Source of the DNA: Bifidobacterium canis
GTDB lineage: Bacteria; Actinomycetota; Actinomycetes; Actinomycetales; Bifidobacteriaceae
Length of the DNA: 64,000 nucleotides
Direction of reading: 5' to 3'
Assembly (NCBI RefSeq): GCF_009727065.1
Contig: NZ_WNLP01000003.1
Coordinates: forward strand, 145,335-209,334
The position numbers and the translations under genes were made by a program. A model generated the notes under the pieces. That model was not told the DNA's origin. It saw only the letters and a list, made by a program, of their open reading frames with translations, and made no database searches. The first letter of the stretch is position 1. Every line of letters starts with the position of its first letter. Shown in pieces: positions 1 to 64,000 of the stretch.

Positions 1-329
1 TTCGCGGTGTCGGTGGTGAAGAACAGCTCGCCGTCGCGGTCTACAGCAGAACGGTGCACGTCGCCCGCCGCGTTCACGATCACGTCGCATTGCGCGAGCT
101 GCGCGTAATCGTCGCCGCAGTTATGCAGCGCCACATTATGCGGGCAGAAGGCGAGCGAATCACCCAGATCCTGCACTTCGGCAGCGAGTTTCTTGCTGCG
201 GTCGCGCTCGCCGGAGCAGATCTCGGTCATGAAGATCTCATCGGCTATGCCTTGCAAAATCAAACTGTTCGCAACGTGCGCGCCGACGTGCCCCATGCCC
301 ACAATGCCGACCTTCGTACAGATTCCCAT
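1..329 (-). CDS. L-lactate / L-2-hydroxyisocaproate dehydrogenase, N-terminal part
   Basis: The reverse strand from 329 gives 109 residues, cut by the window edge. It opens with MGICTKVGIVGMGHVGAHVA, a Rossmann glycine motif (GxGxxG) for NAD binding, followed by an acidic stretch and AQCDVIVNAAGD, the usual second half of the coenzyme fold in the LDH/MDH family. The wording is closer to L-2-hydroxyisocaproate dehydrogenase-like members than to the main fermentative LDH, but the catalytic half lies outside the window, so the substrate cannot be settled. The ATG has a strong ribosome-binding site (AAGGAGGG) just upstream. It is divergent from rpsO. Expected role: cytoplasmic NADH-linked reduction of a 2-keto acid. 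Confidence 0.8.
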   Translation of the reverse strand, partial: MGICTKVGIVGMGHVGAHVANSLILQGIADEIFMTEICSGERDRSKKLAAEVQDLGDSLAFCPHNVALHNCGDDYAQLAQCDVIVNAAGDVHRSAVDRDGELFFTTDTA

Positions 330-653
330 GCGTCAACCCTCCTTCGGCGTCAATGACGCGTTGTGTGTGTGCATCTGTTCGTCACCGTTGCGGTTCCAAT
401 CAATTCTGCGCAGCCCAGCGGTGATTTGCGCTTCATTGTAGGAATCGCGAATTTGAAACGGTTACAGGCGAGTTTTTCTACGCTCATGGCGCATAAAACG
501 ACCGCATCGTGAGCAAGCTGGCGGCGAAGCGCTGTGCGGGGGAAACATAGTCCGACGGTCTGCATAAAATTCTCTTTTGGCGTGTTTCGCCCGCGGATAG
601 AGAGCGCTGCCGATAACGGATCGGTGGCACCGCGCAGCAACAAGGAGGATGCC
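330..653. other. Divergent intergenic region between the dehydrogenase gene and rpsO
   Basis: This 324-base stretch separates two divergent genes and should hold both promoters and the rpsO leader. I see no further coding sequence with a ribosome-binding site. An upstream extension of the rpsO frame to 534 lacks any S15-like residues and was not used. No convincing -35/-10 pair stands out. Confidence 0.5.
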
Positions 654-923
654 GTGGCACTTACGGCTGAAGAAAAGCAAGAGATCATCGCCAAGTACGC
701 TACCCATGAGGGTGACACTGGCTCCCCGGAAGTCCAGATTGCACTGCTCACCAAGCGCATCGCTGACCTGACCGAGCACCTCAAGGAGCACAAGCACGAT
801 CACCACTCTCGTCGTGGTCTGCTGCTGATGGTCGGTGATCGTCGTCGTCTGCTCGACTACCTGAAGAGCGTCGACATTGAGCGTTACCGTTCCCTGATTG
901 ATCGTCTGGGACTGCGCCGCTAG
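654..923 (+). CDS. rpsO: 30S ribosomal protein S15
   Basis: This encodes 89 residues, the normal S15 length, with the family core [29 protein letters not shown] and the C-terminal [17 protein letters not shown]15 binds the central domain of 16S rRNA early in 30S assembly. I chose the GTG start at 654 because AAGGAGG lies at 642-648 and the encoded N-terminus ([11 protein letters not shown]) matches the family; the frame stays open further upstream but that part is not S15-like. It is followed by a terminator and then pnp, the common rpsO-pnp order. Confidence 0.97.
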
Positions 924-929
924 TCTTCC

Positions 930-965
930 GCCCGAATCCGTTCACGGGTTCGGGCTTTTCTTTTG
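930..965 (+). terminator. Terminator after rpsO
   Basis: Inverted repeat GCCCGAATCCG / CGGGTTCGGGC followed by CTTTTCTTTT. It lies 7 bases after the rpsO stop, so pnp probably depends partly on its own promoter. Confidence 0.85.
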
Positions 966-1309
966 CGTGCGTGAGCTTTCTATGTGAAGCACGAGATAAT
1001 AATTGAATTATTGAGCTATCAACGTGACGCATTGCAGATGACGTTGCCGATGAATTTGTAGGATTGCTAGCAGCTAATAACACAATTTCAAGTAACTAAG
1101 CCAGTGGAAACGGTATACAATCGCAGATGGTGGCAATTGCGTTAGGAAAACGTGGATTTGGCCATGCCACCCGAAAGTCAGGCTGACTGTTCGGGCGCGG
1201 GTGAAACGCCCAGAGATCGACTGCGCGGAGCTTAGGTGGAATGAAGCCGCGCACTCGGCACGCATGTTGGTATATGAAGAAATAAATAAAAATACAAAGG
1301 AGGAACCCT
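966..1309 (+). promoter_or_regulatory. pnp upstream region with a leader hairpin at 1170-1195
   Basis: This 344-base gap holds no supported gene. At 1170-1195 the arms CCCGAA/TTCGGG enclose AGTCA/TGACT, giving an eleven-pair stem with one bulge and a 3-base loop. AAGGAGG just before 1310 is the pnp ribosome-binding site. In Escherichia coli a leader stem-loop of pnp is the target of RNase III and PNPase autoregulation; whether this hairpin does the same here is inference. Confidence 0.5.
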
Positions 1310-3949
1310 ATGGAGGGTCCCGAAATCAAGGCTGTAGAAGCCGTTATTGACAATGGATCGTTCGGCAAGCGCACGCTGCGCTTCGAGACGGGAAGGCTTG
1401 CACAGCAGGCAGACGGCGCCGTTGCCGCCTATCTCGATGATGATTCAATGGTGCTCTCTACCACCACCGCCGGTTCGAGCCCGAAGGAGAACTACGACTT
1501 CTTCCCGCTTACCGTTGACGTGGAAGAGAAGATGTATGCAGCCGGCAAGATCCCGGGCTCGTTCTTCCGCCGTGAAGGACGCCCGAGCTCCGAAGCCATT
1601 CTGGCTTGCCGCATCATCGACCGCCCGCTGCGCCCGCTGTTCCCGCACACGCTGCGCAACGAGGTTCAGGTTGTTGAGACCATTCTCGCCGTGAACCCTG
1701 AAGACGCCTACGATGTGCTGGCTCTGAACGCTGCTTCGGCTTCCACGCTGATCTCCGGCCTGCCGTTCACCGGCCCGGTTGGTGGCGTGCGCCTGGCGCT
1801 CATCGATGGCCAGTGGGTCGCATTCCCACGCTGGAGCGAACGTGAACGCGCTGTGTTCGAGATCGTCGTGGCAGGCCGCGTGGTTGAGGGCGGCGACGTC
1901 GCCATCGCCATGATCGAAGCTGGCGCAGGCAAGAACGCTTGGCACCTGATCTACGACGAGGGTCAGCAGAAGCCTGATGAGGAAGTCGTGGCAGGTGGCC
2001 TTGAAGCCGCCAAGCCGTTCATCAAGGTGCTGTGCGATGCGCAGAACGAACTGAAGCGCCTCGCCGCCAAGGAAACCCGTGAGTTCACGCTGTTCCCTGA
2101 ATACACCGAAGACCTGTACAACCGCATTGACGAGATCGCTCACGCCGACCTCGACGAAGCCCTGTCGATCGCCGAGAAGCTGCCGCGTCAGGAGCGCATC
2201 GCCGAGATCAAGCAGCGCGTCAAAGACACGCTTTCCGTTGAGTTCACCGACATGGATGAGCAGGAGAAAGACAAGGAGATCGGCAACGCGTTCAAGGAAC
2301 TGCAGCGCCAGATCGTTCGTCACCGCATCCTGACCCAGGACTACCGCATCGATGGCCGTGGCCTGCGCGACATCCGCACGCTGTCTGCCGAAATCGACGT
2401 GGTGCCACGCGTGCACGGCTCCGCTCTGTTCCAGCGCGGCGAAACCCAGATTCTGGGCATCACCACGCTCAACATGCTCAAGATGGAGCAGCAGATCGAT
2501 GCTCTGAGCGGCCCATCCACGAAGCGCTACATGCACAACTACGAGATGCCGCCATATTCGACCGGCGAAACCGGTCGCGTCGGTTCCCCGAAGCGCCGCG
2601 AAATCGGCCACGGTGCTCTCGCTGAAAAGGCCATCGTGCCTGTGCTGCCAAGCCGTGAAGAGTTCCCATACGCCATCCGTCAGGTCTCCGAAGCCATCGG
2701 TTCCAACGGTTCCACGTCAATGGGCTCGGTCTGCGCCTCCACGCTGTCGCTGCTCGCTGCTGGCGTGCCGCTCAAGGCACCTGTTGCCGGCATCGCCATG
2801 GGTTTGGTCTCCGGCGACGTCGACGGCCAGCACATCTTCAAGACGCTCACCGACATTCTCGGCGCTGAAGACGCGTTCGGCGACATGGACTTCAAGGTCG
2901 CCGGCACCGCCGACTTCATCACAGCCCTGCAGCTCGACACGAAGCTCGACGGCATTCCGGCCGACGTGCTCGCCGGCGCACTGAAGCAGGCTCACGAAGC
3001 CCGCACCACGATTCTCGAAGTCATCAACGAGTGCATCGACGGCCCAGCCGAGATGAGCCCGCTGGCTCCGCGCATCATCACCACCACCGTTCCTGTCGAC
3101 AAGATCGGCGAGATCATCGGACCTAAGGGCAAGATGATCAACCAGATTCAGGAAGACACCGGCGCTGAGATCGCAATCGAAGACGACGGCACTGTCTACA
3201 TCTCCTCCGAAGGCGGCGAAGCCGCGCAGAAGGCGAAGAAGATCATCGACGAGATCGCGAACCCGCACGTTCCAGAAGCCGGCGAAACCTACAACGGCAC
3301 CGTCGTCAAGACCACGTCGTTCGGCGCATTCGTGAACCTGACCCCAGGCACCGACGGTCTGCTGCACATCTCGCAGATCCGCAACCTGGTAGACGGCCAG
3401 CGCATCGACTCCGTTGAAGACGTGCTCAAGGAAGGCGACACCGTTGAGGTGGTCGTGCAGGGCGTTGACGATCGCGGCAAGATCTCGCTCGCCATTCCTG
3501 GCTTCGAAGATCAGGAATCGTCGGCACCACGTCGTGACGATCGCCGTCGTTCCGACCGTGATGACCGTCGCCGTTCCGACCGCCGCCGTGACGACCGCTC
3601 GGATCGCCGCCGTGATGATCGCGATTACGATGACCGCCCACGTCGCCGCCGCGATTACGACGATGACTATGAGGATCGTCCGCGTCGCCGCCGTGACGAT
3701 CGCGACGACCGTGATTACGATCGCGATTATGAGGATCGTCCGCGTCGCCGTCGTGATGACCGTGATGACCGTGATGACCGCTCGGATCGCCGCCGTGATG
3801 ACCGCCCGCGCCGTTCGCGCCGCAACGACGATCGCAACCCGCGTTACGCTGCAGACGAGAACTACGACGAATACCGTGCAGGTCGCGAAGAGCGTCACGA
3901 GCGTCCGCGTCGCCGTGTGCGCCGCGACTTCGATCCGTTCGACGACTGA
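1310..3949 (+). CDS. pnp: Polyribonucleotide nucleotidyltransferase (PNPase), long charged tail
   Basis: This 879-residue cytoplasmic enzyme degrades RNA 3' to 5' with phosphate; actinobacterial members were also named guanosine pentaphosphate synthetase. Visible parts are a first RNase PH core ([20 protein letters not shown] near residue 90), a second core ([15 protein letters not shown], later [20 protein letters not shown]), a KH domain near 595-655 ([20 protein letters not shown]) and an S1 domain near 658-727 ([20 protein letters not shown]). Residues from about 741 to the end are almost only Arg and Asp with some Tyr, Ser and Pro, in repeats such as [10 protein letters not shown] and [12 protein letters not shown] strong ribosome-binding site precedes the ATG. 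The tail is probably disordered and may bind RNA or partners. Confidence 0.96.
3530..3946 (+). repeat. Degenerate repeats encoding the Arg/Asp tail of PNPase
   Basis: Short imperfect repeats of CGTCGTGACGATCGC and GATGACCG type fill the last 420 bases of pnp. They encode the Arg/Asp-rich tail and leave long open frames on the opposite strand that I regard as by-products of composition. Confidence 0.8.
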
Positions 3950-3986
3950 TCGTTCGCTGATGTGACGCCAACGTCACTGTGAATTG

Positions 3987-4022
3987 TGAGGTGGGGTCTG
4001 GGAAACCAGACCCCACCTCATT
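3987..4022. terminator. Convergent terminator between pnp and the lacI-type gene
   Basis: TGAGGTGGGGTCTGG / CCAGACCCCACCTCA with loop GAAA is a 15-bp perfect stem. The T-run is weak on both sides (TTTGT on plus, AATT on minus), but it is the only such structure between the converging genes. Confidence 0.8.
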
Positions 4023-4057
4023 TGTATGTGAATGAAAGTCACGCAACAGCGCAACAC

Positions 4058-5086
4058 TCACGCGGATTCGCGAATAAGCAGATCACCTTTGATGCACAAC
4101 GACTCCGGCTGCGTTGCCATAGCTACTGCCTCTGCTGCATTCGCTGATTGCGAGGCGTTGATCTGCTTGATGAGCATGGTGACGGCATCTTCGCCGCCCT
4201 GCGTGAAATATTGATGATATGTGGTGATCGCCGGCCTCCAGATGGACGACAACGGATTGTCGTCGAACCCAGCCACACGAACATCCTCGGGCACGCGGCG
4301 CCCCTCGTCCATCAAACCGCTGATGATGCCCATGGCGATCTCATCGTTGCCCGCGAATATGGCTTCCACCGTGCTGTCATGCGCATAGTCCCGCCCAAGC
4401 TCGCGTGCTTTTTCCGGCGACCACACCGCAGTGGTCGGCTCGTATATCACAGCCCCATGCTGCCGCAGTGCCGCTTCCCACCCTTTGGTGCGGTCATCGC
4501 CGCCGCCTTTACCAGGAACAGAAACATGGTGCACGGTCGTCACACCCGTTGACAGCAGATACTCGGTCATCGCAAAGCCTGCGTGATACTCGTCGAATGA
4601 GATGTGCGCGTGCTTGCCGTCCGGCCGCCCTCCGATGAGCACGCATGGCAGATCGTCGGGAATGTAGTGAATCGATTCGATGGCGGTGGCGTCGTATTGC
4701 AGAATGATGATGCCGCTTGGATGCTGGTCGAGCGCCATATCGACGGTGCTTTTGCATTCATCTGACCACTGCGTGTTCAACTTGGAGATGTTGATCACAT
4801 ACCCCTGCCGCTGCGCTGCCACCTCGATGCCCTGAATCGTGTATGCCGAGCCGAACAACGTTGTTTCGCTTGAAAGCACGGTGATCGATTGCACCTTGGA
4901 AGTGGCAAGACCGCGGGCGATGTGACTTGGACGGTAGTCGAGGAGTGTGATCGCTTCCGCGATGCGCTGGCGCGTTTCGTCGCTCATGTGTGGTGAATCG
5001 TTGAGATACCGAGACACCGTGGCGACTGAGACGCCAGCAAGTGCGGCCACGTCTTTGATGACGGCCGGACGTTTCTTCCTAATCAT
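4058..5086 (-). CDS. LacI-family transcriptional repressor
   Basis: A 342-residue regulator. The N-terminal helix-turn-helix is clear (VIKDVAALAGVSVATVSRYL, then RPSHIARGLATSK), followed by a periplasmic-binding-protein-like sugar domain (IFAGNDEIAMGIISGLMDEG, DVRVAGFDDNPLSS). I chose the ATG at 5086 (MIRKKRP) because GAGGA precedes it at good distance; an ATG four codons earlier and a frame extension to 5152 lack a ribosome-binding site. It is divergent from the GH36/ABC/GH16 cluster, and CG-centred palindromes lie in the shared promoter region, so it most likely represses that cluster and itself until an alpha-galactoside or related inducer binds. Confidence 0.92.
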   Translation of the reverse strand: MIRKKRPAVIKDVAALAGVSVATVSRYLNDSPHMSDETRQRIAEAITLLDYRPSHIARGLATSKVQSITVLSSETTLFGSAYTIQGIEVAAQRQGYVINISKLNTQWSDECKSTVDMALDQHPSGIIILQYDATAIESIHYIPDDLPCVLIGGRPDGKHAHISFDEYHAGFAMTEYLLSTGVTTVHHVSVPGKGGGDDRTKGWEAALRQHGAVIYEPTTAVWSPEKARELGRDYAHDSTVEAIFAGNDEIAMGIISGLMDEGRRVPEDVRVAGFDDNPLSSIWRPAITTYHQYFTQGGEDAVTMLIKQINASQSANAAEAVAMATQPESLCIKGDLLIRESA

Positions 5087-5160
5087 GATATTCCTCATTC
5101 TAGGTTTTGCGGTGGAGGAGTTGGTGCGATGGCTGGCGGTGCCGCATTGCATTCGCCGGC

Positions 5161-5174
5161 CAGTGACGTCACTG
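5161..5174. promoter_or_regulatory. Perfect 14-bp palindrome, possible LacI-type operator
   Basis: CAGTGACGTCACTG is a perfect CG-centred palindrome 75 bases upstream of the repressor start. LacI-family operators are typically CG-centred palindromes of about this length. Operator function is inferred. Confidence 0.5.
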
Positions 5175-5186
5175 TCAATTCTTTAT

Positions 5187-5198
5187 GAAACCGATTTC
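5187..5198. promoter_or_regulatory. Second CG-centred palindrome, possible LacI-type operator
   Basis: GAAACCGATTTC has matching GAAA/TTTC arms around a CG centre, a layout usual for LacI-family operators. It lies 13 bases from the palindrome at 5161-5174, in the intergenic region shared with the alpha-galactosidase gene. Confidence 0.45.
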
Positions 5199-5324
5199 TA
5201 TTGTACGATACGCACGTATTTGCATATTTACGAACTTCAGTCGATTTGTTTTGATTTTACCTTATATTCCAACGATTTTGCAACATGTCTAGTTCTGTTT
5301 GCAGAGAAAGAGCATCGAGACCCA

Positions 5325-5353
5325 TTGACATGTAACCGCTACCATGATATGCT
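5325..5353 (+). promoter_or_regulatory. Promoter of the GH36 cluster with an operator-like spacer
   Basis: TTGACA at 5325-5330 and TATGCT at 5348-5353 are separated by exactly 17 bases, an almost ideal sigma-70-type promoter. The spacer begins with TGTAACCGCTACCA (5331-5344), which fits the loose LacI operator pattern TG-N2-A-N-CG-N-T-N2-CA. A repressor bound there would block RNA polymerase directly. Confidence 0.75.
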
Positions 5354-5401
5354 TGCTTCTTAGCAACGAAGCTACAGAACTCTTCAAGATTGAGGCATCG
5401 C

Positions 5402-7612
5402 ATGACTCAGATTCCCTCGACCATAGTGCTCGCCGGAAATGGTCTTCACGGTATGGCCGGCACATCGCTCACACTGCACGTGCCGAGCGAAGGGCTGCCG
5501 CGCATCGAGTCGATGCTGCTGATGCCAACATCCATCTCTGCTTCAGAGCAGTCACCTCACATGCCCGCCGAAACTGGTGGGGTCAGTGGCCCTCAAGTGA
5601 TCGGCGCATATCTCGACCATGCACAGAACCCCAGCGTTGTGCCCACGCAATCGGAGGCTTGGCTGGGCGCCCCGAAATTGGTGCTCGCTCGTGACGGCGT
5701 GCAGTTGTTCCCTCGATTCACCGTCACAGAGCTGACTAATGCGCAGACCTGGGCGCATATAGAAGCAGTGGACGAGCAGTGCGGCGTGCAGCTCGCCATC
5801 ATGATCTCGATTAATGAGGCTGGCTTGATTCTGCAGCATGCGCGGCTCACCAATCTCATTGACGATCCGCTCGAAGTGCGTTCGCTGCTGCTCAGCGTGC
5901 CGGTGCCGGATTCCATGACCGAATTGCAGACCTGCACTGGGCATCATCTTCGTGAGCGGCATATCGAACGAATGCCATTCACCAGTGGCCTGCACGCCAA
6001 AGAGTCGTGGGTCGGTCGCACCGGATTCGACTCGACGACGCTGCTGTGCGCCGGTACGCGTGACTTCTCGTTTGAGCGAGGCCGTGTGATGTGCGCACAC
6101 GTGGCGTGGAGCGGCAACACCGTGCATTTCGCTGAGAAAACTCCGCAATGCGGTTCACTGCTGGGCGGTGGAGAGGCGCTGTATGCCGGTGAAGTGACGC
6201 TTGACAACAACGAGGCGTATGCATCTCCTGTGCTGGAGGTTTCGTTGGGCAACGGGCTCAACGAGGCGAGCGAACGCTTCCGCGAAACAGTGCGACTCAC
6301 TCACGAACTCAGGCCGCGGCCGGTAACGCTGAACACATGGGAGGCTGTGTATTACGGCCAGAACGAGCAGACGCTGCTAGAGCTGGCTGACGTTGCCGCG
6401 CAGGTCGGCGTGGAACGTTTCGTCGTCGACGATGGCTGGTTCCTCGGGCGTCGCACCGACACCGCAGGACTCGGTGACTGGCAAGTGGACGATGCCGTGT
6501 GGCCGAACGGACTTCAAGCTCTGGCCGACCATGTGCACGCATTGGGCATGGAGTTCGGACTCTGGTTCGAGCCTGAGATGATCAATTTGGATTCCGAACT
6601 TGCACGCTCGCATCCGGATTGGATTCTGTCACCTGACGTAACCCGTTTGGGACTGTCGGGACGTGACCAGTACGTTCTCGATATGAGTCGCCTTGACGCG
6701 CGCAACTACATCTTCAATTCGCTGAGTGCCATCATTGACGACTGTGGCGTCGACTACATCAAATGGGATCACAACAGGCCGGTTGTAGAGGCGGTATCGC
6801 TGTATTCCGAACGACCTGCCGTGCATGCGCAAACCGAGGCGGTGTATGAGCTGATCGACGCGCTGAAGCAACGCTACCCGCAGCTGGAAATCGAAAGCTG
6901 CGCATCGGGCGGTGGACGCATCGATATGGCTATGCTGCAGCGCACAGATCGAGTCTGGGCGTCCGACTGCACCGATCCGATGGAGCGCGTCGACATTCAA
7001 CGAGGCACGAGCTTGATCGTGCCGCAAGAGATGATGGGAACGCATATCTCTGCTTCACCGAACCATGCCACACTACGTCAAACGACGCTGATGACCCGCA
7101 TCGCCATGGCGTTCTTCGGGCATCTGGGCGTCGAATGGAATCTGCTGCAAGTACCTCAGGAAGACCTGGAGAAGCTTACTGAGTGGATATCGCTGTACAA
7201 GCAGCAACGTGGGTGGATGCATGAGGGAAACCTCGTGCATGCGGATATCGATGATGCCGCCGTCAGAGTCGATGGCATCGTGTCGCAAGACGGCTCGCAC
7301 GCCTTGTATCGCTACACCGTCGTCTCCAGCTCGAACACCTACCCGAACGGCGCGATCCGATTCCCCGGTCTCACCACTGGCCATCGCTACCTTGTGCGGC
7401 CTTTCGGCGGAGCCAACCAATATTTGCACGAAATGAGCCCCTCCACCAGAACGGAACAACCCTGGTGGTGCGACGAGGGCATGGTGTTCGACGCCGCCCT
7501 CCTGACGCAATGGGGAATCCGCCCGCCACAGTTGGCGCCGGAACATGCCGTGCTCATCGAATGCTTGGACATCTCGAACCCGCAGAGAGGAGCAACGACC
7601 TCGCACACATAG
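5402..7612 (+). CDS. Alpha-galactosidase, glycoside hydrolase family 36
   Basis: A 736-residue enzyme without signal peptide, so it should act in the cytoplasm on imported alpha-galactosides (raffinose-type or related glycans). GH36 landmarks are NTWEAVYYGQNEQTL, VDDGWFLGRR, FGLWFEPEMIN, the nucleophile motif YIKWDHNRP (Asp456), ESCASGGGRID, and the acid/base motif WASDCTDP (Asp522). The length is normal for bacterial GH36. I chose ATG 5402 with GAGG at 5392-5395; a TTG four codons upstream overlaps that site and was not used. It starts the operon with a sugar ABC transporter and a secreted GH16 enzyme. The exact substrate is not readable from sequence. Confidence 0.95.
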   Translation: MTQIPSTIVLAGNGLHGMAGTSLTLHVPSEGLPRIESMLLMPTSISASEQSPHMPAETGGVSGPQVIGAYLDHAQNPSVVPTQSEAWLGAPKLVLARDGVQLFPRFTVTELTNAQTWAHIEAVDEQCGVQLAIMISINEAGLILQHARLTNLIDDPLEVRSLLLSVPVPDSMTELQTCTGHHLRERHIERMPFTSGLHAKESWVGRTGFDSTTLLCAGTRDFSFERGRVMCAHVAWSGNTVHFAEKTPQCGSLLGGGEALYAGEVTLDNNEAYASPVLEVSLGNGLNEASERFRETVRLTHELRPRPVTLNTWEAVYYGQNEQTLLELADVAAQVGVERFVVDDGWFLGRRTDTAGLGDWQVDDAVWPNGLQALADHVHALGMEFGLWFEPEMINLDSELARSHPDWILSPDVTRLGLSGRDQYVLDMSRLDARNYIFNSLSAIIDDCGVDYIKWDHNRPVVEAVSLYSERPAVHAQTEAVYELIDALKQRYPQLEIESCASGGGRIDMAMLQRTDRVWASDCTDPMERVDIQRGTSLIVPQEMMGTHISASPNHATLRQTTLMTRIAMAFFGHLGVEWNLLQVPQEDLEKLTEWISLYKQQRGWMHEGNLVHADIDDAAVRVDGIVSQDGSHALYRYTVVSSSNTYPNGAIRFPGLTTGHRYLVRPFGGANQYLHEMSPSTRTEQPWWCDEGMVFDAALLTQWGIRPPQLAPEHAVLIECLDISNPQRGATTSHT

Positions 7613-7697
7613 TTCGCGGATGTGCACATAAACGCGGCGTCGCATTGGCATCTTGCCGGTATGGCGTCAACACAAAGAAGAAAAGAAAGGTAGAACA

Positions 7698-9050
7698 ATG
7701 AAGTTCAATCTCAATAGGCGAGTCGCCGCAGGAGTCGCCGTTTTGCTCGCCGCATCGCTTGGCTTGGCGGGATGCTCGAATCCAACGAGTTCATCGAGCG
7801 GATCCGATGCCGACACTTCCGCAGCGGATTACTGGCCTTCGGCCACGGGCAAGCTCGACGGCGTGGAGCTCAAGTTCTGGGCGGCGCAAACGTCGAACAA
7901 GATCCCTGAGACAGTGGCGAAGAACTTCGAAAAAGCAACCGGAGCGAAAGTCACCATCGAAACGATCCCCGATAACTACGAGCAGAATGTGCAGACGAAA
8001 GTCACCACAGGTGACGTTCCCAATCTGCTGATGTGGCAGCCGACCCGCTCGATGCTCGCCGGTTTCGTGGCTCAAGACCAATTGCAGAAACTCGACAACG
8101 CCCCATGGGTGAGCAACTACGCCGATGGCATTGCCGATGCCGGCGGTGTGGTTGACAACGTGCGCTATGCGGCGATGATCTCCTCGCCATCAGTGCAAGG
8201 CGTGTTCTACAACAAAGACGTGTTCAAGAAGGCCGGCATCAACGAGCTGCCCAAGAATTGGGACGAACTCGTCGAAACGGCGCAGAAAGTCAAGAGCACG
8301 AAGGCGGCAGATTCGGCGTTCTTCGAAGCAGGCGGTTCGCAGTGGACAACGCAATACGCAGTGTCGGTGCAGCTGGCAGACGCAGCCAAGAAGGGCCTGT
8401 GGGAGCGCATCAACACCGGTAAGGAGAAGTTCACCGACAGCACCGTGCAGACGGCCGTTGACAACTACAAAGACCTCTTCGACAAGGGCCTCTACAACTC
8501 CAACGCCACAACCGCAAAGGACTCCGATGAGGCTGCGGCCCTGTGGAACGGCAAGACTGGCATGATCATCGCCGTCGGTGGCCTGTTCAATTCGGTGGCT
8601 GCCCTCGCCGATAACGATAAGGAAGCGTTGGACGAGAAGATCGGCTTCTTCCCGATCTCGACCGACGACAACATCGGCACGATCATTCCGGAACAGACGA
8701 ACGCGGTGGTCTCGTTCAAGACCGGCGACTCCAAGAAGGATGCCGCTGCCCGCCAGTTCATCTCGTACTGGATGAGCGATGGCTATGAGGACTTCGTCAA
8801 AGACCAGAACGTCATCTCGTCGTTGAAGACCGTCGAGTCCCCAAGCACGATTCCTCAAGCGCTGATGGATGCCTCCGAATGCGTGAAGACTGGCGCCGGC
8901 TCGATGCAGTCGCTAGCCATCGCCAACCCCGATCTGTACCTCTATCTGGCCGAGATGATCGCAGGCACGAAGACGCCTGAGCAGGTCACGCAAGCCACGC
9001 AGGAACAGTTCGCACAGCTTGCAAAGGCTCAGGGAGCCAAGGGCTTCTAA
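7698..9050 (+). CDS. Sugar ABC transporter substrate-binding lipoprotein
   Basis: A 450-residue exported lipoprotein. The signal peptide ends in the lipobox SLGLAGC, followed by a Ser/Asp-rich linker and an extracellular solute-binding family 1 fold (VELKFWAAQTSNKIPETVAKNFEK, then GVFYNKDVFKKAGI and PKNWDELVETAQKV). It should capture the oligosaccharide and deliver it to the two permeases encoded downstream. GAAAGG at 7685-7690 fits the ATG at 7698; the frame is open 15 codons further up without a good site. No ATPase gene occurs in the cluster, so a shared MsiK-type ATPase encoded elsewhere is expected. Confidence 0.93.
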   Translation: MKFNLNRRVAAGVAVLLAASLGLAGCSNPTSSSSGSDADTSAADYWPSATGKLDGVELKFWAAQTSNKIPETVAKNFEKATGAKVTIETIPDNYEQNVQTKVTTGDVPNLLMWQPTRSMLAGFVAQDQLQKLDNAPWVSNYADGIADAGGVVDNVRYAAMISSPSVQGVFYNKDVFKKAGINELPKNWDELVETAQKVKSTKAADSAFFEAGGSQWTTQYAVSVQLADAAKKGLWERINTGKEKFTDSTVQTAVDNYKDLFDKGLYNSNATTAKDSDEAAALWNGKTGMIIAVGGLFNSVAALADNDKEALDEKIGFFPISTDDNIGTIIPEQTNAVVSFKTGDSKKDAAARQFISYWMSDGYEDFVKDQNVISSLKTVESPSTIPQALMDASECVKTGAGSMQSLAIANPDLYLYLAEMIAGTKTPEQVTQATQEQFAQLAKAQGAKGF

Positions 9051-9069
9051 GGCTTTTGCAATGACGGCG

Positions 9070-9106
9070 CATGGTGCGGGTGCCATGATTTCCCGCCCGC
9101 ACCATG
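9070..9106 (+). other. Intercistronic stem-loop after the binding-protein gene
   Basis: CATGGTGCGGG and CCCGCACCATG form a perfect 11-bp stem around a 15-base loop, with no T-run. Such stems between binding-protein and permease genes often protect the upstream mRNA or reduce read-through, giving excess binding protein. The position fits that; the function is inferred. Confidence 0.6.
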
Positions 9107-9179
9107 TGACCGCCATGTTTCAACACTATGGCCACTACAACCGGAGCAATGGGGCTCGGCAGGCCAGAAAGCTAACACC

Positions 9180-10123
9180 ATGACTACAACTTCCACCACT
9201 ACGGGTGAGGTTTCAGCGAAGAAACCCGCGCATCGCGTCAACGCCCGCATCAAACTGATGAAACAGAACTACCCGGTGCGGTTCATCGTTCCGCGATCGC
9301 GGTTCTGCTGTTCTTCTTCTTCGTTCCGACAATCCTCAACTTCGTGTTCGCATTCACGAACTGGTCGGCATTCTCGAAAACGATCGACTTCAATGGCCTC
9401 GACAATTTCAGAGACCTCTTCCAATCCGGCACGCTCACACGCGACCTGCGCACGACGTTCATCTACGCGGTGCTCGTCGCGATCTTCCAAAACACATTCG
9501 GCTTGATTCTGGCGGTGTTCCTCGAAGAAGACACCAGACTCAACCGCTTCGCCCGAGTGATGTTCTTCATCCCCGTCATCATGTCGGCGCTCGCTGTCGG
9601 CTACATTTGGCAGGCGGTGCTCAAAACCGATGGTGCACTCAACTCGCTGCTGTCGCTGATCTCCGGTGCCAATGTGCAAATCGCGTGGCTTGGCAGCCCA
9701 GTGTGGACGCTCGTGCTCGTCGCCGCCATTCACGGCTGGAAGTGGATGGGCTTGTCGATGCTGATATTCCTCGCCGGTCTCAAAACGATCGACCCGGATG
9801 TGCTTGAAGCCGCTTCGATCGATGGTGCAAACCGTAGGCAGATCTTCTGGAAGATCAAGTTCCCGCTGCTCGCTCCGGCGTTCACGTTCAACGTGGCGAC
9901 GGCTCTGCTCGGCTCGATGAACGGCTTCGACATCGTTCAGGCAACCACTGCAGGAGGGCCGGGAGGTTCCACGGAGATTTTGAACATATTCGTGTGGCGC
10001 ACATTCGGCAAGGGGCTGTATTCGCAGTCTACGACGATGAGCCTCGTGCTGTTCGTCATGGTGACGGCTGTGGCCTTGCCGCTGATTTGGTTCCTGCGCA
10101 GAAGAGAGGCGAAGACGCTATGA
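9180..10123 (+). pseudogene. Sugar ABC transporter permease 1, single-base frameshift
   Basis: The ATG at 9180 starts an N-terminus typical of MalF-type permeases (ending KLMKQNYPVRFIVP), but after 9293 the reading frame breaks. One frame over, the protein continues smoothly as IAVLLFFFFVPTILNF and FAFTNWSAFSKT through to the stop at 10123. Restoring one base within 9291-9296 gives a normal 314-residue, six-helix permease with the EAA loop (LEAASIDGANRRQIFWKIKF). No good start lies downstream of the break: a stop at 9206-9208 closes that frame and only a GTG at 9344, inside the first membrane helix, remains. Either a sequencing error or a real recent mutation; the intact downstream gene favours the former. 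Confidence 0.85.
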
Positions 10124-11001
10124 GTTCCGCAACATATGGGGCTGCTCCCAAAGTGAATGATTCGGTAGCCGTCAACAAAATGAGCAAAACGCATGTCATC
10201 GTGCACGCCATTCTGGTGGTGGTCGTGATGCTGCTGTTGCTCGGCATACCGTTCTGGCTGCTCATCGTGACGGCGGGCAAGAGCCAAGCCGAGGCCATCA
10301 ATCCGAACATGAGCCTGCCGTCGCATTGGCAGTTGTTGGAGAACTTCCGCACCGTCATCACAGATGGCAAGATGGTGTCGGCGTTCTTCGGCTCGGTGCT
10401 CGTCACCGTGCCATCGGTGTTCCTGGCACTGCTGTTCGGCTCGATGGCTGCCTGGGTGCTCGCCCGCCGCACCACCAAGCCGATGGCAATCGTATACGCG
10501 CTGTCTATCTCCGGCTTGATTCTGCCGCCGGCAGTCGTCACAGTGATGATGCTGCTGAAAATGACTGGATTGTCTGGCACGATTCCCGGCATGATCGGCG
10601 TGTATGTGGGCATCTACCTCTCCACCGTCATCTTCTTCGTCACCGGTTTCATCCGAACGATTCCAGTCTCCCTCGAAGAAGCCGCACGCATTGACGGCGC
10701 TGGCCCTGCACGCATCTTCTTCACGATCGTGCTGCCGCTGCTTTTGCCAACGCTGTCTACAGCGACGATTCTCGTGACGCTCTACATTTGGAACGACGTG
10801 TTCTATTCGCTGTTCATTCTGTCGGGGAAGGTAAATCTTCTGCCGCTCAATCTGTATAACGTCGCCTCCGCCGGTCTGTATTTGAACAACTGGCATCTGA
10901 TCTTCGCCTACATCATTCTCATGAGTCTCCCGCTGCTCATCGTCTTCGCCTTCGCACAGCGCAAGATCATCAGCGGCATCACCGGAGGCGCAGTGAAGTG
11001 A
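10120..11001 (+). CDS. Sugar ABC transporter permease 2
   Basis: A 293-residue MalG-type inner-membrane permease. The N-terminus is cytoplasmic, followed by a first helix (VIVHAILVVVVMLLLLGIPF) and further helices, with the ATPase-contact EAA loop LEEAARIDGAGPARIFF. It overlaps the previous gene by 4 bases (ATGA), the usual sign of translational coupling, and pairs with it to form the channel for the binding protein at 7698. Confidence 0.94.
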   Translation: MSSATYGAAPKVNDSVAVNKMSKTHVIVHAILVVVVMLLLLGIPFWLLIVTAGKSQAEAINPNMSLPSHWQLLENFRTVITDGKMVSAFFGSVLVTVPSVFLALLFGSMAAWVLARRTTKPMAIVYALSISGLILPPAVVTVMMLLKMTGLSGTIPGMIGVYVGIYLSTVIFFVTGFIRTIPVSLEEAARIDGAGPARIFFTIVLPLLLPTLSTATILVTLYIWNDVFYSLFILSGKVNLLPLNLYNVASAGLYLNNWHLIFAYIILMSLPLLIVFAFAQRKIISGITGGAVK

Positions 11002-11035
11002 GTAATCTCAATATTTTTCAAGAAAGTGAATAACG

Positions 11036-13954
11036 ATGATGCAACTCACGAAAAACGTATCGCGAGCCGTCGTTGCCGTGCTCGCGGCGGCATCCCTCGC
11101 CGCACTGCCGTGCATACCAGCGCGCGGTGAGGAATCGAGCCAAACAGCGAACGTCGGGAACGTGCTGCTGGGCAAACAGCCGACGACGAACAGCACCAAT
11201 CTCATCGACACCGGAATGTCTACCGTGCCTCAGGTGACGATACTCAATCCGGCGGCTGCAACCGACGGCACATATGCCGATCTCGGCGATGCAGCCTCCA
11301 CCCGAGTCAACGCAGGAGACGAAACCGGCGGTGAAGACAACGGGTACGCGCAATGGAACGACGTGTATCTGCAATACGATCTGGGGGAGAGCCGCAGCAT
11401 CACCGCAGTGAACCTCTACCACAACGGGTACGAGAACGCCGTCTCCACATTCAAGCAAGTAAAAGTCGAAGTCTCGAATACCGCGGATTTCTCGCAGTCC
11501 ACGGTGATCAGCGGACCCGCCGACTACGAGGAGACCACTGCGACGCATTTGGCGGCGCAGAAAATCGTGCCGACCGGAGGGCAGATCGACGCTCGCTACG
11601 TCAGAATCTGGCAGCGAGGGCACTATATTCGCAACACCAATTCATCGTGGGCTGGCTACAGCAATGGCGTGCAGTTCCGCGAAATAGAAGTGCTCGCCAA
11701 ACTCAAGGATTCGGAAGCACCTCCCGCACAAGAAGAGCTGCACAATATCGCGCTGGGCAAGACTCCATACGTGTATGGCTTGGCACCCACGAATATCGAG
11801 GCGATCAACGACGGGAAGATGGACAGCAACTATGCTGTGCACAACTCGCTCGGATTGCACTGGTTGCAGTTCGAATACAAGAACACGTATCGCATTCGCA
11901 AAATAGTCGTGAAACTGGAACCGGGCACCTACGATTCCATTCGCGTCAGCATAGCGTCAACGCCAAGTTCGCGTGGAACCGCGGTCTACGAGCACAGCAA
12001 CGTCACCGTGGGAGACGAGCCGATCGTCGTGGAAACCGACATGCAAGGCTCCGACGTGCGCTTCACCGTCAACAGGAACGCCAACAGTCCAACGAAATAT
12101 TCGGAAGTGCAGATTTGGGCGACTGGCAGTTCCTACGATGAGTCGCGCGCGCAATATGTGTCGCCGGAATCGGAATACGACACGCTTGCGTGGAGCGACG
12201 AGTTCAACGGTGACTCCATCGACGAGAGCAAGTGGAACATCATCGATGGCATGGCGAACCACGGTGCGATCTACAACCGCGATGCAGTCGGCATCACCAA
12301 AGACGGCGACAACAGCTACCTTGCGATCAACACGAAGAACTACGGCTCGACCCAAGCGCTCAAGCAAGCCGTGGGCTACGACGATTACGGCACGCAACTC
12401 AACGAGAAGAAAGTGACGTGGTCATCCGGCCGCTTGGAATCGAAGAACAAATATTCGTTCCAGAACGGGCGCATGGCGGTTCGCGCGAAAGTCAACGATT
12501 CGCAAGGCATCTGGCCGGCCATCTGGATGCTGTCGCAAGACGAAACGGGTCACGACGAAATCGACGTGCTCGAATACTTGGGGCAGGATCCATGGACGGC
12601 TTGGACCACCAACCATTTCGGTATTCTCGACAAGAACAAGCAGTCTGATGGCAAGGCGAACACCAACTGGGAGGCGTGGAGCCAGGCATTCCACGTCTAC
12701 GAAGTGGAGTGGAGCCCGGAACGCATCAACTGGTACATCGACGGGCGGTTCGTGTTCACCAGCACGCGCGGGCGTGACGATGGGCGCGACGGCATGCATA
12801 ATCGCCCGATGTTCCCGATTCTCGAAACGCAGGTCGGTGACGGCTGGGTGGGAGACGTGGACTATTCACGCCAGAACACCAAGCAGAACAGCGACTTCCT
12901 CGTGGACTGGGTGCGCGTGTATCAGCGCGCAGACCAAGATCAGGTGCGTTTTGACGATCTCGAAGGACTGAGTGATGCCAAGCAGTTCCCCGCAGGGGCG
13001 TATCGCATCGGCTCGTCGGCGGCGACCGACGGTTTGGAAACCGTGTCGAACGGCAGCGAGCAATGGCAGAACAAGAACAACTTCTTCTATGGAGGCCAGC
13101 CGAGGTATGAGACGAACCGCGTCATGACCAAGGAAGATGCGGGCGCGGATCAGTCGATCACATGGTATGTGCCGGGCGCGAAAGACGCGCATCTGACGGC
13201 GTATTACCAGACGATCTACGATCGATACGACTGGTCGAACGCGGCGAACGAATGGCACGGTTACTCCATTCGCTCCGGACTCAACGACGGCGCGAACATC
13301 GACTTCCGTGTGGAAACATCAAAAGACGGGGCGACGTGGGAGCTGGCGACGGTTTCCGTGGTCGACAACTACGTTGAAGACTACCCGGCATACGCTCGCA
13401 CGACGTTCGACGCCTACTCATTGCCGGAAGGCACGAAATATGTGCGTGCGGTGTTCCCGAACCTCAACGGGGTCACATATTCCACCGCTGCAGGCGAACG
13501 TCTACCAGTGCTGCATACCGATGTGCAACTCGCAAAAGCGACGTTCCTGCAGAGCAAGGAGCATGTGAACGACGTCGAACAGACGGATACGCCTGGCGAA
13601 CCGACCACACCTGATGAGCCGACGACGCCAAGCAAACCGGCCGAACCGACTACGCCGACTGTGCCAAGCGGAAACACCGGTGGGAACGCCGGAACTTCCG
13701 GTTCGCAAACCGGTGTGCCAAGCGGCAAGCCGAGCCTGCCGGCATCTACCGTGAAACCATTCGCCAAAGCACCGGCTACAACGCTCGGCAAGCGCGAAGC
13801 AGCCGTAGGTGAACAGCGTCACGCCGTCGGCTTGGTGCAGACGGGTGCGCCGGTTATCTGGCCGGTTGCACTGTCGGCATTGCTCGTGACGATCGCGCTC
13901 GCCATAGTGCTTTGCGAGCACAGTCGTCGCGAAGCTAAGTCTTACAACGACTGA
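11036..13954 (+). CDS. Secreted, probably wall-anchored GH16 endo-glycanase with discoidin-like modules
   Basis: A 972-residue exported enzyme. Order: signal peptide (about 1-32); two F5/8 type C (discoidin, CBM32-like) modules near 45-205 (NVLLGKQPTTNS...YVRIWQRG) and 235-370 (NIALGKTPYVYG...VQIWATG); a GH16 domain near 385-645 (LAWSDEFNG; WPAIWMLSQDETGHDEIDVL) with catalytic Glu508, Asp510 and Glu513; another beta-rich module; a Pro/Thr linker; then LVQTG (933-937), a hydrophobic segment and a basic tail. LVQTG is a plausible variant of the LPxTG sortase signal. GH16 enzymes cut beta-1,3/1,4-glucans or galactans; the specificity is open. It likely releases oligosaccharides outside the cell for the adjacent ABC system and alpha-galactosidase. 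Confidence 0.9.
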   Translation: MMQLTKNVSRAVVAVLAAASLAALPCIPARGEESSQTANVGNVLLGKQPTTNSTNLIDTGMSTVPQVTILNPAAATDGTYADLGDAASTRVNAGDETGGEDNGYAQWNDVYLQYDLGESRSITAVNLYHNGYENAVSTFKQVKVEVSNTADFSQSTVISGPADYEETTATHLAAQKIVPTGGQIDARYVRIWQRGHYIRNTNSSWAGYSNGVQFREIEVLAKLKDSEAPPAQEELHNIALGKTPYVYGLAPTNIEAINDGKMDSNYAVHNSLGLHWLQFEYKNTYRIRKIVVKLEPGTYDSIRVSIASTPSSRGTAVYEHSNVTVGDEPIVVETDMQGSDVRFTVNRNANSPTKYSEVQIWATGSSYDESRAQYVSPESEYDTLAWSDEFNGDSIDESKWNIIDGMANHGAIYNRDAVGITKDGDNSYLAINTKNYGSTQALKQAVGYDDYGTQLNEKKVTWSSGRLESKNKYSFQNGRMAVRAKVNDSQGIWPAIWMLSQDETGHDEIDVLEYLGQDPWTAWTTNHFGILDKNKQSDGKANTNWEAWSQAFHVYEVEWSPERINWYIDGRFVFTSTRGRDDGRDGMHNRPMFPILETQVGDGWVGDVDYSRQNTKQNSDFLVDWVRVYQRADQDQVRFDDLEGLSDAKQFPAGAYRIGSSAATDGLETVSNGSEQWQNKNNFFYGGQPRYETNRVMTKEDAGADQSITWYVPGAKDAHLTAYYQTIYDRYDWSNAANEWHGYSIRSGLNDGANIDFRVETSKDGATWELATVSVVDNYVEDYPAYARTTFDAYSLPEGTKYVRAVFPNLNGVTYSTAAGERLPVLHTDVQLAKATFLQSKEHVNDVEQTDTPGEPTTPDEPTTPSKPAEPTTPTVPSGNTGGNAGTSGSQTGVPSGKPSLPASTVKPFAKAPATTLGKREAAVGEQRHAVGLVQTGAPVIWPVALSALLVTIALAIVLCEHSRREAKSYND

Positions 13955-13977
13955 CCGATAATTCAACGATAATCACT

Positions 13978-14021
13978 GAGAGGGTGAGGTTGGCTCTGCC
14001 GCCTCACCCTCTCGGTTTATT
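13978..14021 (+). terminator. Terminator closing the glycan operon
   Basis: GAGAGGGTGAGG and CCTCACCCTCTC form a perfect 12-bp stem followed by GGTTTATT, 23 bases after the GH16 stop. Confidence 0.85.
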
Positions 14022-14143
14022 AGTCAAACCGCGCGCATCAGCCCACGAGCTGGACGAGGTTTTGTGAAGCAAATGTAGAGATGCGATAATTTGTAACTAG
14101 TGATGCCAGAGTCTAGGAGGCGTCCGGAGTTCAAGGAGAGAAC

Positions 14144-14722
14144 ATGAGTGGTGGAATCGTTGCGATCATTGTCATCGCAATCATAGTGGTGCTGGTGATC
14201 TGGGTGATCAGCATGTACAACGGCCTGGTCACCATGCGCAATCGCGTCAGCAATGGTTGGGCTCAGGTAGACGTGCTGCTCAAGCAGCGCGCCGATCTCA
14301 TTCCGAATCTCGTGGAAACGGTGAAGGGCTACGCCGGGCACGAGTCGAACGTGTTCACGCGGGTGACGCAGGCGCGCGCCGGAGTGATCGCGGCGGCGAA
14401 CAATCCGAACACGACGCTCGAGCAGCGCGCGGCAGCCGAGCAGCAGTTGAGCAATGCCATGGTCAATCTGCGCGCCACTGCCGAGGCATACCCAGATCTC
14501 AAGGCGAATCAGAACTTCATGGATCTGCAGCAGAAGCTGGCTGGTTTGGAAGACAAGATTGCGTACGGCCGCCAGTTCTACAACGATGTTGTGCTCAAAT
14601 ACAACAACAAGATCATGCAGGTGCCGACGAACATCATCGCCAACATGTTCCACTTCATGCCGGCCCAATACTTCAACGTCGACGAGCAGACGCGTCAGAA
14701 CGTGCCGCAAGTCAAGTTCTAG
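14144..14722 (+). CDS. lemA: LemA family protein
   Basis: A 192-residue protein with one N-terminal membrane helix (about 4-24) followed by a helical domain with the family blocks NRVSNGWAQVDVLLKQRADL, IPNLVETVKGYAGHE and ARQ-type segments (GRQFYNDVVLKYNN; AQYFNVDEQTRQNVPQVKF). LemA proteins are membrane-anchored with the helical part outside; their biochemical role is not established. AAGGAGAG precedes the ATG. It is followed by a DUF2207 gene, a pairing seen in many bacteria. Confidence 0.94.
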   Translation: MSGGIVAIIVIAIIVVLVIWVISMYNGLVTMRNRVSNGWAQVDVLLKQRADLIPNLVETVKGYAGHESNVFTRVTQARAGVIAAANNPNTTLEQRAAAEQQLSNAMVNLRATAEAYPDLKANQNFMDLQQKLAGLEDKIAYGRQFYNDVVLKYNNKIMQVPTNIIANMFHFMPAQYFNVDEQTRQNVPQVKF

Positions 14723-14833
14723 CGTCAGTGTCCGGCGTGCTCGTGCAGCTCATTGTGCTGCGCGAACACGCCGAATATTGTGTGTGCTCGCATATGCGAG
14801 CGGTAAGCGTGTGCAATAGAACTGGGAAAACCG

Positions 14834-17029
14834 ATGAAAAGACTGGGTAAATCAGCGTTCACGTCGATCACGGTCAGTGTGATACTCGTCGCCATCGTCG
14901 CGATGTTCGGCGTGCTGGAAGCGAATGGTAACGACTCTGATCTCACCTACAATTCGCTTGATTACGACGTGACCGTCGAGCAGAACGGCGATCTGCGCAT
15001 TCGCGAGACCATCGATATGAAGTTGGATTCGCGCACTGATGACGATGACAACACCGTGCCGTGGAAGCAGTTGTTTCAGCAGTACACGCTGAATCCGTCG
15101 AAGTTGACGAATATCACGAACATCAGCGTGACGAATCTGAGTTCCGGCAAGAAGTATTCGCAGATAGATCCGCAATCTCCGAGTGACGTGCCGCTGAGCA
15201 CGTGGAACAGTAAATATGCGAATCATTGGTATATCGCCGACGTCACCGACGACGAAGATGATCCTCAGCCGTTCGACACGAAAACGGATGGGGTGGCGAG
15301 CAGCGCGGACGACGATGATGCGAAGACTGTGGAGATCGGCTGGAACATTCCCGCCACCGAGTCGCGGTCGAGCCTGCGGTTCCAGATCGACATGACCTGG
15401 GAAGGCGTGACGACCGAATACAACGACGTCGCAAAATTCCAGTGGGAGCCGTTCGGGGAATCGAACCCGACGCCGATCAAGGTGATGAACACCACCGTGA
15501 CGCTGCCGGAAGGCGCGAACAGCAAGAGCATGTGGGCGTGGCTGCACTATGCCGGCAACTCCACTACGAGTCACTCGGGGAACAAGCTCCAATTCACCGC
15601 CTACAACGTGGATGCAGGGCGATACCTCGACATGGTGGTCATGGTGAACGCCAACCTCATGAAGGGTGTGAAACGGCACAACAACTCCGATACTCGTCAG
15701 TGGACGATCGACGACGAAACACGGCAGGAACAGCAATGGCGTGAGCGACAGCACAAGCAGGCCGTTCAGCGACTGGTTGTGTGGATTTCGTTCGCAGTTG
15801 CTGGCTTGGCGCTCGCGATCTTCGGCATCTATTCCGCAATCAAGAGCGTGAAGGCGAGCCGATACACCGGCGACATCACATATTGGCGCGACCCGCCGCA
15901 AATGAGCCCAGCTGCTGCGGCACGACTCTACGACGTCGTGGCACCAGGCAAAAAGAGTGGCACGTTGAGCAACAGGGAGATGGCAGCCACAGCCATGTCG
16001 CTGGTGAGCAAGGGCGCGATCGCCATCTACCCGGGCAATGCAGACACCTATCGTGGCATCGACATGAGTCGCGCGAATTCCGCTTCACTCGCACAGATGA
16101 TTTCGATGCAGGCGGAACACAACAGAAAGTTCAGCAAAACAAGCACTGTGGTGATCATGCCGCGTGCGCTTGCAGATGTGCACACCGAACTCAATCTGAG
16201 CCAGTCGGAGGAGCGCCTGCTCGACATCTTCAAAGAGGCATACAAACGGTTGAACACGCCGGTGTTCGACTTCGACCAGATGAATCGCGCTTTCAAGAAG
16301 TGGGAGAAGGGCTACAAGGCTGTCGAACGCTTCGACTCTGCCTGCGAGCAGGAGCTCACGCAGCTGAACGCCACGAAGAGCGTGGGCGGTGCGGCGACAA
16401 CATGCGGCACGCTTTCGATCATTCTGGCATTGTTGGGCGCGTTCGTGTTCGTCAGCGTCGACAATAACATCGCGCTCGCACTGTGCATCAGTTTGCCGAC
16501 TGCGATCGCGGGCGTGTTCGCGGCTTCATACAGCGTTCACACCGGTTTGACCGATACCGGCCAGCCATATGCCGGTCAGGTGCTCGGTTTGGCGCACTAT
16601 CTGGAAGACTTCAGTGAGTTCTCCGACCGTGGTGTGCTTGACTTGACGCTGTGGGACAGGTACTTGGTCTACGCCACCGCGTTCGGCATTTCGAAGAAGG
16701 CTTTGCAGCAGCTGGCTGAGGCATACCCTGAAGTGAACGACCCCGGTTGGCTCGACAGCAACGCGAGCACGATGGGCTTGGTGTATTGGTCCACCAGACC
16801 ATCGACGATCGCGGGCGCTGGCTTCGGCAATCTTGCATCCGGCAACGGTGGCTTCTCGGCTGGGTTCGGCGACCTCGGCACGCAGATCAGCTCCGGCTTC
16901 TCGTCGATTCAGTCCACGATCAGTGCCGCCGCACCATCCTCGTCGGGCGGCTCCGGTGGCTCGTTCAGTGGCGGTGGTTTCGGCGGTTCCGGAGGCGGTT
17001 CCGGCGGAGGCTCCTTCGGCGGCCGCTAA
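14834..17029 (+). CDS. DUF2207 predicted membrane protein
   Basis: A 731-residue protein: an N-terminal hydrophobic segment (signal or anchor), an extracellular region with the DUF2207 pattern (YNSLDYDVTVEQNGDLRIRE), a helix near 315-335, a cytosolic-type middle, two close helices near 520-565, and a Gly/Ser-rich end (GGGFGGSGGGSGGGSFGGR). Such C-termini are common in this family. It sits 111 bases behind lemA and likely forms an operon with it. Function unknown; an envelope role is inferred from topology. Confidence 0.88.
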   Translation: MKRLGKSAFTSITVSVILVAIVAMFGVLEANGNDSDLTYNSLDYDVTVEQNGDLRIRETIDMKLDSRTDDDDNTVPWKQLFQQYTLNPSKLTNITNISVTNLSSGKKYSQIDPQSPSDVPLSTWNSKYANHWYIADVTDDEDDPQPFDTKTDGVASSADDDDAKTVEIGWNIPATESRSSLRFQIDMTWEGVTTEYNDVAKFQWEPFGESNPTPIKVMNTTVTLPEGANSKSMWAWLHYAGNSTTSHSGNKLQFTAYNVDAGRYLDMVVMVNANLMKGVKRHNNSDTRQWTIDDETRQEQQWRERQHKQAVQRLVVWISFAVAGLALAIFGIYSAIKSVKASRYTGDITYWRDPPQMSPAAAARLYDVVAPGKKSGTLSNREMAATAMSLVSKGAIAIYPGNADTYRGIDMSRANSASLAQMISMQAEHNRKFSKTSTVVIMPRALADVHTELNLSQSEERLLDIFKEAYKRLNTPVFDFDQMNRAFKKWEKGYKAVERFDSACEQELTQLNATKSVGGAATTCGTLSIILALLGAFVFVSVDNNIALALCISLPTAIAGVFAASYSVHTGLTDTGQPYAGQVLGLAHYLEDFSEFSDRGVLDLTLWDRYLVYATAFGISKKALQQLAEAYPEVNDPGWLDSNASTMGLVYWSTRPSTIAGAGFGNLASGNGGFSAGFGDLGTQISSGFSSIQSTISAAAPSSSGGSGGSFSGGGFGGSGGGSGGGSFGGR

Positions 17030-17611
17030 TATCTGGTCGTTGCAATCCTCAGCTGTTTGCAATCCCCAGCAAAACTAGTGCTGCCGCTGTTGGCAGATTC
17101 TCTCCGAGTTCTGTTGGCAGCGGCACATGCGACTGCGCAAACGGCAAATTCATATGCCAAAACGTCAAATCCATATGTCAAAACAGCAAGAATACTGTAT
17201 TTTCGCTGTTCTGACATATGGATTTGACGTTTTTACAGTATTTCATCCCATAAAACATGCTAAAACAGCAAAACAAAGTGTAGAAACAGCAAATATGATA
17301 CTTTTGCTGTTTTGCAGATTATTTTGCTGTTTTACTGCTTTTGGCATGAATATGTAAGTCAAAACAGCAAAACCAGTTGGTAAAACGGCAAATGATCGGT
17401 TGTTTTGCTGTTTTGTCGATTGGATTTGACGTTCTAATATTTAGATTTGACGTTTTGACAGGTGGTTTGTCGCTGTGCTCTATAGATTTGATGTCCTGAC
17501 AGATGGATTTGCCGTTGCCGGCAGGTGCTGTAGAGTATCTGTCGGCAACGGCAAATTAGTGAATAATAATTCAATTATTTAATATATTATTATTAATAAA
17601 TATTCTATAGA
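17030..17611. other. Non-coding region between the convergent DUF2207 and nrdF genes
   Basis: This 582-base gap has no supported gene. Most of it (17136-17556) is the hairpin repeat listed separately; the last 50 bases before the nrdF stop are nearly pure A/T (runs of AATAATAATTC type). Open frames across the repeat have no ribosome-binding sites. Confidence 0.7.
17136..17556. repeat. Nested-hairpin repeat cluster built on the AAAACRGCAAA motif
   Basis: About 18 copies of an 11-13 base motif (AAAACAGCAAA, AAAACGGCAAAT, AAAACGTCAAATCC and their reverse complements) lie mostly 19-22 bases apart. Forward copies face reverse copies, so the DNA folds into nested hairpins: AAAACGTCAAATCCATATGT plus CA at 17159-17180 with its perfect 22-base complement at 17212-17233; TAAAACAGCAAAA at 17261-17273 with 17322-17334; CAAAACAGCAAAAC at 17360-17373 with 17402-17415. 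The same architecture recurs at 44.4 kb. It lies between convergent genes and may also end transcription; its true role is unknown. Confidence 0.85.
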
Positions 17612-20847
<3,236 letters not shown>

Positions 20848-20888
20848 GATGCTTTTCTGTGGTGGTTGTGCGGTTTGTGCGGTTTGCG

Positions 20889-20921
20889 CTGATTTGCTGT
20901 TTTGGCAAAGCAGCAAATCAG
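20889..20921. repeat. Single hairpin related to the AAAACRGCAAA family between nrdI and nrdE
   Basis: CTGATTTGCTG and CAGCAAATCAG form 11-bp arms around TTTTGGCAAAG, which itself pairs (TTTG/CAAA). The arm core CAGCAAATC is the same word used in the clusters at 17.1 and 44.4 kb. It lies in the nrdI-nrdE spacer and could tune operon expression. Confidence 0.65.
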
Positions 20922-20931
20922 AGGATTTCTT

Positions 20932-21354
20932 TTAGCTGGGGTGTTCGGCGAAGAACTTCGCGACGCCGTTGCGCACGGCAGTCACGTCTTCGCGCGTGCC
21001 CATCAGTTCGAAGCGATACATAAGCGGCACGCGGCATTTGCGCGCTACGATCGGCCCTGCAGCTGCGTATGCTTCGCCGAAATTCGTGTTGCCGGACGCG
21101 ATCACCCCGCGAATCCACTGGCGATTGCCGGCGTCGTTGAGAAAACGCTTCACTTGCACAGGCACGGCTTTGCGCGCGTCGCCGCCGCCGTATGTGGGCA
21201 CGATCAGAATAAACGGCTCGTGCACGGTCAGCGGATCGTCGGCGGGCAGCAGCGGGATGCGCCGCACGTTCACGCCGAGTGCCGGAAAATCACAGCTGTC
21301 GACGAACCGCTCGGTGTTGCGCGAGGCCGACGAAAAATAGACGATCGCGCTCAT
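20932..21354 (-). CDS. nrdI: NrdI flavodoxin-like protein
   Basis: A 140-residue flavodoxin-fold protein (MSAIVYFSSASRNTERFVDS at the FMN phosphate loop; ILIVPTYGGGDARKAVP; GVIASGNTNFGEAYAAAG). NrdI supplies the oxidant for assembling the dimanganese-tyrosyl cofactor of NrdF. The ATG at 21354 overlaps the nrdH stop by 4 bases, indicating coupling. A much longer open frame upstream is only the shadow of nrdH. Confidence 0.95.
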   Translation of the reverse strand: MSAIVYFSSASRNTERFVDSCDFPALGVNVRRIPLLPADDPLTVHEPFILIVPTYGGGDARKAVPVQVKRFLNDAGNRQWIRGVIASGNTNFGEAYAAAGPIVARKCRVPLMYRFELMGTREDVTAVRNGVAKFFAEHPS

Positions 21355-21605
21355 CGCAGTCCCGCGCCCGCTTGTGCCGGTTCTGCTGCGAGCTGGCGAA
21401 TCTTGTCTGGGCGGTAGCCCGACCACCAGTCTTCGCCCGCGACCACAACGGGAGCCTGCTTGAAGCCGGCTTCCTGCAGCTGTGCCAATGCGTGAGCGTC
21501 CTGCGTGATGTCGATGACGCCGTACTCCAATCCCATTCGATCGAATGCGCGCTTGGTCGCTGCGCATTGCGGGCAGTTTGGCTTGGAATATACTGTGATC
21601 TGCAT
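21351..21605 (-). CDS. nrdH: NrdH glutaredoxin-like protein
   Basis: An 84-residue redoxin with the active-site motif CPQC (YSKPNCPQCAATKRAFD) and the glutaredoxin cis-Pro/GG-like end (KQAPVVVAGEDWWSGYRPDK). It reduces the NrdE C-terminal cysteines, normally using thioredoxin reductase. ATG 21605 has GAGGAG upstream. It is the first gene of the operon and lies 44 bases from the nearer NrdR box. Confidence 0.96.
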   Translation of the reverse strand: MQITVYSKPNCPQCAATKRAFDRMGLEYGVIDITQDAHALAQLQEAGFKQAPVVVAGEDWWSGYRPDKIRQLAAEPAQAGAGLR

Positions 21606-21649
21606 GGCTCCTCGGTTCACTTCATGGTTGTGATTATTGAAAGCACATA

Positions 21650-21665
21650 TAACCATATCTTGTGC
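21650..21665. promoter_or_regulatory. NrdR box, nrdH-proximal
   Basis: TAACCATATCTTGTGC matches 11 of 16 positions of the NrdR consensus ACACWATATATWGTGT. It is 45 bases upstream of nrdH and exactly 32 bases from the second box, close to the 31-32 bp spacing typical for NrdR pairs. Confidence 0.75.
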
Positions 21666-21681
21666 CTGCTAGTTGCATAGA

Positions 21682-21697
21682 GCACAATATCTAGTGA
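21682..21697. promoter_or_regulatory. NrdR box, nrdH-distal
   Basis: GCACAATATCTAGTGA matches 13 of 16 positions of the NrdR consensus. With the neighbouring box it should let the ATP/dATP-sensing repressor NrdR control the nrdHIEF operon. Confidence 0.85.
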
Positions 21698-22011
21698 TTT
21701 GTTGATGTGATGAAAACCACATTGCGCGCGTGACGCCAAGACACGCGGTGCAATTATTGGCGAACACTTCGCAACCGCTTTTGCCGACGGTCAATGTGCC
21801 CGCAAACCGCGTGTGATGTTTCTCACACGACGCACCGAGCCGTTCGCTATTTGACGCACTCCCTTTCTACCGCGCAACTGATGTGTTGGTCGCGAAGAAG
21901 CAGGCAGAGGCAAACCCGTATGATGGAGGAGGAATGTGCTGCGCTGACGCTGCGGCACGGCGAGGCACGAAGCAGAACGCGCGTACGCAGAGGCTCACAT
22001 AAGGAGAACAT
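21698..22011. other. Intergenic region between nrdH and the aldo/keto reductase gene
   Basis: This 314-base stretch has no supported gene. It contains a stem CGTGTGA/TCACACG near 21810-21830 and ends with the ribosome-binding site AAGGAG of the next gene. Confidence 0.5.
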
Positions 22012-22875
22012 ATGGTATTGCACAGGAATCTCGGCCCATTCGACACCACGGCGATCGGTCTTGGCGAAATGCCGCTGACTATCGAGAACAATCTCGGCCC
22101 GCAGATGGGCATCGACACCATTCACGCCGCGCTCGACGCCGGCTGCCGCCAGATCGACACCGCGTGGGCGTATTACTGCTCCGGTGGCGAGGAGCAGACT
22201 GGCGAAAAGCTCGTGCGCGAGGCGATGAGCACATGGAAGGGACCGAAAGACGAAGTGCTCGTGGCTACGAAAGTCGGCCATTTCCGCAACTTCACCGACG
22301 GCAAGCCAACGTGGGACGTCGACGGCCGCCCGGAGAACCTGATTCGCCGCGCCAAGGAGAGCGCGCTCGCCCTCGGTGTCGACACGATCGACCTGCTCTA
22401 CTTCCACCGCCCAGACCCGAAGATTCCGTACGGCGAATCATGCGAGGCGATGAAGGAGATCGCCAAGCAGGGCGTCGCCCGCACCATCGGCATTTCCAAC
22501 GCGTCGATCGAGCAGATCGACATTGCGCGCGAGATTCTCGGCGACCTGTTCGTCGCCGTGCAGAACCAGTATTCGCCGATTTACACAGAAACCATTGACA
22601 CGCTTGATTACTGCGGCAAAGTTGGCCTGAGCTTCGTGTGCTGGAGTCCGCTCGGCGGCTTCCGCAAGCCGAAGGACGAATCGAAGTTCGACCCGTTCCG
22701 TGAAGTCGCCGCCGCGCACAACGTGAGCTATCAGCAGGTGGTGCTCGCGTGGGAGCTCGCCAAGGGCGACCATGTGTTCGTGATCCCTGGCGCGCATCGT
22801 CCGGCTACGATTCTCGACAGTCTGCACGCCGGCGAACTCGAACTCAGCGAGGAAGAACTCGCCAAGCTCGGCTGA
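22012..22875 (+). CDS. Aldo/keto reductase
   Basis: A 287-residue NADPH-type oxidoreductase of the AKR superfamily, a TIM barrel in the cytoplasm. The catalytic tetrad is visible: Asp and Tyr in CRQIDTAWAYYCSGGEE, Lys in VLVATKVGHF, His in DLLYFHRPDPK. The cofactor region includes GVARTIGISNAS and VFVIPGAHRPATILDS. AAGGAGAACAT precedes ATG 22012. The neighbours give no hint about the substrate, so it stays a general aldehyde/ketone reductase. Confidence 0.93.
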   Translation: MVLHRNLGPFDTTAIGLGEMPLTIENNLGPQMGIDTIHAALDAGCRQIDTAWAYYCSGGEEQTGEKLVREAMSTWKGPKDEVLVATKVGHFRNFTDGKPTWDVDGRPENLIRRAKESALALGVDTIDLLYFHRPDPKIPYGESCEAMKEIAKQGVARTIGISNASIEQIDIAREILGDLFVAVQNQYSPIYTETIDTLDYCGKVGLSFVCWSPLGGFRKPKDESKFDPFREVAAAHNVSYQQVVLAWELAKGDHVFVIPGAHRPATILDSLHAGELELSEEELAKLG

Positions 22876-23068
22876 AATCCGCCGAATATTGGGTAATTAT
22901 TAGGTATTACCGCACCTAGTGTCTGCTGTGCGCGGCAGCTTCGCCGCGCACGCGCGCACGGGCATGGCGGTCGTGCGGCAGTGCCGCTATACTATGCGTG
23001 TTCTTGTAATAGATCTCTTATGTAGATAGACAGCTCGCCGGCGCATCCGGCCGCGAAAGTGTGGGGAC

Positions 23069-24607
23069 ATGAAACGTCGTAGAAAACCAGAAGTGCTCGC
23101 TCCCGCGGGTAATCTGCGCGGACTCAAAACCGCCGTCGATTATGGCGCCGACGCCGTGTATTGCGGCGGCAAATCGTTCGGCATGCGTTCCGCTCCGCGC
23201 AATTTCAGCATCGACGATTTTCGCGAGGGCGCGGCATATGCGCATGAGCACGGCGCGCGCGTCTATGTGACGCTTAATATTCTGCCGCGCAACAACGAGA
23301 TCACCGCGATCGAACGCTACATCGAAGACCTGCGCACCACCGGCGTGGACGCGCTCATCGTCACCGACATCGGCGTGATGATGCTGGCGCACCGCATCGC
23401 ACCAGAGCTCGAACTGCACGTGTCTACGCAGGCTGGCGTCACGAATTATCTCGCCGCCAACACGCTCTATGATCTCGGCGCGCGTCGCGTGGTGCTCGCT
23501 CGCGAAATGGATTTGCAGGCTGTGCGTGACATTCGTGCGAACGTGCCCGACGATCTCGATATCGAAACTTTTGTGCACGGCTCGATGTGCATGGCGTTCT
23601 CCGGCCGCTGCCTGATCTCGAATTATTTGACCGGGCGTGACGGCAACCACGGCGAATGCGCACAGCCGTGCCGTTGGAAATATTCGCTCGTCGAAGAGAA
23701 ACGCCCGGGGCAGGTGTTCCCGGTGGAGGAGACTTCGCAGGGCACATATCTGTTCAATTCGCAAGATATGAACATGATGGAGCATATCGACGATCTGATC
23801 GACGCGGGCGCTACCAGCTTGAAGATCGAGGGGCGTTCGAAGAGTGCGTATTATGTGGCGACGATGACGAATGCCTACAAAAGCGCGGTTAACGAATATA
23901 TGATTCAGCGCGGTTTTGAAGACGAAGACGGCAATGAGCTCAAGCCGTTCGAAGACCGCGTCATTCGCGCAAACTCGCCGGAAGCAGAGGCGTTGGCGGA
24001 GGAAGCAGAACGCGATGAGATCATGCTCAACGCCGACAAAGCGTTCCCGGGTATGCCGAATTGGGACAGCGCGTCTGACGAGGGGGAGATCTCAAACCGT
24101 GAGGCCCGCCGCACCGGTTTGGAACGTCAACGCCAGCTCGTCGATGAAGCTGCGGATGGCTGGCAGCATGCAGCCGTTCGCCCTGCCGAGCACGTCAAGC
24201 TGCCGCAGTGGCTGCTTGAGGAGCCATACAAAGTGGCACATCGCGACTACAGCACCGGCTTCTACTACCCGGAGCAGAAGGTGACGCAGAACACCGACCG
24301 TAGCGCGTACTTCCGCGATTGGCTCGTCGTTGGCGAAGTGCTCTCGTGGAGCCCTGAAGAGGGTGGTCGCGTGACGATCATGAGCCGCAACAAAATCGAG
24401 CCGGGGCAGCTCGTGGAGTTCCTACTGCCAGGGCGCGCGCCACTCGAATACACGGTGCCGGCCGAGGGAATCCGCGATGCGGACGGCGAACCGGTGGAGA
24501 TGGTGAACAATCCGGCGCACGTGTTCTCGTTGCCGCTCGCCGTTGAGGTTCCGGTGAATGCGGCGCTGCGCTCGCGCACGAAGAAGCCGACCCTCAAAGC
24601 CGAATAA
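23069..24607 (+). CDS. U32-family protein, TrhP/YegQ-type tRNA hydroxylation factor
   Basis: A 512-residue protein annotated in many genomes as peptidase U32. The N-terminal barrel starts EVLAPAGNLRGLKTAVDYGA, and the family block around 171-203 has Cys174, Cys181, Cys197 and Cys201 (FVHGSMCMAFSGRC, NHGECAQPCRW), which bind an iron-sulfur cluster in characterised members. Several U32 members act in prephenate-dependent 5-hydroxyuridine formation at tRNA position 34 or on 23S rRNA rather than as proteases. GGGGA precedes ATG 23069. An Asp/Glu-rich insertion near 285-330 is less conserved. Assignment within U32 is uncertain. Confidence 0.88.
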   Translation: MKRRRKPEVLAPAGNLRGLKTAVDYGADAVYCGGKSFGMRSAPRNFSIDDFREGAAYAHEHGARVYVTLNILPRNNEITAIERYIEDLRTTGVDALIVTDIGVMMLAHRIAPELELHVSTQAGVTNYLAANTLYDLGARRVVLAREMDLQAVRDIRANVPDDLDIETFVHGSMCMAFSGRCLISNYLTGRDGNHGECAQPCRWKYSLVEEKRPGQVFPVEETSQGTYLFNSQDMNMMEHIDDLIDAGATSLKIEGRSKSAYYVATMTNAYKSAVNEYMIQRGFEDEDGNELKPFEDRVIRANSPEAEALAEEAERDEIMLNADKAFPGMPNWDSASDEGEISNREARRTGLERQRQLVDEAADGWQHAAVRPAEHVKLPQWLLEEPYKVAHRDYSTGFYYPEQKVTQNTDRSAYFRDWLVVGEVLSWSPEEGGRVTIMSRNKIEPGQLVEFLLPGRAPLEYTVPAEGIRDADGEPVEMVNNPAHVFSLPLAVEVPVNAALRSRTKKPTLKAE

Positions 24608-24668
24608 CGGAGATGACTGGAAGCTAAAGCGCTGTTACTGGTGACGCATTGCGGCTAAAGTGTGGCGT

Positions 24669-25949
24669 ATGAGTGAATCCGAACAGAAGAATACTTCGCC
24701 GACGAACGACGGCGCAGACACCGGCGCGCAACACGCCGACAACAGCAACGCGCAGCAGGCCAATACCAACGCAGAGCAGCAGAATGCACAGCAGCATAAG
24801 GTGCAGATCAATCTTGACGATCTTCTGCACGCAGTGCAGGCGCATGGCCAGAAAACCGTGCAGGAAGAAGACAAACTCGCCCGCGAAGGCGTGCATGACG
24901 CCGAAGGCAAGGAATACGACGACGCCATTTTGAACAGCTCGGCGATCGAGCCGACCGACGATGAGGGCAACCCGATTCCGGTGACGATCCCGATCGTGCT
25001 CGCACCCGGCATCAATGTGGTCTACACGACCCGTTTGGGTGGCGTGAGCGCCGAAGAGTGGGCGCATTTCAATCTCGGCGGCAAGTCGGGCGATGACCCC
25101 GAGCACGTCGAACGCAATCGCGAGGCGCTTGCCAACGAACTGCATGTGAAGCTTTCGCTGATCAATCAGGTGCATTCCGGCAAGTCCATCGACATTGATG
25201 AACTGTATGCGGAGAACAAGCCGTTTGGCTTCGACGCCTCCGGTTCGCATAACGCCAAGCAAGCCGAGGCGAAGCGCAACGGCGAGCCAGTGGTCGACGA
25301 CGTGGAATCCGAGGATTTAGACGTGCAGGTGATCGAAGGCGACGCACAGGTGACCACAAAGCAAGGCATCGCCATCGGCGTGTTCGCCGCCGACTGCCTG
25401 CCGGTGCTGCTCGCCGACCCGAAGGCCGGTGTGATCGCAGCCGCGCATTGCGGGCGCAAAGGCTTGCAGCGCAACGTGATCGCCGCTACCGTCGACATGA
25501 TGGTGAAGAAGGGCGCGAGCAAAGAGAACATCGTCGCCACGCTCGGCCCCGCCATCTGCGGTGACTGCTACGAAGTCGGCGACCAGATTGCCGACGAATT
25601 CGACGCACAGTTCCCCGGCACGTTCACGTTGACCCGTTTCGGCGGCCCTGGCATCGACATCAACAAGGCCGCACTCATGGAGCTCAAGCAGGCGGGCGTG
25701 AAGGAAGACCACATCTTCTCGTCGCAGCCGCGTGTGAATGCAGCTACGCAATACTTGGATCAAGACGCCGAGCTCGCTGAACTGTGCCGCGAAGACAACG
25801 AAGGGGATCCGGCTCTCGAAGAGCGCATCAAGGGCATTCGCCACAGCATGTGCACGTTGGAGAACCCGCTGTGGTTCTCGCACAGGCGCGCCCAGCTCGC
25901 ACACAAGAAGCACGAAGGTCGCATGCTCGCGCTTATCGTGCGTCAATAG
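24669..25949 (+). CDS. YfiH/PgeF-type polyphenol oxidase (laccase-domain) protein, extended
   Basis: A 426-residue protein with the multicopper-oxidase-like YfiH fold. Zinc/catalytic residues are His169 (NQVHSGKS), Cys243 (VFAADCLPVLLADP) and His260 (AAAHCGRKGLQRNV). Characterised homologues cleave adenosine or inosine, or edit peptidoglycan precursors. It is much longer than the usual 240-260 residues: the first 95 residues are Gln/Asn/Ala-rich and probably disordered, and an acidic insertion (around 185-225) sits between the His and Cys motifs. I chose ATG 24669; a GTG three codons upstream is possible. Confidence 0.88.
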   Translation: MSESEQKNTSPTNDGADTGAQHADNSNAQQANTNAEQQNAQQHKVQINLDDLLHAVQAHGQKTVQEEDKLAREGVHDAEGKEYDDAILNSSAIEPTDDEGNPIPVTIPIVLAPGINVVYTTRLGGVSAEEWAHFNLGGKSGDDPEHVERNREALANELHVKLSLINQVHSGKSIDIDELYAENKPFGFDASGSHNAKQAEAKRNGEPVVDDVESEDLDVQVIEGDAQVTTKQGIAIGVFAADCLPVLLADPKAGVIAAAHCGRKGLQRNVIAATVDMMVKKGASKENIVATLGPAICGDCYEVGDQIADEFDAQFPGTFTLTRFGGPGIDINKAALMELKQAGVKEDHIFSSQPRVNAATQYLDQDAELAELCREDNEGDPALEERIKGIRHSMCTLENPLWFSHRRAQLAHKKHEGRMLALIVRQ

Positions 25950-26063
25950 CCCCGTGCCCGTTTCACGCAATGTTCTACGCATTGCAGGCGCATACTGAGA
26001 AATTGCCGAGGAACGTAGAGAACACCTCGGCGAACAATTGAAAAGCCGTGATTGGAGAAACTA

Positions 26064-26861
26064 ATGACTACTCAAGAGAATGAAGCGCAGGCTCCTGTCG
26101 TCGCCGTGGTGCTCGCGGCAGGCGCTGGCGTTCGCTTCGACCCGCAGAACCCGAAGCAGCTCGTCGCATTGAACGGCAAGCCGATCGTCGGCTGGAGCAT
26201 CGAGGCGTTCGAGAACAACGAGAACGTCGACGACATCGTGGTGGTGGTGAACGACACCGTGCACGCCGCCGTCGAAGAGTTGGTGAACACGGCAGGCTAC
26301 GGCAAGGTGCGCGCGATCATCAAGGGCGGCGCCGAACGCAGCGATTCCACTGAGGCTGCGCTCGCCCTGCTCGAAGAGGCCGGCATTCCGGAAAACGCGA
26401 AGCTGCTGATTCACGACGCGGTTCGCCCGTTCGTCTCGCAGCAGCAGATCAACGCGTGCATCGACGTGCTCAACGAGTTCACGGCGGCGACCGTGGCGTG
26501 CCCGTCCACCGACACGATTCTGCTGACCCAGGATCTCGGCGACCGCGAGACGATCAAATCGGTGCCGGAACGCCGTCACTCGTTCCGCGCGCAGACCCCG
26601 CAGGCATTCCGTTTCAGCACGATTCGCCGTGCTTACGACAAGGCTGCCGGAGATCCTGACTTCCAGCCGACCGACGACACGCGAGTTGTGGTGGATTATC
26701 TGCCGAACGAACCTGTGGCGATTGTCGCCGGCTCGCCGATGAACATGAAGGTGACCACGCAAGACGACATGCCGCTGGCTCAGGCGATCGCGCAGACCAT
26801 CGCGCCGAACGACGCGAAGGAACAGGTTCGCCGCATGTTCAGCGACGCGCTCGGCATGTAA
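26064..26861 (+). CDS. ispD: 2-C-methyl-D-erythritol 4-phosphate cytidylyltransferase
   Basis: A 265-residue enzyme of the MEP isoprenoid pathway that transfers CMP from CTP to MEP. Landmarks are the nucleotide-binding loop VVLAAGAGVRFDPQNPKQL, IIKGGAERSDSTEAAL, LIHDAVRPFVSQQQI, the RAQTPQAFRF block and TDDTRVVVDYL. The N-terminal glycine loop has Val where many homologues have a second Arg/Lys nearby, but the fold is clear. GGAG upstream fits ATG 26064. It is about 40 residues longer than minimal IspD, partly at the C-terminus. Confidence 0.93.
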   Translation: MTTQENEAQAPVVAVVLAAGAGVRFDPQNPKQLVALNGKPIVGWSIEAFENNENVDDIVVVVNDTVHAAVEELVNTAGYGKVRAIIKGGAERSDSTEAALALLEEAGIPENAKLLIHDAVRPFVSQQQINACIDVLNEFTAATVACPSTDTILLTQDLGDRETIKSVPERRHSFRAQTPQAFRFSTIRRAYDKAAGDPDFQPTDDTRVVVDYLPNEPVAIVAGSPMNMKVTTQDDMPLAQAIAQTIAPNDAKEQVRRMFSDALGM

Positions 26862-26940
26862 GCACACGCACATACGCGCAAATATTGGAAATACTAGGAA
26901 CACTCGAATAATTCGCGACGAAAACGACGGAAAGAGAACG

Positions 26941-27621
26941 ATGCAGGAACTCTCGGTAGTCATGTCTGGATTCGACCCCTATGAAGACGTCGAGGTGAAT
27001 CCGGCGCTGATCGTGCCCGACACGCTTGCAGCGCAAGGCGTTATGCCACTAACCGACGATCAGAACGACCCGTTGCACGACTTGAGCGTGCGCGTTCACG
27101 CCGTGCACATGCCGGTGAGTTTCGCGAAGGCGTGGCCGATTCTGCAGAACGCGCTCGACGAATACAAGCCGAACATTGTGATCGCCACCGGATTGAAGCG
27201 CGCATCGCGCGGCATTCTGCTCGAACGCTGCGCTGCGAACATCAAAGACACGAACCGGCCGGATGCCGACAACCGCATTCCACGCCACGGCGTGATTCGC
27301 GATGACGGTCCGGCGGCATATTGGACCGGCTTGCCTCTGAACGCGATTATCGGCGCGTTCGCGCAAGACGACATCGCCGCCTCGCTGAGCTCGAACGCCG
27401 GCACGTTCGTGTGCAATGCGCTGTTCTACAAACTGCAGGATTGGGCGGCTCGCCAAGAGCGCACGCTGAGCGGCTTCGTGAACTTGCCGCCGGTTGACGA
27501 GCACGAGCACAGTCAGCATGGCTTGACGCTCGACCAGCAGCTCACGGCATGCAGAGACGTTATTCGAGAGACTGCGAGATATTATGTGAAGCCGATTGGC
27601 GTGAACGCGCTGATCGCCTAA
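26941..27621 (+). CDS. Pyroglutamyl-peptidase I-like protein, catalytic His replaced
   Basis: A 226-residue peptidase C15-family protein. Clear family blocks are the N-terminal MSGFDPYEDVEVNPAL, the Glu region (GILLERCAANI, Glu95) and the Cys motif NAGTFVCNALFYKL (Cys158). Family members have a catalytic His in a GF-I-H-[VI]-P motif; here the matching segment reads SGFVNLPPVDEHEH, with Asn181 in the His position (codon AAC). Other His residues follow at 188, 190 and 193. The enzyme may be inactive, have altered chemistry, or use a nearby His. GAAAGAGA precedes the ATG. Confidence 0.85.
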   Translation: MQELSVVMSGFDPYEDVEVNPALIVPDTLAAQGVMPLTDDQNDPLHDLSVRVHAVHMPVSFAKAWPILQNALDEYKPNIVIATGLKRASRGILLERCAANIKDTNRPDADNRIPRHGVIRDDGPAAYWTGLPLNAIIGAFAQDDIAASLSSNAGTFVCNALFYKLQDWAARQERTLSGFVNLPPVDEHEHSQHGLTLDQQLTACRDVIRETARYYVKPIGVNALIA

Positions 27622-27744
27622 CTTTTCTTCGCTGAATGTTGATTTTTGACCATTCGCGCGTTTTTCGCGATGGAACGCATTAAAGTGCAGATTAATGCGG
27701 TCTTGTGAAAGATGTACGCGTAAGGAACTTCGGAAAGGGTAAAT

Positions 27745-29351
27745 ATGGTAGATCGTTTCCCCGTCGTATTGCGCGGTTACGACAAAGAACGTGTCGATGA
27801 GGCGATGCAGGCGGCGCAGGCGAGCATCGACAGCCTGCGCGAACAAGTCAAGGCAGGCGACGACACCGTGCTGCAGTTGCAGGCGCAGCTGCAGGAAGAA
27901 AGAATCGTAAGGCGAACAGCGACAACACGTTCGCTTCTTTGGGCGCAAACGCTCAGCAGATGCTCGCCTCCGCGGAGCAGACGAGTACCGAACTGCTCGA
28001 GCGCGCGAAAAAAGACGCCGCTTCTGCGCGCACCGAAGCGCAGTCGCAGTCGCAGACGCTCATCAATAATGCGAAAATCGACGCGCAGCACTTGGTCGAT
28101 GACGCGCAGGCCAAGGCAGATACTCTGCTGAAGAATGCGCAGAACGAGGCGAACACCATCGTCACGAACGCGCGTCAGGAAGCCGACCAGCTGCGCGCTT
28201 CCACCGCGAAGACGGTGAGCGATCAGCGTCAGGCGCTTGATCTTGAGCTGACCAACTCCCGCGAAGAGCACAAGAAGCGCCTGGCTTCCGAACGCGCTCA
28301 GCAGGAGCGTGAGATCGCTGATCTGAGTGCTCAGACCGCGAAGACGATCTCCGAGCAGCGCAAGAGCGCAAACGAAGAGATGGCTCGCCTGAAGAGCGAG
28401 ACGAATGATCAGATCGAGACTGCGCTTGCCGACGCGAACAAGAAGCTCGCTGACGTGCGCGAGCAGGTGTCGAAGTTGATGACCGAGGCACAGCGCAAGG
28501 CCAGCGAGATCACCGATGCTGCGAAGGCGCACGCGCAGGAGATCAACGACGCCGCCGAGGTGAACCGCACGCAGACGATGAGTCAGGTGAATGCCGAGGT
28601 CGAGCAGATTCGCACCGACATCGCCGCTCAGCAAGACGAGGCGACGAAGAAGGTTCAGGAGCTGCTCAAGAGCCTTGACGAAAGCCGCCAGAGCGCGAAG
28701 GAAGAGGCGGAGAAGGAGATCGCGCAGGCAAAGCAGGCGCGTGAAGACGCCGATGCCTACGCCGCGCAGAAGCGTGAGGAAGCTGACCAGGAGGCGCGCG
28801 AGATCGTGCGCAAGGCTGGCGAAGAGGCTTCCACGCAGATCGAGGATCGTCGCAAGGCTGCTCAGTCCGAGCTCGATGGTCTGCGCCAGCGCATCGGCGA
28901 ACTGCAGACTCGCGAAGCAGATATCACGCAGCGCGTCTCCGAACTTCGCTCGATGTTCGCCAACGCGTTCGCCGGTTTCGGTTTCGGCATCGACAAGCAT
29001 TCCACCGACACGATGTCGGTGGTGAACGCTGTGGCAGACGATGACGATGCGCCTGCCACGCACGATGATTCCGAAGGTGTGCTGATCGACCCTGAAGACA
29101 CTCCTGCACAGCCACACTCGACGCCGCACCTGGCGATGCCGGTCGCGCCGTCGCTGCACGAGGAGCCTGAAACCGCTGTTGTCACACCTGTTGACGACAA
29201 CAGCGACTCGACTGACGAAACATCTGACACCACTCCGGCCAGCGATGACGCACACGACGCTGACGAGCCGAGCACTGATGCTCCGATGTTTGACCAAAGC
29301 GACAACGAGCCGATCGTCCACAATGGCGAAAATGCGAACGGTGAGAACTAG
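27745..29351 (+). pseudogene. DivIVA-like coiled-coil protein, single-base frameshift
   Basis: The ATG at 27745 has AAAGGG upstream and encodes a DivIVA-type start (FPVVLRGYDKERVDEAMQAA) running into a coiled coil (LREQVKAGDDTVLQLQAQLQ). At the AAA run 27899-27901 the frame is lost; one frame over it continues as KNRKANSDNTFASLGANAQQ, then a long Ala/Glu/Lys/Gln coiled coil to about residue 400, and an acidic Thr/Asp/Ser-rich tail. One added A restores a 535-residue protein. DivIVA/Wag31 proteins organise polar growth and division in actinobacteria and are usually important for growth, so an assembly error is more likely than loss. Confidence 0.8.
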
Positions 29352-29380
29352 CACTTACTAACTAGTAGCTGACAGAGTTC

Positions 29381-29420
29381 AAGGCCCTCTCAATGCATAT
29401 TGAGAGGGCCTTTCTTTATT
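29381..29420 (+). terminator. Terminator after the DivIVA-like gene
   Basis: AAGGCCCTCTCAA and TTGAGAGGGCCTT pair perfectly (13 bp) and are followed by TCTTTATTTC. Confidence 0.88.
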
Positions 29421-29532
29421 TCTATTTAAGGGCATTTTCATTTACCTCACTATCTGGAGCATGTAAGAAGAGGGCAATCGGACGCCCCAGATATGTGTAT
29501 GTATTCATCACTTTTCGTAGGAATAAAAATAC

Positions 29533-29548
29533 TGTGATCTAGCTCACA
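29533..29548. promoter_or_regulatory. Perfect GlxR/CRP-type site upstream of the pilus genes
   Basis: TGTGATCTAGCTCACA fits TGTGA-N6-TCACA without mismatch and also the corynebacterial GlxR form TGTGANNTANNTCACA. It lies 207 bases before the adhesin ATG, suggesting control by a CRP-family regulator. Confidence 0.7.
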
Positions 29549-29754
29549 ATAGAGATAGTGTCAAAAAATCTGCTAAATCATAGAAGCAGTAGCTGATATA
29601 TTTCGGAATTAAAGGATTATTTACATATCTATTGCAAAACATGCTGATTAAAGCGCCAAACATGCAAAGCGACTGTTCTCGAACCTAATCTTCGCGTTTA
29701 ATCGGACACTGCAACAAGGAGTTGTATTGAAGGGTTCAAGAAGGGAGCGCAACC

Positions 29755-32452
29755 ATGCGTGAGAAGTTCGCGGATACTGCCGCTCTCGTAGTGGCATGTA
29801 TATGCGCCATCGCCATGGCGTGCGGAACGCTCGCGTTGGCTACGCCGCGCAATGCGGTTGCAGACGAAGTCAGTGTGCCGAGCTATTGCGGAGACAAAAG
29901 CGTGATCATGCTCACCTCTACTGGCGAGGTCTATCAAGTTTATGTTCCAGACAACAAGTTGCCAGCAACTGGCGATGTAACTACGAATAATGGCGAGGTT
30001 GCTGCGCAGTGCATAATCCCATTGCCGTATCTTCCTGCAAAAATTATAATAAATACAGCATTGGCAAGCACAGATCCATACCGTTATGTTCGCACTCCAG
30101 GTTTGACAGGCGGAAGCGGCGCTAAAAGGTGGACCTATGAGGCGCTTGCATCTAATACTGAAAACGGTGACATATGGGCCACGTTAAATACTGGATCTTC
30201 TACGATGCAGGTGTACCGTCTAACAAAGGATGTGCGTGAGGAGCATGCTTCAAATCCAAATCCTGCTTATACGTTAGAGGACACCAGATCTAAACTGTCA
30301 AAGACGTATTGGGAACAGATTGGAAATCCCGTCGCATACAGTAATCGTGATACAGAGATGGCGACGGGTGGAGCGGTAGATAAAGCCACTGGCGCATACT
30401 ATATCGCAGCAGTGAATAGCAGCCAATGCCACCCAACTGCGAATAGCAGGGTTTCACAGTCTTGCTCCACAACTTCTAAAACACGTGTGTTGGCGAATTG
30501 GGATATTGATTTCTACACTACATCCGGTGAAACACCAGTGAAAGCTGGCACATTGAGGCTCACCGATGGTGACTATGCGCTCAGTAATCTTGCCAGCGAC
30601 ATTGAATTCGACGAGCAAGGCAATCTAACTGTGATCTTGAGTTGGAATACAAGCGAGGCTGCGAAAGATCCCACAACAGGTCGTATGACTCCAAAGTACA
30701 CGCGTTATGTGCGACGTGTTCATATTCCTGTAGAGAATGTGGCAAATAAAACATTTGTTCCAGATTCTGATTCAATGTTGGATACAAATACCAGTTTGCC
30801 GATAACTCGTCCAATAGAATCAGAGGGTTCTCCAAAGGATTTGTATATCTCTGGCATCGGTTCGCTTGGACAATCAAGTGAAGATCTTACGATCTCTATG
30901 CAAGATGTGTCGTATCCTATTGGAGAGCAGTCTCTGTACAACATGACCTCTGATGGAACACTGACGGATGTGTTCGATCTTCCTGGAAACCCGCCATACC
31001 ACATGACGGCTGATCAGGAAGGTCGACCGAAAGCCATGGTGCTGGAGAATGAATCGCTGTGGGGCGGTGGAAGCTCACATAAGACGACCAATGGTCCTTC
31101 GTTCGGTTTCTGGTCCAATGAGATCACTGATATTGCGGATGGCATTGGCGTTGAACCACCGAAGCCGTATTACGGCAGCTACCAGTTCAAGAAGATCGAT
31201 GACTCCAACAATGCGTTGAAAGACGCCGAGTTCACGATGTGGCCGCGTCCAAGCGACGGTCAGTGCACCTCTGTGCCTGCAACCGACGCCACGTCGATCA
31301 CTCTTGGCTCCGACGGTAAGCCCACTGGCAAGAAGACAGTTCCCTCAGATGACAGTGGTCTTGTGAAGTTCGAAAATGTGCCGCTAGGCCAGGCGAAGTC
31401 TTCCGAAACGAAGAGTTCGGCATGGTTCTGCGTGGTTGAGACGAAGGCCCCTATGGACTTCAAGCTCAATAGCACGGCGTGGCAGGTCGAACTTAAGCCT
31501 GGTGAAACTACGTCAGGCAATGATGTCAAGAATGAACGAGACACTGGCACGGTGACGGTCGTGAAATACGACGACACAGTGAAAACTAAAACGTTGGAAG
31601 GTGCGAAGTTCGAACTCGTTGAAGATACGAATAAGAACGGCAAAGCTGATTCAGGAGAACCAGTGTTCGCTAATTCCAATGATGTTCGTACCACCGGCAG
31701 TGACGGCAAAGTGACGTGGACTAACGTGCCGCTTGGTAAAACATATGTGATTCACGAAGTTTCTGCGCCGACTGGCTATAAGACCATGTTGGAGGCTGAC
31801 TCGAACGCGAAGGAGGAGAGTTTCACTCTGACTTCGAGTGTGAAAGAGATTTCGAGAAGCGTGTATGACGTTCGTAAGGAAGGTCAGATTGTTTGGGGCA
31901 AGTACGCCGAAGGAACATTGACGTGGGCAGCAAGAGGAACGATCAATAAAGGTCAGACTTTGCCTACTCATGGCACGCTTACGGGCTCTCAATGGCAACT
32001 GACATACAAACCTGACTCAGGTAACACCGAGGATGCAACGTGGACAAAGACAATCGCTGATTGCACGTCGAACGGTTGCGAGGTTACCGATGAAGGCAAG
32101 CAGCTACTTGATGGTGACGCCACCGGCGGTTTGTTCAAGTTGACGAACCTTAAAATGGGGTACATATACCCTCACTGAGACTCAAGCACCACTTGGTTAC
32201 TTGAAGAACGTCGATAGCAACAACCAAAGCTTGGAATACACGTTCACTATCAACCAGAATAACGTGGATCAGATTCAATACCAGCTGATCACAAACAAGC
32301 AAGCTTCAGGCCCGACGCTTCCTGCTTCGGGCGGAACCAGCGCCGATCTCTACAAATTCGTTGCAGGCGGACTTTTCGCAGGCGCGCTATTGGCAGGGCT
32401 CGGAGTGTTACTGAAGAACAGAAGGAGGTTGAACTCCAGACTTCTCAAGTAA
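29755..32452 (+). pseudogene. Sortase-dependent pilus adhesin (tip or minor pilin), single-base frameshift
   Basis: The protein starts with a signal peptide (cut near AVADEV), has a large N-terminal adhesin region, then SpaA/Cna-B-like domains (YYGSYQFKKIDDSNNALKDA; TVTVVKYDD...EGAKFELVED; LPLGKTYVIHEVSAPTGYK type). At the GGGG run 32157-32160 the frame breaks before the last domain end. One frame over it reads TYTLTETQAPLGYLKNVD and then LPASGG, a hydrophobic anchor and RRRLNSRLLK. Removing one G gives 898 residues and the classic GTYTLTET motif. LPASG is a variant LPxTG signal. Four Gs is short for a phase-variation tract; assembly error is favoured. It is first in the adhesin-pilin-sortase set. 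Confidence 0.85.
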
Positions 32453-32521
32453 TTCAAATGTGCAACTGCATTTCATAACTGAAAATCAATAATTTAGAAG
32501 ATAAGAATTGAAGGAGAAACA

Positions 32522-34093
32522 ATGAGTGGAAAGCTCAATGGCGTCGCGAAGGCGATCGCCGTTCTCGCTGCAAGCGCAATGACCGTTGGTCTTGCTGCTG
32601 CACCAGCTGCCTTTGCAGATGATGAAACCGGTAATATCGATCCGGCTACAAAGGGTACGTTGACTATCGAGAAGCACAAGCAGACTAGCACCAATGGAAC
32701 GCAGGAAGGTGACGGTACTCAGCAGTCGAACGTTGAGGGCGACTTGATGCAGGGAGTTACATTCAATCTCTACCGAGTGCAGAACTTCGATATGACTAAG
32801 GCGGAGAACTGGGACTACCTTGCCAATCTGACAGCATCAGGCAAGAACGTAATGGTTCCCACTAAGGATGGCGGCACTAAGTCAGTCGGTACCATTGAAG
32901 ACACTCCATTCAAGACTGGTGTGACTGCAGCCAACGGCCAGATCACGTGGTCTGAGGTGCCGCTCGGTCTCTACTATGTCGAAGAAGGCAATTATTCCGG
33001 CACAGGCCAGATCACGCAGAAGGCAGAGCCATTCTTCGTTTCCATGCCTTACCCGAACGCCAACAAGAATTGGAACTACAACGTCTTTGTGTACCCGAAG
33101 AACTCTTTCGGCACTACCGTCAAGCATGTTGATGAAAATAGTCTGAAGAGTGCTTATAAAGTTGGTGACGAGGTGGCATGGAACGTTGATCAGGATGTTC
33201 CGTCCCTTTCCACTAACGAGAAGCTGAAGAAGTTCGGCATCGTCGATCGCATGGATGAGAACGTCACTTACGACAGTGTTGAAGTGCAGGCTCTCAATAG
33301 TGCTGGTGGAAAGGATAACAGCGTTACATTCACGGCAGATACTGACTATACGGTCAGCCATGAAAAGCGTGATAACGATGCGCATGACTATGTGAAGATT
33401 GAATTCACGGAAGCAGGTCGCACGAAGCTGGCTAATGTTTCCAAGGTTCGTTTCCATGTTGTTACTGTAGTTAGCAAGGATCTGACCGATGCTAGCGTCC
33501 CGAACGATGTGTTCCCGATCACGAATGACTATGATCCATTCTCTGACGGTGAGAAGAATCCTCCGGTTCCTTCCGAAGATCAACCATATTACGGCGATTA
33601 CCAGTTCAAGAAGGTTGATGACACTCAGAAGGCTCTCTCTGGTGCGACTTTCATCATCTGGCGTAAGGATGCTACTACTGAGCAGTGCGCAGTCGAGACT
33701 AAAGATATTCCTGCCAAGGCAAAGATGACTGCAACGTCTGGCAGTGATGGTTATGTCAATTTCACTGGTTTGCTGATTGGTAAGGGCAATAAGGGTCTTA
33801 CTGATGACCAGATGAAGAACCTTACCGCAGACTTCTGCCTCCGTGAAACTCAGGCACCTGCTGGCTTCGTGACCCCTGGAATCAATGAAACGAAGACTGT
33901 TAACATCCACGCTGGTCGTGGTGATAACAAGACTGTTGGCGACACTGTTACCAACACCAAGCAGACCGGCCCGAAGCTGCCAATGACTGGTGCTGCCGGC
34001 ACGATCCTGCTCACCTCGATCGCTGCAGTCGCTCTCGCCGTCGCGCTGTCCCTCTACATGGTGAACGCACGTCGTCGTCAGCAGCAGCGCTGA
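32522..34093 (+). CDS. Major pilin, sortase-polymerised fimbrial shaft subunit
   Basis: A 523-residue backbone pilin. It has a signal peptide (about 1-33, ending AFADD), a first domain with the pilin motif YPKN (Tyr191-Asn194; Lys193 is the likely isopeptide nucleophile for polymerisation), a middle and C-terminal Cna-B-like domain, the E-box FCLRETQAPAGF (Glu442) and the sorting signal LPMTG (486-490) before a hydrophobic anchor and NARRRQQQR. These are the features used by class C sortases to link subunits head to tail. AAGGAG precedes the ATG. It follows the adhesin by 69 bases. Confidence 0.95.
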   Translation: MSGKLNGVAKAIAVLAASAMTVGLAAAPAAFADDETGNIDPATKGTLTIEKHKQTSTNGTQEGDGTQQSNVEGDLMQGVTFNLYRVQNFDMTKAENWDYLANLTASGKNVMVPTKDGGTKSVGTIEDTPFKTGVTAANGQITWSEVPLGLYYVEEGNYSGTGQITQKAEPFFVSMPYPNANKNWNYNVFVYPKNSFGTTVKHVDENSLKSAYKVGDEVAWNVDQDVPSLSTNEKLKKFGIVDRMDENVTYDSVEVQALNSAGGKDNSVTFTADTDYTVSHEKRDNDAHDYVKIEFTEAGRTKLANVSKVRFHVVTVVSKDLTDASVPNDVFPITNDYDPFSDGEKNPPVPSEDQPYYGDYQFKKVDDTQKALSGATFIIWRKDATTEQCAVETKDIPAKAKMTATSGSDGYVNFTGLLIGKGNKGLTDDQMKNLTADFCLRETQAPAGFVTPGINETKTVNIHAGRGDNKTVGDTVTNTKQTGPKLPMTGAAGTILLTSIAAVALAVALSLYMVNARRRQQQR

Positions 34094-34166
34094 ACCACAA
34101 GTCGCAGGTCACTGCAACTTCCGATAGAGTCCTCTAGTCGCAAGACCAGAGTGCACTAGCCAAGCA

Positions 34167-34203
34167 GGGTGGAGGGAGTCCAAAACTCCCTCCACCCTTC
34201 CTT
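34167..34203 (+). terminator. Terminator after the major pilin gene
   Basis: GGGTGGAGGGAGT and ACTCCCTCCACCC form a perfect 13-bp stem with a 5-base loop, followed by TTCCTTAT. It would lower sortase expression relative to pilin. Confidence 0.85.
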
Positions 34204-34237
34204 ATACTTTCCTTATATCTATATATCTTTTGATCAC

Positions 34238-34266
34238 TTTCGACCAACATATATATTTGGTCGAAA
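34238..34266. promoter_or_regulatory. TTTCGACCAA-N9-TTGGTCGAAA palindrome before the sortase gene
   Basis: Perfect 10-bp arms flank a CATATATAT spacer, 28 bases before the sortase ATG. The arm TCGACCAA recurs twice upstream of the FHA operon (49002-49062). The position suits an operator or an overlapping promoter with an internal TATATAT. Confidence 0.6.
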
Positions 34267-34293
34267 ACCGAGTCGCACGCGAAAGAGATCGCC

Positions 34294-35237
34294 ATGAGCA
34301 AGCAACAAGCCACGCCAAGCAGAGCGAAACAGCTGTTCTCGGCACTGGTTCTGCCATATGTGATCGTGCTGCTGGTAATCGGCGGTCTGACTTCGCTCGT
34401 ATACCCAACCGCAGCGCAGTGGTTGAGTCAATACAATTATTCGAAACTCATCAATAACTATTCATCGCTCGTCGATACGGTCAAGCCCGACGAGCAGGAA
34501 CAAGTCGCCGCCGCGCACGCGTATAACGACGCGCTGATCTCCGGCGCGCAGCTGCTGCCGAACCAGCGCATCCCCAGCGGTAACGGCACATTCACCAACG
34601 CGAACCCGACCGTTGAAAGCGCGGCCGCACATGGACGTATAATCAGATTCTCGCCGCAGATTCCAGCGGCCTGATGGGGCGCATTCGCATTCCGAAAATA
34701 GACGTTGACATACCGATTTACCACGGCACCGACGACGCGACGCTGCTCAAAGGCGCGGGTCACTTGGAGGGAACGTCACTGCCGGTCGGCGGCAAGTCCA
34801 CGCGAACGGTCATCACCGCACACCGCGGTCTGGCGGAAGCGGAACTCTTCACGCGACTCAATGAGCTCAAAGTAGGCGACACGTTCACGCTGGAAGTGTT
34901 CGGCAACGTGCTCACATACCGCGTGAACGACACGAAAGTGGTCGAGCCGAAAGACAGCGCAGCCGTCAAAGCTGTGGAGGGCAAGGATCTGGCGACGCTC
35001 GTCACGTGCACGCCGCTGGGCATCAACACGCACCGCATTCTCGTCACCGGCGAGCGAGTGCTCCCCACACCGAAGCAAGATGCGGACGCCGCCGGCAAAT
35101 CCTCCGGTTTGCCGCACTTCCCGTGGTGGCTTCTCGGTTATCTCACCGCCGTCGGCTTGACGCTGACGTGGGCGGTGTTCCAGACACGCGATGCGCTGCA
35201 CCCGCAGACTCAGCCGCATCACGCGAGCTTAAAATAA
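34294..35237 (+). pseudogene. Class C (pilin) sortase, single-base frameshift
   Basis: The ATG at 34294 encodes a class C sortase start with a membrane helix near 17-40 (LVLPYVIVLLVIGGLTSLVY). Around 34628-34634 the frame is lost; one frame over it continues WTYNQILAADSSGLMGRIRI, then the catalytic His (VITAHRGL), Cys (LATLVTCTPLGINTHR) and Arg (HRILVTGERV), and a second membrane helix near the end (WWLLGYLTAVGLTLTWAVF). One inserted base gives 314 residues with all catalytic residues. It should cross-link the pilin and adhesin encoded just upstream. A frameshift from assembly error is more likely than a dead sortase beside an intact pilin. Confidence 0.87.
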
Positions 35238-35454
35238 TTTGTTTTATTACTAATGTATTAGTTATTACCGAGTGCTCAGCTGTGCGGAAGCACTGTTTGC
35301 AAGATCTGTCAGCAAGCCAAGCAGTCAGCGAACACGTATGCTCGCAGGCGTAGTGTGAGAAGCAATGCCGCGCATGCGGCAAAAACAAGCAAACGCAAGA
35401 CATACATACAAACATGTGATGAAATCGCGAGAGATTCGCGAGAATAGGAGAGTT

Positions 35455-36795
35455 ATGTCTGAGCATATCGCACCGCTGAGCAGCCACGATTTGGCAGATT
35501 TGACGAGCGAGTTCGAAGGCAGCAAAGAGAACGTGATGGCGATGAACGCGGTCACCGCCGCGGGCATCGACAAGGTGGCGCGCAACTATGATCGCGCGCG
35601 TCTGCTGCAGCGTCGCTTCTCCACGTCGCTCGACAACGGCGAGGCCACGCATCAGGACCGTTCTGGTCGCTGCTGGCTGTTCAGCTCGCTCAACGTGGCG
35701 CGTTTCGTTGCCAAGAAAGCCATGAATATCAAGGAATTCGAGTTCTCGCAGAACTACGCGATGTATTTCGACAAGCTCGAACGCGTCAACTACTTCCTGC
35801 AAGACATCGCCAACCTGATTCGTGAGGGCGAGCCGACCGATTCCCGTCTATTCCAGCACATGCTGAGCGACGTGATGGGCGACGGCGGTCAGTGGACGAT
35901 GGCAATGAACATCTACAAGAAGTACGGCGCCGTTCCGAAGGACCTCTACCCGGAAACCGAGTCTTCGAAGAACACCGGCGAGATGAACACGCAGCTGCGT
36001 CGCATGCTGCACACCGCCGTCTCGCAGATGGAGAAGGATCCGTCGCGCATCGACGAGATCATTCTCGAAGCGACGAAGGCCGGCCACCGCATTCTGACGA
36101 TTCACCTTGGCGAACCGCCGAAGAGCTTCGACTGGGAATACACCGACGCTGACGGCGAGTTCCACCGCGTCGGCGAGATCACGCCGGTCGACTTCTGGAA
36201 TCGCTACGTCGGCGACGCCGACCTCGAGAGCTACGTCTGCCTGGTCGACGACCCACGTCACGAGCACGTCAAGGGCAAGAAGATCGGCATTGAGCACCTC
36301 AACAACGTTGCTGGCGGCGACCCGACCGAATACCTGAATGTGCCGATCCAGTTCATGAAGGACTGCGTGCGCGACATTCTCGTGGAGCGCGGCATTCCGG
36401 TGTGGTTCGGCGCGGACTGCCACCCGATGATGGATCGTCAGGATGGCGCATGGGCCACCGATCTGTTCGAATACGGCAAGGTCTACGACTACGACTTCAC
36501 GATGGACAAGGAGGAGCGCGTGCGCTTCGCCGATTCCGCGATGAATCACGCGATGGCGTTCGTCGGCGTTGACGTTGCCGAAGACAACAAGACGACCCGC
36601 CGTTGGCGCGTGGAGAACTCGTGGGGCACGAAGATTGCAGACAAGGGCTACTTCACGATGGGCGATGACTGGTTCGACCAGTATGTGTTCGAGGTGGCTG
36701 TGCCGAAGGCGATGCTTCCGGAGGAATACCAGAAGGCGCTCGAAGAGCCTGCCACGATGCTGCCGGCTTGGGACCCGATGGGTGCCCTCGCCTGA
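35455..36795 (+). CDS. pepC: Aminopeptidase C (bleomycin hydrolase family, C1B)
   Basis: A 446-residue cytosolic cysteine aminopeptidase. The triad is present: Cys73 in DRSGRCWLFSSLNVAR, His365 in DSAMNHAMAFVGVDV, Asn388 in WRVENSWGTK. The end PAWDPMGALA is the usual C-terminal arm that limits the enzyme to aminopeptidase activity. AGGAG lies before ATG 35455; the open frame further up (from 35365) is basic and not PepC-like. It forms hexamers in known cases and helps peptide use. A 216-base gap separates it from the sortase gene. Confidence 0.96.
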   Translation: MSEHIAPLSSHDLADLTSEFEGSKENVMAMNAVTAAGIDKVARNYDRARLLQRRFSTSLDNGEATHQDRSGRCWLFSSLNVARFVAKKAMNIKEFEFSQNYAMYFDKLERVNYFLQDIANLIREGEPTDSRLFQHMLSDVMGDGGQWTMAMNIYKKYGAVPKDLYPETESSKNTGEMNTQLRRMLHTAVSQMEKDPSRIDEIILEATKAGHRILTIHLGEPPKSFDWEYTDADGEFHRVGEITPVDFWNRYVGDADLESYVCLVDDPRHEHVKGKKIGIEHLNNVAGGDPTEYLNVPIQFMKDCVRDILVERGIPVWFGADCHPMMDRQDGAWATDLFEYGKVYDYDFTMDKEERVRFADSAMNHAMAFVGVDVAEDNKTTRRWRVENSWGTKIADKGYFTMGDDWFDQYVFEVAVPKAMLPEEYQKALEEPATMLPAWDPMGALA

Positions 36796-36852
36796 GTTTT
36801 CGAACTGCTGCGCCTACGTTTGCATTTGCATGGGTGCGGCATGAGTGACTGC

Positions 36853-36911
36853 CTTGTGGGGCATATGTATTGGCCACTTTTGCAACCAATACATATGCCC
36901 CACAAGTGTTT
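36853..36911. terminator. Long hairpin after pepC
   Basis: CTTGTGGGGCATATGTATTG plus G (36853-36873) is perfectly complementary to 36886-36906, with a 12-base loop and TGTTTT after the right arm. A 21-bp perfect stem is longer than most terminators. Confidence 0.75.
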
Positions 36912-37035
36912 TCAATGATGTCCATTTACTTAACATTGCTTTGCGCAGATATCAGACACGGCATATTATGGTGAACGCTCAGATTCAGGCGAAGTCATAG
37001 ATATGTCGCCTGATATTGATTTTCAGGAGGCAGAG

Positions 37036-38166
37036 ATGGCAGGGATGCGCGGGCCAGACAGTTCGCAGGATGCAGTACTCGACGCGAACGCCGTGGTTCC
37101 CGAAACGGTTGACGTGAACATTCGCCAGCTCGACCCGATTCCCGCTCCCCGCTATTTCATCAAGGAACTGCCGCTCACCGACGCGATGGGCAAGCAGGTG
37201 CTCGCACAACGCCAGCAGATTCGCGATATTCTGCATGGCCGCGACGACCGCATGCTCGCCATCGTCGGCCCATGCTCGATCCATGACCCGAAGGCCGCAC
37301 ACGAATACGCTGAAAGACTCGCCGCATTGAGCAAGGAACTCAGCGACGACCTGCTGATCGTGATGCGCGTCTACTTCGCCAAGCCCCGCACCACAATCGG
37401 GTGGAAGGGGCTCATCAACGACCCCGACATCAACGGTCGCTTCGACATTCGCAAAGGCATGTGGCTCGCCCGCAAAGTGCTCACCGACGTGGTGGCGCTG
37501 GGGCTTCCGACGGCAACCGAATGGCTTGACCCGATCACACCGCAATACCTGTGCGACTTGGTGAGCTGGGGTGCAATCGGCGCGCGTAACACCGAAAGTC
37601 AGGTGCACCGCGAGCTCGCCAGCGGCCTGAGCATGCCGATCGGCTTCAAAAACGCCACGGACGGCTCCATCAAGCCGGCTGCCGATTCCTGCTACACGGC
37701 TGCGTTCGAGCACCACTTCCTTTCGATCAACCTCGACGGCCATGTGATCGCCGCCGAAACCAAAGGCAACCCTGATTGCCACTTGGTGCTGCGCGGCTCC
37801 AACCACGGCCCGAACTACGATGCTGTATCGGTGGCCGAAGCGCTCGCCGACCTCAAGGCATCGAAAGCCGAAGGCCCGAGCGAATATGGGCTCGTCATCG
37901 ACGCCGCCCACGGCAACTGCGGCAAGAACGAAGTCGTGGAAGCGCAGGTGGTGAGGAACATCGCCGGTCGCATCGCCAGCGGCGAACGCGGCATTCTCGG
38001 CATCATGATGGAATCGTTCCTGCAAGCCGGGCACCAAGATCCCGCGCCTTTGGCACAGCTTGAATATGGCAAGTCGATCACCGACGCCTGCGTGCCATGG
38101 GACGTGTCTCAAGACGTGCTGCGCGAACTCGCCGCGGCAGTGAGAACCCGCCGCAACGCCCACTGA
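37036..38166 (+). CDS. aroG: 3-deoxy-7-phosphoheptulonate (DAHP) synthase, class I, copy 1
   Basis: A 376-residue enzyme that condenses phosphoenolpyruvate and erythrose 4-phosphate at the entry of the shikimate pathway. Conserved blocks include LAIVGPCSIHDPKAA, MRVYFAKPRTTIGWKGLIND, GAIGARNTESQVHRELASGL, PIGFKNATDGS, LRGSNHGPNYD and the metal-binding end block DAAHGNCGKNE. I chose ATG 37036 because AGGAGG lies at 37025-37030; an ATG at 37003 in the same frame has no such site. A second, related DAHP synthase follows directly, so the two may be differently feedback-inhibited. Confidence 0.95.
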   Translation: MAGMRGPDSSQDAVLDANAVVPETVDVNIRQLDPIPAPRYFIKELPLTDAMGKQVLAQRQQIRDILHGRDDRMLAIVGPCSIHDPKAAHEYAERLAALSKELSDDLLIVMRVYFAKPRTTIGWKGLINDPDINGRFDIRKGMWLARKVLTDVVALGLPTATEWLDPITPQYLCDLVSWGAIGARNTESQVHRELASGLSMPIGFKNATDGSIKPAADSCYTAAFEHHFLSINLDGHVIAAETKGNPDCHLVLRGSNHGPNYDAVSVAEALADLKASKAEGPSEYGLVIDAAHGNCGKNEVVEAQVVRNIAGRIASGERGILGIMMESFLQAGHQDPAPLAQLEYGKSITDACVPWDVSQDVLRELAAAVRTRRNAH

Positions 38167-38292
38167 TGCCCATCGATACTTCGCAAAACTTCATATTCAT
38201 CAGTTGCACAGTAAGCGGCACGTTCAGGTCATCGCGAAGCCTATCGTGAATGCGCGCGGTTTGCTATTCTTGGCTGTGGAATAAGGAGTAGC

Positions 38293-39540
38293 ATGCAGCA
38301 AGATTCACACGCGCCACAGCCGAGTGATCTCACCAACGATCAGCCTGAGCCCAATGGCGCACAAACATACACGCGTGAGCAGATGCGCCAAGTGCGCCGA
38401 GCCATCGCGAAAGGGCAGAATCCGCTGATCAGTTTGCAAGACGTGCCACGTTGGGAAGATCAGGTGGGCGTGGATCGCATCATCAACCGTCGAGTGCTCG
38501 AACTCGACCCACTGCCCTCACCTGCGCAAGTGCTTTCCGACCTACCGTTGACCAGCGAGATGCAAGACATCGTGGCATATTCGCGCGATGAAGTGCGCGC
38601 ATGCCTGTATGGGCAAGACGACCGCCTGCTCGTGATCGTCGGCCCCTGCTCGGTGCACGACCCGAAGGCGGCGCTCGACTATGCGCATCGCCTGCGCAAA
38701 CTGCGCGACGAACTTGAAAACGACCTGCTGATCGTGATGCGCGTCTATTTCGAAAAGCCCCGCACCACAATCGGGTGGAAGGGGCTCATCAACGACCCCG
38801 ACATCGACGGATCGCACAACATTCAAAAAGGTTTGCTACTCGCACGCCGCACGTTGCTCGACGTGCTGGGAGCCGGAGTCGCCACCGCCACCGAGTTCCT
38901 GGAACCGACGAGCCCGCAATACATCTCCGATGCCGTGAGCTGGGGCGCGATCGGCGCTCGCAACACCGAAAGCCAGGTGCACAGGCAATTGGCCAGCGGC
39001 ATGAGTATGCCGATCGGCTTCAAAAACGCCACCGACGGTTCGGTGAAAGCAGCCATCAACAGCTGCATCGCCGCCGAAGACCAGCACACGTTCTTCGGCA
39101 TCGACCATCGCGGACGCGCCTGCGCCGTTGAAACCCTCGGCAATCCTGACTGCCATGTGGTGCTGCGCGGTTCAAGCCACGGCCCGAACTACGATGCCGC
39201 ATCGGTGCAGCAGGCGCTTGCCGACATTCACGACATGATGGGAAACGAATCCGCCGCCTCGCACGGCCTGATCATCGATTGCTCTCATGGTAACTCCGGC
39301 AAAGACGATGTGCGTCAAGCGCAGGTCGTGCGCGAAATCGCACAGCGGCTGGCGGAAGGCGAGCAAGGCATAACCGGCGTGATGATGGAAAGCTTCATCG
39401 TCGGCGGCAACCAAGCGCCGGCACCGCTCAGCGAACTGACGTACGGCCAGTCGATAACCGACAAGTGCCTGAGCTGGCCTGTCACCGAACAGCTGCTGCA
39501 CACGCTCGCCGACGCGGTTCGCGCCCGTCGCTGGAACTGA
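38293..39540 (+). CDS. 3-deoxy-7-phosphoheptulonate (DAHP) synthase, class I, copy 2
   Basis: A 415-residue paralogue of the previous gene with the same catalytic blocks (LVIVGPCSVHDPKAALD, MRVYFEKPRTTIGWKGL, GAIGARNTESQVHRQLASGM, LRGSSHGPNYDAASV, DCSHGNSGKDD). It has a 45-residue N-terminal extension (HAPQPSDLTNDQPEPNGAQT and onward) that may carry an allosteric role or be disordered. AAGGAG precedes the ATG. The 126-base spacing and common direction suggest one transcript or closely linked control. Confidence 0.95.
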   Translation: MQQDSHAPQPSDLTNDQPEPNGAQTYTREQMRQVRRAIAKGQNPLISLQDVPRWEDQVGVDRIINRRVLELDPLPSPAQVLSDLPLTSEMQDIVAYSRDEVRACLYGQDDRLLVIVGPCSVHDPKAALDYAHRLRKLRDELENDLLIVMRVYFEKPRTTIGWKGLINDPDIDGSHNIQKGLLLARRTLLDVLGAGVATATEFLEPTSPQYISDAVSWGAIGARNTESQVHRQLASGMSMPIGFKNATDGSVKAAINSCIAAEDQHTFFGIDHRGRACAVETLGNPDCHVVLRGSSHGPNYDAASVQQALADIHDMMGNESAASHGLIIDCSHGNSGKDDVRQAQVVREIAQRLAEGEQGITGVMMESFIVGGNQAPAPLSELTYGQSITDKCLSWPVTEQLLHTLADAVRARRWN

Positions 39541-39575
39541 CAATATATCGGAGCACAAGAAGGAAGAAGAGAACT

Positions 39576-40268
39576 ATGAACACGGTCGCCATCATCAGCG
39601 CGCTGGACGAGGAAGCCGCACACATCGCCGACTCATTGAGCGACGTGAGCACGCGCGAATACGCCAGCCTGAACATCGTCAGTGGCACGCTGGAGCGTGA
39701 GAACGGCAAGCCGATCAACGTGGTCGTCACCGTCGGTGGCATGGGACTCGTCAACGCGGCAGCCACCACGCAGTGCCTGATCGACGTCGCACATCCGCAG
39801 GCCGTGATCTTCTCCGGTATTGCGGGAAATCTCAACAAGAACCTGCATATCAACGACATCGTGCTCGGCAAGACGCTGCGCTATCTCGACACCGACATGC
39901 GTTTGGTGGGGCAGTGGAAGCCGGGAACGAGCGAATTCCATTCGGATCCCGCGCTGATCAAACTGGCGGAGACGGCGCTCGACGAGATGGGCATCAACCA
40001 CATCGCCGGCACCATCGCTTCCGGCAACTACTTCGTCGACACGCCGGAGAAGGTCGAGCAGGTGATCGAAACCACGCAAGCTGACGCCGTGGAAATGGAG
40101 GGTGCAGCAGTCGTGCACGTTTCCGACCGCAACGATGTTCCAGCGCTCGTCATCCGTGCAATGAGCGACTCTGCAGACACCGACTACGAGGAGTTCAAAG
40201 ACTTCGATATTTCCGAATATGCGGATACGGCCGCCAAACTCGCCGTGTCAATTGTGCGCAAGATGTGA
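39576..40268 (+). CDS. mtnN: 5'-methylthioadenosine/S-adenosylhomocysteine nucleosidase
   Basis: A 230-residue enzyme that hydrolyses MTA and SAH to adenine plus the thio-sugar, supporting methyl-group recycling. Family blocks are TVAIISALDEEAAHIADSL, VVTVGGMGLVNAAATTQCL, VIFSGIAGNLNKNLHINDIV, and the substrate/catalytic region VEMEGAAVVHVSDRNDVPAL plus IRAMSDSADTDYEEF (catalytic Asp). ATG 39576 is preceded by GGAAGAAG; the open frame upstream overlaps the DAHP synthase gene. Confidence 0.94.
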   Translation: MNTVAIISALDEEAAHIADSLSDVSTREYASLNIVSGTLERENGKPINVVVTVGGMGLVNAAATTQCLIDVAHPQAVIFSGIAGNLNKNLHINDIVLGKTLRYLDTDMRLVGQWKPGTSEFHSDPALIKLAETALDEMGINHIAGTIASGNYFVDTPEKVEQVIETTQADAVEMEGAAVVHVSDRNDVPALVIRAMSDSADTDYEEFKDFDISEYADTAAKLAVSIVRKM

Positions 40269-40354
40269 GCAACGATTTTCCGACCACATCGTGAGAACGG
40301 GCGCTCGCGCTAGAATATCGGTGGATTCCAAACGTACAAGAGGGAGTCGAATCC

Positions 40355-41473
40355 ATGCGTAGCAATACGGTCCAACGGCTGATCGCATTCGCCGTATCGA
40401 TCGCCATGCTGACTGGCCTCGCCGCCTGCGGAAACAACGCAGCAGTCGACGACGGCACCATCGCAGCGCCCGCAGTCGCCGATCTTTCCGGCTCGTTCGC
40501 AGGAGCCGGCGCATCGTCACAGCAAGCGGCTGTGGAAGCGTGGATCTCAGGATTCCAGCGTAATAACGGCGACACCACTATTTCTTACAATCCATCAGGT
40601 TCAGGTGCGGGCGTCATCACCTTCCTCACCGGCGCAACCGCGTGGGCGGGGTCCGATAAGCCACTGAGCGACAGCGAAGTGCAGGAGTCGAAATCCGTGT
40701 GCGCAGACGGCACCACAGCGTTCGATGTGCCTGTCTATATTGCGCCGATCGCCATCGCCTACCGTCTCGACGGGTTCGAAGACCAGCACATCAACATGTC
40801 TCCGCAAACCATCGCCAAAGTGTTCGACGGCAAGATCACACAGTGGAACGACGCCGAAATCGCGGCGGAAAATCCGAATCTGCAATTGCCGGATACGCCG
40901 ATCACCGTCGTGCATCGTTCCGATAAATCAGGAACCACGCTGAACTTCGTCAAATATTTGTATGCGGCGGCAAACGACGCGTGGCCATACGATCCGAGCG
41001 AAAACTGGCCGAACGACGTGGGGCAGGGGGCCAAAGGAACGTCCGGCGTCGTCAGCACCATCGACCAAGCCAACGGCACGATCGGCTACGCTGACTATTC
41101 GCAGGCGGCGAGCATGGGAACGATCGCCGTCAAAGTGGGCGACACCTACACGCAAATCTCAGCGGAAGCGGGGTCGAAAGCCATCGCGGATTCGTCTGTC
41201 GAAAAGACGAGCGGTGACAACCGCGTGGTCGTCGACGTCAACTACACCACGCAAAGCGAGGGAGCGTACCCAATCGTTCTGCTCTCCTACAACATCGTGT
41301 GCCCTGTGTATAAGAACGCGATGACGAGCAAGTTCGCCAAAGCGTGGATGAGCTACGTCACCAGTGAAGACGGGCAGGAAACAGCGCAGCAGGCGACGGG
41401 ATCGTCGCCGCTGCCCACCGAACTTTCCACTCGAATCAAGCAATCGGTCGACGCGATGAGCGACGGCCAATAG
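40355..41473 (+). CDS. pstS: Phosphate ABC transporter substrate-binding lipoprotein
   Basis: A 372-residue lipoprotein with lipobox LTGLAACG. Phosphate-binding blocks are visible: GAGASSQQAAVEAW, YNPSGSGAGVITFLTG, WAGSDKPLSD and VVHRSDKSGTTLNFVKYL. It captures inorganic phosphate for the PstC/PstA channel. GAGGGAG lies upstream of the ATG and TAGAAT near 40311 could be a -10. First gene of pstSCAB. Confidence 0.95.
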   Translation: MRSNTVQRLIAFAVSIAMLTGLAACGNNAAVDDGTIAAPAVADLSGSFAGAGASSQQAAVEAWISGFQRNNGDTTISYNPSGSGAGVITFLTGATAWAGSDKPLSDSEVQESKSVCADGTTAFDVPVYIAPIAIAYRLDGFEDQHINMSPQTIAKVFDGKITQWNDAEIAAENPNLQLPDTPITVVHRSDKSGTTLNFVKYLYAAANDAWPYDPSENWPNDVGQGAKGTSGVVSTIDQANGTIGYADYSQAASMGTIAVKVGDTYTQISAEAGSKAIADSSVEKTSGDNRVVVDVNYTTQSEGAYPIVLLSYNIVCPVYKNAMTSKFAKAWMSYVTSEDGQETAQQATGSSPLPTELSTRIKQSVDAMSDGQ

Positions 41474-41493
41474 TCAAGTCGTAAGGACTCGAT

Positions 41494-42461
41494 ATGCAAA
41501 CCAACACAGTCGCGCGCGAAAGCGATTCCGGCTCTCTCAACCAGCCGGTGGCGGGCGAGAAAGCCGACAAAATCTTCCGCGCACTCGCATGGACGTGCGG
41601 CATTCTGATCCTCGTGGTTCTTGCAGCCGTCACCATCTTCCTGCTGATACAGGCGTGGCCTATCTTCGGTGACGAGGGCGTTTCCAAAGTCATCTCGAAC
41701 TTCTCAGGCGGGCGCACATCCAGCTTCTGGGGCTACGTGCTGCCGCTGCTGTTCGGCACCGTGCTCGTCGCTGCGCTCGCACTGCTCCTCGCGTTCTTCG
41801 TGTCGATGGGCATCGCCTTGTTCATCACGTTCTATGCGCCGAAAAACTGGCGAGCGTGCTGAACTCGATCGTCGACCTGCTCGCCGCGATTCCCTCCGTC
41901 ATCTATGGTTTGTGGGGCGGACTCGTGCTCGTGCCGTCGATCTTCCCGTTCTGGAACTGGGTGTCGAAAACGTTCGGCTGGATTCCTCTGTTCGCAGGTC
42001 CCGCCGCGAATCCTCCGCGCACGGTGGCCACCGTGTCGCTGGTGCTCGCCATCATGATCCTGCCGATCATCACATCTATTTCGCGCGACATCTTCGCGCA
42101 GACTCCGAAACTGCAGCAGGAGGCGGCGCTCGGCTTGGGCGCCACGAAGTGGGAGATGATTCGCCTCGCCGTGCTGCCGTTCGGCAAGTCGGGCGTCATC
42201 TCCGCGTGCATGCTCGGCTTGGGTCGCGCGCTCGGTGAGACGATGGCCGTGCTGATGATTCTTTCGCCTGGACTCTCGTATTCGTTCCATCTGCTCAAGG
42301 CGTCGCAATCGCAGACGATCGCCGCGAACATCGCCGCGCAATACCCCGAGGCGAATTCGCTGGGCGTGAGCGTGCTGATCGGAACCGGCTTGGTGCTGTT
42401 CCTCATCACGTTCCTGGTGAATCTGCTGGCGCGACGCATCACTCGAAAGGCAGGTGCCTGA
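41494..42461 (+). pseudogene. pstC: Phosphate ABC transporter permease PstC, single-base frameshift
   Basis: The ATG at 41494 encodes a PstC N-terminus with a first helix (LAWTCGILILVVLAAVTIFL) and FITFYAPK. At the AAAAA run 41842-41846 the frame stops after NWRAC; one frame over it reads KLASVLNSIVDLLAAIPSVI and on through the EAA-type loop (ALGLGATKWEMIRLAVLPFG) to 42461. One extra A gives a normal 322-residue permease. All other pst genes are intact and tightly packed, so a homopolymer sequencing error is the simplest reading. It partners PstA. Confidence 0.88.
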
Positions 42462-43543
42462 TGAGCAAAACCAATCACGCCGCCGACGCGCGCAAAAAAG
42501 ACGCCGCCGAAGATCTGTTCCTCGAGCAAATGTCGCACCAGCGCGAGGTCGACGCGCAGCAAGGGGAGGACGATGGCACGCTGGCGTTCGCGCCGAACAT
42601 CGATTTCGACAAATTCAAGCCGTCGCGTTCCTCGCTCGCCGCTCGCAAACGTAAGAACATACTGATGACCGCGCTTATTGGTGTCGCGTTCCTCGTGGCA
42701 CTGATTCCGCTGATCAGTGTGCTGTGGACGACGCTGGTCAACGGCGCTCGCCGCCTCAACTGGGATTTCCTCTCGCATAACATGACGAACGTGATCGGCG
42801 GCATGCCGACGGCGAGCGGTGGTCACGGCGGTGTGCTGCATGCGATCATCGGCACGCTTGAGATAACGCTCGGCGCGATGGTCATTTCGATTCCGATCGG
42901 CATCATGTGTGCGGTGTTCCTCACCGAATATTCGAAAGGTGGGCGTCTCGCATCGGTTATTCGCGTGCTCGTCGACGTGATGAGCGGCATTCCGTCGATC
43001 GTCGCCGGCTTGTTCGCATTCTCGATGTTCACGATCATCGGCGGCCCTGGCACGCTGAACGGTTTCGAAGGATCGGTGGCGCTGTCGCTGCTGATGATCC
43101 CGACCGTGGTGAAAACCACTGAAGAGATGCTGCGTATCGTGCCGAATGATCTGCGTGAGGCATCGCTTGCGTTAGGCGTCACCAAGCAGCGCACAATAAC
43201 GAAGATTATTTTGCGCACGTCGATGTCTGGCATCATCTCCGGCTGCATTCTCGCGATCGCGCGCGTGATCGGCGAAACCGCGCCGCTGCTTATGACCGCC
43301 GGATTCATCGTCTCCACGAACTTCAACTTGTTCTCTGGAGAGATGACCACGCTGCCGGTGTATGTATATCAGGAATACTCCAAATACAAGGCGCACTGTC
43401 CGGAAGGGGCGAGCGCGTCTTGTGTGGCGTCGATTCCTATGGAGCGCGCGTGGAGCGCGGCGCTCGTGCTCATCATCATCGTGCTTATTTTGAACATCAT
43501 CGGACGATTGGCGGCACGCGCGCTTTCGGTGAAGAGCAAGTGA
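42461..43543 (+). CDS. pstA: Phosphate ABC transporter permease PstA
   Basis: A 360-residue inner-membrane permease. It has about 65 hydrophilic N-terminal residues, then six helices and the EAA loop (LREASLALGVTKQRTITKII). Family words include DVMSGIPSIVAGLFAF and RVIGETAPLLMTAGF. The ATG overlaps the pstC stop by one base (TGATG). It forms the channel with PstC. Confidence 0.95.
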   Translation: MSKTNHAADARKKDAAEDLFLEQMSHQREVDAQQGEDDGTLAFAPNIDFDKFKPSRSSLAARKRKNILMTALIGVAFLVALIPLISVLWTTLVNGARRLNWDFLSHNMTNVIGGMPTASGGHGGVLHAIIGTLEITLGAMVISIPIGIMCAVFLTEYSKGGRLASVIRVLVDVMSGIPSIVAGLFAFSMFTIIGGPGTLNGFEGSVALSLLMIPTVVKTTEEMLRIVPNDLREASLALGVTKQRTITKIILRTSMSGIISGCILAIARVIGETAPLLMTAGFIVSTNFNLFSGEMTTLPVYVYQEYSKYKAHCPEGASASCVASIPMERAWSAALVLIIIVLILNIIGRLAARALSVKSK

Positions 43544-43621
43544 GCCGCCGACTACATGTCGCGCGTGCATATCGCGCGCATGTATTTGAATGACGTATAG
43601 ATAGTTTTGTAAGGAAAAGGT

Positions 43622-44401
43622 ATGGGACAGCGAATCGATATTCAGCATCTCAACGTCTACTACGGCGACTTCCTCGCAGTCGAAGACGTGAACCTCAACA
43701 TCGACGCGAATAAAGTCACTGCGTTCATCGGACCGTCCGGCTGCGGCAAATCCACCGTGCTGCGCACGCTCGACCGCATGCACGAGATCACGCCCGGCGC
43801 TCACGTGACCGGCGAAGTGCTGCTCGAAGGCCAGAATCTGTATGCGAAAGACGTCGATCCGGTGGCGGTGCGCCGTGATGTGGGCATGGTGTTCCAGCGA
43901 CCGAATCCGTTCCCTACGATGTCGATTCGCCAGAACGTGCTCGCAGGCGTCACGCTCAACAACAAGCGTATTTCGAAGTCCGACGCCGATGACTTGGTGG
44001 AGTGGGCGTTGCGTGGCGCGAACTTGTGGAATGAGGTCAAGGATCGCCTCGACAAGCCGGGCATCGGACTTTCCGGCGGCCAGCAGCAGCGTCTGTGCAT
44101 CGCGCGTGCCGTCGCCGTGCACCCGAAAGTGCTGCTGATGGACGAACCGTGCTCGGCGCTCGACCCGATCTCCACACTGGCCGTTGAGGATCTGATCAAC
44201 GAGCTCAAGAAGGACTACACAATCGTCATCGTCACGCACAACATGCAGCAGGCCGCGCGTATCGCCGACTACACGGCGTTCTTCAACCTCAAGGCGGTTG
44301 GCCAGCCTGGGCATTTGGAGTATTTCGCAGATACGACGACGATGTTCAACAACCCGCAGAACGAAGAGGCGGAGCGCTACGTCTCCGGTCGCTTCGGCTA
44401 A
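43622..44401 (+). CDS. pstB: Phosphate ABC transporter ATP-binding protein PstB
   Basis: A 259-residue ATPase with Walker [11 protein letters not shown]-loop region [12 protein letters not shown], signature [14 protein letters not shown], Walker [14 protein letters not shown] and switch His in [13 protein letters not shown]. It drives uptake through PstCA. Last gene of the pst operon; no phoU follows within the window. Confidence 0.97.
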
Positions 44402-45069
44402 TCCTTCATTTTTGAATTTATCTGTCAGAACGGCGAATCCATTGTCATAAACAGCAAAATACAATGCGTAATACATTAGTTTTGCTGTTTTGTGCAGTGG
44501 ATTTGCCGTTTTGTATGCCATTCGGCCGGTTTTGTGAGTCGGAACGGCGAAAGTATCGGTAAAAACGTCAAAAGCGGTCTGGTTTTGCCGTTCCGACCGT
44601 TGGATTTGCCGTTTTATCTCATGCAGCCGGTTCGCACTGTCAGCCGGTTCGCACTGTCAGAACGTCAAAAATATCGGTAAAAACGGCAAAGGTAATATGG
44701 TTTTGCTGTTTTGTGCATTGGATTCGCCGTTTTGTATGCCATTCGGCCGGTTTTGTGAGTCGGAACGGCGAAAGTATCGGTAAAAACATCAAGAGCGATC
44801 TGGTTTTGCTGTTCTGACCGTTAGATTTACCGTTTTGCATCATGCTGAGGTTGCTTTTGAGGTAAAAGCAGCAAAATATTTGGTAGAAACATCAAAAGTC
44901 AGTAACGGCAGAACCCGCGCCGGTACTTCCCAGCAAATAAAACATCTGTCAAATGTATTACTTCGGTGAATGTAAACACCTCGTTTAATCTTCCTGTGAT
45001 AGGTTCAAGCTGTTCTGGCAGTAGTCAGGGCGAGAAGAAAGAACTCACGAGAAGAATACAAGGTTATTT
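44402..45069. other. Non-coding region between pstB and the NCS2 permease gene
   Basis: This 668-base gap is filled to about 44905 by the hairpin repeat listed separately. The last 160 bases should hold the permease promoter; I found no purine-riboswitch-like core there. Confidence 0.65.
44423..44905. repeat. Four nested-hairpin elements of the AAAACRGCAAA family plus a partial copy
   Basis: Each element has two forward motifs about 20 bases apart (such as AGAACGGCGAATCC then TAAACAGCAAAA) facing two reverse motifs about 20 apart (TTTTGCTGTTTTG then GGATTTGCCGTTTTG). Elements: about 44423-44514, 44538-44616, 44655-44736 and 44759-44839, then a half element to 44905. Near-identical 20-base stretches recur between elements 1 and 3 and between 2 and 4 (GTATGCCATTCGGCCGGTTT; GTGAGTCGGAACGGCGAAAG), showing a duplicated higher-order unit. 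The same design is at 17136-17556. Function unknown. Confidence 0.87.
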
Positions 45070-46463
45070 ATGGAGAAGTTTTCCATCTGAAGGAAAACGG
45101 AACGACTGTGTCAACCGAGGTTATGGCCGGTTTGACCACGTTCTTCGCAATGTCGTACATCATCGTCGTCAATCCCCAGATTCTGTCGCAGACGGGTATG
45201 CCTTGGGGTGGCGTCTTCCTGGCGACCATCATCGCTGCCATCATCGGCACGCTGGTCATGGGCCTGTTCGCGAACGTGCCATATGCACAGGCGCCAGGCA
45301 TGGGCCTCAACGCCTTCTTCACCTACACCGTATGTTTCGGCCTCGGCTTCACCTGGCAGGAAACGTTGGCAATGGTGTTCCTGTGCGGTTTGATCAACAT
45401 TCTGATCACCGTCACCAAGATTCGTAAGATGATCATCAAGGCCATCCCGGAGCCATTGCAGCAGGCGATCGGCGGCGGCATCGGCCTCTTCGTCGCCTAC
45501 GTCGGCCTGCTCAACGTCGGCTTCATCACGTTCACGCCGAAAGACACGAAGGCTGCCGGCCAAGGCCTCGCCACCGCAGCAACGCCAGGCATGGCAACGC
45601 TGAACAACCCGACGCTCTGGCTGTTCCTCATCGGCCTGCTGCTCGCCATCGTCTTCACGATCCTCAAGGTGAAGGGCGGCCTGCTGCTCACGATCGTCAT
45701 CACCGCACTCATCGGCATCCCAATGGGCTTGACCACGATGAGCAACTCCGTGTCGCTTGGCGAAACCTTCAGCCAGCTCCCGCAGACCTTCGGTGCACTG
45801 TTCACCGGCCAAGGCTTCGGCTCGCTGTTCTCCGACCCAGCCAAACTGCCGCTCGTGCTCGTGACGATCTTCGCGTTCTCGATGTCTGACACCTTCGACA
45901 CGCTCGGCACATTCATCGGCACCGGTCGTCGCACCGGCATCTTCTCGCAGCAAGACGAGGAATCGCTTGAAAACGGCCACGGCTTCTCGTCGAAGATGGA
46001 CAAGGCGCTGTTCGCCGACTCCATCGCCACCTCCATCGGCGCCATCTGCGGCACGTCGAACACCACCACCTACGTCGAATCCTCCGCTGGCATCGCCGCG
46101 GGCGGCCGCACAGGCTTGACCTCCGTCGTGGTGGCATGCTGCTTCGCGCTCTCCGCATTCTTCGCGCCGGTCATCTCCGCCGTGCCGAGCGCCGCAACCG
46201 CTGGCGTGCTCGTGATCGTCGGCTGCCTGATGGCTGCCTCGCTCAAGGAAGTCAAGTGGGACGACATCACCGAAGCCATCCCTGCGTTCTTCGCCGCAGT
46301 GTTCATGGCGCTGTCGTACTCGATCTCGTACGGCATCGCCGGCGGCTTCATCACCTACTGCATCGTCAAGGTGTGCAAGAAGAAGGCGAACGAAGTGCAC
46401 CCGATCGTCTGGATCGTCTCTGCACTCTTCATTCTCGACTTCATCTGCATGGCGATTCTCTAG
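45070..46463 (+). pseudogene. NCS2 family purine (adenine/guanine) permease, N-terminal frameshift
   Basis: The body is a clear AzgA-type NCS2 permease: TEVMAGLTTFFAMSYIIVVN, PGMGLNAFFTYTVC, AFSMSDTFDTLGTFIGT, SSAGIAAGGRTGLTSVV and about 12-14 membrane segments. The family start MEKFFHLKENGTTVSTEV is encoded from ATG 45070 only if the TTTT run at 45079-45082 had one more T; as given the frame stops at 45088-45090. A GTG at 45108 could serve as a shorter start, losing about 13 residues. With one T the product is 464 residues. It imports purine bases by proton symport. Confidence 0.87.
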
Positions 46464-46500
46464 TAGCTCGCTAGATTCACCAGCACTGGGTTTCAGCAAC

Positions 46501-46549
46501 AAAGTGCCGGTGCACACACCAAGAACAGTGTGTGCACCGGCACTTTTTA
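46501..46549. terminator. Bidirectional terminator between the purine permease and metal-binding lipoprotein genes
   Basis: AAAGTGCCGGTGCACACAC and GTGTGTGCACCGGCACTTT are perfect 19-bp arms around an 8-base loop, with T-runs on the plus side and A-runs before the left arm for the minus gene. Confidence 0.9.
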
Positions 46550-46567
46550 TATTAAATAATAATTATA

Positions 46568-47479
46568 TTATTTCTTCGCAGACTTGGCTTCCGCCTCCTG
46601 CACCTGCTTCGCAATCGCTTTCATCCACTCGGTCAGTGTGCTGTATTTGCTCGGCATCTGCTCGGTAATGTCAATCACCGGAATATTGCCCGAATCCGCG
46701 GCGCTCACCAACTGCTGACTCAGCGGCGACTCCTCCTGCGAATTCTGGATGAGCATATCCATGTCACCGTTCTTGAGCGCGTCGGTGAAACTCTTGATAT
46801 CAGACGCGGTCGGCTCGCTTTCGTTACTCGTCGCGTTCTTGTATCCCTGCGGAGTCTTGTCTTCCATACCCATGTCTTGCATCAGGTAGTCAGCCACAGC
46901 TTCTGTTGCGCCGTACGGAATCTTGCCGTTCTCCTGCGAGATTTTCTTCAAATCCGCCTCGAGCTCGTTCTCCTCGGTGTGCCACTGCTTATTGAGCTTC
47001 TCGAACTCGGCTTTCTGCGCGGGCATCAGCTTGATATAGGCGGCGGTGATCGCGTCAGCCGTTTTATTGCGAACCTCGGCGGAGAACCAGACGTGCGGAT
47101 TATCTCCGGTTTTCTTACCGCCCTCGTCCGCCGCGTTGATCACGATCGCGTTCGACTGCTCGGTGGCTTTGGACGCCCACTCGTCGTAGCCCGCGCCGTT
47201 CACAATCGCAACCTGCGCGTGCTGGAATTTCGAGATATCGTTCGTCGTCGGCTCGTAATCGTGCGCGTCGGTGTTCGTGCTGTTCAAAATGGAGGTCACG
47301 TCGACGTATTTGCCGCCGAGTTCCTTGGCGAGCGACCCCCACTGATTCGCCGACGCGATCACCGTGATCACCGAACTGTTGCCACTGCTTTGCGACGTGC
47401 TGCTCGAGCACGCGCTGACTGCAAACACCGTGGCAAGCGCGGCGAGCAGCGCCACGATGGTGCGCATGAGTTTCTTCAT
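46568..47479 (-). CDS. Zinc/manganese-type ABC substrate-binding lipoprotein (ZnuA/TroA family)
   Basis: A 303-residue lipoprotein with lipobox VFAVSACS. Cluster-A1 binding features are His in STNTDAHDYEPTTNDISK, His in NPHVWFSAEVRNK and an acidic ligand later in the C-terminal lobe (ITEQMPSKYSTLTEWM region). It lacks a long His-rich loop. No matching ATPase or permease gene is in the window, so it is an orphan or works with a remote transporter. A palindrome very like actinobacterial Zur boxes lies upstream at 47606-47620, which favours zinc as substrate. Confidence 0.9.
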   Translation of the reverse strand: MKKLMRTIVALLAALATVFAVSACSSSTSQSSGNSSVITVIASANQWGSLAKELGGKYVDVTSILNSTNTDAHDYEPTTNDISKFQHAQVAIVNGAGYDEWASKATEQSNAIVINAADEGGKKTGDNPHVWFSAEVRNKTADAITAAYIKLMPAQKAEFEKLNKQWHTEENELEADLKKISQENGKIPYGATEAVADYLMQDMGMEDKTPQGYKNATSNESEPTASDIKSFTDALKNGDMDMLIQNSQEESPLSQQLVSAADSGNIPVIDITEQMPSKYSTLTEWMKAIAKQVQEAEAKSAKK

Positions 47480-47605
47480 AATGCCTCTTCTACTGTTGAG
47501 TCTCTTGCTTATTACTTACTAATTACTAAGTATTTCTATTACTTAAGTATTTGTGCCGTTGCATATTGTGCTATGCATGCTTGTGAAAGATACAATAGCA
47601 GAAAC

Positions 47606-47620
47606 TGAGAATCATTCTCA
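47606..47620. promoter_or_regulatory. Zur/Fur-type 7-1-7 palindrome
   Basis: TGAGAATCATTCTCA is a perfect 7-1-7 palindrome. It differs from the actinobacterial Zur consensus TGAAAATGATTTTCA by one base per arm. It lies 127 bases before the metal-binding lipoprotein start. The core GAGAAT-N-ATTCTC also forms the repeat array at 56034-56292. Confidence 0.75.
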
Positions 47621-47689
47621 ATAAAGTGATTCAACACGCCGATAATTTGCAAAATCTACGAAAGTCGTCAACTACGTGTACATTCTTAC

Positions 47690-47837
47690 CCGTAAACCAC
47701 AGACCGTTGGTTGAGAGTCGCAAGGCTCTACGAAGTTTGGTTCGCCAAGCCAGCGCAGGTTGAGAAATACTCGCCCGTTATCGGGTAGCCGCTTGCGGCC
47801 GAATGTTGCTCTGCCTGTGTGCAGGGCATTTTTTATG
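47690..47837 (+). promoter_or_regulatory. Ribosomal protein L10 leader with attenuator
   Basis: The region upstream of rplJ contains AGACCGTTGG and paired segments (GAGTCGCAAGGCTC and later stems) like the L10 leader that L10(L12)4 binds for autoregulation. It ends at 47808-47837 with GCTCTGC / GCAGGGC and ATTTTTTAT, a terminator-like hairpin that could attenuate rplJL. Exact structure was not computed. Confidence 0.75.
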
Positions 47838-47884
47838 CCAGCGTTCCGAACTCCACGTCAACGGCCGACTTAGGAAGGAACGCC

Positions 47885-48406
47885 ATGAAGAGGCCCGAAA
47901 AGGAAGCGGTGGTCGCCGAACTTACGGAACAATTCCGTAACGCTGACGCGGTCTACCTGACCGAGTACCGCGGGCTTACAGTTCCGCAGATCTCTGAGCT
48001 GCGCGAAAAGCTAGGCCGCGATACTTCCTACACTGTGGCTAAGAACACGCTGTTCCGCATCGCTGCTTCGGAAGCAGGCATTGAGGGTCTCGACGAGATG
48101 CTCAAGGGTCCTTCCGCTGTCGTCTTCGTCAACGGAGACTTCATCGAAGCTGCGAAGGTGCTGCGTGACTTCGCCAAGACCAACAAGGCTCTGATCATCA
48201 AGGGCGGTTTCGCAGACGGAACCGTGTACGATGCAGAAGGTGCCAAGCAGCTCGCAGACCTCAAGTCTCGTCCGGAACTGCTTGCAGAACTCGCCGGTGC
48301 GCTCAAGGGCACGATGTCCAAGGCCGCCTACCTGTTCAACGCACTGCCTACCAAGGCCGTTCGCACCATTGTCGCTCTGCGCGACAAGCAGGAGAAGGCT
48401 GCCTGA
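47885..48406 (+). CDS. rplJ: 50S ribosomal protein L10
   Basis: A 173-residue protein with the L10 blocks ADAVYLTEYRGLTVPQISEL, YTVAKNTLFRIAASEAG and KGPSAVVFVNGDF. It anchors L7/L12 to the ribosomal stalk. ATG 47885 follows AGGAAGGAA; the open frame to 47819 is leader. rplL follows by 113 bases. Confidence 0.97.
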   Translation: MKRPEKEAVVAELTEQFRNADAVYLTEYRGLTVPQISELREKLGRDTSYTVAKNTLFRIAASEAGIEGLDEMLKGPSAVVFVNGDFIEAAKVLRDFAKTNKALIIKGGFADGTVYDAEGAKQLADLKSRPELLAELAGALKGTMSKAAYLFNALPTKAVRTIVALRDKQEKAA

Positions 48407-48519
48407 CACTGTGCGCTTAGCCGCATAGTTCACAACAATCCGGAAAACAAAAATTTAGGTATTGATTCTTAACTATCTGTAGAACAAACCGTCAATACCA
48501 TGAATGAAAGGAAGCCATA

Positions 48520-48900
48520 ATGGCTAAGTTCACTCAGGATGAACTCCTCGAAGCTTTCGGCGAGATGACCCTCGTTGAGCTGTCCGACTTCGTCAAGGCA
48601 TTCGAAGACAAGTTCGACGTCGAAGCTGCTGCTCCGGTTGCCGCTGTTGCCGCTGCCGCTCCGGGCGCTGCTCCGGCTGAGGAAGAGAAGGATGAGTTCG
48701 ACGTCATCCTCTCCGCCGTTGGCGACAAGAAGATCCAGGTCATCAAGGCTGTCCGCGCCATCACCAACCTCGGTCTGGCCGACGCCAAGGCTCTCGTTGA
48801 CGGCGCTCCGAAGCCGGTTCTCGAGCACGCCAAGAAGGAAGACGCCGACAAGGCCAAGGCTCAGCTCGAAGAAGCTGGCGCCACCGTCGAGTTCAAGTGA
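48520..48900 (+). CDS. rplL: 50S ribosomal protein L7/L12
   Basis: A 126-residue stalk protein with the N-terminal dimer domain ([20 protein letters not shown]), an Ala-rich hinge ([18 protein letters not shown]) and the factor-binding domain ([31 protein letters not shown]). It recruits translation factors. GAAAGGAAG precedes the ATG. Confidence 0.98.
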
Positions 48901-48946
48901 TTTGTGCGGCTTAGCCGCGTGAATTGCTGGAGTTTCTAGCGTTTTG

Positions 48947-48982
48947 AAGTCCCGCACGTATTTCGTGCGGGACTTTCTTATT
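48947..48982 (+). terminator. Terminator after rplL
   Basis: AAGTCCCGCACG and CGTGCGGGACTT pair perfectly (12 bp) around TATTT and are followed by TCTTATT. Confidence 0.92.
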
Positions 48983-49000
48983 CGCGCTATCTCGCTACGT

Positions 49001-49062
49001 TTTCGACCAATATACATAAGTGTCGCAAAGCGAGCTCAAATCGACCAATATATATTGGTCGA
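49001..49062. promoter_or_regulatory. Two TCGACCAA-type palindromes upstream of the FHA operon
   Basis: At 49041-49062 TCGACCAA-TATATA-TTGGTCGA is a perfect 22-bp palindrome. At 49001 TTTCGACCAA begins a weaker copy with a degenerate right arm (GTCGCAAA). The same arms flank a 9-base spacer before the sortase gene (34238-34266). Confidence 0.6.
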
Positions 49063-49272
49063 AAGGGAAAGCGGAGGTAGTCAAAGCGCGCGCGGCGCTC
49101 CTCCCTAAGCGTGAAAAGCAGCGGGCTCGCCAGTTTCGCACGATTTTGTTTGCTTCATTGCTAGAATTGCAAAAGAGTGTGCGATGCGCGAGCATGCCGT
49201 CGCAACGCGAGCGGAACTCTACGTAGAATAGTGCATATTCAAGATGAACATGGCGGGAAAGGGCGGCCAACA

Positions 49273-50970
49273 GTGAGCAGCGAGCAAGGTGCGGCGACCA
49301 AATGGGTGATTCTTGTTGATGGCACGCAGTTAGCGAGCGTAGAGCCCGGCAACAGCGTAGAAATCGGCAGAAAACCACTGCGACCGCTTCCCGACGACGG
49401 TAAGAAGCGCGTGGAGATTCTCGACGATTCACGATCCATCTCCAAACGGCACGCACTGCTCACAGTGGCACGTGACGGTCAGGCTTTTCTGCGTGACCTC
49501 AACTCCACCAACGGCACGTTCCTCGTGCGCACCGGCGACGAACTCGTGCGTCTGCAGAGCGGCGTTGATTTTCCGCTGCAGTCAGATTCAGTGCATGTGC
49601 AGTTCGGTGACGTGCCCGTGGATCTTGCGAAATTCATCGAAGATGACGATTCCACCAAAGACGACACCCCAGTGGTGAACCTGTTCGACTATGCAGTCGA
49701 CGGCTCGGCGAACGAGCCGGAGGTCGCAGACATGTCTGTTGACGATATTCTGAATCTGCGCGCAGGCGAACCGACCGATATTTTCAACGCGCGCAATGTG
49801 CGTGCGCGCGCCACGCAGCTGCACGAGGCCGAACAACAGTCGTTCGTGCCGTTCACGCAGCCGATCAATCCACTGCCTATTCAAGAACTCGATGACGAAG
49901 ACGCTGGTGAAGATACTCCGCGTGACTTGTTCGCAGATGCGAAGAACGTCGCCGAAGGCATAATCGAAGAACCTGCTGCCACACAGCAGCCGTTCGTCAA
50001 GCAACTCTCCGACAAGCCGAAGCACGCGGGCGCTCCGGCCGATCGCCTGATCAGCGTGACCGAACTTGCTTCAGCACGTCCGAAGACGATGCCGCAGGCG
50101 CACAGCAGCATGCCGCGCAATGCGGAGGAAGCTGCCGCGGCATCGATCACGCACACCACTGGAAGCATACCGGTCACTTCGGCATCAGCTGAGTCTGCGG
50201 AAACTGCGGAATCTGCGAACTCAGCGAACTCTGCAAACTCTGCGAACTCCGCCGAGACGAACGCAGCTGCGGAGAGCGAGCGAGCCGAAGCTGCCGTCAA
50301 CGCGACCACCGTTACGGAGATCTCGGTCACCGAACAGCCTGCTGAGCAGCAAGCGCAAACGGAGCAGCCGCAATCCGATGAATCTGCTGCGCAGAATGCG
50401 GAAGCCGAGCATGCTGACGCACAGAATAACGCCGACGCCGAGTCTGCGCAAGCGCCCGCGGAAACCGCGGCGCAGGCCGCGCAAGACATGCTCGAATCGG
50501 TTGACAATGAGCAGAACGCGCAGGCGGCTGCGCAGGCCGAGCAATCCGAGGAATCCGCGAGCGTGAGCGTGGACGAAGATTACTCGCGTTTCCAGCGCGG
50601 CGCCGAAGACGCCGAGCAGTCGGCGTCCGCGAACGATGCCGATGCGAACGTCGCAGATGAGGCGGGGGACTACACCGCCGCGTTCGAACCGGGATCGGTG
50701 TTCGAAAAAGTGGCGAACGGTGAGTTCAATAAGCAGGAGCCGCTCGTTGAAGTCGATGGATTCACTTCGGATGACGCACGCCGCAGCGACGATTTCGCCG
50801 AACAGTTCCAGATGGCACGGCACCCTGAACTGCTGCCGTTCCTGGCGATGAACCCATCGCTGTATGATGACCTCTTCGCTTGGTTGGCGGCGCAAGGCAA
50901 TGCTGATATTGACGAGGCACTGAGTAAAAACGCAGGTTATGAAGACTATCGCAATGCGATGGGAAAGTGA
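49273..50970 (+). CDS. FHA-domain protein with long low-complexity region
   Basis: A 565-residue cytosolic protein. The N-terminal FHA domain (about 5-100) has the phosphothreonine-binding signature: VEIGRKPLRP, SISKRHALLTV and LNSTNGTFLV. Residues about 280-480 are Ala/Glu/Gln/Ser-rich, including SANSANSANSAN-type repeats, likely disordered. A conserved-looking C-terminal part (DFAEQFQMARHPELLPFLAM, YDDLFAWLAAQGNADIDEAL) ends it. I chose GTG 49273; AAAGGG lies about 10 bases before it, and the longer frame upstream has no site. It is translationally close to the next gene. FHA domains read Ser/Thr-kinase phosphorylation; here the partner is probably the helicase-like protein. Confidence 0.85.
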   Translation: MSSEQGAATKWVILVDGTQLASVEPGNSVEIGRKPLRPLPDDGKKRVEILDDSRSISKRHALLTVARDGQAFLRDLNSTNGTFLVRTGDELVRLQSGVDFPLQSDSVHVQFGDVPVDLAKFIEDDDSTKDDTPVVNLFDYAVDGSANEPEVADMSVDDILNLRAGEPTDIFNARNVRARATQLHEAEQQSFVPFTQPINPLPIQELDDEDAGEDTPRDLFADAKNVAEGIIEEPAATQQPFVKQLSDKPKHAGAPADRLISVTELASARPKTMPQAHSSMPRNAEEAAAASITHTTGSIPVTSASAESAETAESANSANSANSANSAETNAAAESERAEAAVNATTVTEISVTEQPAEQQAQTEQPQSDESAAQNAEAEHADAQNNADAESAQAPAETAAQAAQDMLESVDNEQNAQAAAQAEQSEESASVSVDEDYSRFQRGAEDAEQSASANDADANVADEAGDYTAAFEPGSVFEKVANGEFNKQEPLVEVDGFTSDDARRSDDFAEQFQMARHPELLPFLAMNPSLYDDLFAWLAAQGNADIDEALSKNAGYEDYRNAMGK

Positions 50971-50975
50971 GCCCG

Positions 50976-53900
50976 ATGTCTGACAACACGAATGTAAGTA
51001 AAGCAGAGCAGGTCAGCGCTTCCTTGGACCAGCTGCGTCATTGGCGCGACGAATATCGCGCGAGTCTGATGGCCTCGCCGCTGGAAGATGTGAACCAGCT
51101 CAGCGCCAAACTAGACCTGACTCACGCCCACCCATCGGGCATTTCGCAGCTGTTCGCCAGCGGCAGCGCCCCACTGCACTCACTGTTCCGCGATAGTGGC
51201 ATGTTGCGCGCCGCGGCTCGCCGTGCGGAACGCGTGTTCGACGATCAGAGCGCAAAAAAGCGCGTCAGCGGCGTCGCTGAACTCTCCCTCGTGGTCGGCG
51301 TGGCCACGTGGAAGGGCAACAAGATGCCGGTTCTGCTGTATCCGGTGGAAGTGGTGCGAGACGGCACTCCGGTGGAGAACCACACGACCATCACATTCAC
51401 CGGGCATGTGCGCCTGAACTCGGCATTCCTCAACGCAATGCGCGAGAACGGTGTGAGCCTTGACGAGCGCCAGCTGTTCGACGGCTCCAACTACGCCAGC
51501 GGCACGCCCGAGACTGCGGCGGTGTTCGCCGTCATCACGAAGGCCGCCCAGCAGGTGTTCGCCGACTTCTCGATCGAACGTCAGATTATTCTCGGCTGTT
51601 TCGTCGACCCGTCCACTCAGATTCTGCTGGAAAGCAGGCTGATCATCGAGCGCCTCGCCAAAGGGCCGATCAACAACGTCATGCTGAACGCGCTGGCAGG
51701 CTACCCCGAGGCCGCCGCCGAGCTTTCGCAAGTGAAACTTCCTCCATATAGCCCGTTCGACGGCGACCCGCACTCCGAATATGAGGTTGGCGATGTCGAC
51801 AACACGGTGCGATATGCGGCGAATATGGCTGCCGCCGGTCACTCGCTATTCGTTGACGGCACACTTGGCAACGACACCGCTGAACAGGCCGCGGCCATAG
51901 CCTCACGTTGCGTGATGGCTGGCCGCTCGGTGCTGTATGTGCCGTGTGTGACCGCGCAGAAGCGCACGTTCACGATGCTGATGAAGGCCAACGAACTCGG
52001 TGACCAGCTGCTCGACGTGGCAGACCCGAACGCGAATGCGGCCATCGACCACCAGCTCATCAGCGCAGTCGGCTACCAGCAGGGCGTCGCGACTTCACGC
52101 TTCGAACAGTTGGCAGACGAACTCGTGGGTGTGCGCTCACGCCTAACCCGCTATTTGGGCGATCTGCACGGTGTGAACCAGACGTGGGGCGTTTCGGCAT
52201 ATCAGACGATTCAGAACCTCGCCAGCATTTCTGAGCTCGACGCTCACCCGATGACCCGCGTGCGTTTGTCGAAGGAGTGCGCGCTGTCGGTCGGCAAGTC
52301 GCTTGACGATTGGTCGAAGAAACTCGAACGCGCCGGCGAACTCGGCGAATATACGATCGGTCCTGACGACACCGCATGGTTCGGCGCTTCGCTGTATAGC
52401 GAAGAGGAAGCCATCGAAACCTACCAGCGCGTCGTCAACGTGCTGCGTACATTGCTGCCCGCCACACGTGAGCAGGTTGCCACCACCGTCAAGATCTGCG
52501 GCTTCTCCGTGCCGCAAAGCGCACAGGAGTGGGGTCGTCAGGTGAGCGTGCTGAAGAATTTGCGTCGCGTGCTCGACGTGTTCCAGCCGGAGATCTTCGA
52601 GCGCGACATCGATGCGATGATCGAAGCCACCGAAACCAAGCAGGAGCGCAAAGCTCACGATTCACAGATGGGATTCTGGGATCGTCGCCGCCACGTCAAA
52701 GAGGCCAAGAGCATGCTGCGCGTCGGCGCTCAGGTGGAGAACCTGCATGAGGCGCTGATCGTCGTCAAGAAGCAGGCCGAACAATGGCGTCTTTTCGTGC
52801 CGCACGGCGGCTGGCCGATTCTGCCTCCGAAGCTCGATGACATCATCGACACGCAAGAGCAGCTGATGGGCAACCTCACGGCGCTCGACACGGTTCTGGC
52901 CACCACGCCAGCTGGCGCTGATCTCGAAAGCCAAGACTTCAACGATCTCGAAGAACGCTTGAAGGCACTGTTCGACGACCGCAAGGCGCTCGACACGTTG
53001 CCGGAGCGTTGCGTGATCGAACGCGAACTCAGCCGAGCAGGGCTGCTTGAACTCGTTGAAGACCTGCGTGAACGCAAAGTGGACGTCAACGCGGTCAGCA
53101 ACGAGCTCAAGCTCGCCTGGTGGACGACGGTGTTCGACGACATCGTGCATTCCTCCGCGATCATCTCGAACCAAGACGGTTCCGCATTGCAGGCTGCCTC
53201 CGACCGCTTCGTGCAGGTCGACGTGGAGCATGTGAGGTCGATCGGTCCGATGGTGATGCAGGAATCGATGCGTCGCCTGTGCGATCTGCTGTTCTCCCGC
53301 ACTCAGGAAGCGAACATGATGCACACGGCGCTCGCCGGTGCTTCCAACATCTCGTTGAGTCGCATCCATCAGGATCACCCCGAGATTCTGGCTGCCGCCA
53401 AGCCGATCATCATGGCCACCCCAGCTACGTTGGCTGCCGTGACGAACCCGACGCCTATCGCTGACGTGGCGATCATCGACGCCGCCGCGCACCTGCCATC
53501 GGTGTTGCTGCTCAGCATTCTGTGCCGTGCACGCCAAGTGGTTATTCTCGCTCACCACAGCACGGTGACGAGCGAAGGCATTCGCATACTGATGTCGATG
53601 TTGCCGAACATCTCGGTGGAATCTCACCCCACTCGCCGCGATCCACGCGTCAACCTGTTCCTGGAAGAGCAGGGCTATGGCAAGATCAAGGGCGATGTGG
53701 TGCGCGAACCGATGCAGGGTCACATTCGCTTCCACAAGATCGAAGCCGCGGGCGTGCCGCTCATGGCAAGTGGGTTGGTGGAGAGCTCCCAGCAGGAGAT
53801 CGCCGAAGTCGTGCGTCTGATCACGCAACGCGCTCAGACGTTCACATTGGTGCCACCGAGCTATCTGCTCACCGTGGTGTGCCTTACCTCGACGTTCCGC

Positions 53901-54614
53901 ACGCGTCTTGGCGCCGAACTGCGTTCTCTGGCCGCCAAGAGCGAGGCGATGGGGCGCTTCCTGCGTCACGTGCGCATCGTAGACATCGTTGACGTCGCCG
54001 GTGCACGTGCCACCGATGTGATCCTGTCGATGAGCTATGCGAAAACCACGCACGGCAGGCTGCTTCAGCAGTTCGGCGCTCTTGAGAACGATGGTGGCCG
54101 AGGCATGCTGCTCGATGCGTTGGCGCTGTGCGATCATCATCTCGACATCGTGAGCGCTTTCGGAGCCAGCGACCTCGACGACGAACGCCTGCATCAAGAC
54201 GGTCCGAAGATGCTCAAAGTGCTGCTGCAGTGGGCGGAAGACCTCGATGAAGCCATGGTGGTGCGTCCACAGATCGAAGAAACCGACGAAAACGTGTTGT
54301 TCAACGATCTCGCGGCTCGCATTCGCGAACGCGGCTTGAACGTGGCTGTCAACTACGGCTATGACGGCGATCTGAAGCTGCCGATGGTCGTTGGGCTCAA
54401 AGACAAGCCATATGCTTTGGCAGTGTTCACTGATGATGCACAGTTCATGAGCATGCAATCCACGCGCGAACGCCACCGCATTCTCCCGCAGGAGATCGAG
54501 AGCCTCGGATGGTCGGTTATGACCATTTGGAGCGTCGGCGCATTCGTGAACCCCGAAAAGGAAGTCGACCGCGTGGTGGCACGACTCGGCGAAATCTACC
54601 AAGACAAGCGTTAG
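50976..54614 (+). CDS. Helicase-like protein with degenerate ATPase and nuclease motifs
   Basis: A 1,212-residue protein with the plan of DUF4011/SF1-type helicases that end in a Vsr-like nuclease domain. The expected P-loop reads DGTLGNDTAEQ (residues 294-304): Asp300 replaces the Walker A lysine. The Walker B segment ADVAIIDAAAHLPS has Ala836 after Asp835 where Glu is normal. The C-terminus shows the family ending RERHRILPQEIESLGWSVMT then IWSVGAFVNPEKEVDRVV, but the nuclease acidic motif (usually I-E-C-D-G) reads LAVFTDDA. It is thus probably a pseudo-helicase or scaffold. ATG 50976 is 5 bases after the FHA stop, with GGGAAAG upstream; a GTG at 50967 overlaps. Function unknown. Confidence 0.75.
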   Translation: MSDNTNVSKAEQVSASLDQLRHWRDEYRASLMASPLEDVNQLSAKLDLTHAHPSGISQLFASGSAPLHSLFRDSGMLRAAARRAERVFDDQSAKKRVSGVAELSLVVGVATWKGNKMPVLLYPVEVVRDGTPVENHTTITFTGHVRLNSAFLNAMRENGVSLDERQLFDGSNYASGTPETAAVFAVITKAAQQVFADFSIERQIILGCFVDPSTQILLESRLIIERLAKGPINNVMLNALAGYPEAAAELSQVKLPPYSPFDGDPHSEYEVGDVDNTVRYAANMAAAGHSLFVDGTLGNDTAEQAAAIASRCVMAGRSVLYVPCVTAQKRTFTMLMKANELGDQLLDVADPNANAAIDHQLISAVGYQQGVATSRFEQLADELVGVRSRLTRYLGDLHGVNQTWGVSAYQTIQNLASISELDAHPMTRVRLSKECALSVGKSLDDWSKKLERAGELGEYTIGPDDTAWFGASLYSEEEAIETYQRVVNVLRTLLPATREQVATTVKICGFSVPQSAQEWGRQVSVLKNLRRVLDVFQPEIFERDIDAMIEATETKQERKAHDSQMGFWDRRRHVKEAKSMLRVGAQVENLHEALIVVKKQAEQWRLFVPHGGWPILPPKLDDIIDTQEQLMGNLTALDTVLATTPAGADLESQDFNDLEERLKALFDDRKALDTLPERCVIERELSRAGLLELVEDLRERKVDVNAVSNELKLAWWTTVFDDIVHSSAIISNQDGSALQAASDRFVQVDVEHVRSIGPMVMQESMRRLCDLLFSRTQEANMMHTALAGASNISLSRIHQDHPEILAAAKPIIMATPATLAAVTNPTPIADVAIIDAAAHLPSVLLLSILCRARQVVILAHHSTVTSEGIRILMSMLPNISVESHPTRRDPRVNLFLEEQGYGKIKGDVVREPMQGHIRFHKIEAAGVPLMASGLVESSQQEIAEVVRLITQRAQTFTLVPPSYLLTVVCLTSTFRTRLGAELRSLAAKSEAMGRFLRHVRIVDIVDVAGARATDVILSMSYAKTTHGRLLQQFGALENDGGRGMLLDALALCDHHLDIVSAFGASDLDDERLHQDGPKMLKVLLQWAEDLDEAMVVRPQIEETDENVLFNDLAARIRERGLNVAVNYGYDGDLKLPMVVGLKDKPYALAVFTDDAQFMSMQSTRERHRILPQEIESLGWSVMTIWSVGAFVNPEKEVDRVVARLGEIYQDKR

Positions 54615-54615
54615 C

Positions 54616-54840
54616 ATGACCGATTCCAACGATTCTGAACCACGCCCATACAGCGCCACGCGCCGCACCCCACGAGTGCATAAGCGCGTGGTGCATCAGG
54701 GTACGGAACGATTCGACGCCGATGGCGTCAAACTCGATCCGTCAGAGGCCATGACGAGCCAGCAGCGGCAGGCAGACGACGACAAGCGCATTCTCTCCGA
54801 ATTGCCACCCCACTGGGGCGTGTTCGAAGAACGCCAATAA
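54616..54840 (+). CDS. Small hypothetical protein behind the helicase-like gene
   Basis: A 74-residue, highly charged protein (TDSNDSEPRPYSATRRTP, HKRVVHQGTERFDADGVKLD) with a C-terminal ELPPHWGVFEERQ. The ATG lies one base after the previous stop, which supports translation from the same transcript. No known domain is recognised. It probably works with the FHA and helicase-like proteins. Confidence 0.7.
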   Translation: MTDSNDSEPRPYSATRRTPRVHKRVVHQGTERFDADGVKLDPSEAMTSQQRQADDDKRILSELPPHWGVFEERQ

Positions 54841-54933
54841 GCCTCTTACAGCTTCTGTCAGCTTCCGATAGACTCATACGTTCGTTACCGCAACCATGCA
54901 GCCGAAGCAGTATGAGCCAACCGGCTGGCGCGT

Positions 54934-55596
54934 TCACGCGCGCGCCATCGCCGCTATGAGTGCACCTTGCTCCTGAGCTTTCAACACTGCCATCGCTTCA
55001 TCGACGTCGAGTGCCATAGCAGTGAGCGACGCCCCGCTGTCATCGAGTCGTGGTTCAGCCATCACAATTGCCCGTGTGCTGACCACGCACCCATCGGGAG
55101 AGGCTCGCGCCTGCTCAGTGCAAGCGTTCATCGAACGCAACTCCACAACGGTTCCCAACGCAAACGGGTGTTGCCCGGCCGCAAGCCGCACATCGATCAC
55201 CGTTTGCTGTTCGCCAACCTTCGGCGTCGCCTTCACGCTCGAGGCCAGCAGAATATCCCCTTCCTCCAAAGGCATTTGCGTAATCAACCCAATGGCCTTA
55301 TCCGTACTCACGAGCGCATTGTCAAGCGCATCGAACGCCGGTGCCTCAACCACCGCAATGTCACTCACGCCGAGCACAGTGCCCGCGTCAAGCGATCTAT
55401 CGGCAACAACCACAGTCCGTGTGGCGGTGGCGTCGATGATGCATTGCAGTATGCAGAACACCGTTACGGAGGCGAGCAGCGCGATCATGTATCGGCGTAG
55501 CTGCCAGAGCATGCGTCGCGCATGCAGTGACTCGCCTTTCGCGGCGTTCGCGTCATCACCGTCGCGGTGAAGAAATCGCATAAGAAAAGCCATCAT
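54934..55596 (-). CDS. SAF-domain membrane protein (CpaB-like)
   Basis: About 220 residues: a cytosolic N-terminus, one membrane helix (MIALLASVTVFCILQCII) and an extracytoplasmic SAF domain (RTVVVADRSLDAGTVLGVSD, LITQMPLEEGDILLAS). SAF proteins of this kind resemble the pilus assembly protein CpaB, and actinobacteria often carry one beside fmdB and the 5-formyl-THF cyclo-ligase gene. The start is uncertain: ATG 55596 lacks a clear ribosome-binding site, and a TTG at 55644 is the alternative. Confidence 0.75.
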   Translation of the reverse strand: MMAFLMRFLHRDGDDANAAKGESLHARRMLWQLRRYMIALLASVTVFCILQCIIDATATRTVVVADRSLDAGTVLGVSDIAVVEAPAFDALDNALVSTDKAIGLITQMPLEEGDILLASSVKATPKVGEQQTVIDVRLAAGQHPFALGTVVELRSMNACTEQARASPDGCVVSTRAIVMAEPRLDDSGASLTAMALDVDEAMAVLKAQEQGALIAAMARA

Positions 55597-55643
55597 GTTT
55601 CGATGATGGCTTGAGTGGAATCGAGAGTCCAGTCTCACAGGCA

Positions 55644-55695
55644 ATTGTGGTTTGTTGACGAAGTTAATTGATTAACTTCGTCAACAAACCACAAT
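55644..55695. terminator. Perfect 25-bp inverted repeat between fmdB and the SAF gene
   Basis: The arm at 55644-55668 (starting ATTGTGGTTTGTTGACGAAG) is fully complementary to 55671-55695. It lies 5 bases past the fmdB stop. There is no T-run, so it could be a terminator, an mRNA stabiliser or a small inverted-repeat element. Confidence 0.6.
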
Positions 55696-55699
55696 CACA

Positions 55700-55891
55700 T
55701 TATTTAGACGATCCTTTGCTGTCGGTGCGGTAGAATCCGCTGCCTTTGAACGTGATCGGCACGGCGGAATACACCTTATGCACCTGCTTAGCGCCGCACT
55801 TCGGGCAGATCTCAATCGGCTGGTCGGTGAACGACTGCTCTTTGGTAAAGTCGTAACCGCAGTTCTTGCAGCGATAATGGTATGTTGGCAC
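55700..55891 (-). CDS. FmdB-type zinc-ribbon protein
   Basis: A 63-residue protein with two CxxC knuckles (YRCKNCGYDF and ICPKCGAKQ) and the family tail VYSAVPITFKGSGFYRTD. I chose GTG 55891 because AAGGAG lies 7 bases upstream and the family starts PTYHYRC; an ATG six codons earlier (MSKELF) would overlap that site. The mycobacterial homologue in the same gene order is a small redox-sensitive chaperone partner, so a stress role is possible. Confidence 0.9.
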   Translation of the reverse strand: MPTYHYRCKNCGYDFTKEQSFTDQPIEICPKCGAKQVHKVYSAVPITFKGSGFYRTDSKGSSK

Positions 55892-56323
55892 GAAAAGCTC
55901 CTTGCTCAATAAGCCTCTTTACGCATTCATATCTGCCATAATCCTAATACGCCTCCCGACAGAGGTCAGCGTAATGTTCGCCTCAGCGAAACGTGCAGTT
56001 CCCTTTTCTTCGCTGCCCATCTCGCTCCATTCCGGAGAATTATTCTCTGATGTAGAATGCTCTACCCATTACAAACATCCATTCCGGAGAATTATTCTCT
56101 CAGTTAGCCGTCTCTCAATCAGAGAATTATTCTCTCGCGCAGATATTTGTAATGGTTAGCTGCCCTTCAACTGGGAGAATTATTCTCCGGAAGGTATGTT
56201 CGTAATGATTGGCACGCTCTAACTGGGAGAATAATTCTCCAGAATGGATATTCGTGTGAGTTACACGCGCCTCAATCAGAGAATAATTCTCCGGAATGAA
56301 TGTTCGTAATGATGGGGAGGGGG
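55892..56323. other. Repeat-bearing gap between the cyclo-ligase and fmdB genes
   Basis: This 432-base gap between two minus-strand genes holds no supported gene. The six palindromes listed separately occupy 56034-56292, and the fmdB promoter must lie near 55900-56000. Confidence 0.65.
56034..56292. repeat. Array of six GGAGAAT-N-ATTCTCC palindromes on a 52-bp pitch
   Basis: Six 15-bp palindromes start at 56034, 56086, 56121, 56174, 56226 and 56278 (spacings 52, 35, 53, 52, 52). All keep GAGAAT-N-ATTCTC; outer bases vary (GG or AG at one end, CC or CT at the other). Spacers share words such as TTCGTAATGATT and CTCAATC, so it is a tandem repeat of about 52 bp with one shortened unit. The palindromes have the 7-1-7 form of Fur-family sites and resemble the Zur-like box at 47606. 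Confidence 0.85.
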
Positions 56324-56968
56324 TTAGCGGGGACTGCGCAGATCTCGGTATTCGCGCGGCGTGAGCACAGCGCTCATGCGAACGTCGTGCTCTTCGCAGG
56401 GTAGGGGAGCGTCTACAAATTCCCACGGCCAGCACATAGCGGTCAACGTGGCGCGCGGATTCGCGTAGCGCAGCGCGCGATCGTACCACGCGGTGCCGCG
56501 GCCGAGACGCACGCCGTCGAGATTGACGAGCAGCGCCGGCACAATAATCCTCGAACATGCCTCCAATGCTTGCGGAGGCAGCATTTCACCGCGCGGCTCC
56601 GGCGGCATGCCTGCGTGTTCGCCTTGCGGTGTCTGCATGTGCAGAAGATCGTCAAGAGACGCGAGCAGAGTCCATCCCACACTCAAATCCGCGCCGACGT
56701 TCGGCACCAGCACGCGGTAGCCGCAGCCCAGCGCTATAGAAAGCAAAGGAATCGTGCTGACTTCCGTTCCCATCGACACATGGCAGGCGATGCAACTCGA
56801 GTGCGCGTCAAACAATCCGGATTCGCACGCAATCTGCGCGCATTGCTCACCGGCGCGCATACTCATGCTCGCAGTAGTGCTTTTGCGCTTGCGAAATACT
56901 TCGTGCCTGAGCACGCGCTTCGCCTCGGCAACGTGTTGTGCGGTTCCCTCCGAACCCAGTGATCCCAT
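56324..56968 (-). CDS. 5-formyltetrahydrofolate cyclo-ligase
   Basis: A 214-residue enzyme converting 5-formyl-THF to methenyl-THF with ATP. Visible blocks are the N-terminal basic region (AEAKRVLRHEVFRKRKS), CGYRVLVPNVGADLSVGW, and the ATP/folate motif VRLGRGTAWYDRALRYANPR, a variant of the usual LGxGGGYYDR. It ends EEHDVRMSAVLTPREYRDLR. In actinobacteria this gene is regularly next to fmdB and divergent from a GNAT gene, as here. Confidence 0.9.
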   Translation of the reverse strand: MGSLGSEGTAQHVAEAKRVLRHEVFRKRKSTTASMSMRAGEQCAQIACESGLFDAHSSCIACHVSMGTEVSTIPLLSIALGCGYRVLVPNVGADLSVGWTLLASLDDLLHMQTPQGEHAGMPPEPRGEMLPPQALEACSRIIVPALLVNLDGVRLGRGTAWYDRALRYANPRATLTAMCWPWEFVDAPLPCEEHDVRMSAVLTPREYRDLRSPR

Positions 56969-57050
56969 ATCAGCAGTCTATCGAAATACCAGTATTCGAG
57001 AATTGAAATCTCATGTTTTATCTCGGCAGAGAAGTCGCGCACGTGGCACA

Positions 57051-57758
57051 ATGAGCACTATGTCTGTTATGCAAGCCATTCGCCGTCGCCTCAACCGCAG
57101 AACTGGTAACGCATATGAGGCTCCGGTCGTGCTGGAATCTCCCGACGGTGCGCCGCAGCTCACATTGCGAACAATGAATTTCGACGATCAGTATGAGTGG
57201 GATCGCCTGCGCGCAAATAACGAGCGCTGGCTCGCACCGTGGGAATCCGCAGACCCGCAAGGCGGCGAGCCGATGACGTTCCGCGGGTGGATCGCGCGGC
57301 AGCGAGAAGAGGAACGCAAAGGCACGTCGATTATTCTCGTGATGGAACACGGCGGTGAATTGATTGGGCAGATTTCGCTTGGTGCGATTTATGAGGGGCC
57401 GATGCGCACCGGCATCGTGGGCTACTGGGTGGACGAGCGGCACGCAGGCAACGGTTTCACTCCGCTCGCCGTTGCCATGCTCGCAGACTGGGCACTGCTT
57501 GAGCCCGCTGGACCCTTGCTGCACCGCTTGGAAATCGATATTGTGCCGGAAAACGAACGCTCACGCAGAGTAGTGCAAAAAGTTGGCGCAACATTCGAAG
57601 GTGTGCGTAGAAAATACATGTATGTGAGAGGCGAGTGGAGAGACCATGAGTCATACAGTCTGCTTGCTGCTGACGCACCGCACGGTTTTGTCAACCGTCT
57701 TTTTTCGACACGCCAAGTGAAAGTGCACACAACTTGTCATAAGATCTTCTATTCTTAA
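57051..57758 (+). CDS. GNAT N-acetyltransferase, RimJ-like
   Basis: A 235-residue acetyltransferase with RimJ-type blocks: LTLRTMNFDDQYEWDRLRAN, ERWLAPWESADPQGG, LIGQISLGAIYEG, the acetyl-CoA region VGYWVDERHAGNGFTPLAVA and IVPENERSRRVVQKVGATFE. The target is unknown. Start choice is uncertain: ATG 57051 and ATG 57060 both lack a strong ribosome-binding site, and the open frame further up crosses the divergent gene. It lies 5 bases before the SepX-like gene, as in other actinobacteria. Confidence 0.88.
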   Translation: MSTMSVMQAIRRRLNRRTGNAYEAPVVLESPDGAPQLTLRTMNFDDQYEWDRLRANNERWLAPWESADPQGGEPMTFRGWIARQREEERKGTSIILVMEHGGELIGQISLGAIYEGPMRTGIVGYWVDERHAGNGFTPLAVAMLADWALLEPAGPLLHRLEIDIVPENERSRRVVQKVGATFEGVRRKYMYVRGEWRDHESYSLLAADAPHGFVNRLFSTRQVKVHTTCHKIFYS

Positions 57759-57763
57759 GAACT

Positions 57764-59020
57764 ATGGATTACGAGTCGATCAGCACCATTGTTCTGGTAG
57801 TGATCGTCGTTATTTTGATGGTGTCTTGGCTGCCACGACGCACGGTTCAAGGCATGACGCAGGTGATAAAGCACCGATCCGACAGGTATTCGTCGTCGCT
57901 GCATTTGATCAACGAGGCAGATGGCACGAAATTTTCGGACGAGCGAGCGTTGCATATGAAAGGATCGCCCATGGCTTCGGGATACACCGGATCCGCTCGG
58001 GAACGTGAATACGTGGCACAGGTGCGCGATCTTCGCCGTGCCGCCGCACGCCGTCGTAAAATGCTGGTTGGGGCATTGCTGGCGATTTCGATACTCGTTT
58101 TCGTGTTGTCTGTTGTGCTTGATTTCAATGTGCTCTATACGCTGATCCCCATCGCGTTGATGACGATCGTACTCATTCTCGGAGCCCGTGCATCGAAGCA
58201 GGCTCGTGAATGGGAAGCCAAGCGTGCGCAGAGGTTGCGCGAAGAAAAAGAACGTAAAAAGCGGGAGAATAAGCGCGCTGTCGAAGAACGCGCTCGCCAG
58301 CAGCAGGCTGAGCAAGCGCAACGAACCCAGCAGGTAGAGCAGTCGCAGGATGATTCGCAAACCGACGTGATGGAGAAGCGTGAGATTCGTCGCGCGCTGA
58401 TGCAGGCGCGCAAAGAGCAGGCCGAGGCATTGGCTCGCCGTCAGCAGGTCGTAGGTGAGCAGGAAGCGGAAGCTATGGAGGTCGCCGAACATGCCAGCGT
58501 TGATCAGGCGGTGCATGAGGCAGAAGAGATGGCTAAGAACCGCGCTCGTCTGGTGATTCGCGAAGAAGAGGCAGTGCAGGCCGACGACAGCACCAATGAG
58601 CTTTCGCAAATCAATGCTTCGAAGGCGCCAGACGCGTTCGACATGGCTGCGAACCAGGATCTCATCTCGTTCTCGCTCGGTTCCGATTCCATCGACGAGC
58701 TTCAGGCTGTGCAGAGCATGGAGATCAAGTCCACTCGCCAGGTGGCCAAGGCTGTTCCGCAGCCTACGGCTCAAGGTCAGGAAGCGGCGAGCGACACTGA
58801 GGCGGATAACTCGAGTGATGCGGCAGATGCTGCCCACGTGAACTCTGCTGAGGGTGCTGCAAACTCCGAAAAAGAGACGCAGACCGTTGACGCAGTGTCG
58901 GTGAACGATTCCGTTGCGTTCCACAACAGCGAAGCCCAGGCGAACGTCGAAGCGCCGGATGCTTCATCTGACTCGCTGGGTGTCGACCTGCAATCGATTC
59001 TCGCACGCCGTGGAAACTGA
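57764..59020 (+). CDS. SepX/GlpR-like membrane protein
   Basis: A 418-residue protein with an N-terminal helix (ISTIVLVVIVVILMVSWLP), two closely spaced helices near 100-142, a basic coiled coil (REEKERKKRENKRAVEERAR) and a long acidic, Ala/Ser/Glu-rich tail. The gene order 5-formyl-THF cyclo-ligase, GNAT, this gene, matches the locus of Streptomyces SepX and mycobacterial GlpR, which are actinobacterial divisome proteins. Identification rests on topology and order more than on sequence identity. Confidence 0.75.
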   Translation: MDYESISTIVLVVIVVILMVSWLPRRTVQGMTQVIKHRSDRYSSSLHLINEADGTKFSDERALHMKGSPMASGYTGSAREREYVAQVRDLRRAAARRRKMLVGALLAISILVFVLSVVLDFNVLYTLIPIALMTIVLILGARASKQAREWEAKRAQRLREEKERKKRENKRAVEERARQQQAEQAQRTQQVEQSQDDSQTDVMEKREIRRALMQARKEQAEALARRQQVVGEQEAEAMEVAEHASVDQAVHEAEEMAKNRARLVIREEEAVQADDSTNELSQINASKAPDAFDMAANQDLISFSLGSDSIDELQAVQSMEIKSTRQVAKAVPQPTAQGQEAASDTEADNSSDAADAAHVNSAEGAANSEKETQTVDAVSVNDSVAFHNSEAQANVEAPDASSDSLGVDLQSILARRGN

Positions 59021-59045
59021 TCTTGTAAAACCACAGATATTCTCT

Positions 59046-59077
59046 AGCCCTAGCGCCGTTGCGCTGGGGCTTTTTGT
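59046..59077 (+). terminator. Terminator before groES
   Basis: AGCCCTAGCGC and GCGCTGGGGCT pair around CGTT (one mismatch/G-U region) and are followed by TTTTTGTTT. Confidence 0.88.
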
Positions 59078-59141
59078 TTATATGACACGCCGATATTTGC
59101 AGATATTTACCTCGGCACATGAGCGCTGTTCTCTCAAAGCG

Positions 59142-59168
59142 TTAGCACTCGAGTTGGCAGAGTGCTAA
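59142..59168. promoter_or_regulatory. CIRCE element (HrcA operator)
   Basis: TTAGCACTC-N9-GAGTGCTAA matches the CIRCE consensus perfectly. It is 112 bases upstream of groES, so HrcA should repress groES until heat or protein stress. Confidence 0.97.
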
Positions 59169-59279
59169 TGAACGCGCTAGGATGTGCAGTAGCGCAAAGG
59201 AGTGTGCAACGGTGTTCGTCAGCCGCCGCCGCAGATTCTGGCGCGGAAACACTGAATCTAAAGAAAGAGGAGGCGCGCA

Positions 59280-59576
59280 GTGTCGTTCCCACTCACACCG
59301 TTGGAAGATAAGATCATTGTCAAGCAGGCGGAAGCCGAAACTCAGACCGCATCGGGTCTGATCATTCCAGATAACGCCAAGGAGAAGCCGCAGCAGGGCG
59401 AAGTTCTCGCTGTTGGTCCTGGCCGCCGCGACGACAAGGGCGAGCGTATTCCGATGGACGTCAAGGTTGGCGACAAGGTGCTGTATTCGAAGTACGGCGG
59501 CACCGAAGTTCACTTCCAGGGCGCTGAATACCTGATCGTCTCGGCTCGTGACATTCTCGCGGTCGTCAACGCCTGA
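59280..59576 (+). CDS. groES: Co-chaperonin GroES
   Basis: A 98-residue lid protein for GroEL with the family blocks [20 protein letters not shown], the mobile loop and [20 protein letters not shown], and the end [20 protein letters not shown]. It starts with GTG 59280 behind AGAGGAGG. No groEL follows; the next plus-strand feature is a terminator, as is common in actinobacteria where groEL lies elsewhere. Confidence 0.97.
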
Positions 59577-59607
59577 TTTTGATTACCCGTTAGGGGATTT
59601 GTGCTTA

Positions 59608-59633
59608 GGGTCGGCTCTTGAGCCGGCCCTTTT
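59608..59633 (+). terminator. Terminator after groES
   Basis: GGGTCGGCTC and GAGCCGGCCC pair around TT and are followed by TTTTGC. Confidence 0.9.
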
Positions 59634-59817
59634 GCATACTTGCAGCACGACGGAGCTTGTTTTGGCGCTTCACTCAGCGTTTTCGCTGCTGTTGAGCGCT
59701 ACCCTCGAGAGTGCCGCGTCCGTATACGGGAATCTCAAAAACTTTGAGCGCTTTGAGCGCCAATTCTCGTGCAAACCCGAGCGTCTCGTCTGCATGCAGG
59801 AATCCCACACGCCGTCT

Positions 59818-60789
59818 CTACCGCTGCAAAGCGAATCTATTGACTTCGCTGGCCAGCGGAATTCCGCCCTGTTCGAGTTTCTGTTTGATGGGAGCCACGC
59901 GGCGCACGTCACTCGGAGTGAAATGAATAACGCGCGTGATCCCGCATCTCGCCAACGCTGCATCTCGCGCACGCTCCTCTGCAACCTTTTCCTGGAGCGT
60001 TCTTGAACCGAGCATTTTCGGATCCTGATATTTCTGCGAACCATCGAATTCACCGGCAATGAGTTCGCCGTTAGGCAGGCACCACAGAAAGTCCACGCGG
60101 TATATTTTGCCAGTCTCCGCATCATAGAATTCAACTTGAGTGAGCGGCACCATGAATCCAAGGCTGATTATTGTTCCTCGCGCCACCGATTCGCCGCCGT
60201 TCTCACTACGCGCGTCAGCATAGCGTAATACTTGGAGCACTTTCTCGATAGGGTGGCGTTTTCGTTGCGCTGCTCGATGCACCGCCAGCATATTCGTCCC
60301 TTTTCTTGCTGCCGAATCAAAAATGGCGAGCGCATACGGAAATTCGAGCACAAGCGCGCTGTCAATCAATGTCTGCTCTACTGAGGCTACTTTGATCCCA
60401 TCTATGGTCACAGCCCGCGCGCTCGAACTGTGTATGTAGCGAACGCCGTGCGACACATACTCTCTTCCATACCCCACGCAAACATATGGCTGTTGCATGG
60501 TACGGTATGGTGTTTCAAATCCATAGATGACCGCCGCGGTAGGACCAGTGAAACACAGCGACGGGTGCTTTTTGTGAAGCGCTTTGCACGCATGTTTCAC
60601 TTGTGCCGCAGCTGGCAGTCCCTCCCAGAATTCTTTTCTGGCGAAGATGCCTTGGGCTGGCTCCATAAGAAGTCCTTGACTTGCGCGATAGTGCATGGCT
60701 TGCCGGGTTGCGCGGTTCGCTGCATACGCACACTGCTGCTGAGCTTCGCTGTCGTCGAGCAGCTTCTCCACTGCTTGGTTTCGTCTCAT
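59818..60789 (-). CDS. AbiEi-like winged-helix protein with a PD-(D/E)XK nuclease-like C-terminus
   Basis: A 323-residue protein. The first 170 residues resemble AbiEi-type antitoxin/regulator proteins (ALHKKHPSLCFTGPTAAVIY, then GVRYIHSSSARAVTIDGIKV and ASVEQTLIDSALVLE). The C-terminal third has a nuclease-like pattern: Asp233 in YRVDFLWCLPNGE and Glu247-x-Asp249 in IAGEFDGSQKY, as in Vsr/DUF559 folds. GAGGAG precedes the ATG, so it is a real gene. No AbiEii toxin gene lies beside it. It may be a solitary defence or regulatory protein; this is inference. Confidence 0.7.
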   Translation of the reverse strand: MRRNQAVEKLLDDSEAQQQCAYAANRATRQAMHYRASQGLLMEPAQGIFARKEFWEGLPAAAQVKHACKALHKKHPSLCFTGPTAAVIYGFETPYRTMQQPYVCVGYGREYVSHGVRYIHSSSARAVTIDGIKVASVEQTLIDSALVLEFPYALAIFDSAARKGTNMLAVHRAAQRKRHPIEKVLQVLRYADARSENGGESVARGTIISLGFMVPLTQVEFYDAETGKIYRVDFLWCLPNGELIAGEFDGSQKYQDPKMLGSRTLQEKVAEERARDAALARCGITRVIHFTPSDVRRVAPIKQKLEQGGIPLASEVNRFALQR

Positions 60790-60952
60790 ATTGGACTCCT
60801 CTCGGCTATGTTCCTCGACACTGTATTGGTATTGCGAAGAAATGAACAGCTGGAGCGGGCAATGTGGTCGGAGGACGAGTTATCCACATCAAGCAAAGCA
60901 GTAGCCAGTCGGCAAGGTGTTCTAGCTGCTTGAGCGTGGTCTAGTTTGCTTT

Positions 60953-61871
60953 TAGCAGGATTGTTCTGCAAGTAGTGCGCGGGCATAGCTGTTCGCGTGC
61001 TGTTAGCAGAACAATCCTGCCAACAGTGCGCGAGGGACGTCGCCCGCGTGCAGTCAGCAGCATTGTTCTGTAGATAGTGCGGGGATGGGCTTCTTCGCGT
61101 GCGTTTAACAGGATGGTTCTGTTAGCGGTGCACGAAGGAGTATCTTCGCGCGCAGGTAGCAGATTGGTTCTGCTGGGTGTGCGTGAGGGCTTACCTTCAC
61201 CTGCATTTAGCGGGATTGTTCTGTTAGCAGTGCATGGATGCGGTTCTTCGCGTGCAGCCAACAGGACAGCTCTGCAGACTGCACGTGGGGATCGTCTCTT
61301 ACGTGCAGCTGGCAGGATGGTTCTGTAGATAGTGCGTGGAGGTAGCTCTTCGTGTGCACTTAGCAGGATCGTTCTGCGAATAGTATGCAAAGAATTATCT
61401 TCTCGTGCTTTGAGCAGATTCGTTCTGTTGCGTGTGCATGAAGGCCGCTTTCCGCGTGCAATTAACAGGACGGCTCTGCAGACTGCACGCGGGGATCGTT
61501 GCTCGCATGCAGTTAGCAGAACTGTCTTGCGGGTAGTGCACGAAGAAGTCCCTATGCGTGCAGATAGCAGGTTCCTTCTGTTAGGCGTGCGTGAAGGCCT
61601 ACCTTCGTGTGCATCTAGCAAGATTATTCTGCCAGCAGTGTGCGAGGGGACGTCGCCTGCGTGCAGTCAGCAGCACCATTCTGCGGATAGCGCGCGAAGG
61701 AGTATCTTCGCGTGCAATTAGCAGATCAGTTCTGCTGGGTGTGCGCGGCGCTCGCTCTCTGCGTGCTCTGAGCAGATTGAAGCTGTTAACTGCACGCGGG
61801 CGGTGGCGTAGGCGTGCAGATAACAGGATGATCCTGCGCGTGGTGCATGGGCTTGCGTATCTGTAACATGC
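60953..61871. repeat. Eighteen-unit degenerate 51-bp tandem array with two palindromes per unit
   Basis: Units start at 60953, 61004, 61055 and so on every 51 bases (one unit, near 61616, is 52). Each begins TAGCAGGATTGTTCTGC (an imperfect palindrome, AGCAG/CTGCT), then AGTGCACGAAGG-AGTA-TCTTCGCGTGCAGT (a second stem). Units differ at many positions, but sequence changes often keep the stems (for example AGCAGAACAATCCTGC in unit 2 is the inverted form of unit 1). The last unit is decayed. No spacer is unique and no cas gene is near, so it is not CRISPR. Confidence 0.9.
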
Positions 61872-61979
61872 TTGCGTATATGCAGATCACCAGAAGATAG
61901 CTTGCGAGAGCAGAGATAAGCTGAGCCGTTGAAACGCAAGGGCTGCGGCACGAAATCTTCAAAAACGACACGCCCGAAC

Positions 61980-62008
61980 TTGCTCTTGTTCACCTCGCGT
62001 GCCATACT
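61980..62008 (+). promoter_or_regulatory. Promoter of the tRNA-Tyr/Thr/Met cluster
   Basis: TTGCTC (61980-61985) and CATACT (62003-62008) are 17 bases apart, 37 bases before tRNA-Tyr. Confidence 0.6.
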
Positions 62009-62045
62009 AGCCAAGTTGCCGGTTGAGGTTTCAACCGAAAACGAT

Positions 62046-62127
62046 GGCGGATTTCCCAAGCGGTCAAAGGGACCTGACTGTAAATCAGGCGCTTCGTGCT
62101 TCAGTGGTTCGAATCCACTATCCGCCA
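62046..62127 (+). tRNA. tRNA-Tyr (anticodon GTA)
   Basis: Acceptor GGCGGAT/ATCCGCC, anticodon stem CCTGA/TCAGG with GTA at 62080-62082, a variable arm of class II size, and TGGTTCGAATCCA T-arm. Discriminator A; CCA not encoded. Confidence 0.95.
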
Positions 62128-62128
62128 C

Positions 62129-62200
<72 letters not shown>

Positions 62201-62204
62201 CGAT

Positions 62205-62278
62205 GGCGGGATAGCTCAGCTGGCTAGAGCGTACGACTCATAATCGTAAGGTCAAGAGTTCGAGTCTCTTTCTCGCTA
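62205..62278 (+). tRNA. tRNA-Met (anticodon CAT)
   Basis: Acceptor GGCGGGA/TCTCGCT (with G-U pairs), anticodon stem TACGA/TCGTA with CAT at 62239-62241, T-arm AAGAG-TTCGAGT-CTCTT, discriminator A. It lacks the initiator features, so elongator Met is likely; CAT could also be an Ile tRNA if lysidine-modified. Confidence 0.9.
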
Positions 62279-62323
62279 CTAAGCCGGTTTACTGGCACAA
62301 TTCGACAACAAGAGGTGAATTCA

Positions 62324-62494
62324 ATGGCAAGCAAGAGCGCAGACATTCGTCCGGGCATCACGCTGGCGTGCACCGTGTGCAAGGAGCGTAACTACATTAC
62401 GACCAAGAACCGCCGTAACACCCCGGATCGTCTCGAACTCAAGAAGTTCTGCCCGAGATGCGGCAAGCAGACTCTCCACCGCGAGACTCGCTGA
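62324..62494 (+). CDS. rpmG: 50S ribosomal protein L33
   Basis: A 56-residue ribosomal protein ([50 protein letters not shown]). It keeps both CxxC pairs, so it is the zinc-binding form. AGAGGTG precedes ATG 62324. It follows the tRNA cluster, a common actinobacterial arrangement (tRNA-Met, rpmG). Confidence 0.97.
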
Positions 62495-62510
62495 TTCTAA
62501 GCTATTTTTA

Positions 62511-62537
62511 AAACCCGGCCAACTGGTCGGGTTTTTG
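62511..62537 (+). terminator. Terminator after rpmG
   Basis: AAACCCGGCC and GGTCGGGTTT (one mismatch) around AACT, followed by TTGTT. It ends only 15 bases before the murB ATG. Confidence 0.85.
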
Positions 62538-62551
62538 TTACTGTGGGCAGT

Positions 62552-63799
62552 ATGACAAGTTTTGCTGAACTCACCACCATTGGTGTTGGTGGCTATATCG
62601 AACGTTTTGTTGAACCCACAACTCGCGTAGCCTTGATCGAAGAGGTGGAAGACGCCGATTCCAAAGGCATCCCGATCTGCATGATCGGCGGCGGTTCGAA
62701 TATGCTCGCCTCCGACGACGAATTTCATGGCGTGGTGATTCGCGACGCGCGCCGCAACATCACGGTTCCCGACGAAGCCGCTCCGGTGGAGAACGGCGAT
62801 TTCAGCGTGCACGTGAACGCCGAGGCAGGTGTGAACTGGGACGATCTCGTGCAATTCTGCGTGGATCGCGGTTTGGAGGGCATCGAGGGACTTTCCGGCA
62901 TCCCCGGAACCGTTGGCGCGAGCGTAGTGCAGAACATCGGCGCATACGGCCAAGAGGTTTCCTCCGTTGTCGATTCCGTGGAAGTGTGGGATCGTGAGGA
63001 AAAGAAGACGCTCACGATGAGCAATGTCGACATGCAGTTCGGCTACCGCTTCAGCTTGCTCAAACGCAGCATGTACAAAGCTCCAGGCGTGCCGAATACG
63101 CAGTTCTACCCGACCCCTCGCTACATTGTGCTCTCGGTCACGTTCGTGCTCGTGCACACTGGTTCCGGCACTGTGAACTACCCGCAGCTGGCGAACGCGC
63201 TGCACGTGAACCTGCACGATCGCATGCCGATCGACAAGATTCGTGCTGCAGTGCTCGATGTGCGCGCTGCAAAGGGCATGCTTGAAGACGCCACGCGCTA
63301 CCGCGAACCGGCCATGGCTGGCACCAAGCGCGATGATCAGGTGGAACGCGCCATCGAAGCACAGCAGCAGTTCCGCGAGCAGCATGACGGCGCTGCGCAA
63401 GACGTTATCATTGGCATGAACTCCGATATCGGGCAGAATTCCGACCCGAACCGCCACAGCTGCGGCTCGTTCTTCATGAACCCGATTATCAGCGAATCCG
63501 ACGCCGCGCGACTTCCCGAAGACGCACCGCGCTGGCCTGCGACGCTGCCCGACGGCTCTACTGGCGTGAAGACTTCCGCCGCATGGCTCATCGATCACGC
63601 CGGCTTCCACAAGGGCTACAAGCTCACCGAAGACGCTCACGCCGGTTTGTCTACATTGCACACGCTGAGCATCACCAATCGCGGCGGTGCCACCAGCAAG
63701 GAGATCGTGGACTTGGCGGACGCGATTCGCGCTGGCGTGCGCGAACAGTTCGGCATCACGCTGATTCCCGAGCCCGTGCTTGTCAACGTGGAAATCTAA
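62552..63799 (+). CDS. murB: UDP-N-acetylenolpyruvoylglucosamine reductase
   Basis: A 415-residue FAD enzyme that makes UDP-MurNAc for peptidoglycan. FAD-binding and catalytic blocks are TTIGVGGYIERFVEPTT, ICMIGGGSNMLASDDEFHGV, GLSGIPGTVGASVVQNIGAY, the Ser of SCGSFFMNPIIS and the C-terminal SAAWLIDHAGFHKGY plus Glu in IPEPVLVNVEI. I chose ATG 62552. No ribosome-binding site and very little room after the rpmG terminator suggest a leaderless or read-through transcript; a GTG at 62543 is the alternative. An insertion near 265-310 makes it longer than E. coli MurB. Confidence 0.95.
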   Translation: MTSFAELTTIGVGGYIERFVEPTTRVALIEEVEDADSKGIPICMIGGGSNMLASDDEFHGVVIRDARRNITVPDEAAPVENGDFSVHVNAEAGVNWDDLVQFCVDRGLEGIEGLSGIPGTVGASVVQNIGAYGQEVSSVVDSVEVWDREEKKTLTMSNVDMQFGYRFSLLKRSMYKAPGVPNTQFYPTPRYIVLSVTFVLVHTGSGTVNYPQLANALHVNLHDRMPIDKIRAAVLDVRAAKGMLEDATRYREPAMAGTKRDDQVERAIEAQQQFREQHDGAAQDVIIGMNSDIGQNSDPNRHSCGSFFMNPIISESDAARLPEDAPRWPATLPDGSTGVKTSAAWLIDHAGFHKGYKLTEDAHAGLSTLHTLSITNRGGATSKEIVDLADAIRAGVREQFGITLIPEPVLVNVEI

Positions 63800-63825
63800 C
63801 GGAAACACTCGCAGCACAAGGAGCA

Positions 63826-63852
63826 GTGGTCATAATTCAAAAATATGACCAC
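63826..63852. terminator. Hairpin 1 after murB
   Basis: GTGGTCAT and ATGACCAC are perfect 8-bp arms around an A/T-rich 11-base loop, 27 bases after murB. No T-run follows. Confidence 0.55.
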
Positions 63853-63876
63853 AGAAATAATAATTATTATTACATA

Positions 63877-63916
63877 TTCGCCAGTATTTCATACATAATT
63901 ATGAAATACTGGCGAA
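63877..63916. terminator. Hairpin 2 after murB
   Basis: TTCGCCAGTATTTCAT and ATGAAATACTGGCGAA are perfect 16-bp arms with loop ACATAATT, followed by CTTGTTAAT. Likely the main stop for murB transcription. The remaining 84 bases hold a possible leaderless ATG at 63991, too short to judge. Confidence 0.65.
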
Positions 63917-64000
63917 CTTGTTAATATTCACTGTATATCGCGATAACATAAACATCACTGTGAGCGAACGCGTTAACTTAGCGTCGTAATATGACCGACG

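Follow-up and report, generated by a model that had tools for sequence, protein, structure and literature searches.

A conserved pseudo-helicase/pseudo-nuclease with a separately encoded tail in Bifidobacterium canis, a likely dead-enzyme scaffold

Introduction

Why would a bacterium keep a giant helicase-like protein after the catalytic residues of its two active sites have been replaced? The question is raised by a gene of Bifidobacterium canis located in a window of 64,000 nt, i.e. the whole stretch of DNA analysed here (assembly GCF_009727065.1, contig NZ_WNLP01000003.1, positions 145,335 to 209,334 of the forward strand). A first-pass annotation had proposed that its product is a conserved pseudo-enzyme, built like the SF1 helicases with a DUF4011 domain and a C-terminal nuclease, and that it had not been described. 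We likewise found no description of this protein in the open-licence PMC literature, and it does not appear in the accessible parts of PMC4921777, PMC12278908 and PMC10952713. Few bacterial pseudo-helicases were found in the open-licence literature. DUF4011 itself is mentioned there, for instance in PMC10250203 (accessible part), where a DUF4011 gene serves as a core gene flanking a defence hotspot of Pseudomonas aeruginosa. Several database entries label the protein simply 'helicase'.

Results

The gene of interest (50976-54614, + strand) translates without interruption to 1,212 residues, and it sits in an operon, as the annotation had described, and a tight one. The open reading frame upstream (49177-50970, + strand; start codon uncertain) codes for a protein of 597 residues, with an FHA domain (Pfam, 38.9 bits, cut-off 20.7), a long acidic low-complexity linker and a C-terminal LRV_2 domain (43.1 bits); it is called FHA-LRV hereafter. 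Its stop codon lies 5 nt before the ATG of the pseudo-helicase gene. An open reading frame for a 74-residue protein, p74 (54616-54840, + strand), begins 1 nt past the stop codon of the latter; a start codon that overlaps this stop codon by 4 nt is present in 22 of the 30 loci of the genus. The 1,212-residue protein is acidic overall (pI of 5.4), as is its intact sister P0124.

The predicted structure of the protein suggests an SF1B helicase fold of the Upf1/IGHMBP2/Dna2 type. Sequence searches from the window protein returned no match to Upf1, IGHMBP2, Senataxin or Dna2 at E <= 1, whereas SMUBP-2, Dna2, Sen1 and Upf1 were matched by sequence from P0124. At the C-terminus, residues 1111-1204 (54306-54587, + strand) match the MTES_1575 nuclease-like domain (PF18741, E 2e-11, 44.2 bits, cut-off 38.2). 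Pfam does not find DUF4011 (PF13195) in the window protein at E <= 10, although the region still aligns with the family, and recognizes it in intact relatives such as P0124. The proposed domain plan stands for the helicase fold and the nuclease-like end.

In comparisons of the predicted model with known structures, the closest folds are mostly RNA helicases, i.e. Upf1, IGHMBP2, Senataxin/Sen1 and spliceosomal chains. This raises the alternative that the protein is a dead-helicase factor acting on RNA or in transcription rather than a DNA scaffold, for which there is a precedent in Utp25, a pseudohelicase of ribosome assembly according to the accessible part of PMC9539457. We consider this alternative rather unlikely.

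We compared the catalytic motifs of 116 related dead-clade loci, picked by similarity and including at least one repeat (L032/L104), with those of 11 rows chosen as intact; L146 and L150 were left out. In the former Walker A motif (residues 294-302, DGTLGNDTA, 51855-51881, + strand), GKS has become DTA; the Lys is present in 0/116 dead-clade loci and in 11/11 rows of the chosen intact set. The annotation had recognized this loss but had put Asp300 at the Lys position; the alignment places Asp300 at the Gly of GK[ST], Thr301 at the Lys and Ala302 at the Ser. In the former Walker B motif (residues 833-839, IIDAAAH, 53472-53492, + strand), DE..Q has become DA..H. The Glu position was correctly assigned to Ala836: it holds Glu in 0/116 loci and Ala in 103/116. 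The Gln of DExxQ is replaced by His839 (His in 103/116), and the Asp, Asp835 here, is kept in 113/116. The Gln of motif III is found in none of the 116 loci. In the former motif VI (residues 1049-1055, LALCDHH, 54120-54140, + strand; VTRARxR in intact enzymes), the first Arg is likewise absent throughout (0/116), and the second is present in 1/30 same-genus loci as opposed to 84/86 other dead-clade loci.

The former nuclease site reads Pro1136...Phe1151-Thr-Asp1153-Asp1154 (54381-54437, + strand) in place of D...E-x-D-G. Its first Asp is found in 0/116 loci, with Pro in 114/116; the Glu position, Phe1151 here, holds Glu in 2/116, and the last Asp, Asp1153 here, is kept in 116/116. Judged from the alignment, the clearest nuclease loss is the change of Asp to Pro1136. 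The long DUF4011 helicases of the outgroup already have Leu or Met at the Glu position, and therefore a change of this Glu alone does not prove inactivity. The annotation had read the loss of the acidic motif from AVFTDDA; the loss holds, mainly at Pro1136, with Asp1153 retained. It had also left room for misplaced motifs should homologues with intact GKT and DE exist. Such homologues do exist, and since intact sisters (Angustibacter, Pedococcus) align at these positions, the annotation's motif placement is right to within one residue.

Catalysis might nevertheless persist by way of non-canonical residues, with NTP bound without the Lys or nucleic acid cut with the kept Asp. The Walker B Asp, the last nuclease Asp and, outside the bifidobacteria, the second Arg of motif VI are retained at the frequencies given above, and a different chemistry could be supported by the new, largely fixed residues (DAxxH, PxGxD). 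However, the Lys of Walker A, the Glu of Walker B, the Gln of motif III, the first Arg of motif VI and the first Asp of the nuclease are gone from all 116 loci, and we regard persisting catalysis as unlikely.

The annotation had proposed to follow the loss across Bifidobacteriaceae; it is in fact an old loss common to much of the sampled order rather than a peculiarity of the genus. Motifs were read at the level of the order in 20 of the 22 genomes with a match (G047 and G051 were left out), and the Lys is absent in 17 of these 20 loci (L031-L050). Two rooted trees were built with the motif columns removed. The 68-row tree has a 45-row Lys-less clade with an SH-aLRT of 100; the 44-row tree, from which the long branches flagged in the former (L049, L036, L033, L158, L050 and L040) were omitted, has a 27-row clade (100/99) and a 20-row fully dead clade (100/100). 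The trees place the loss of the Lys at the base of a clade with good support, with the Walker A Lys changing five times on the 68-row tree and three times on the 44-row tree. The dead clade comprises the genus of the window, Actinomyces, Cellulomonas, Promicromonospora and others.

Across the 68-row tree, the catalytic motifs disappear stepwise, as they might in a decaying relic, and a match is lacking in 8 of the 121 family genomes. Decay is nonetheless very improbable, and we rejected it on two grounds. The dN/dS values of the eight closest pairs are 0.012-0.215, i.e. strong purifying selection keeps the protein, as the annotation had argued from the open frame; and the replacements are largely fixed across the homologues (Ala836 and His839 in 103/116 each, Pro1136 in 114/116). 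Furthermore, no internal stop is found in any of the family-genome matches listed, and even the reduced genus g98 (0.6-0.9 Mb) has a match in 6/7 genomes, one of them only a fragment. Because the motif losses are common to 116 loci and accompanied by such dN/dS values, they are not due to chance. This supports the first proposal of a conserved pseudo-enzyme.

A match is found in 113/121 family genomes and in 98/100 good ones, and core presence is 59/59. Two good family genomes have no match, G207 (3.0 Mb, 99% complete) and G254 (0.6 Mb, 95% complete), and some lineages can therefore do without the gene. For comparison, the accessible part of PMC5514069 gives 453 essential genes for B. breve UCC2003, including 53 hypothetical ones.

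Could the protein act as the sensor in an anti-phage defence system whose catalytic effector is encoded elsewhere? It is partially similar to ProA, Hhe and PDC-S37. However, the scores for ProA and Hhe (171.1 of 1500 and 55.6 of 2000 bits) are far under the NCBIfam cut-offs, and the other two operon proteins have no PADLOC match; the PDC-S37 profile gave 187.7 bits, with no cut-off shown. The fixed locus and near-universal presence also speak against a mobile defence gene, and on these grounds a defence island was set aside as the leading explanation. We hold the sensor reading to be quite improbable.

Part of the locus is shared beyond the dead clade. Downstream of p74, the window codes for a SAF-domain protein (54934-55644, - strand; Pfam SAF 35.9 bits), with BLASTP similarity to outgroup neighbour cluster 3; a Zn_ribbon_8 protein, presumably FmdB-like (55700-55909, - strand; 49.3 bits), with 16 BLASTP matches to outgroup cluster 13; a protein that we take from its motifs to be 5-formyltetrahydrofolate cyclo-ligase (56324-56968, - strand), with 73 matches to cluster 1; and a GNAT acetyltransferase (56754-57758, + strand; Acetyltransf_3 60.3 bits), with 29 matches to cluster 6, whose true start is probably further in than 56754. 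In this comparison, which rests on L031-L050 and the loci named, the intact L038 and L041 carry some of the same neighbours, which supports positional orthology at the core locus.

The annotation had noted a 74-residue partner; its gene does adjoin, and p74 can be described more precisely as a match to the tail at the C-terminus of intact sister enzymes, with PPHW at 54805-54816. Among the matches listed, the PPHW tail is fused in 86/120 relatives of P0124, and at the C-terminus in 80 of the 110 that have both GK[ST] and DEA; by pattern, 112/120 have GK[ST] and 110/120 both motifs, and the 120 may include some that are not intact. A census of 149 distinct loci (six repeat loci left out) gave 105 separate tails, 5 fused, 26 none and 13 cut, where 'none' rests on a regular-expression search, so that pattern misses (L033 and L037) and a masked locus (L034) are counted there. 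In the predicted model of a natural fusion, L076, the tail has pLDDT values of 28-44 and is not placed.

All loci of the same genus (30/30) have the FHA-LRV gene immediately upstream, with the FHA end matched in 24 of these (loci cut at 1.5 kb), as do 13/14 loci of other Bifidobacteriaceae genera. None of the 20 outgroup loci (L031-L050; 0/20) matches the FHA profile, which ruled out FHA-LRV as a member of the ancestral unit. Outgroup locus L035 gave a weak LRV-profile match with no Pfam family at E <= 1, and a genome-wide search found an LRV_2 match over the cut-off at the same place (G056:C24); LRV_2 also occurs in other proteins encoded elsewhere by these genomes. From the loci sampled, the FHA gene appears to have been added in Bifidobacteriaceae alone. 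Since this link is confined to a single family, it cannot represent the ancestral function.

Discussion

The replaced catalytic residues, the adjoining tail gene and the FHA gene together point to a core cell process in which the protein is likely a dead-enzyme scaffold, as far as sequences can tell. The roles that the annotation had suggested, in scaffolding, DNA repair or defence, are all putative. More specifically, we see about an even chance that the protein is a conserved pseudo-helicase/pseudo-nuclease scaffold whose tail is supplied in trans and which is probably steered by phosphothreonine. With the residues of both sites replaced and the replacements largely fixed, the scaffold would likely be ATP-independent and non-cutting. 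Its body may retain the ancestor's grip on nucleic-acid structure or on partners; 94 positions are identical in intact and dead forms, and many of these belong to the N-terminal domain or lie near the former motif V. p74 would bind back onto the body, as the ancestral tail would in cis. FHA-LRV, a predicted phosphothreonine reader, may tether the complex to a target phosphorylated on threonine, in which case the location of the scaffold would be set by kinase signalling.

A broader proposal, which we put forward tentatively, is that the order-wide dead helicase-nuclease and its separate tail subunit form an unrecognized core complex, phospho-steered, RecC-like and non-catalytic, to which the FHA-LRV adaptor of Bifidobacteriaceae would add Ser/Thr-kinase control.

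This appears to be a clear case of an enzyme turned structural part: catalysis is lost, the loss is kept across a wide part of the order, and an intact sister group is available for comparison. In the bifidobacterial family the gene is part of the near-core set, and to call it a 'helicase' probably misstates its chemistry. For pull-downs, the tail and FHA genes offer direct handles.

Among known systems, the SF1B helicases Upf1, IGHMBP2, Senataxin and Dna2 have 10-14% identity to the window protein and are active ATPases, whereas the latter has its catalytic residues replaced. The intact actinobacterial DUF4011-AAA_11/12-MTES_1575 proteins of Angustibacter, Pedococcus, Phycicoccus and Nostocoides, annotated as 'AAA domain-containing protein', are closer, with 27-30% identity and most of the length alignable; like the window locus they have the PPHW tail and some neighbours in common, but they keep GKS, DE, TRAR or TRSR and D...E-x-D, and Pfam finds DUF4011 in P0124 and not in the window protein. 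The long DUF4011-type helicases ProA, Hhe and PDC-S37 are similar in helicase domain 2A and the nuclease region; their profiles span 1,550-1,911 positions, with NCBIfam cut-offs that the window protein does not reach, and the long relatives L131-L135 have intact GKS and DE, unlike the window protein. RecC and AddB belong to a different helicase subfamily, and the window protein appears to lie outside both families, the proposed likeness being one of function only. Utp25 resembles helicases and is reported to be a pseudohelicase (accessible part of PMC9539457), as is proposed here for the window protein, but it is a eukaryotic ribosome-assembly factor. As far as the accessible text goes, AddB carries an inactive helicase domain (PMC5443536), and RecC has helicase-like domains with a tunnel that reads Chi (PMC7644769). 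By this functional analogy, and in an operon that has no gene for an active helicase-nuclease partner, the scaffold would act as RecC or AddB do, as a helicase-like subunit that holds and reads DNA within a larger complex.

Operon layout and domain matches

The helicase-like protein (1,212 residues by frame translation; 50976-54614, plus strand) is encoded in a nearly contiguous run of three genes. Pfam searches placed a gene with FHA and LRV_2 domains (FHA-LRV) 5' of the helicase gene, after a gap of 5 nt, and a gene for a 74-residue protein (p74), itself devoid of Pfam matches, 1 nt 3' of it. The helicase stop overlaps a third-gene start codon by 4 nt in 22 of 30 same-genus loci. A consensus promoter search at 48800-55000 found none versus 1.7 expected from shuffling, a result of little weight. 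MTES_1575 is the sole Pfam domain over the cut-off in the helicase-like protein (residues 1111-1204, 44.2 bits); NCBIfam and PADLOC gave partial matches (ProA, Hhe, PDC-S37), with the NCBIfam scores far under the cut-off. A 668-residue open frame lies antisense to the helicase gene (52662-54668, minus strand), which the high GC content probably explains.

Replacement of the catalytic residues

Three same-order relatives with intact motifs (GPPGTGKS, DEASQ, TRAR or TRSR, and D...E-x-D; loci L038, L039 and L041) align along the whole length of the window protein. We counted residues over 116 loci of the latter's clade, the dead clade (30 same-genus and 86 others). The Walker A Lys, Walker B Glu, motif III Gln, first motif VI Arg and first nuclease Asp are present in none of them, and the nuclease Glu in two; K, E, D and E are each found in 11/11 comparison rows, which were picked as intact beforehand. 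The replacements are largely fixed (Ala836 and His839, 103/116 each; Pro1136, 114/116). The first-pass annotation correctly had Ala836 in place of the Walker B Glu. It also recognized the loss of the Walker A Lys but misplaced it, as Asp300 corresponds to the Gly of GK and the Lys site is Thr301. In the nuclease, where it pointed to AVFTDDA, the clearest change is the loss of the first Asp. Counting against full loss, the last nuclease Asp is kept in all 116 loci and the Walker B Asp in 113/116; the second Arg of motif VI persists in 84/86 non-bifidobacterial loci and 1/30 bifidobacterial ones. Long DUF4011 helicases (L131-L135) themselves carry Leu or Met at the nuclease Glu site, which leaves Asp to Pro as the only change that safely indicates loss of the nuclease. 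In two same-genus loci, L012 and L019, Glu occupies the nuclease Glu site and Pro that of the first Asp. The window protein is a real, widely kept pseudo-enzyme with a putative function.

Age and spread of the loss

All 59 genomes searched (37 same genus, 22 same order) contain a match to the window protein. The Walker A Lys is absent in 127 of 130 loci with motifs read, which is no census, since these loci were picked for resembling the window protein or an alignment containing both kinds. A 68-row tree, rooted on long DUF4011 helicases and built with the motif columns taken out, contains one 45-row clade (SH-aLRT 100) devoid of the Lys. In a nested 34-row clade (SH-aLRT 92), the Walker B Glu site holds Ala, Gly or Ser, and the first nuclease Asp is lost, with Pro there in all but two rows. 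A careful 44-row tree, which omits long branches and contains neither P0137 nor L158, gives support of 100/99 to the Lys-less clade, here of 27 rows, and of 100/100 to a dead clade of 20 rows. The Lys was also lost elsewhere, giving GRT (L142-L152), GRS (L143), GTS (P0137) and GVT (L158), with five Lys changes on the 68-row tree and three on the 44-row tree. Dead-clade genera include Isoptericola, Promicromonospora, Oerskovia, Cellulomonas, Jonesia, Georgenia, Occultella and Actinomyces.

L142-L154, from genomes in the window's class (family code f36), form a separate branch of the protein family in which APGTGRT and ED/DD replace GKS/DE and the nuclease E-x-D is kept, apparently an independent helicase loss. 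L065 carries the title Sphaerisporangium cinnabarinum; its motifs and identity place it with Cellulosimicrobium loci, and the assembly is possibly misnamed.

Within the family, 113/121 genomes have a match, including 98/100 good ones, and dN/dS is 0.012-0.215 for the eight closest same-genus pairs. Six of the eight genomes lacking a match are small and incomplete. The family search found no match in G207 (genus g93, 3.0 Mb, 99% complete), whose listed genus mates have one, or in G254 (0.6 Mb, 95% complete).

Adjoining genes and neighbourhood

FHA-LRV was matched directly 5' of the helicase gene in 30/30 same-genus loci, the FHA end being unmatched in six that end inside the gene, and in 13/14 loci from other Bifidobacteriaceae genera. 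A 0.8-Mb genome (L171) has the gene with both domains. No profile match was found in the 20 outgroup loci (L031-L050; same order). LRV_2 domains also occur in other proteins of these genomes (L184-L195), some with two copies.

The p74 C-terminus, DDDKRILSELPPHWG, is encoded by a separate ORF just 3' of the helicase gene in 105/149 distinct loci and fused to the helicase in 5/149; the pattern detected no such tail in 26/149, and contig ends cut 13/149. A same-chain tail (...DDTDAGWGE...RPPHWG) ends 86 of the 120 listed relatives of P0124, an intact sister protein, and is fused in 80 of the 110 listed ones with both GK[ST] and DEA. BLASTP links p74 to one helicase-cluster ORF. Given the separate ORF, the fusion in intact relatives and this link, p74 is the in-trans counterpart of the enzyme's tail; the direction (tail split off versus fused later) is one we infer. 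A model of the fused form gave no placing for the tail. In the divergent family member L180 (genus g89), the PPHW tail is present but FHA-LRV gave no match.

In several outgroup loci, the helicase gene is followed by the PPHW gene and then by MscL-like, SAF-like and cyclo-ligase-like genes on the minus strand, with GNAT and others beyond. The window has helicase, p74, then SAF, zinc-ribbon and cyclo-ligase-like genes on the minus strand, GNAT and a SepX-like gene, the last with no BLASTP match among outgroup neighbours. The SAF, Zn_ribbon_8 and GNAT names come from Pfam results on the window genes; those of MscL and cyclo-ligase are presumptive, based on sequence. Intact L038 and L041 both have MscL-like and zinc-ribbon clusters, and L038 the SAF cluster; this partly common neighbourhood argues for orthology by position.

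Proposed function

Intact and dead forms have identical residues at 94 positions, which fall in the N-terminal and nuclease-like domains, in the helical middle and near former motif V; this makes it likely that the ancestor had a non-catalytic role that was retained. To the established features, namely replaced and largely fixed catalytic residues, a common locus, a separate tail gene and an FHA neighbour, we add a proposal: the window protein would be an ATP-independent scaffold, to which the p74 tail would bind, and the complex might be steered by phosphorylation. Its nearest functional models, with no claim of family membership, are AddB, with its inactive helicase domain (PMC5443536), and RecC, with the tunnel where Chi is read (PMC7644769).
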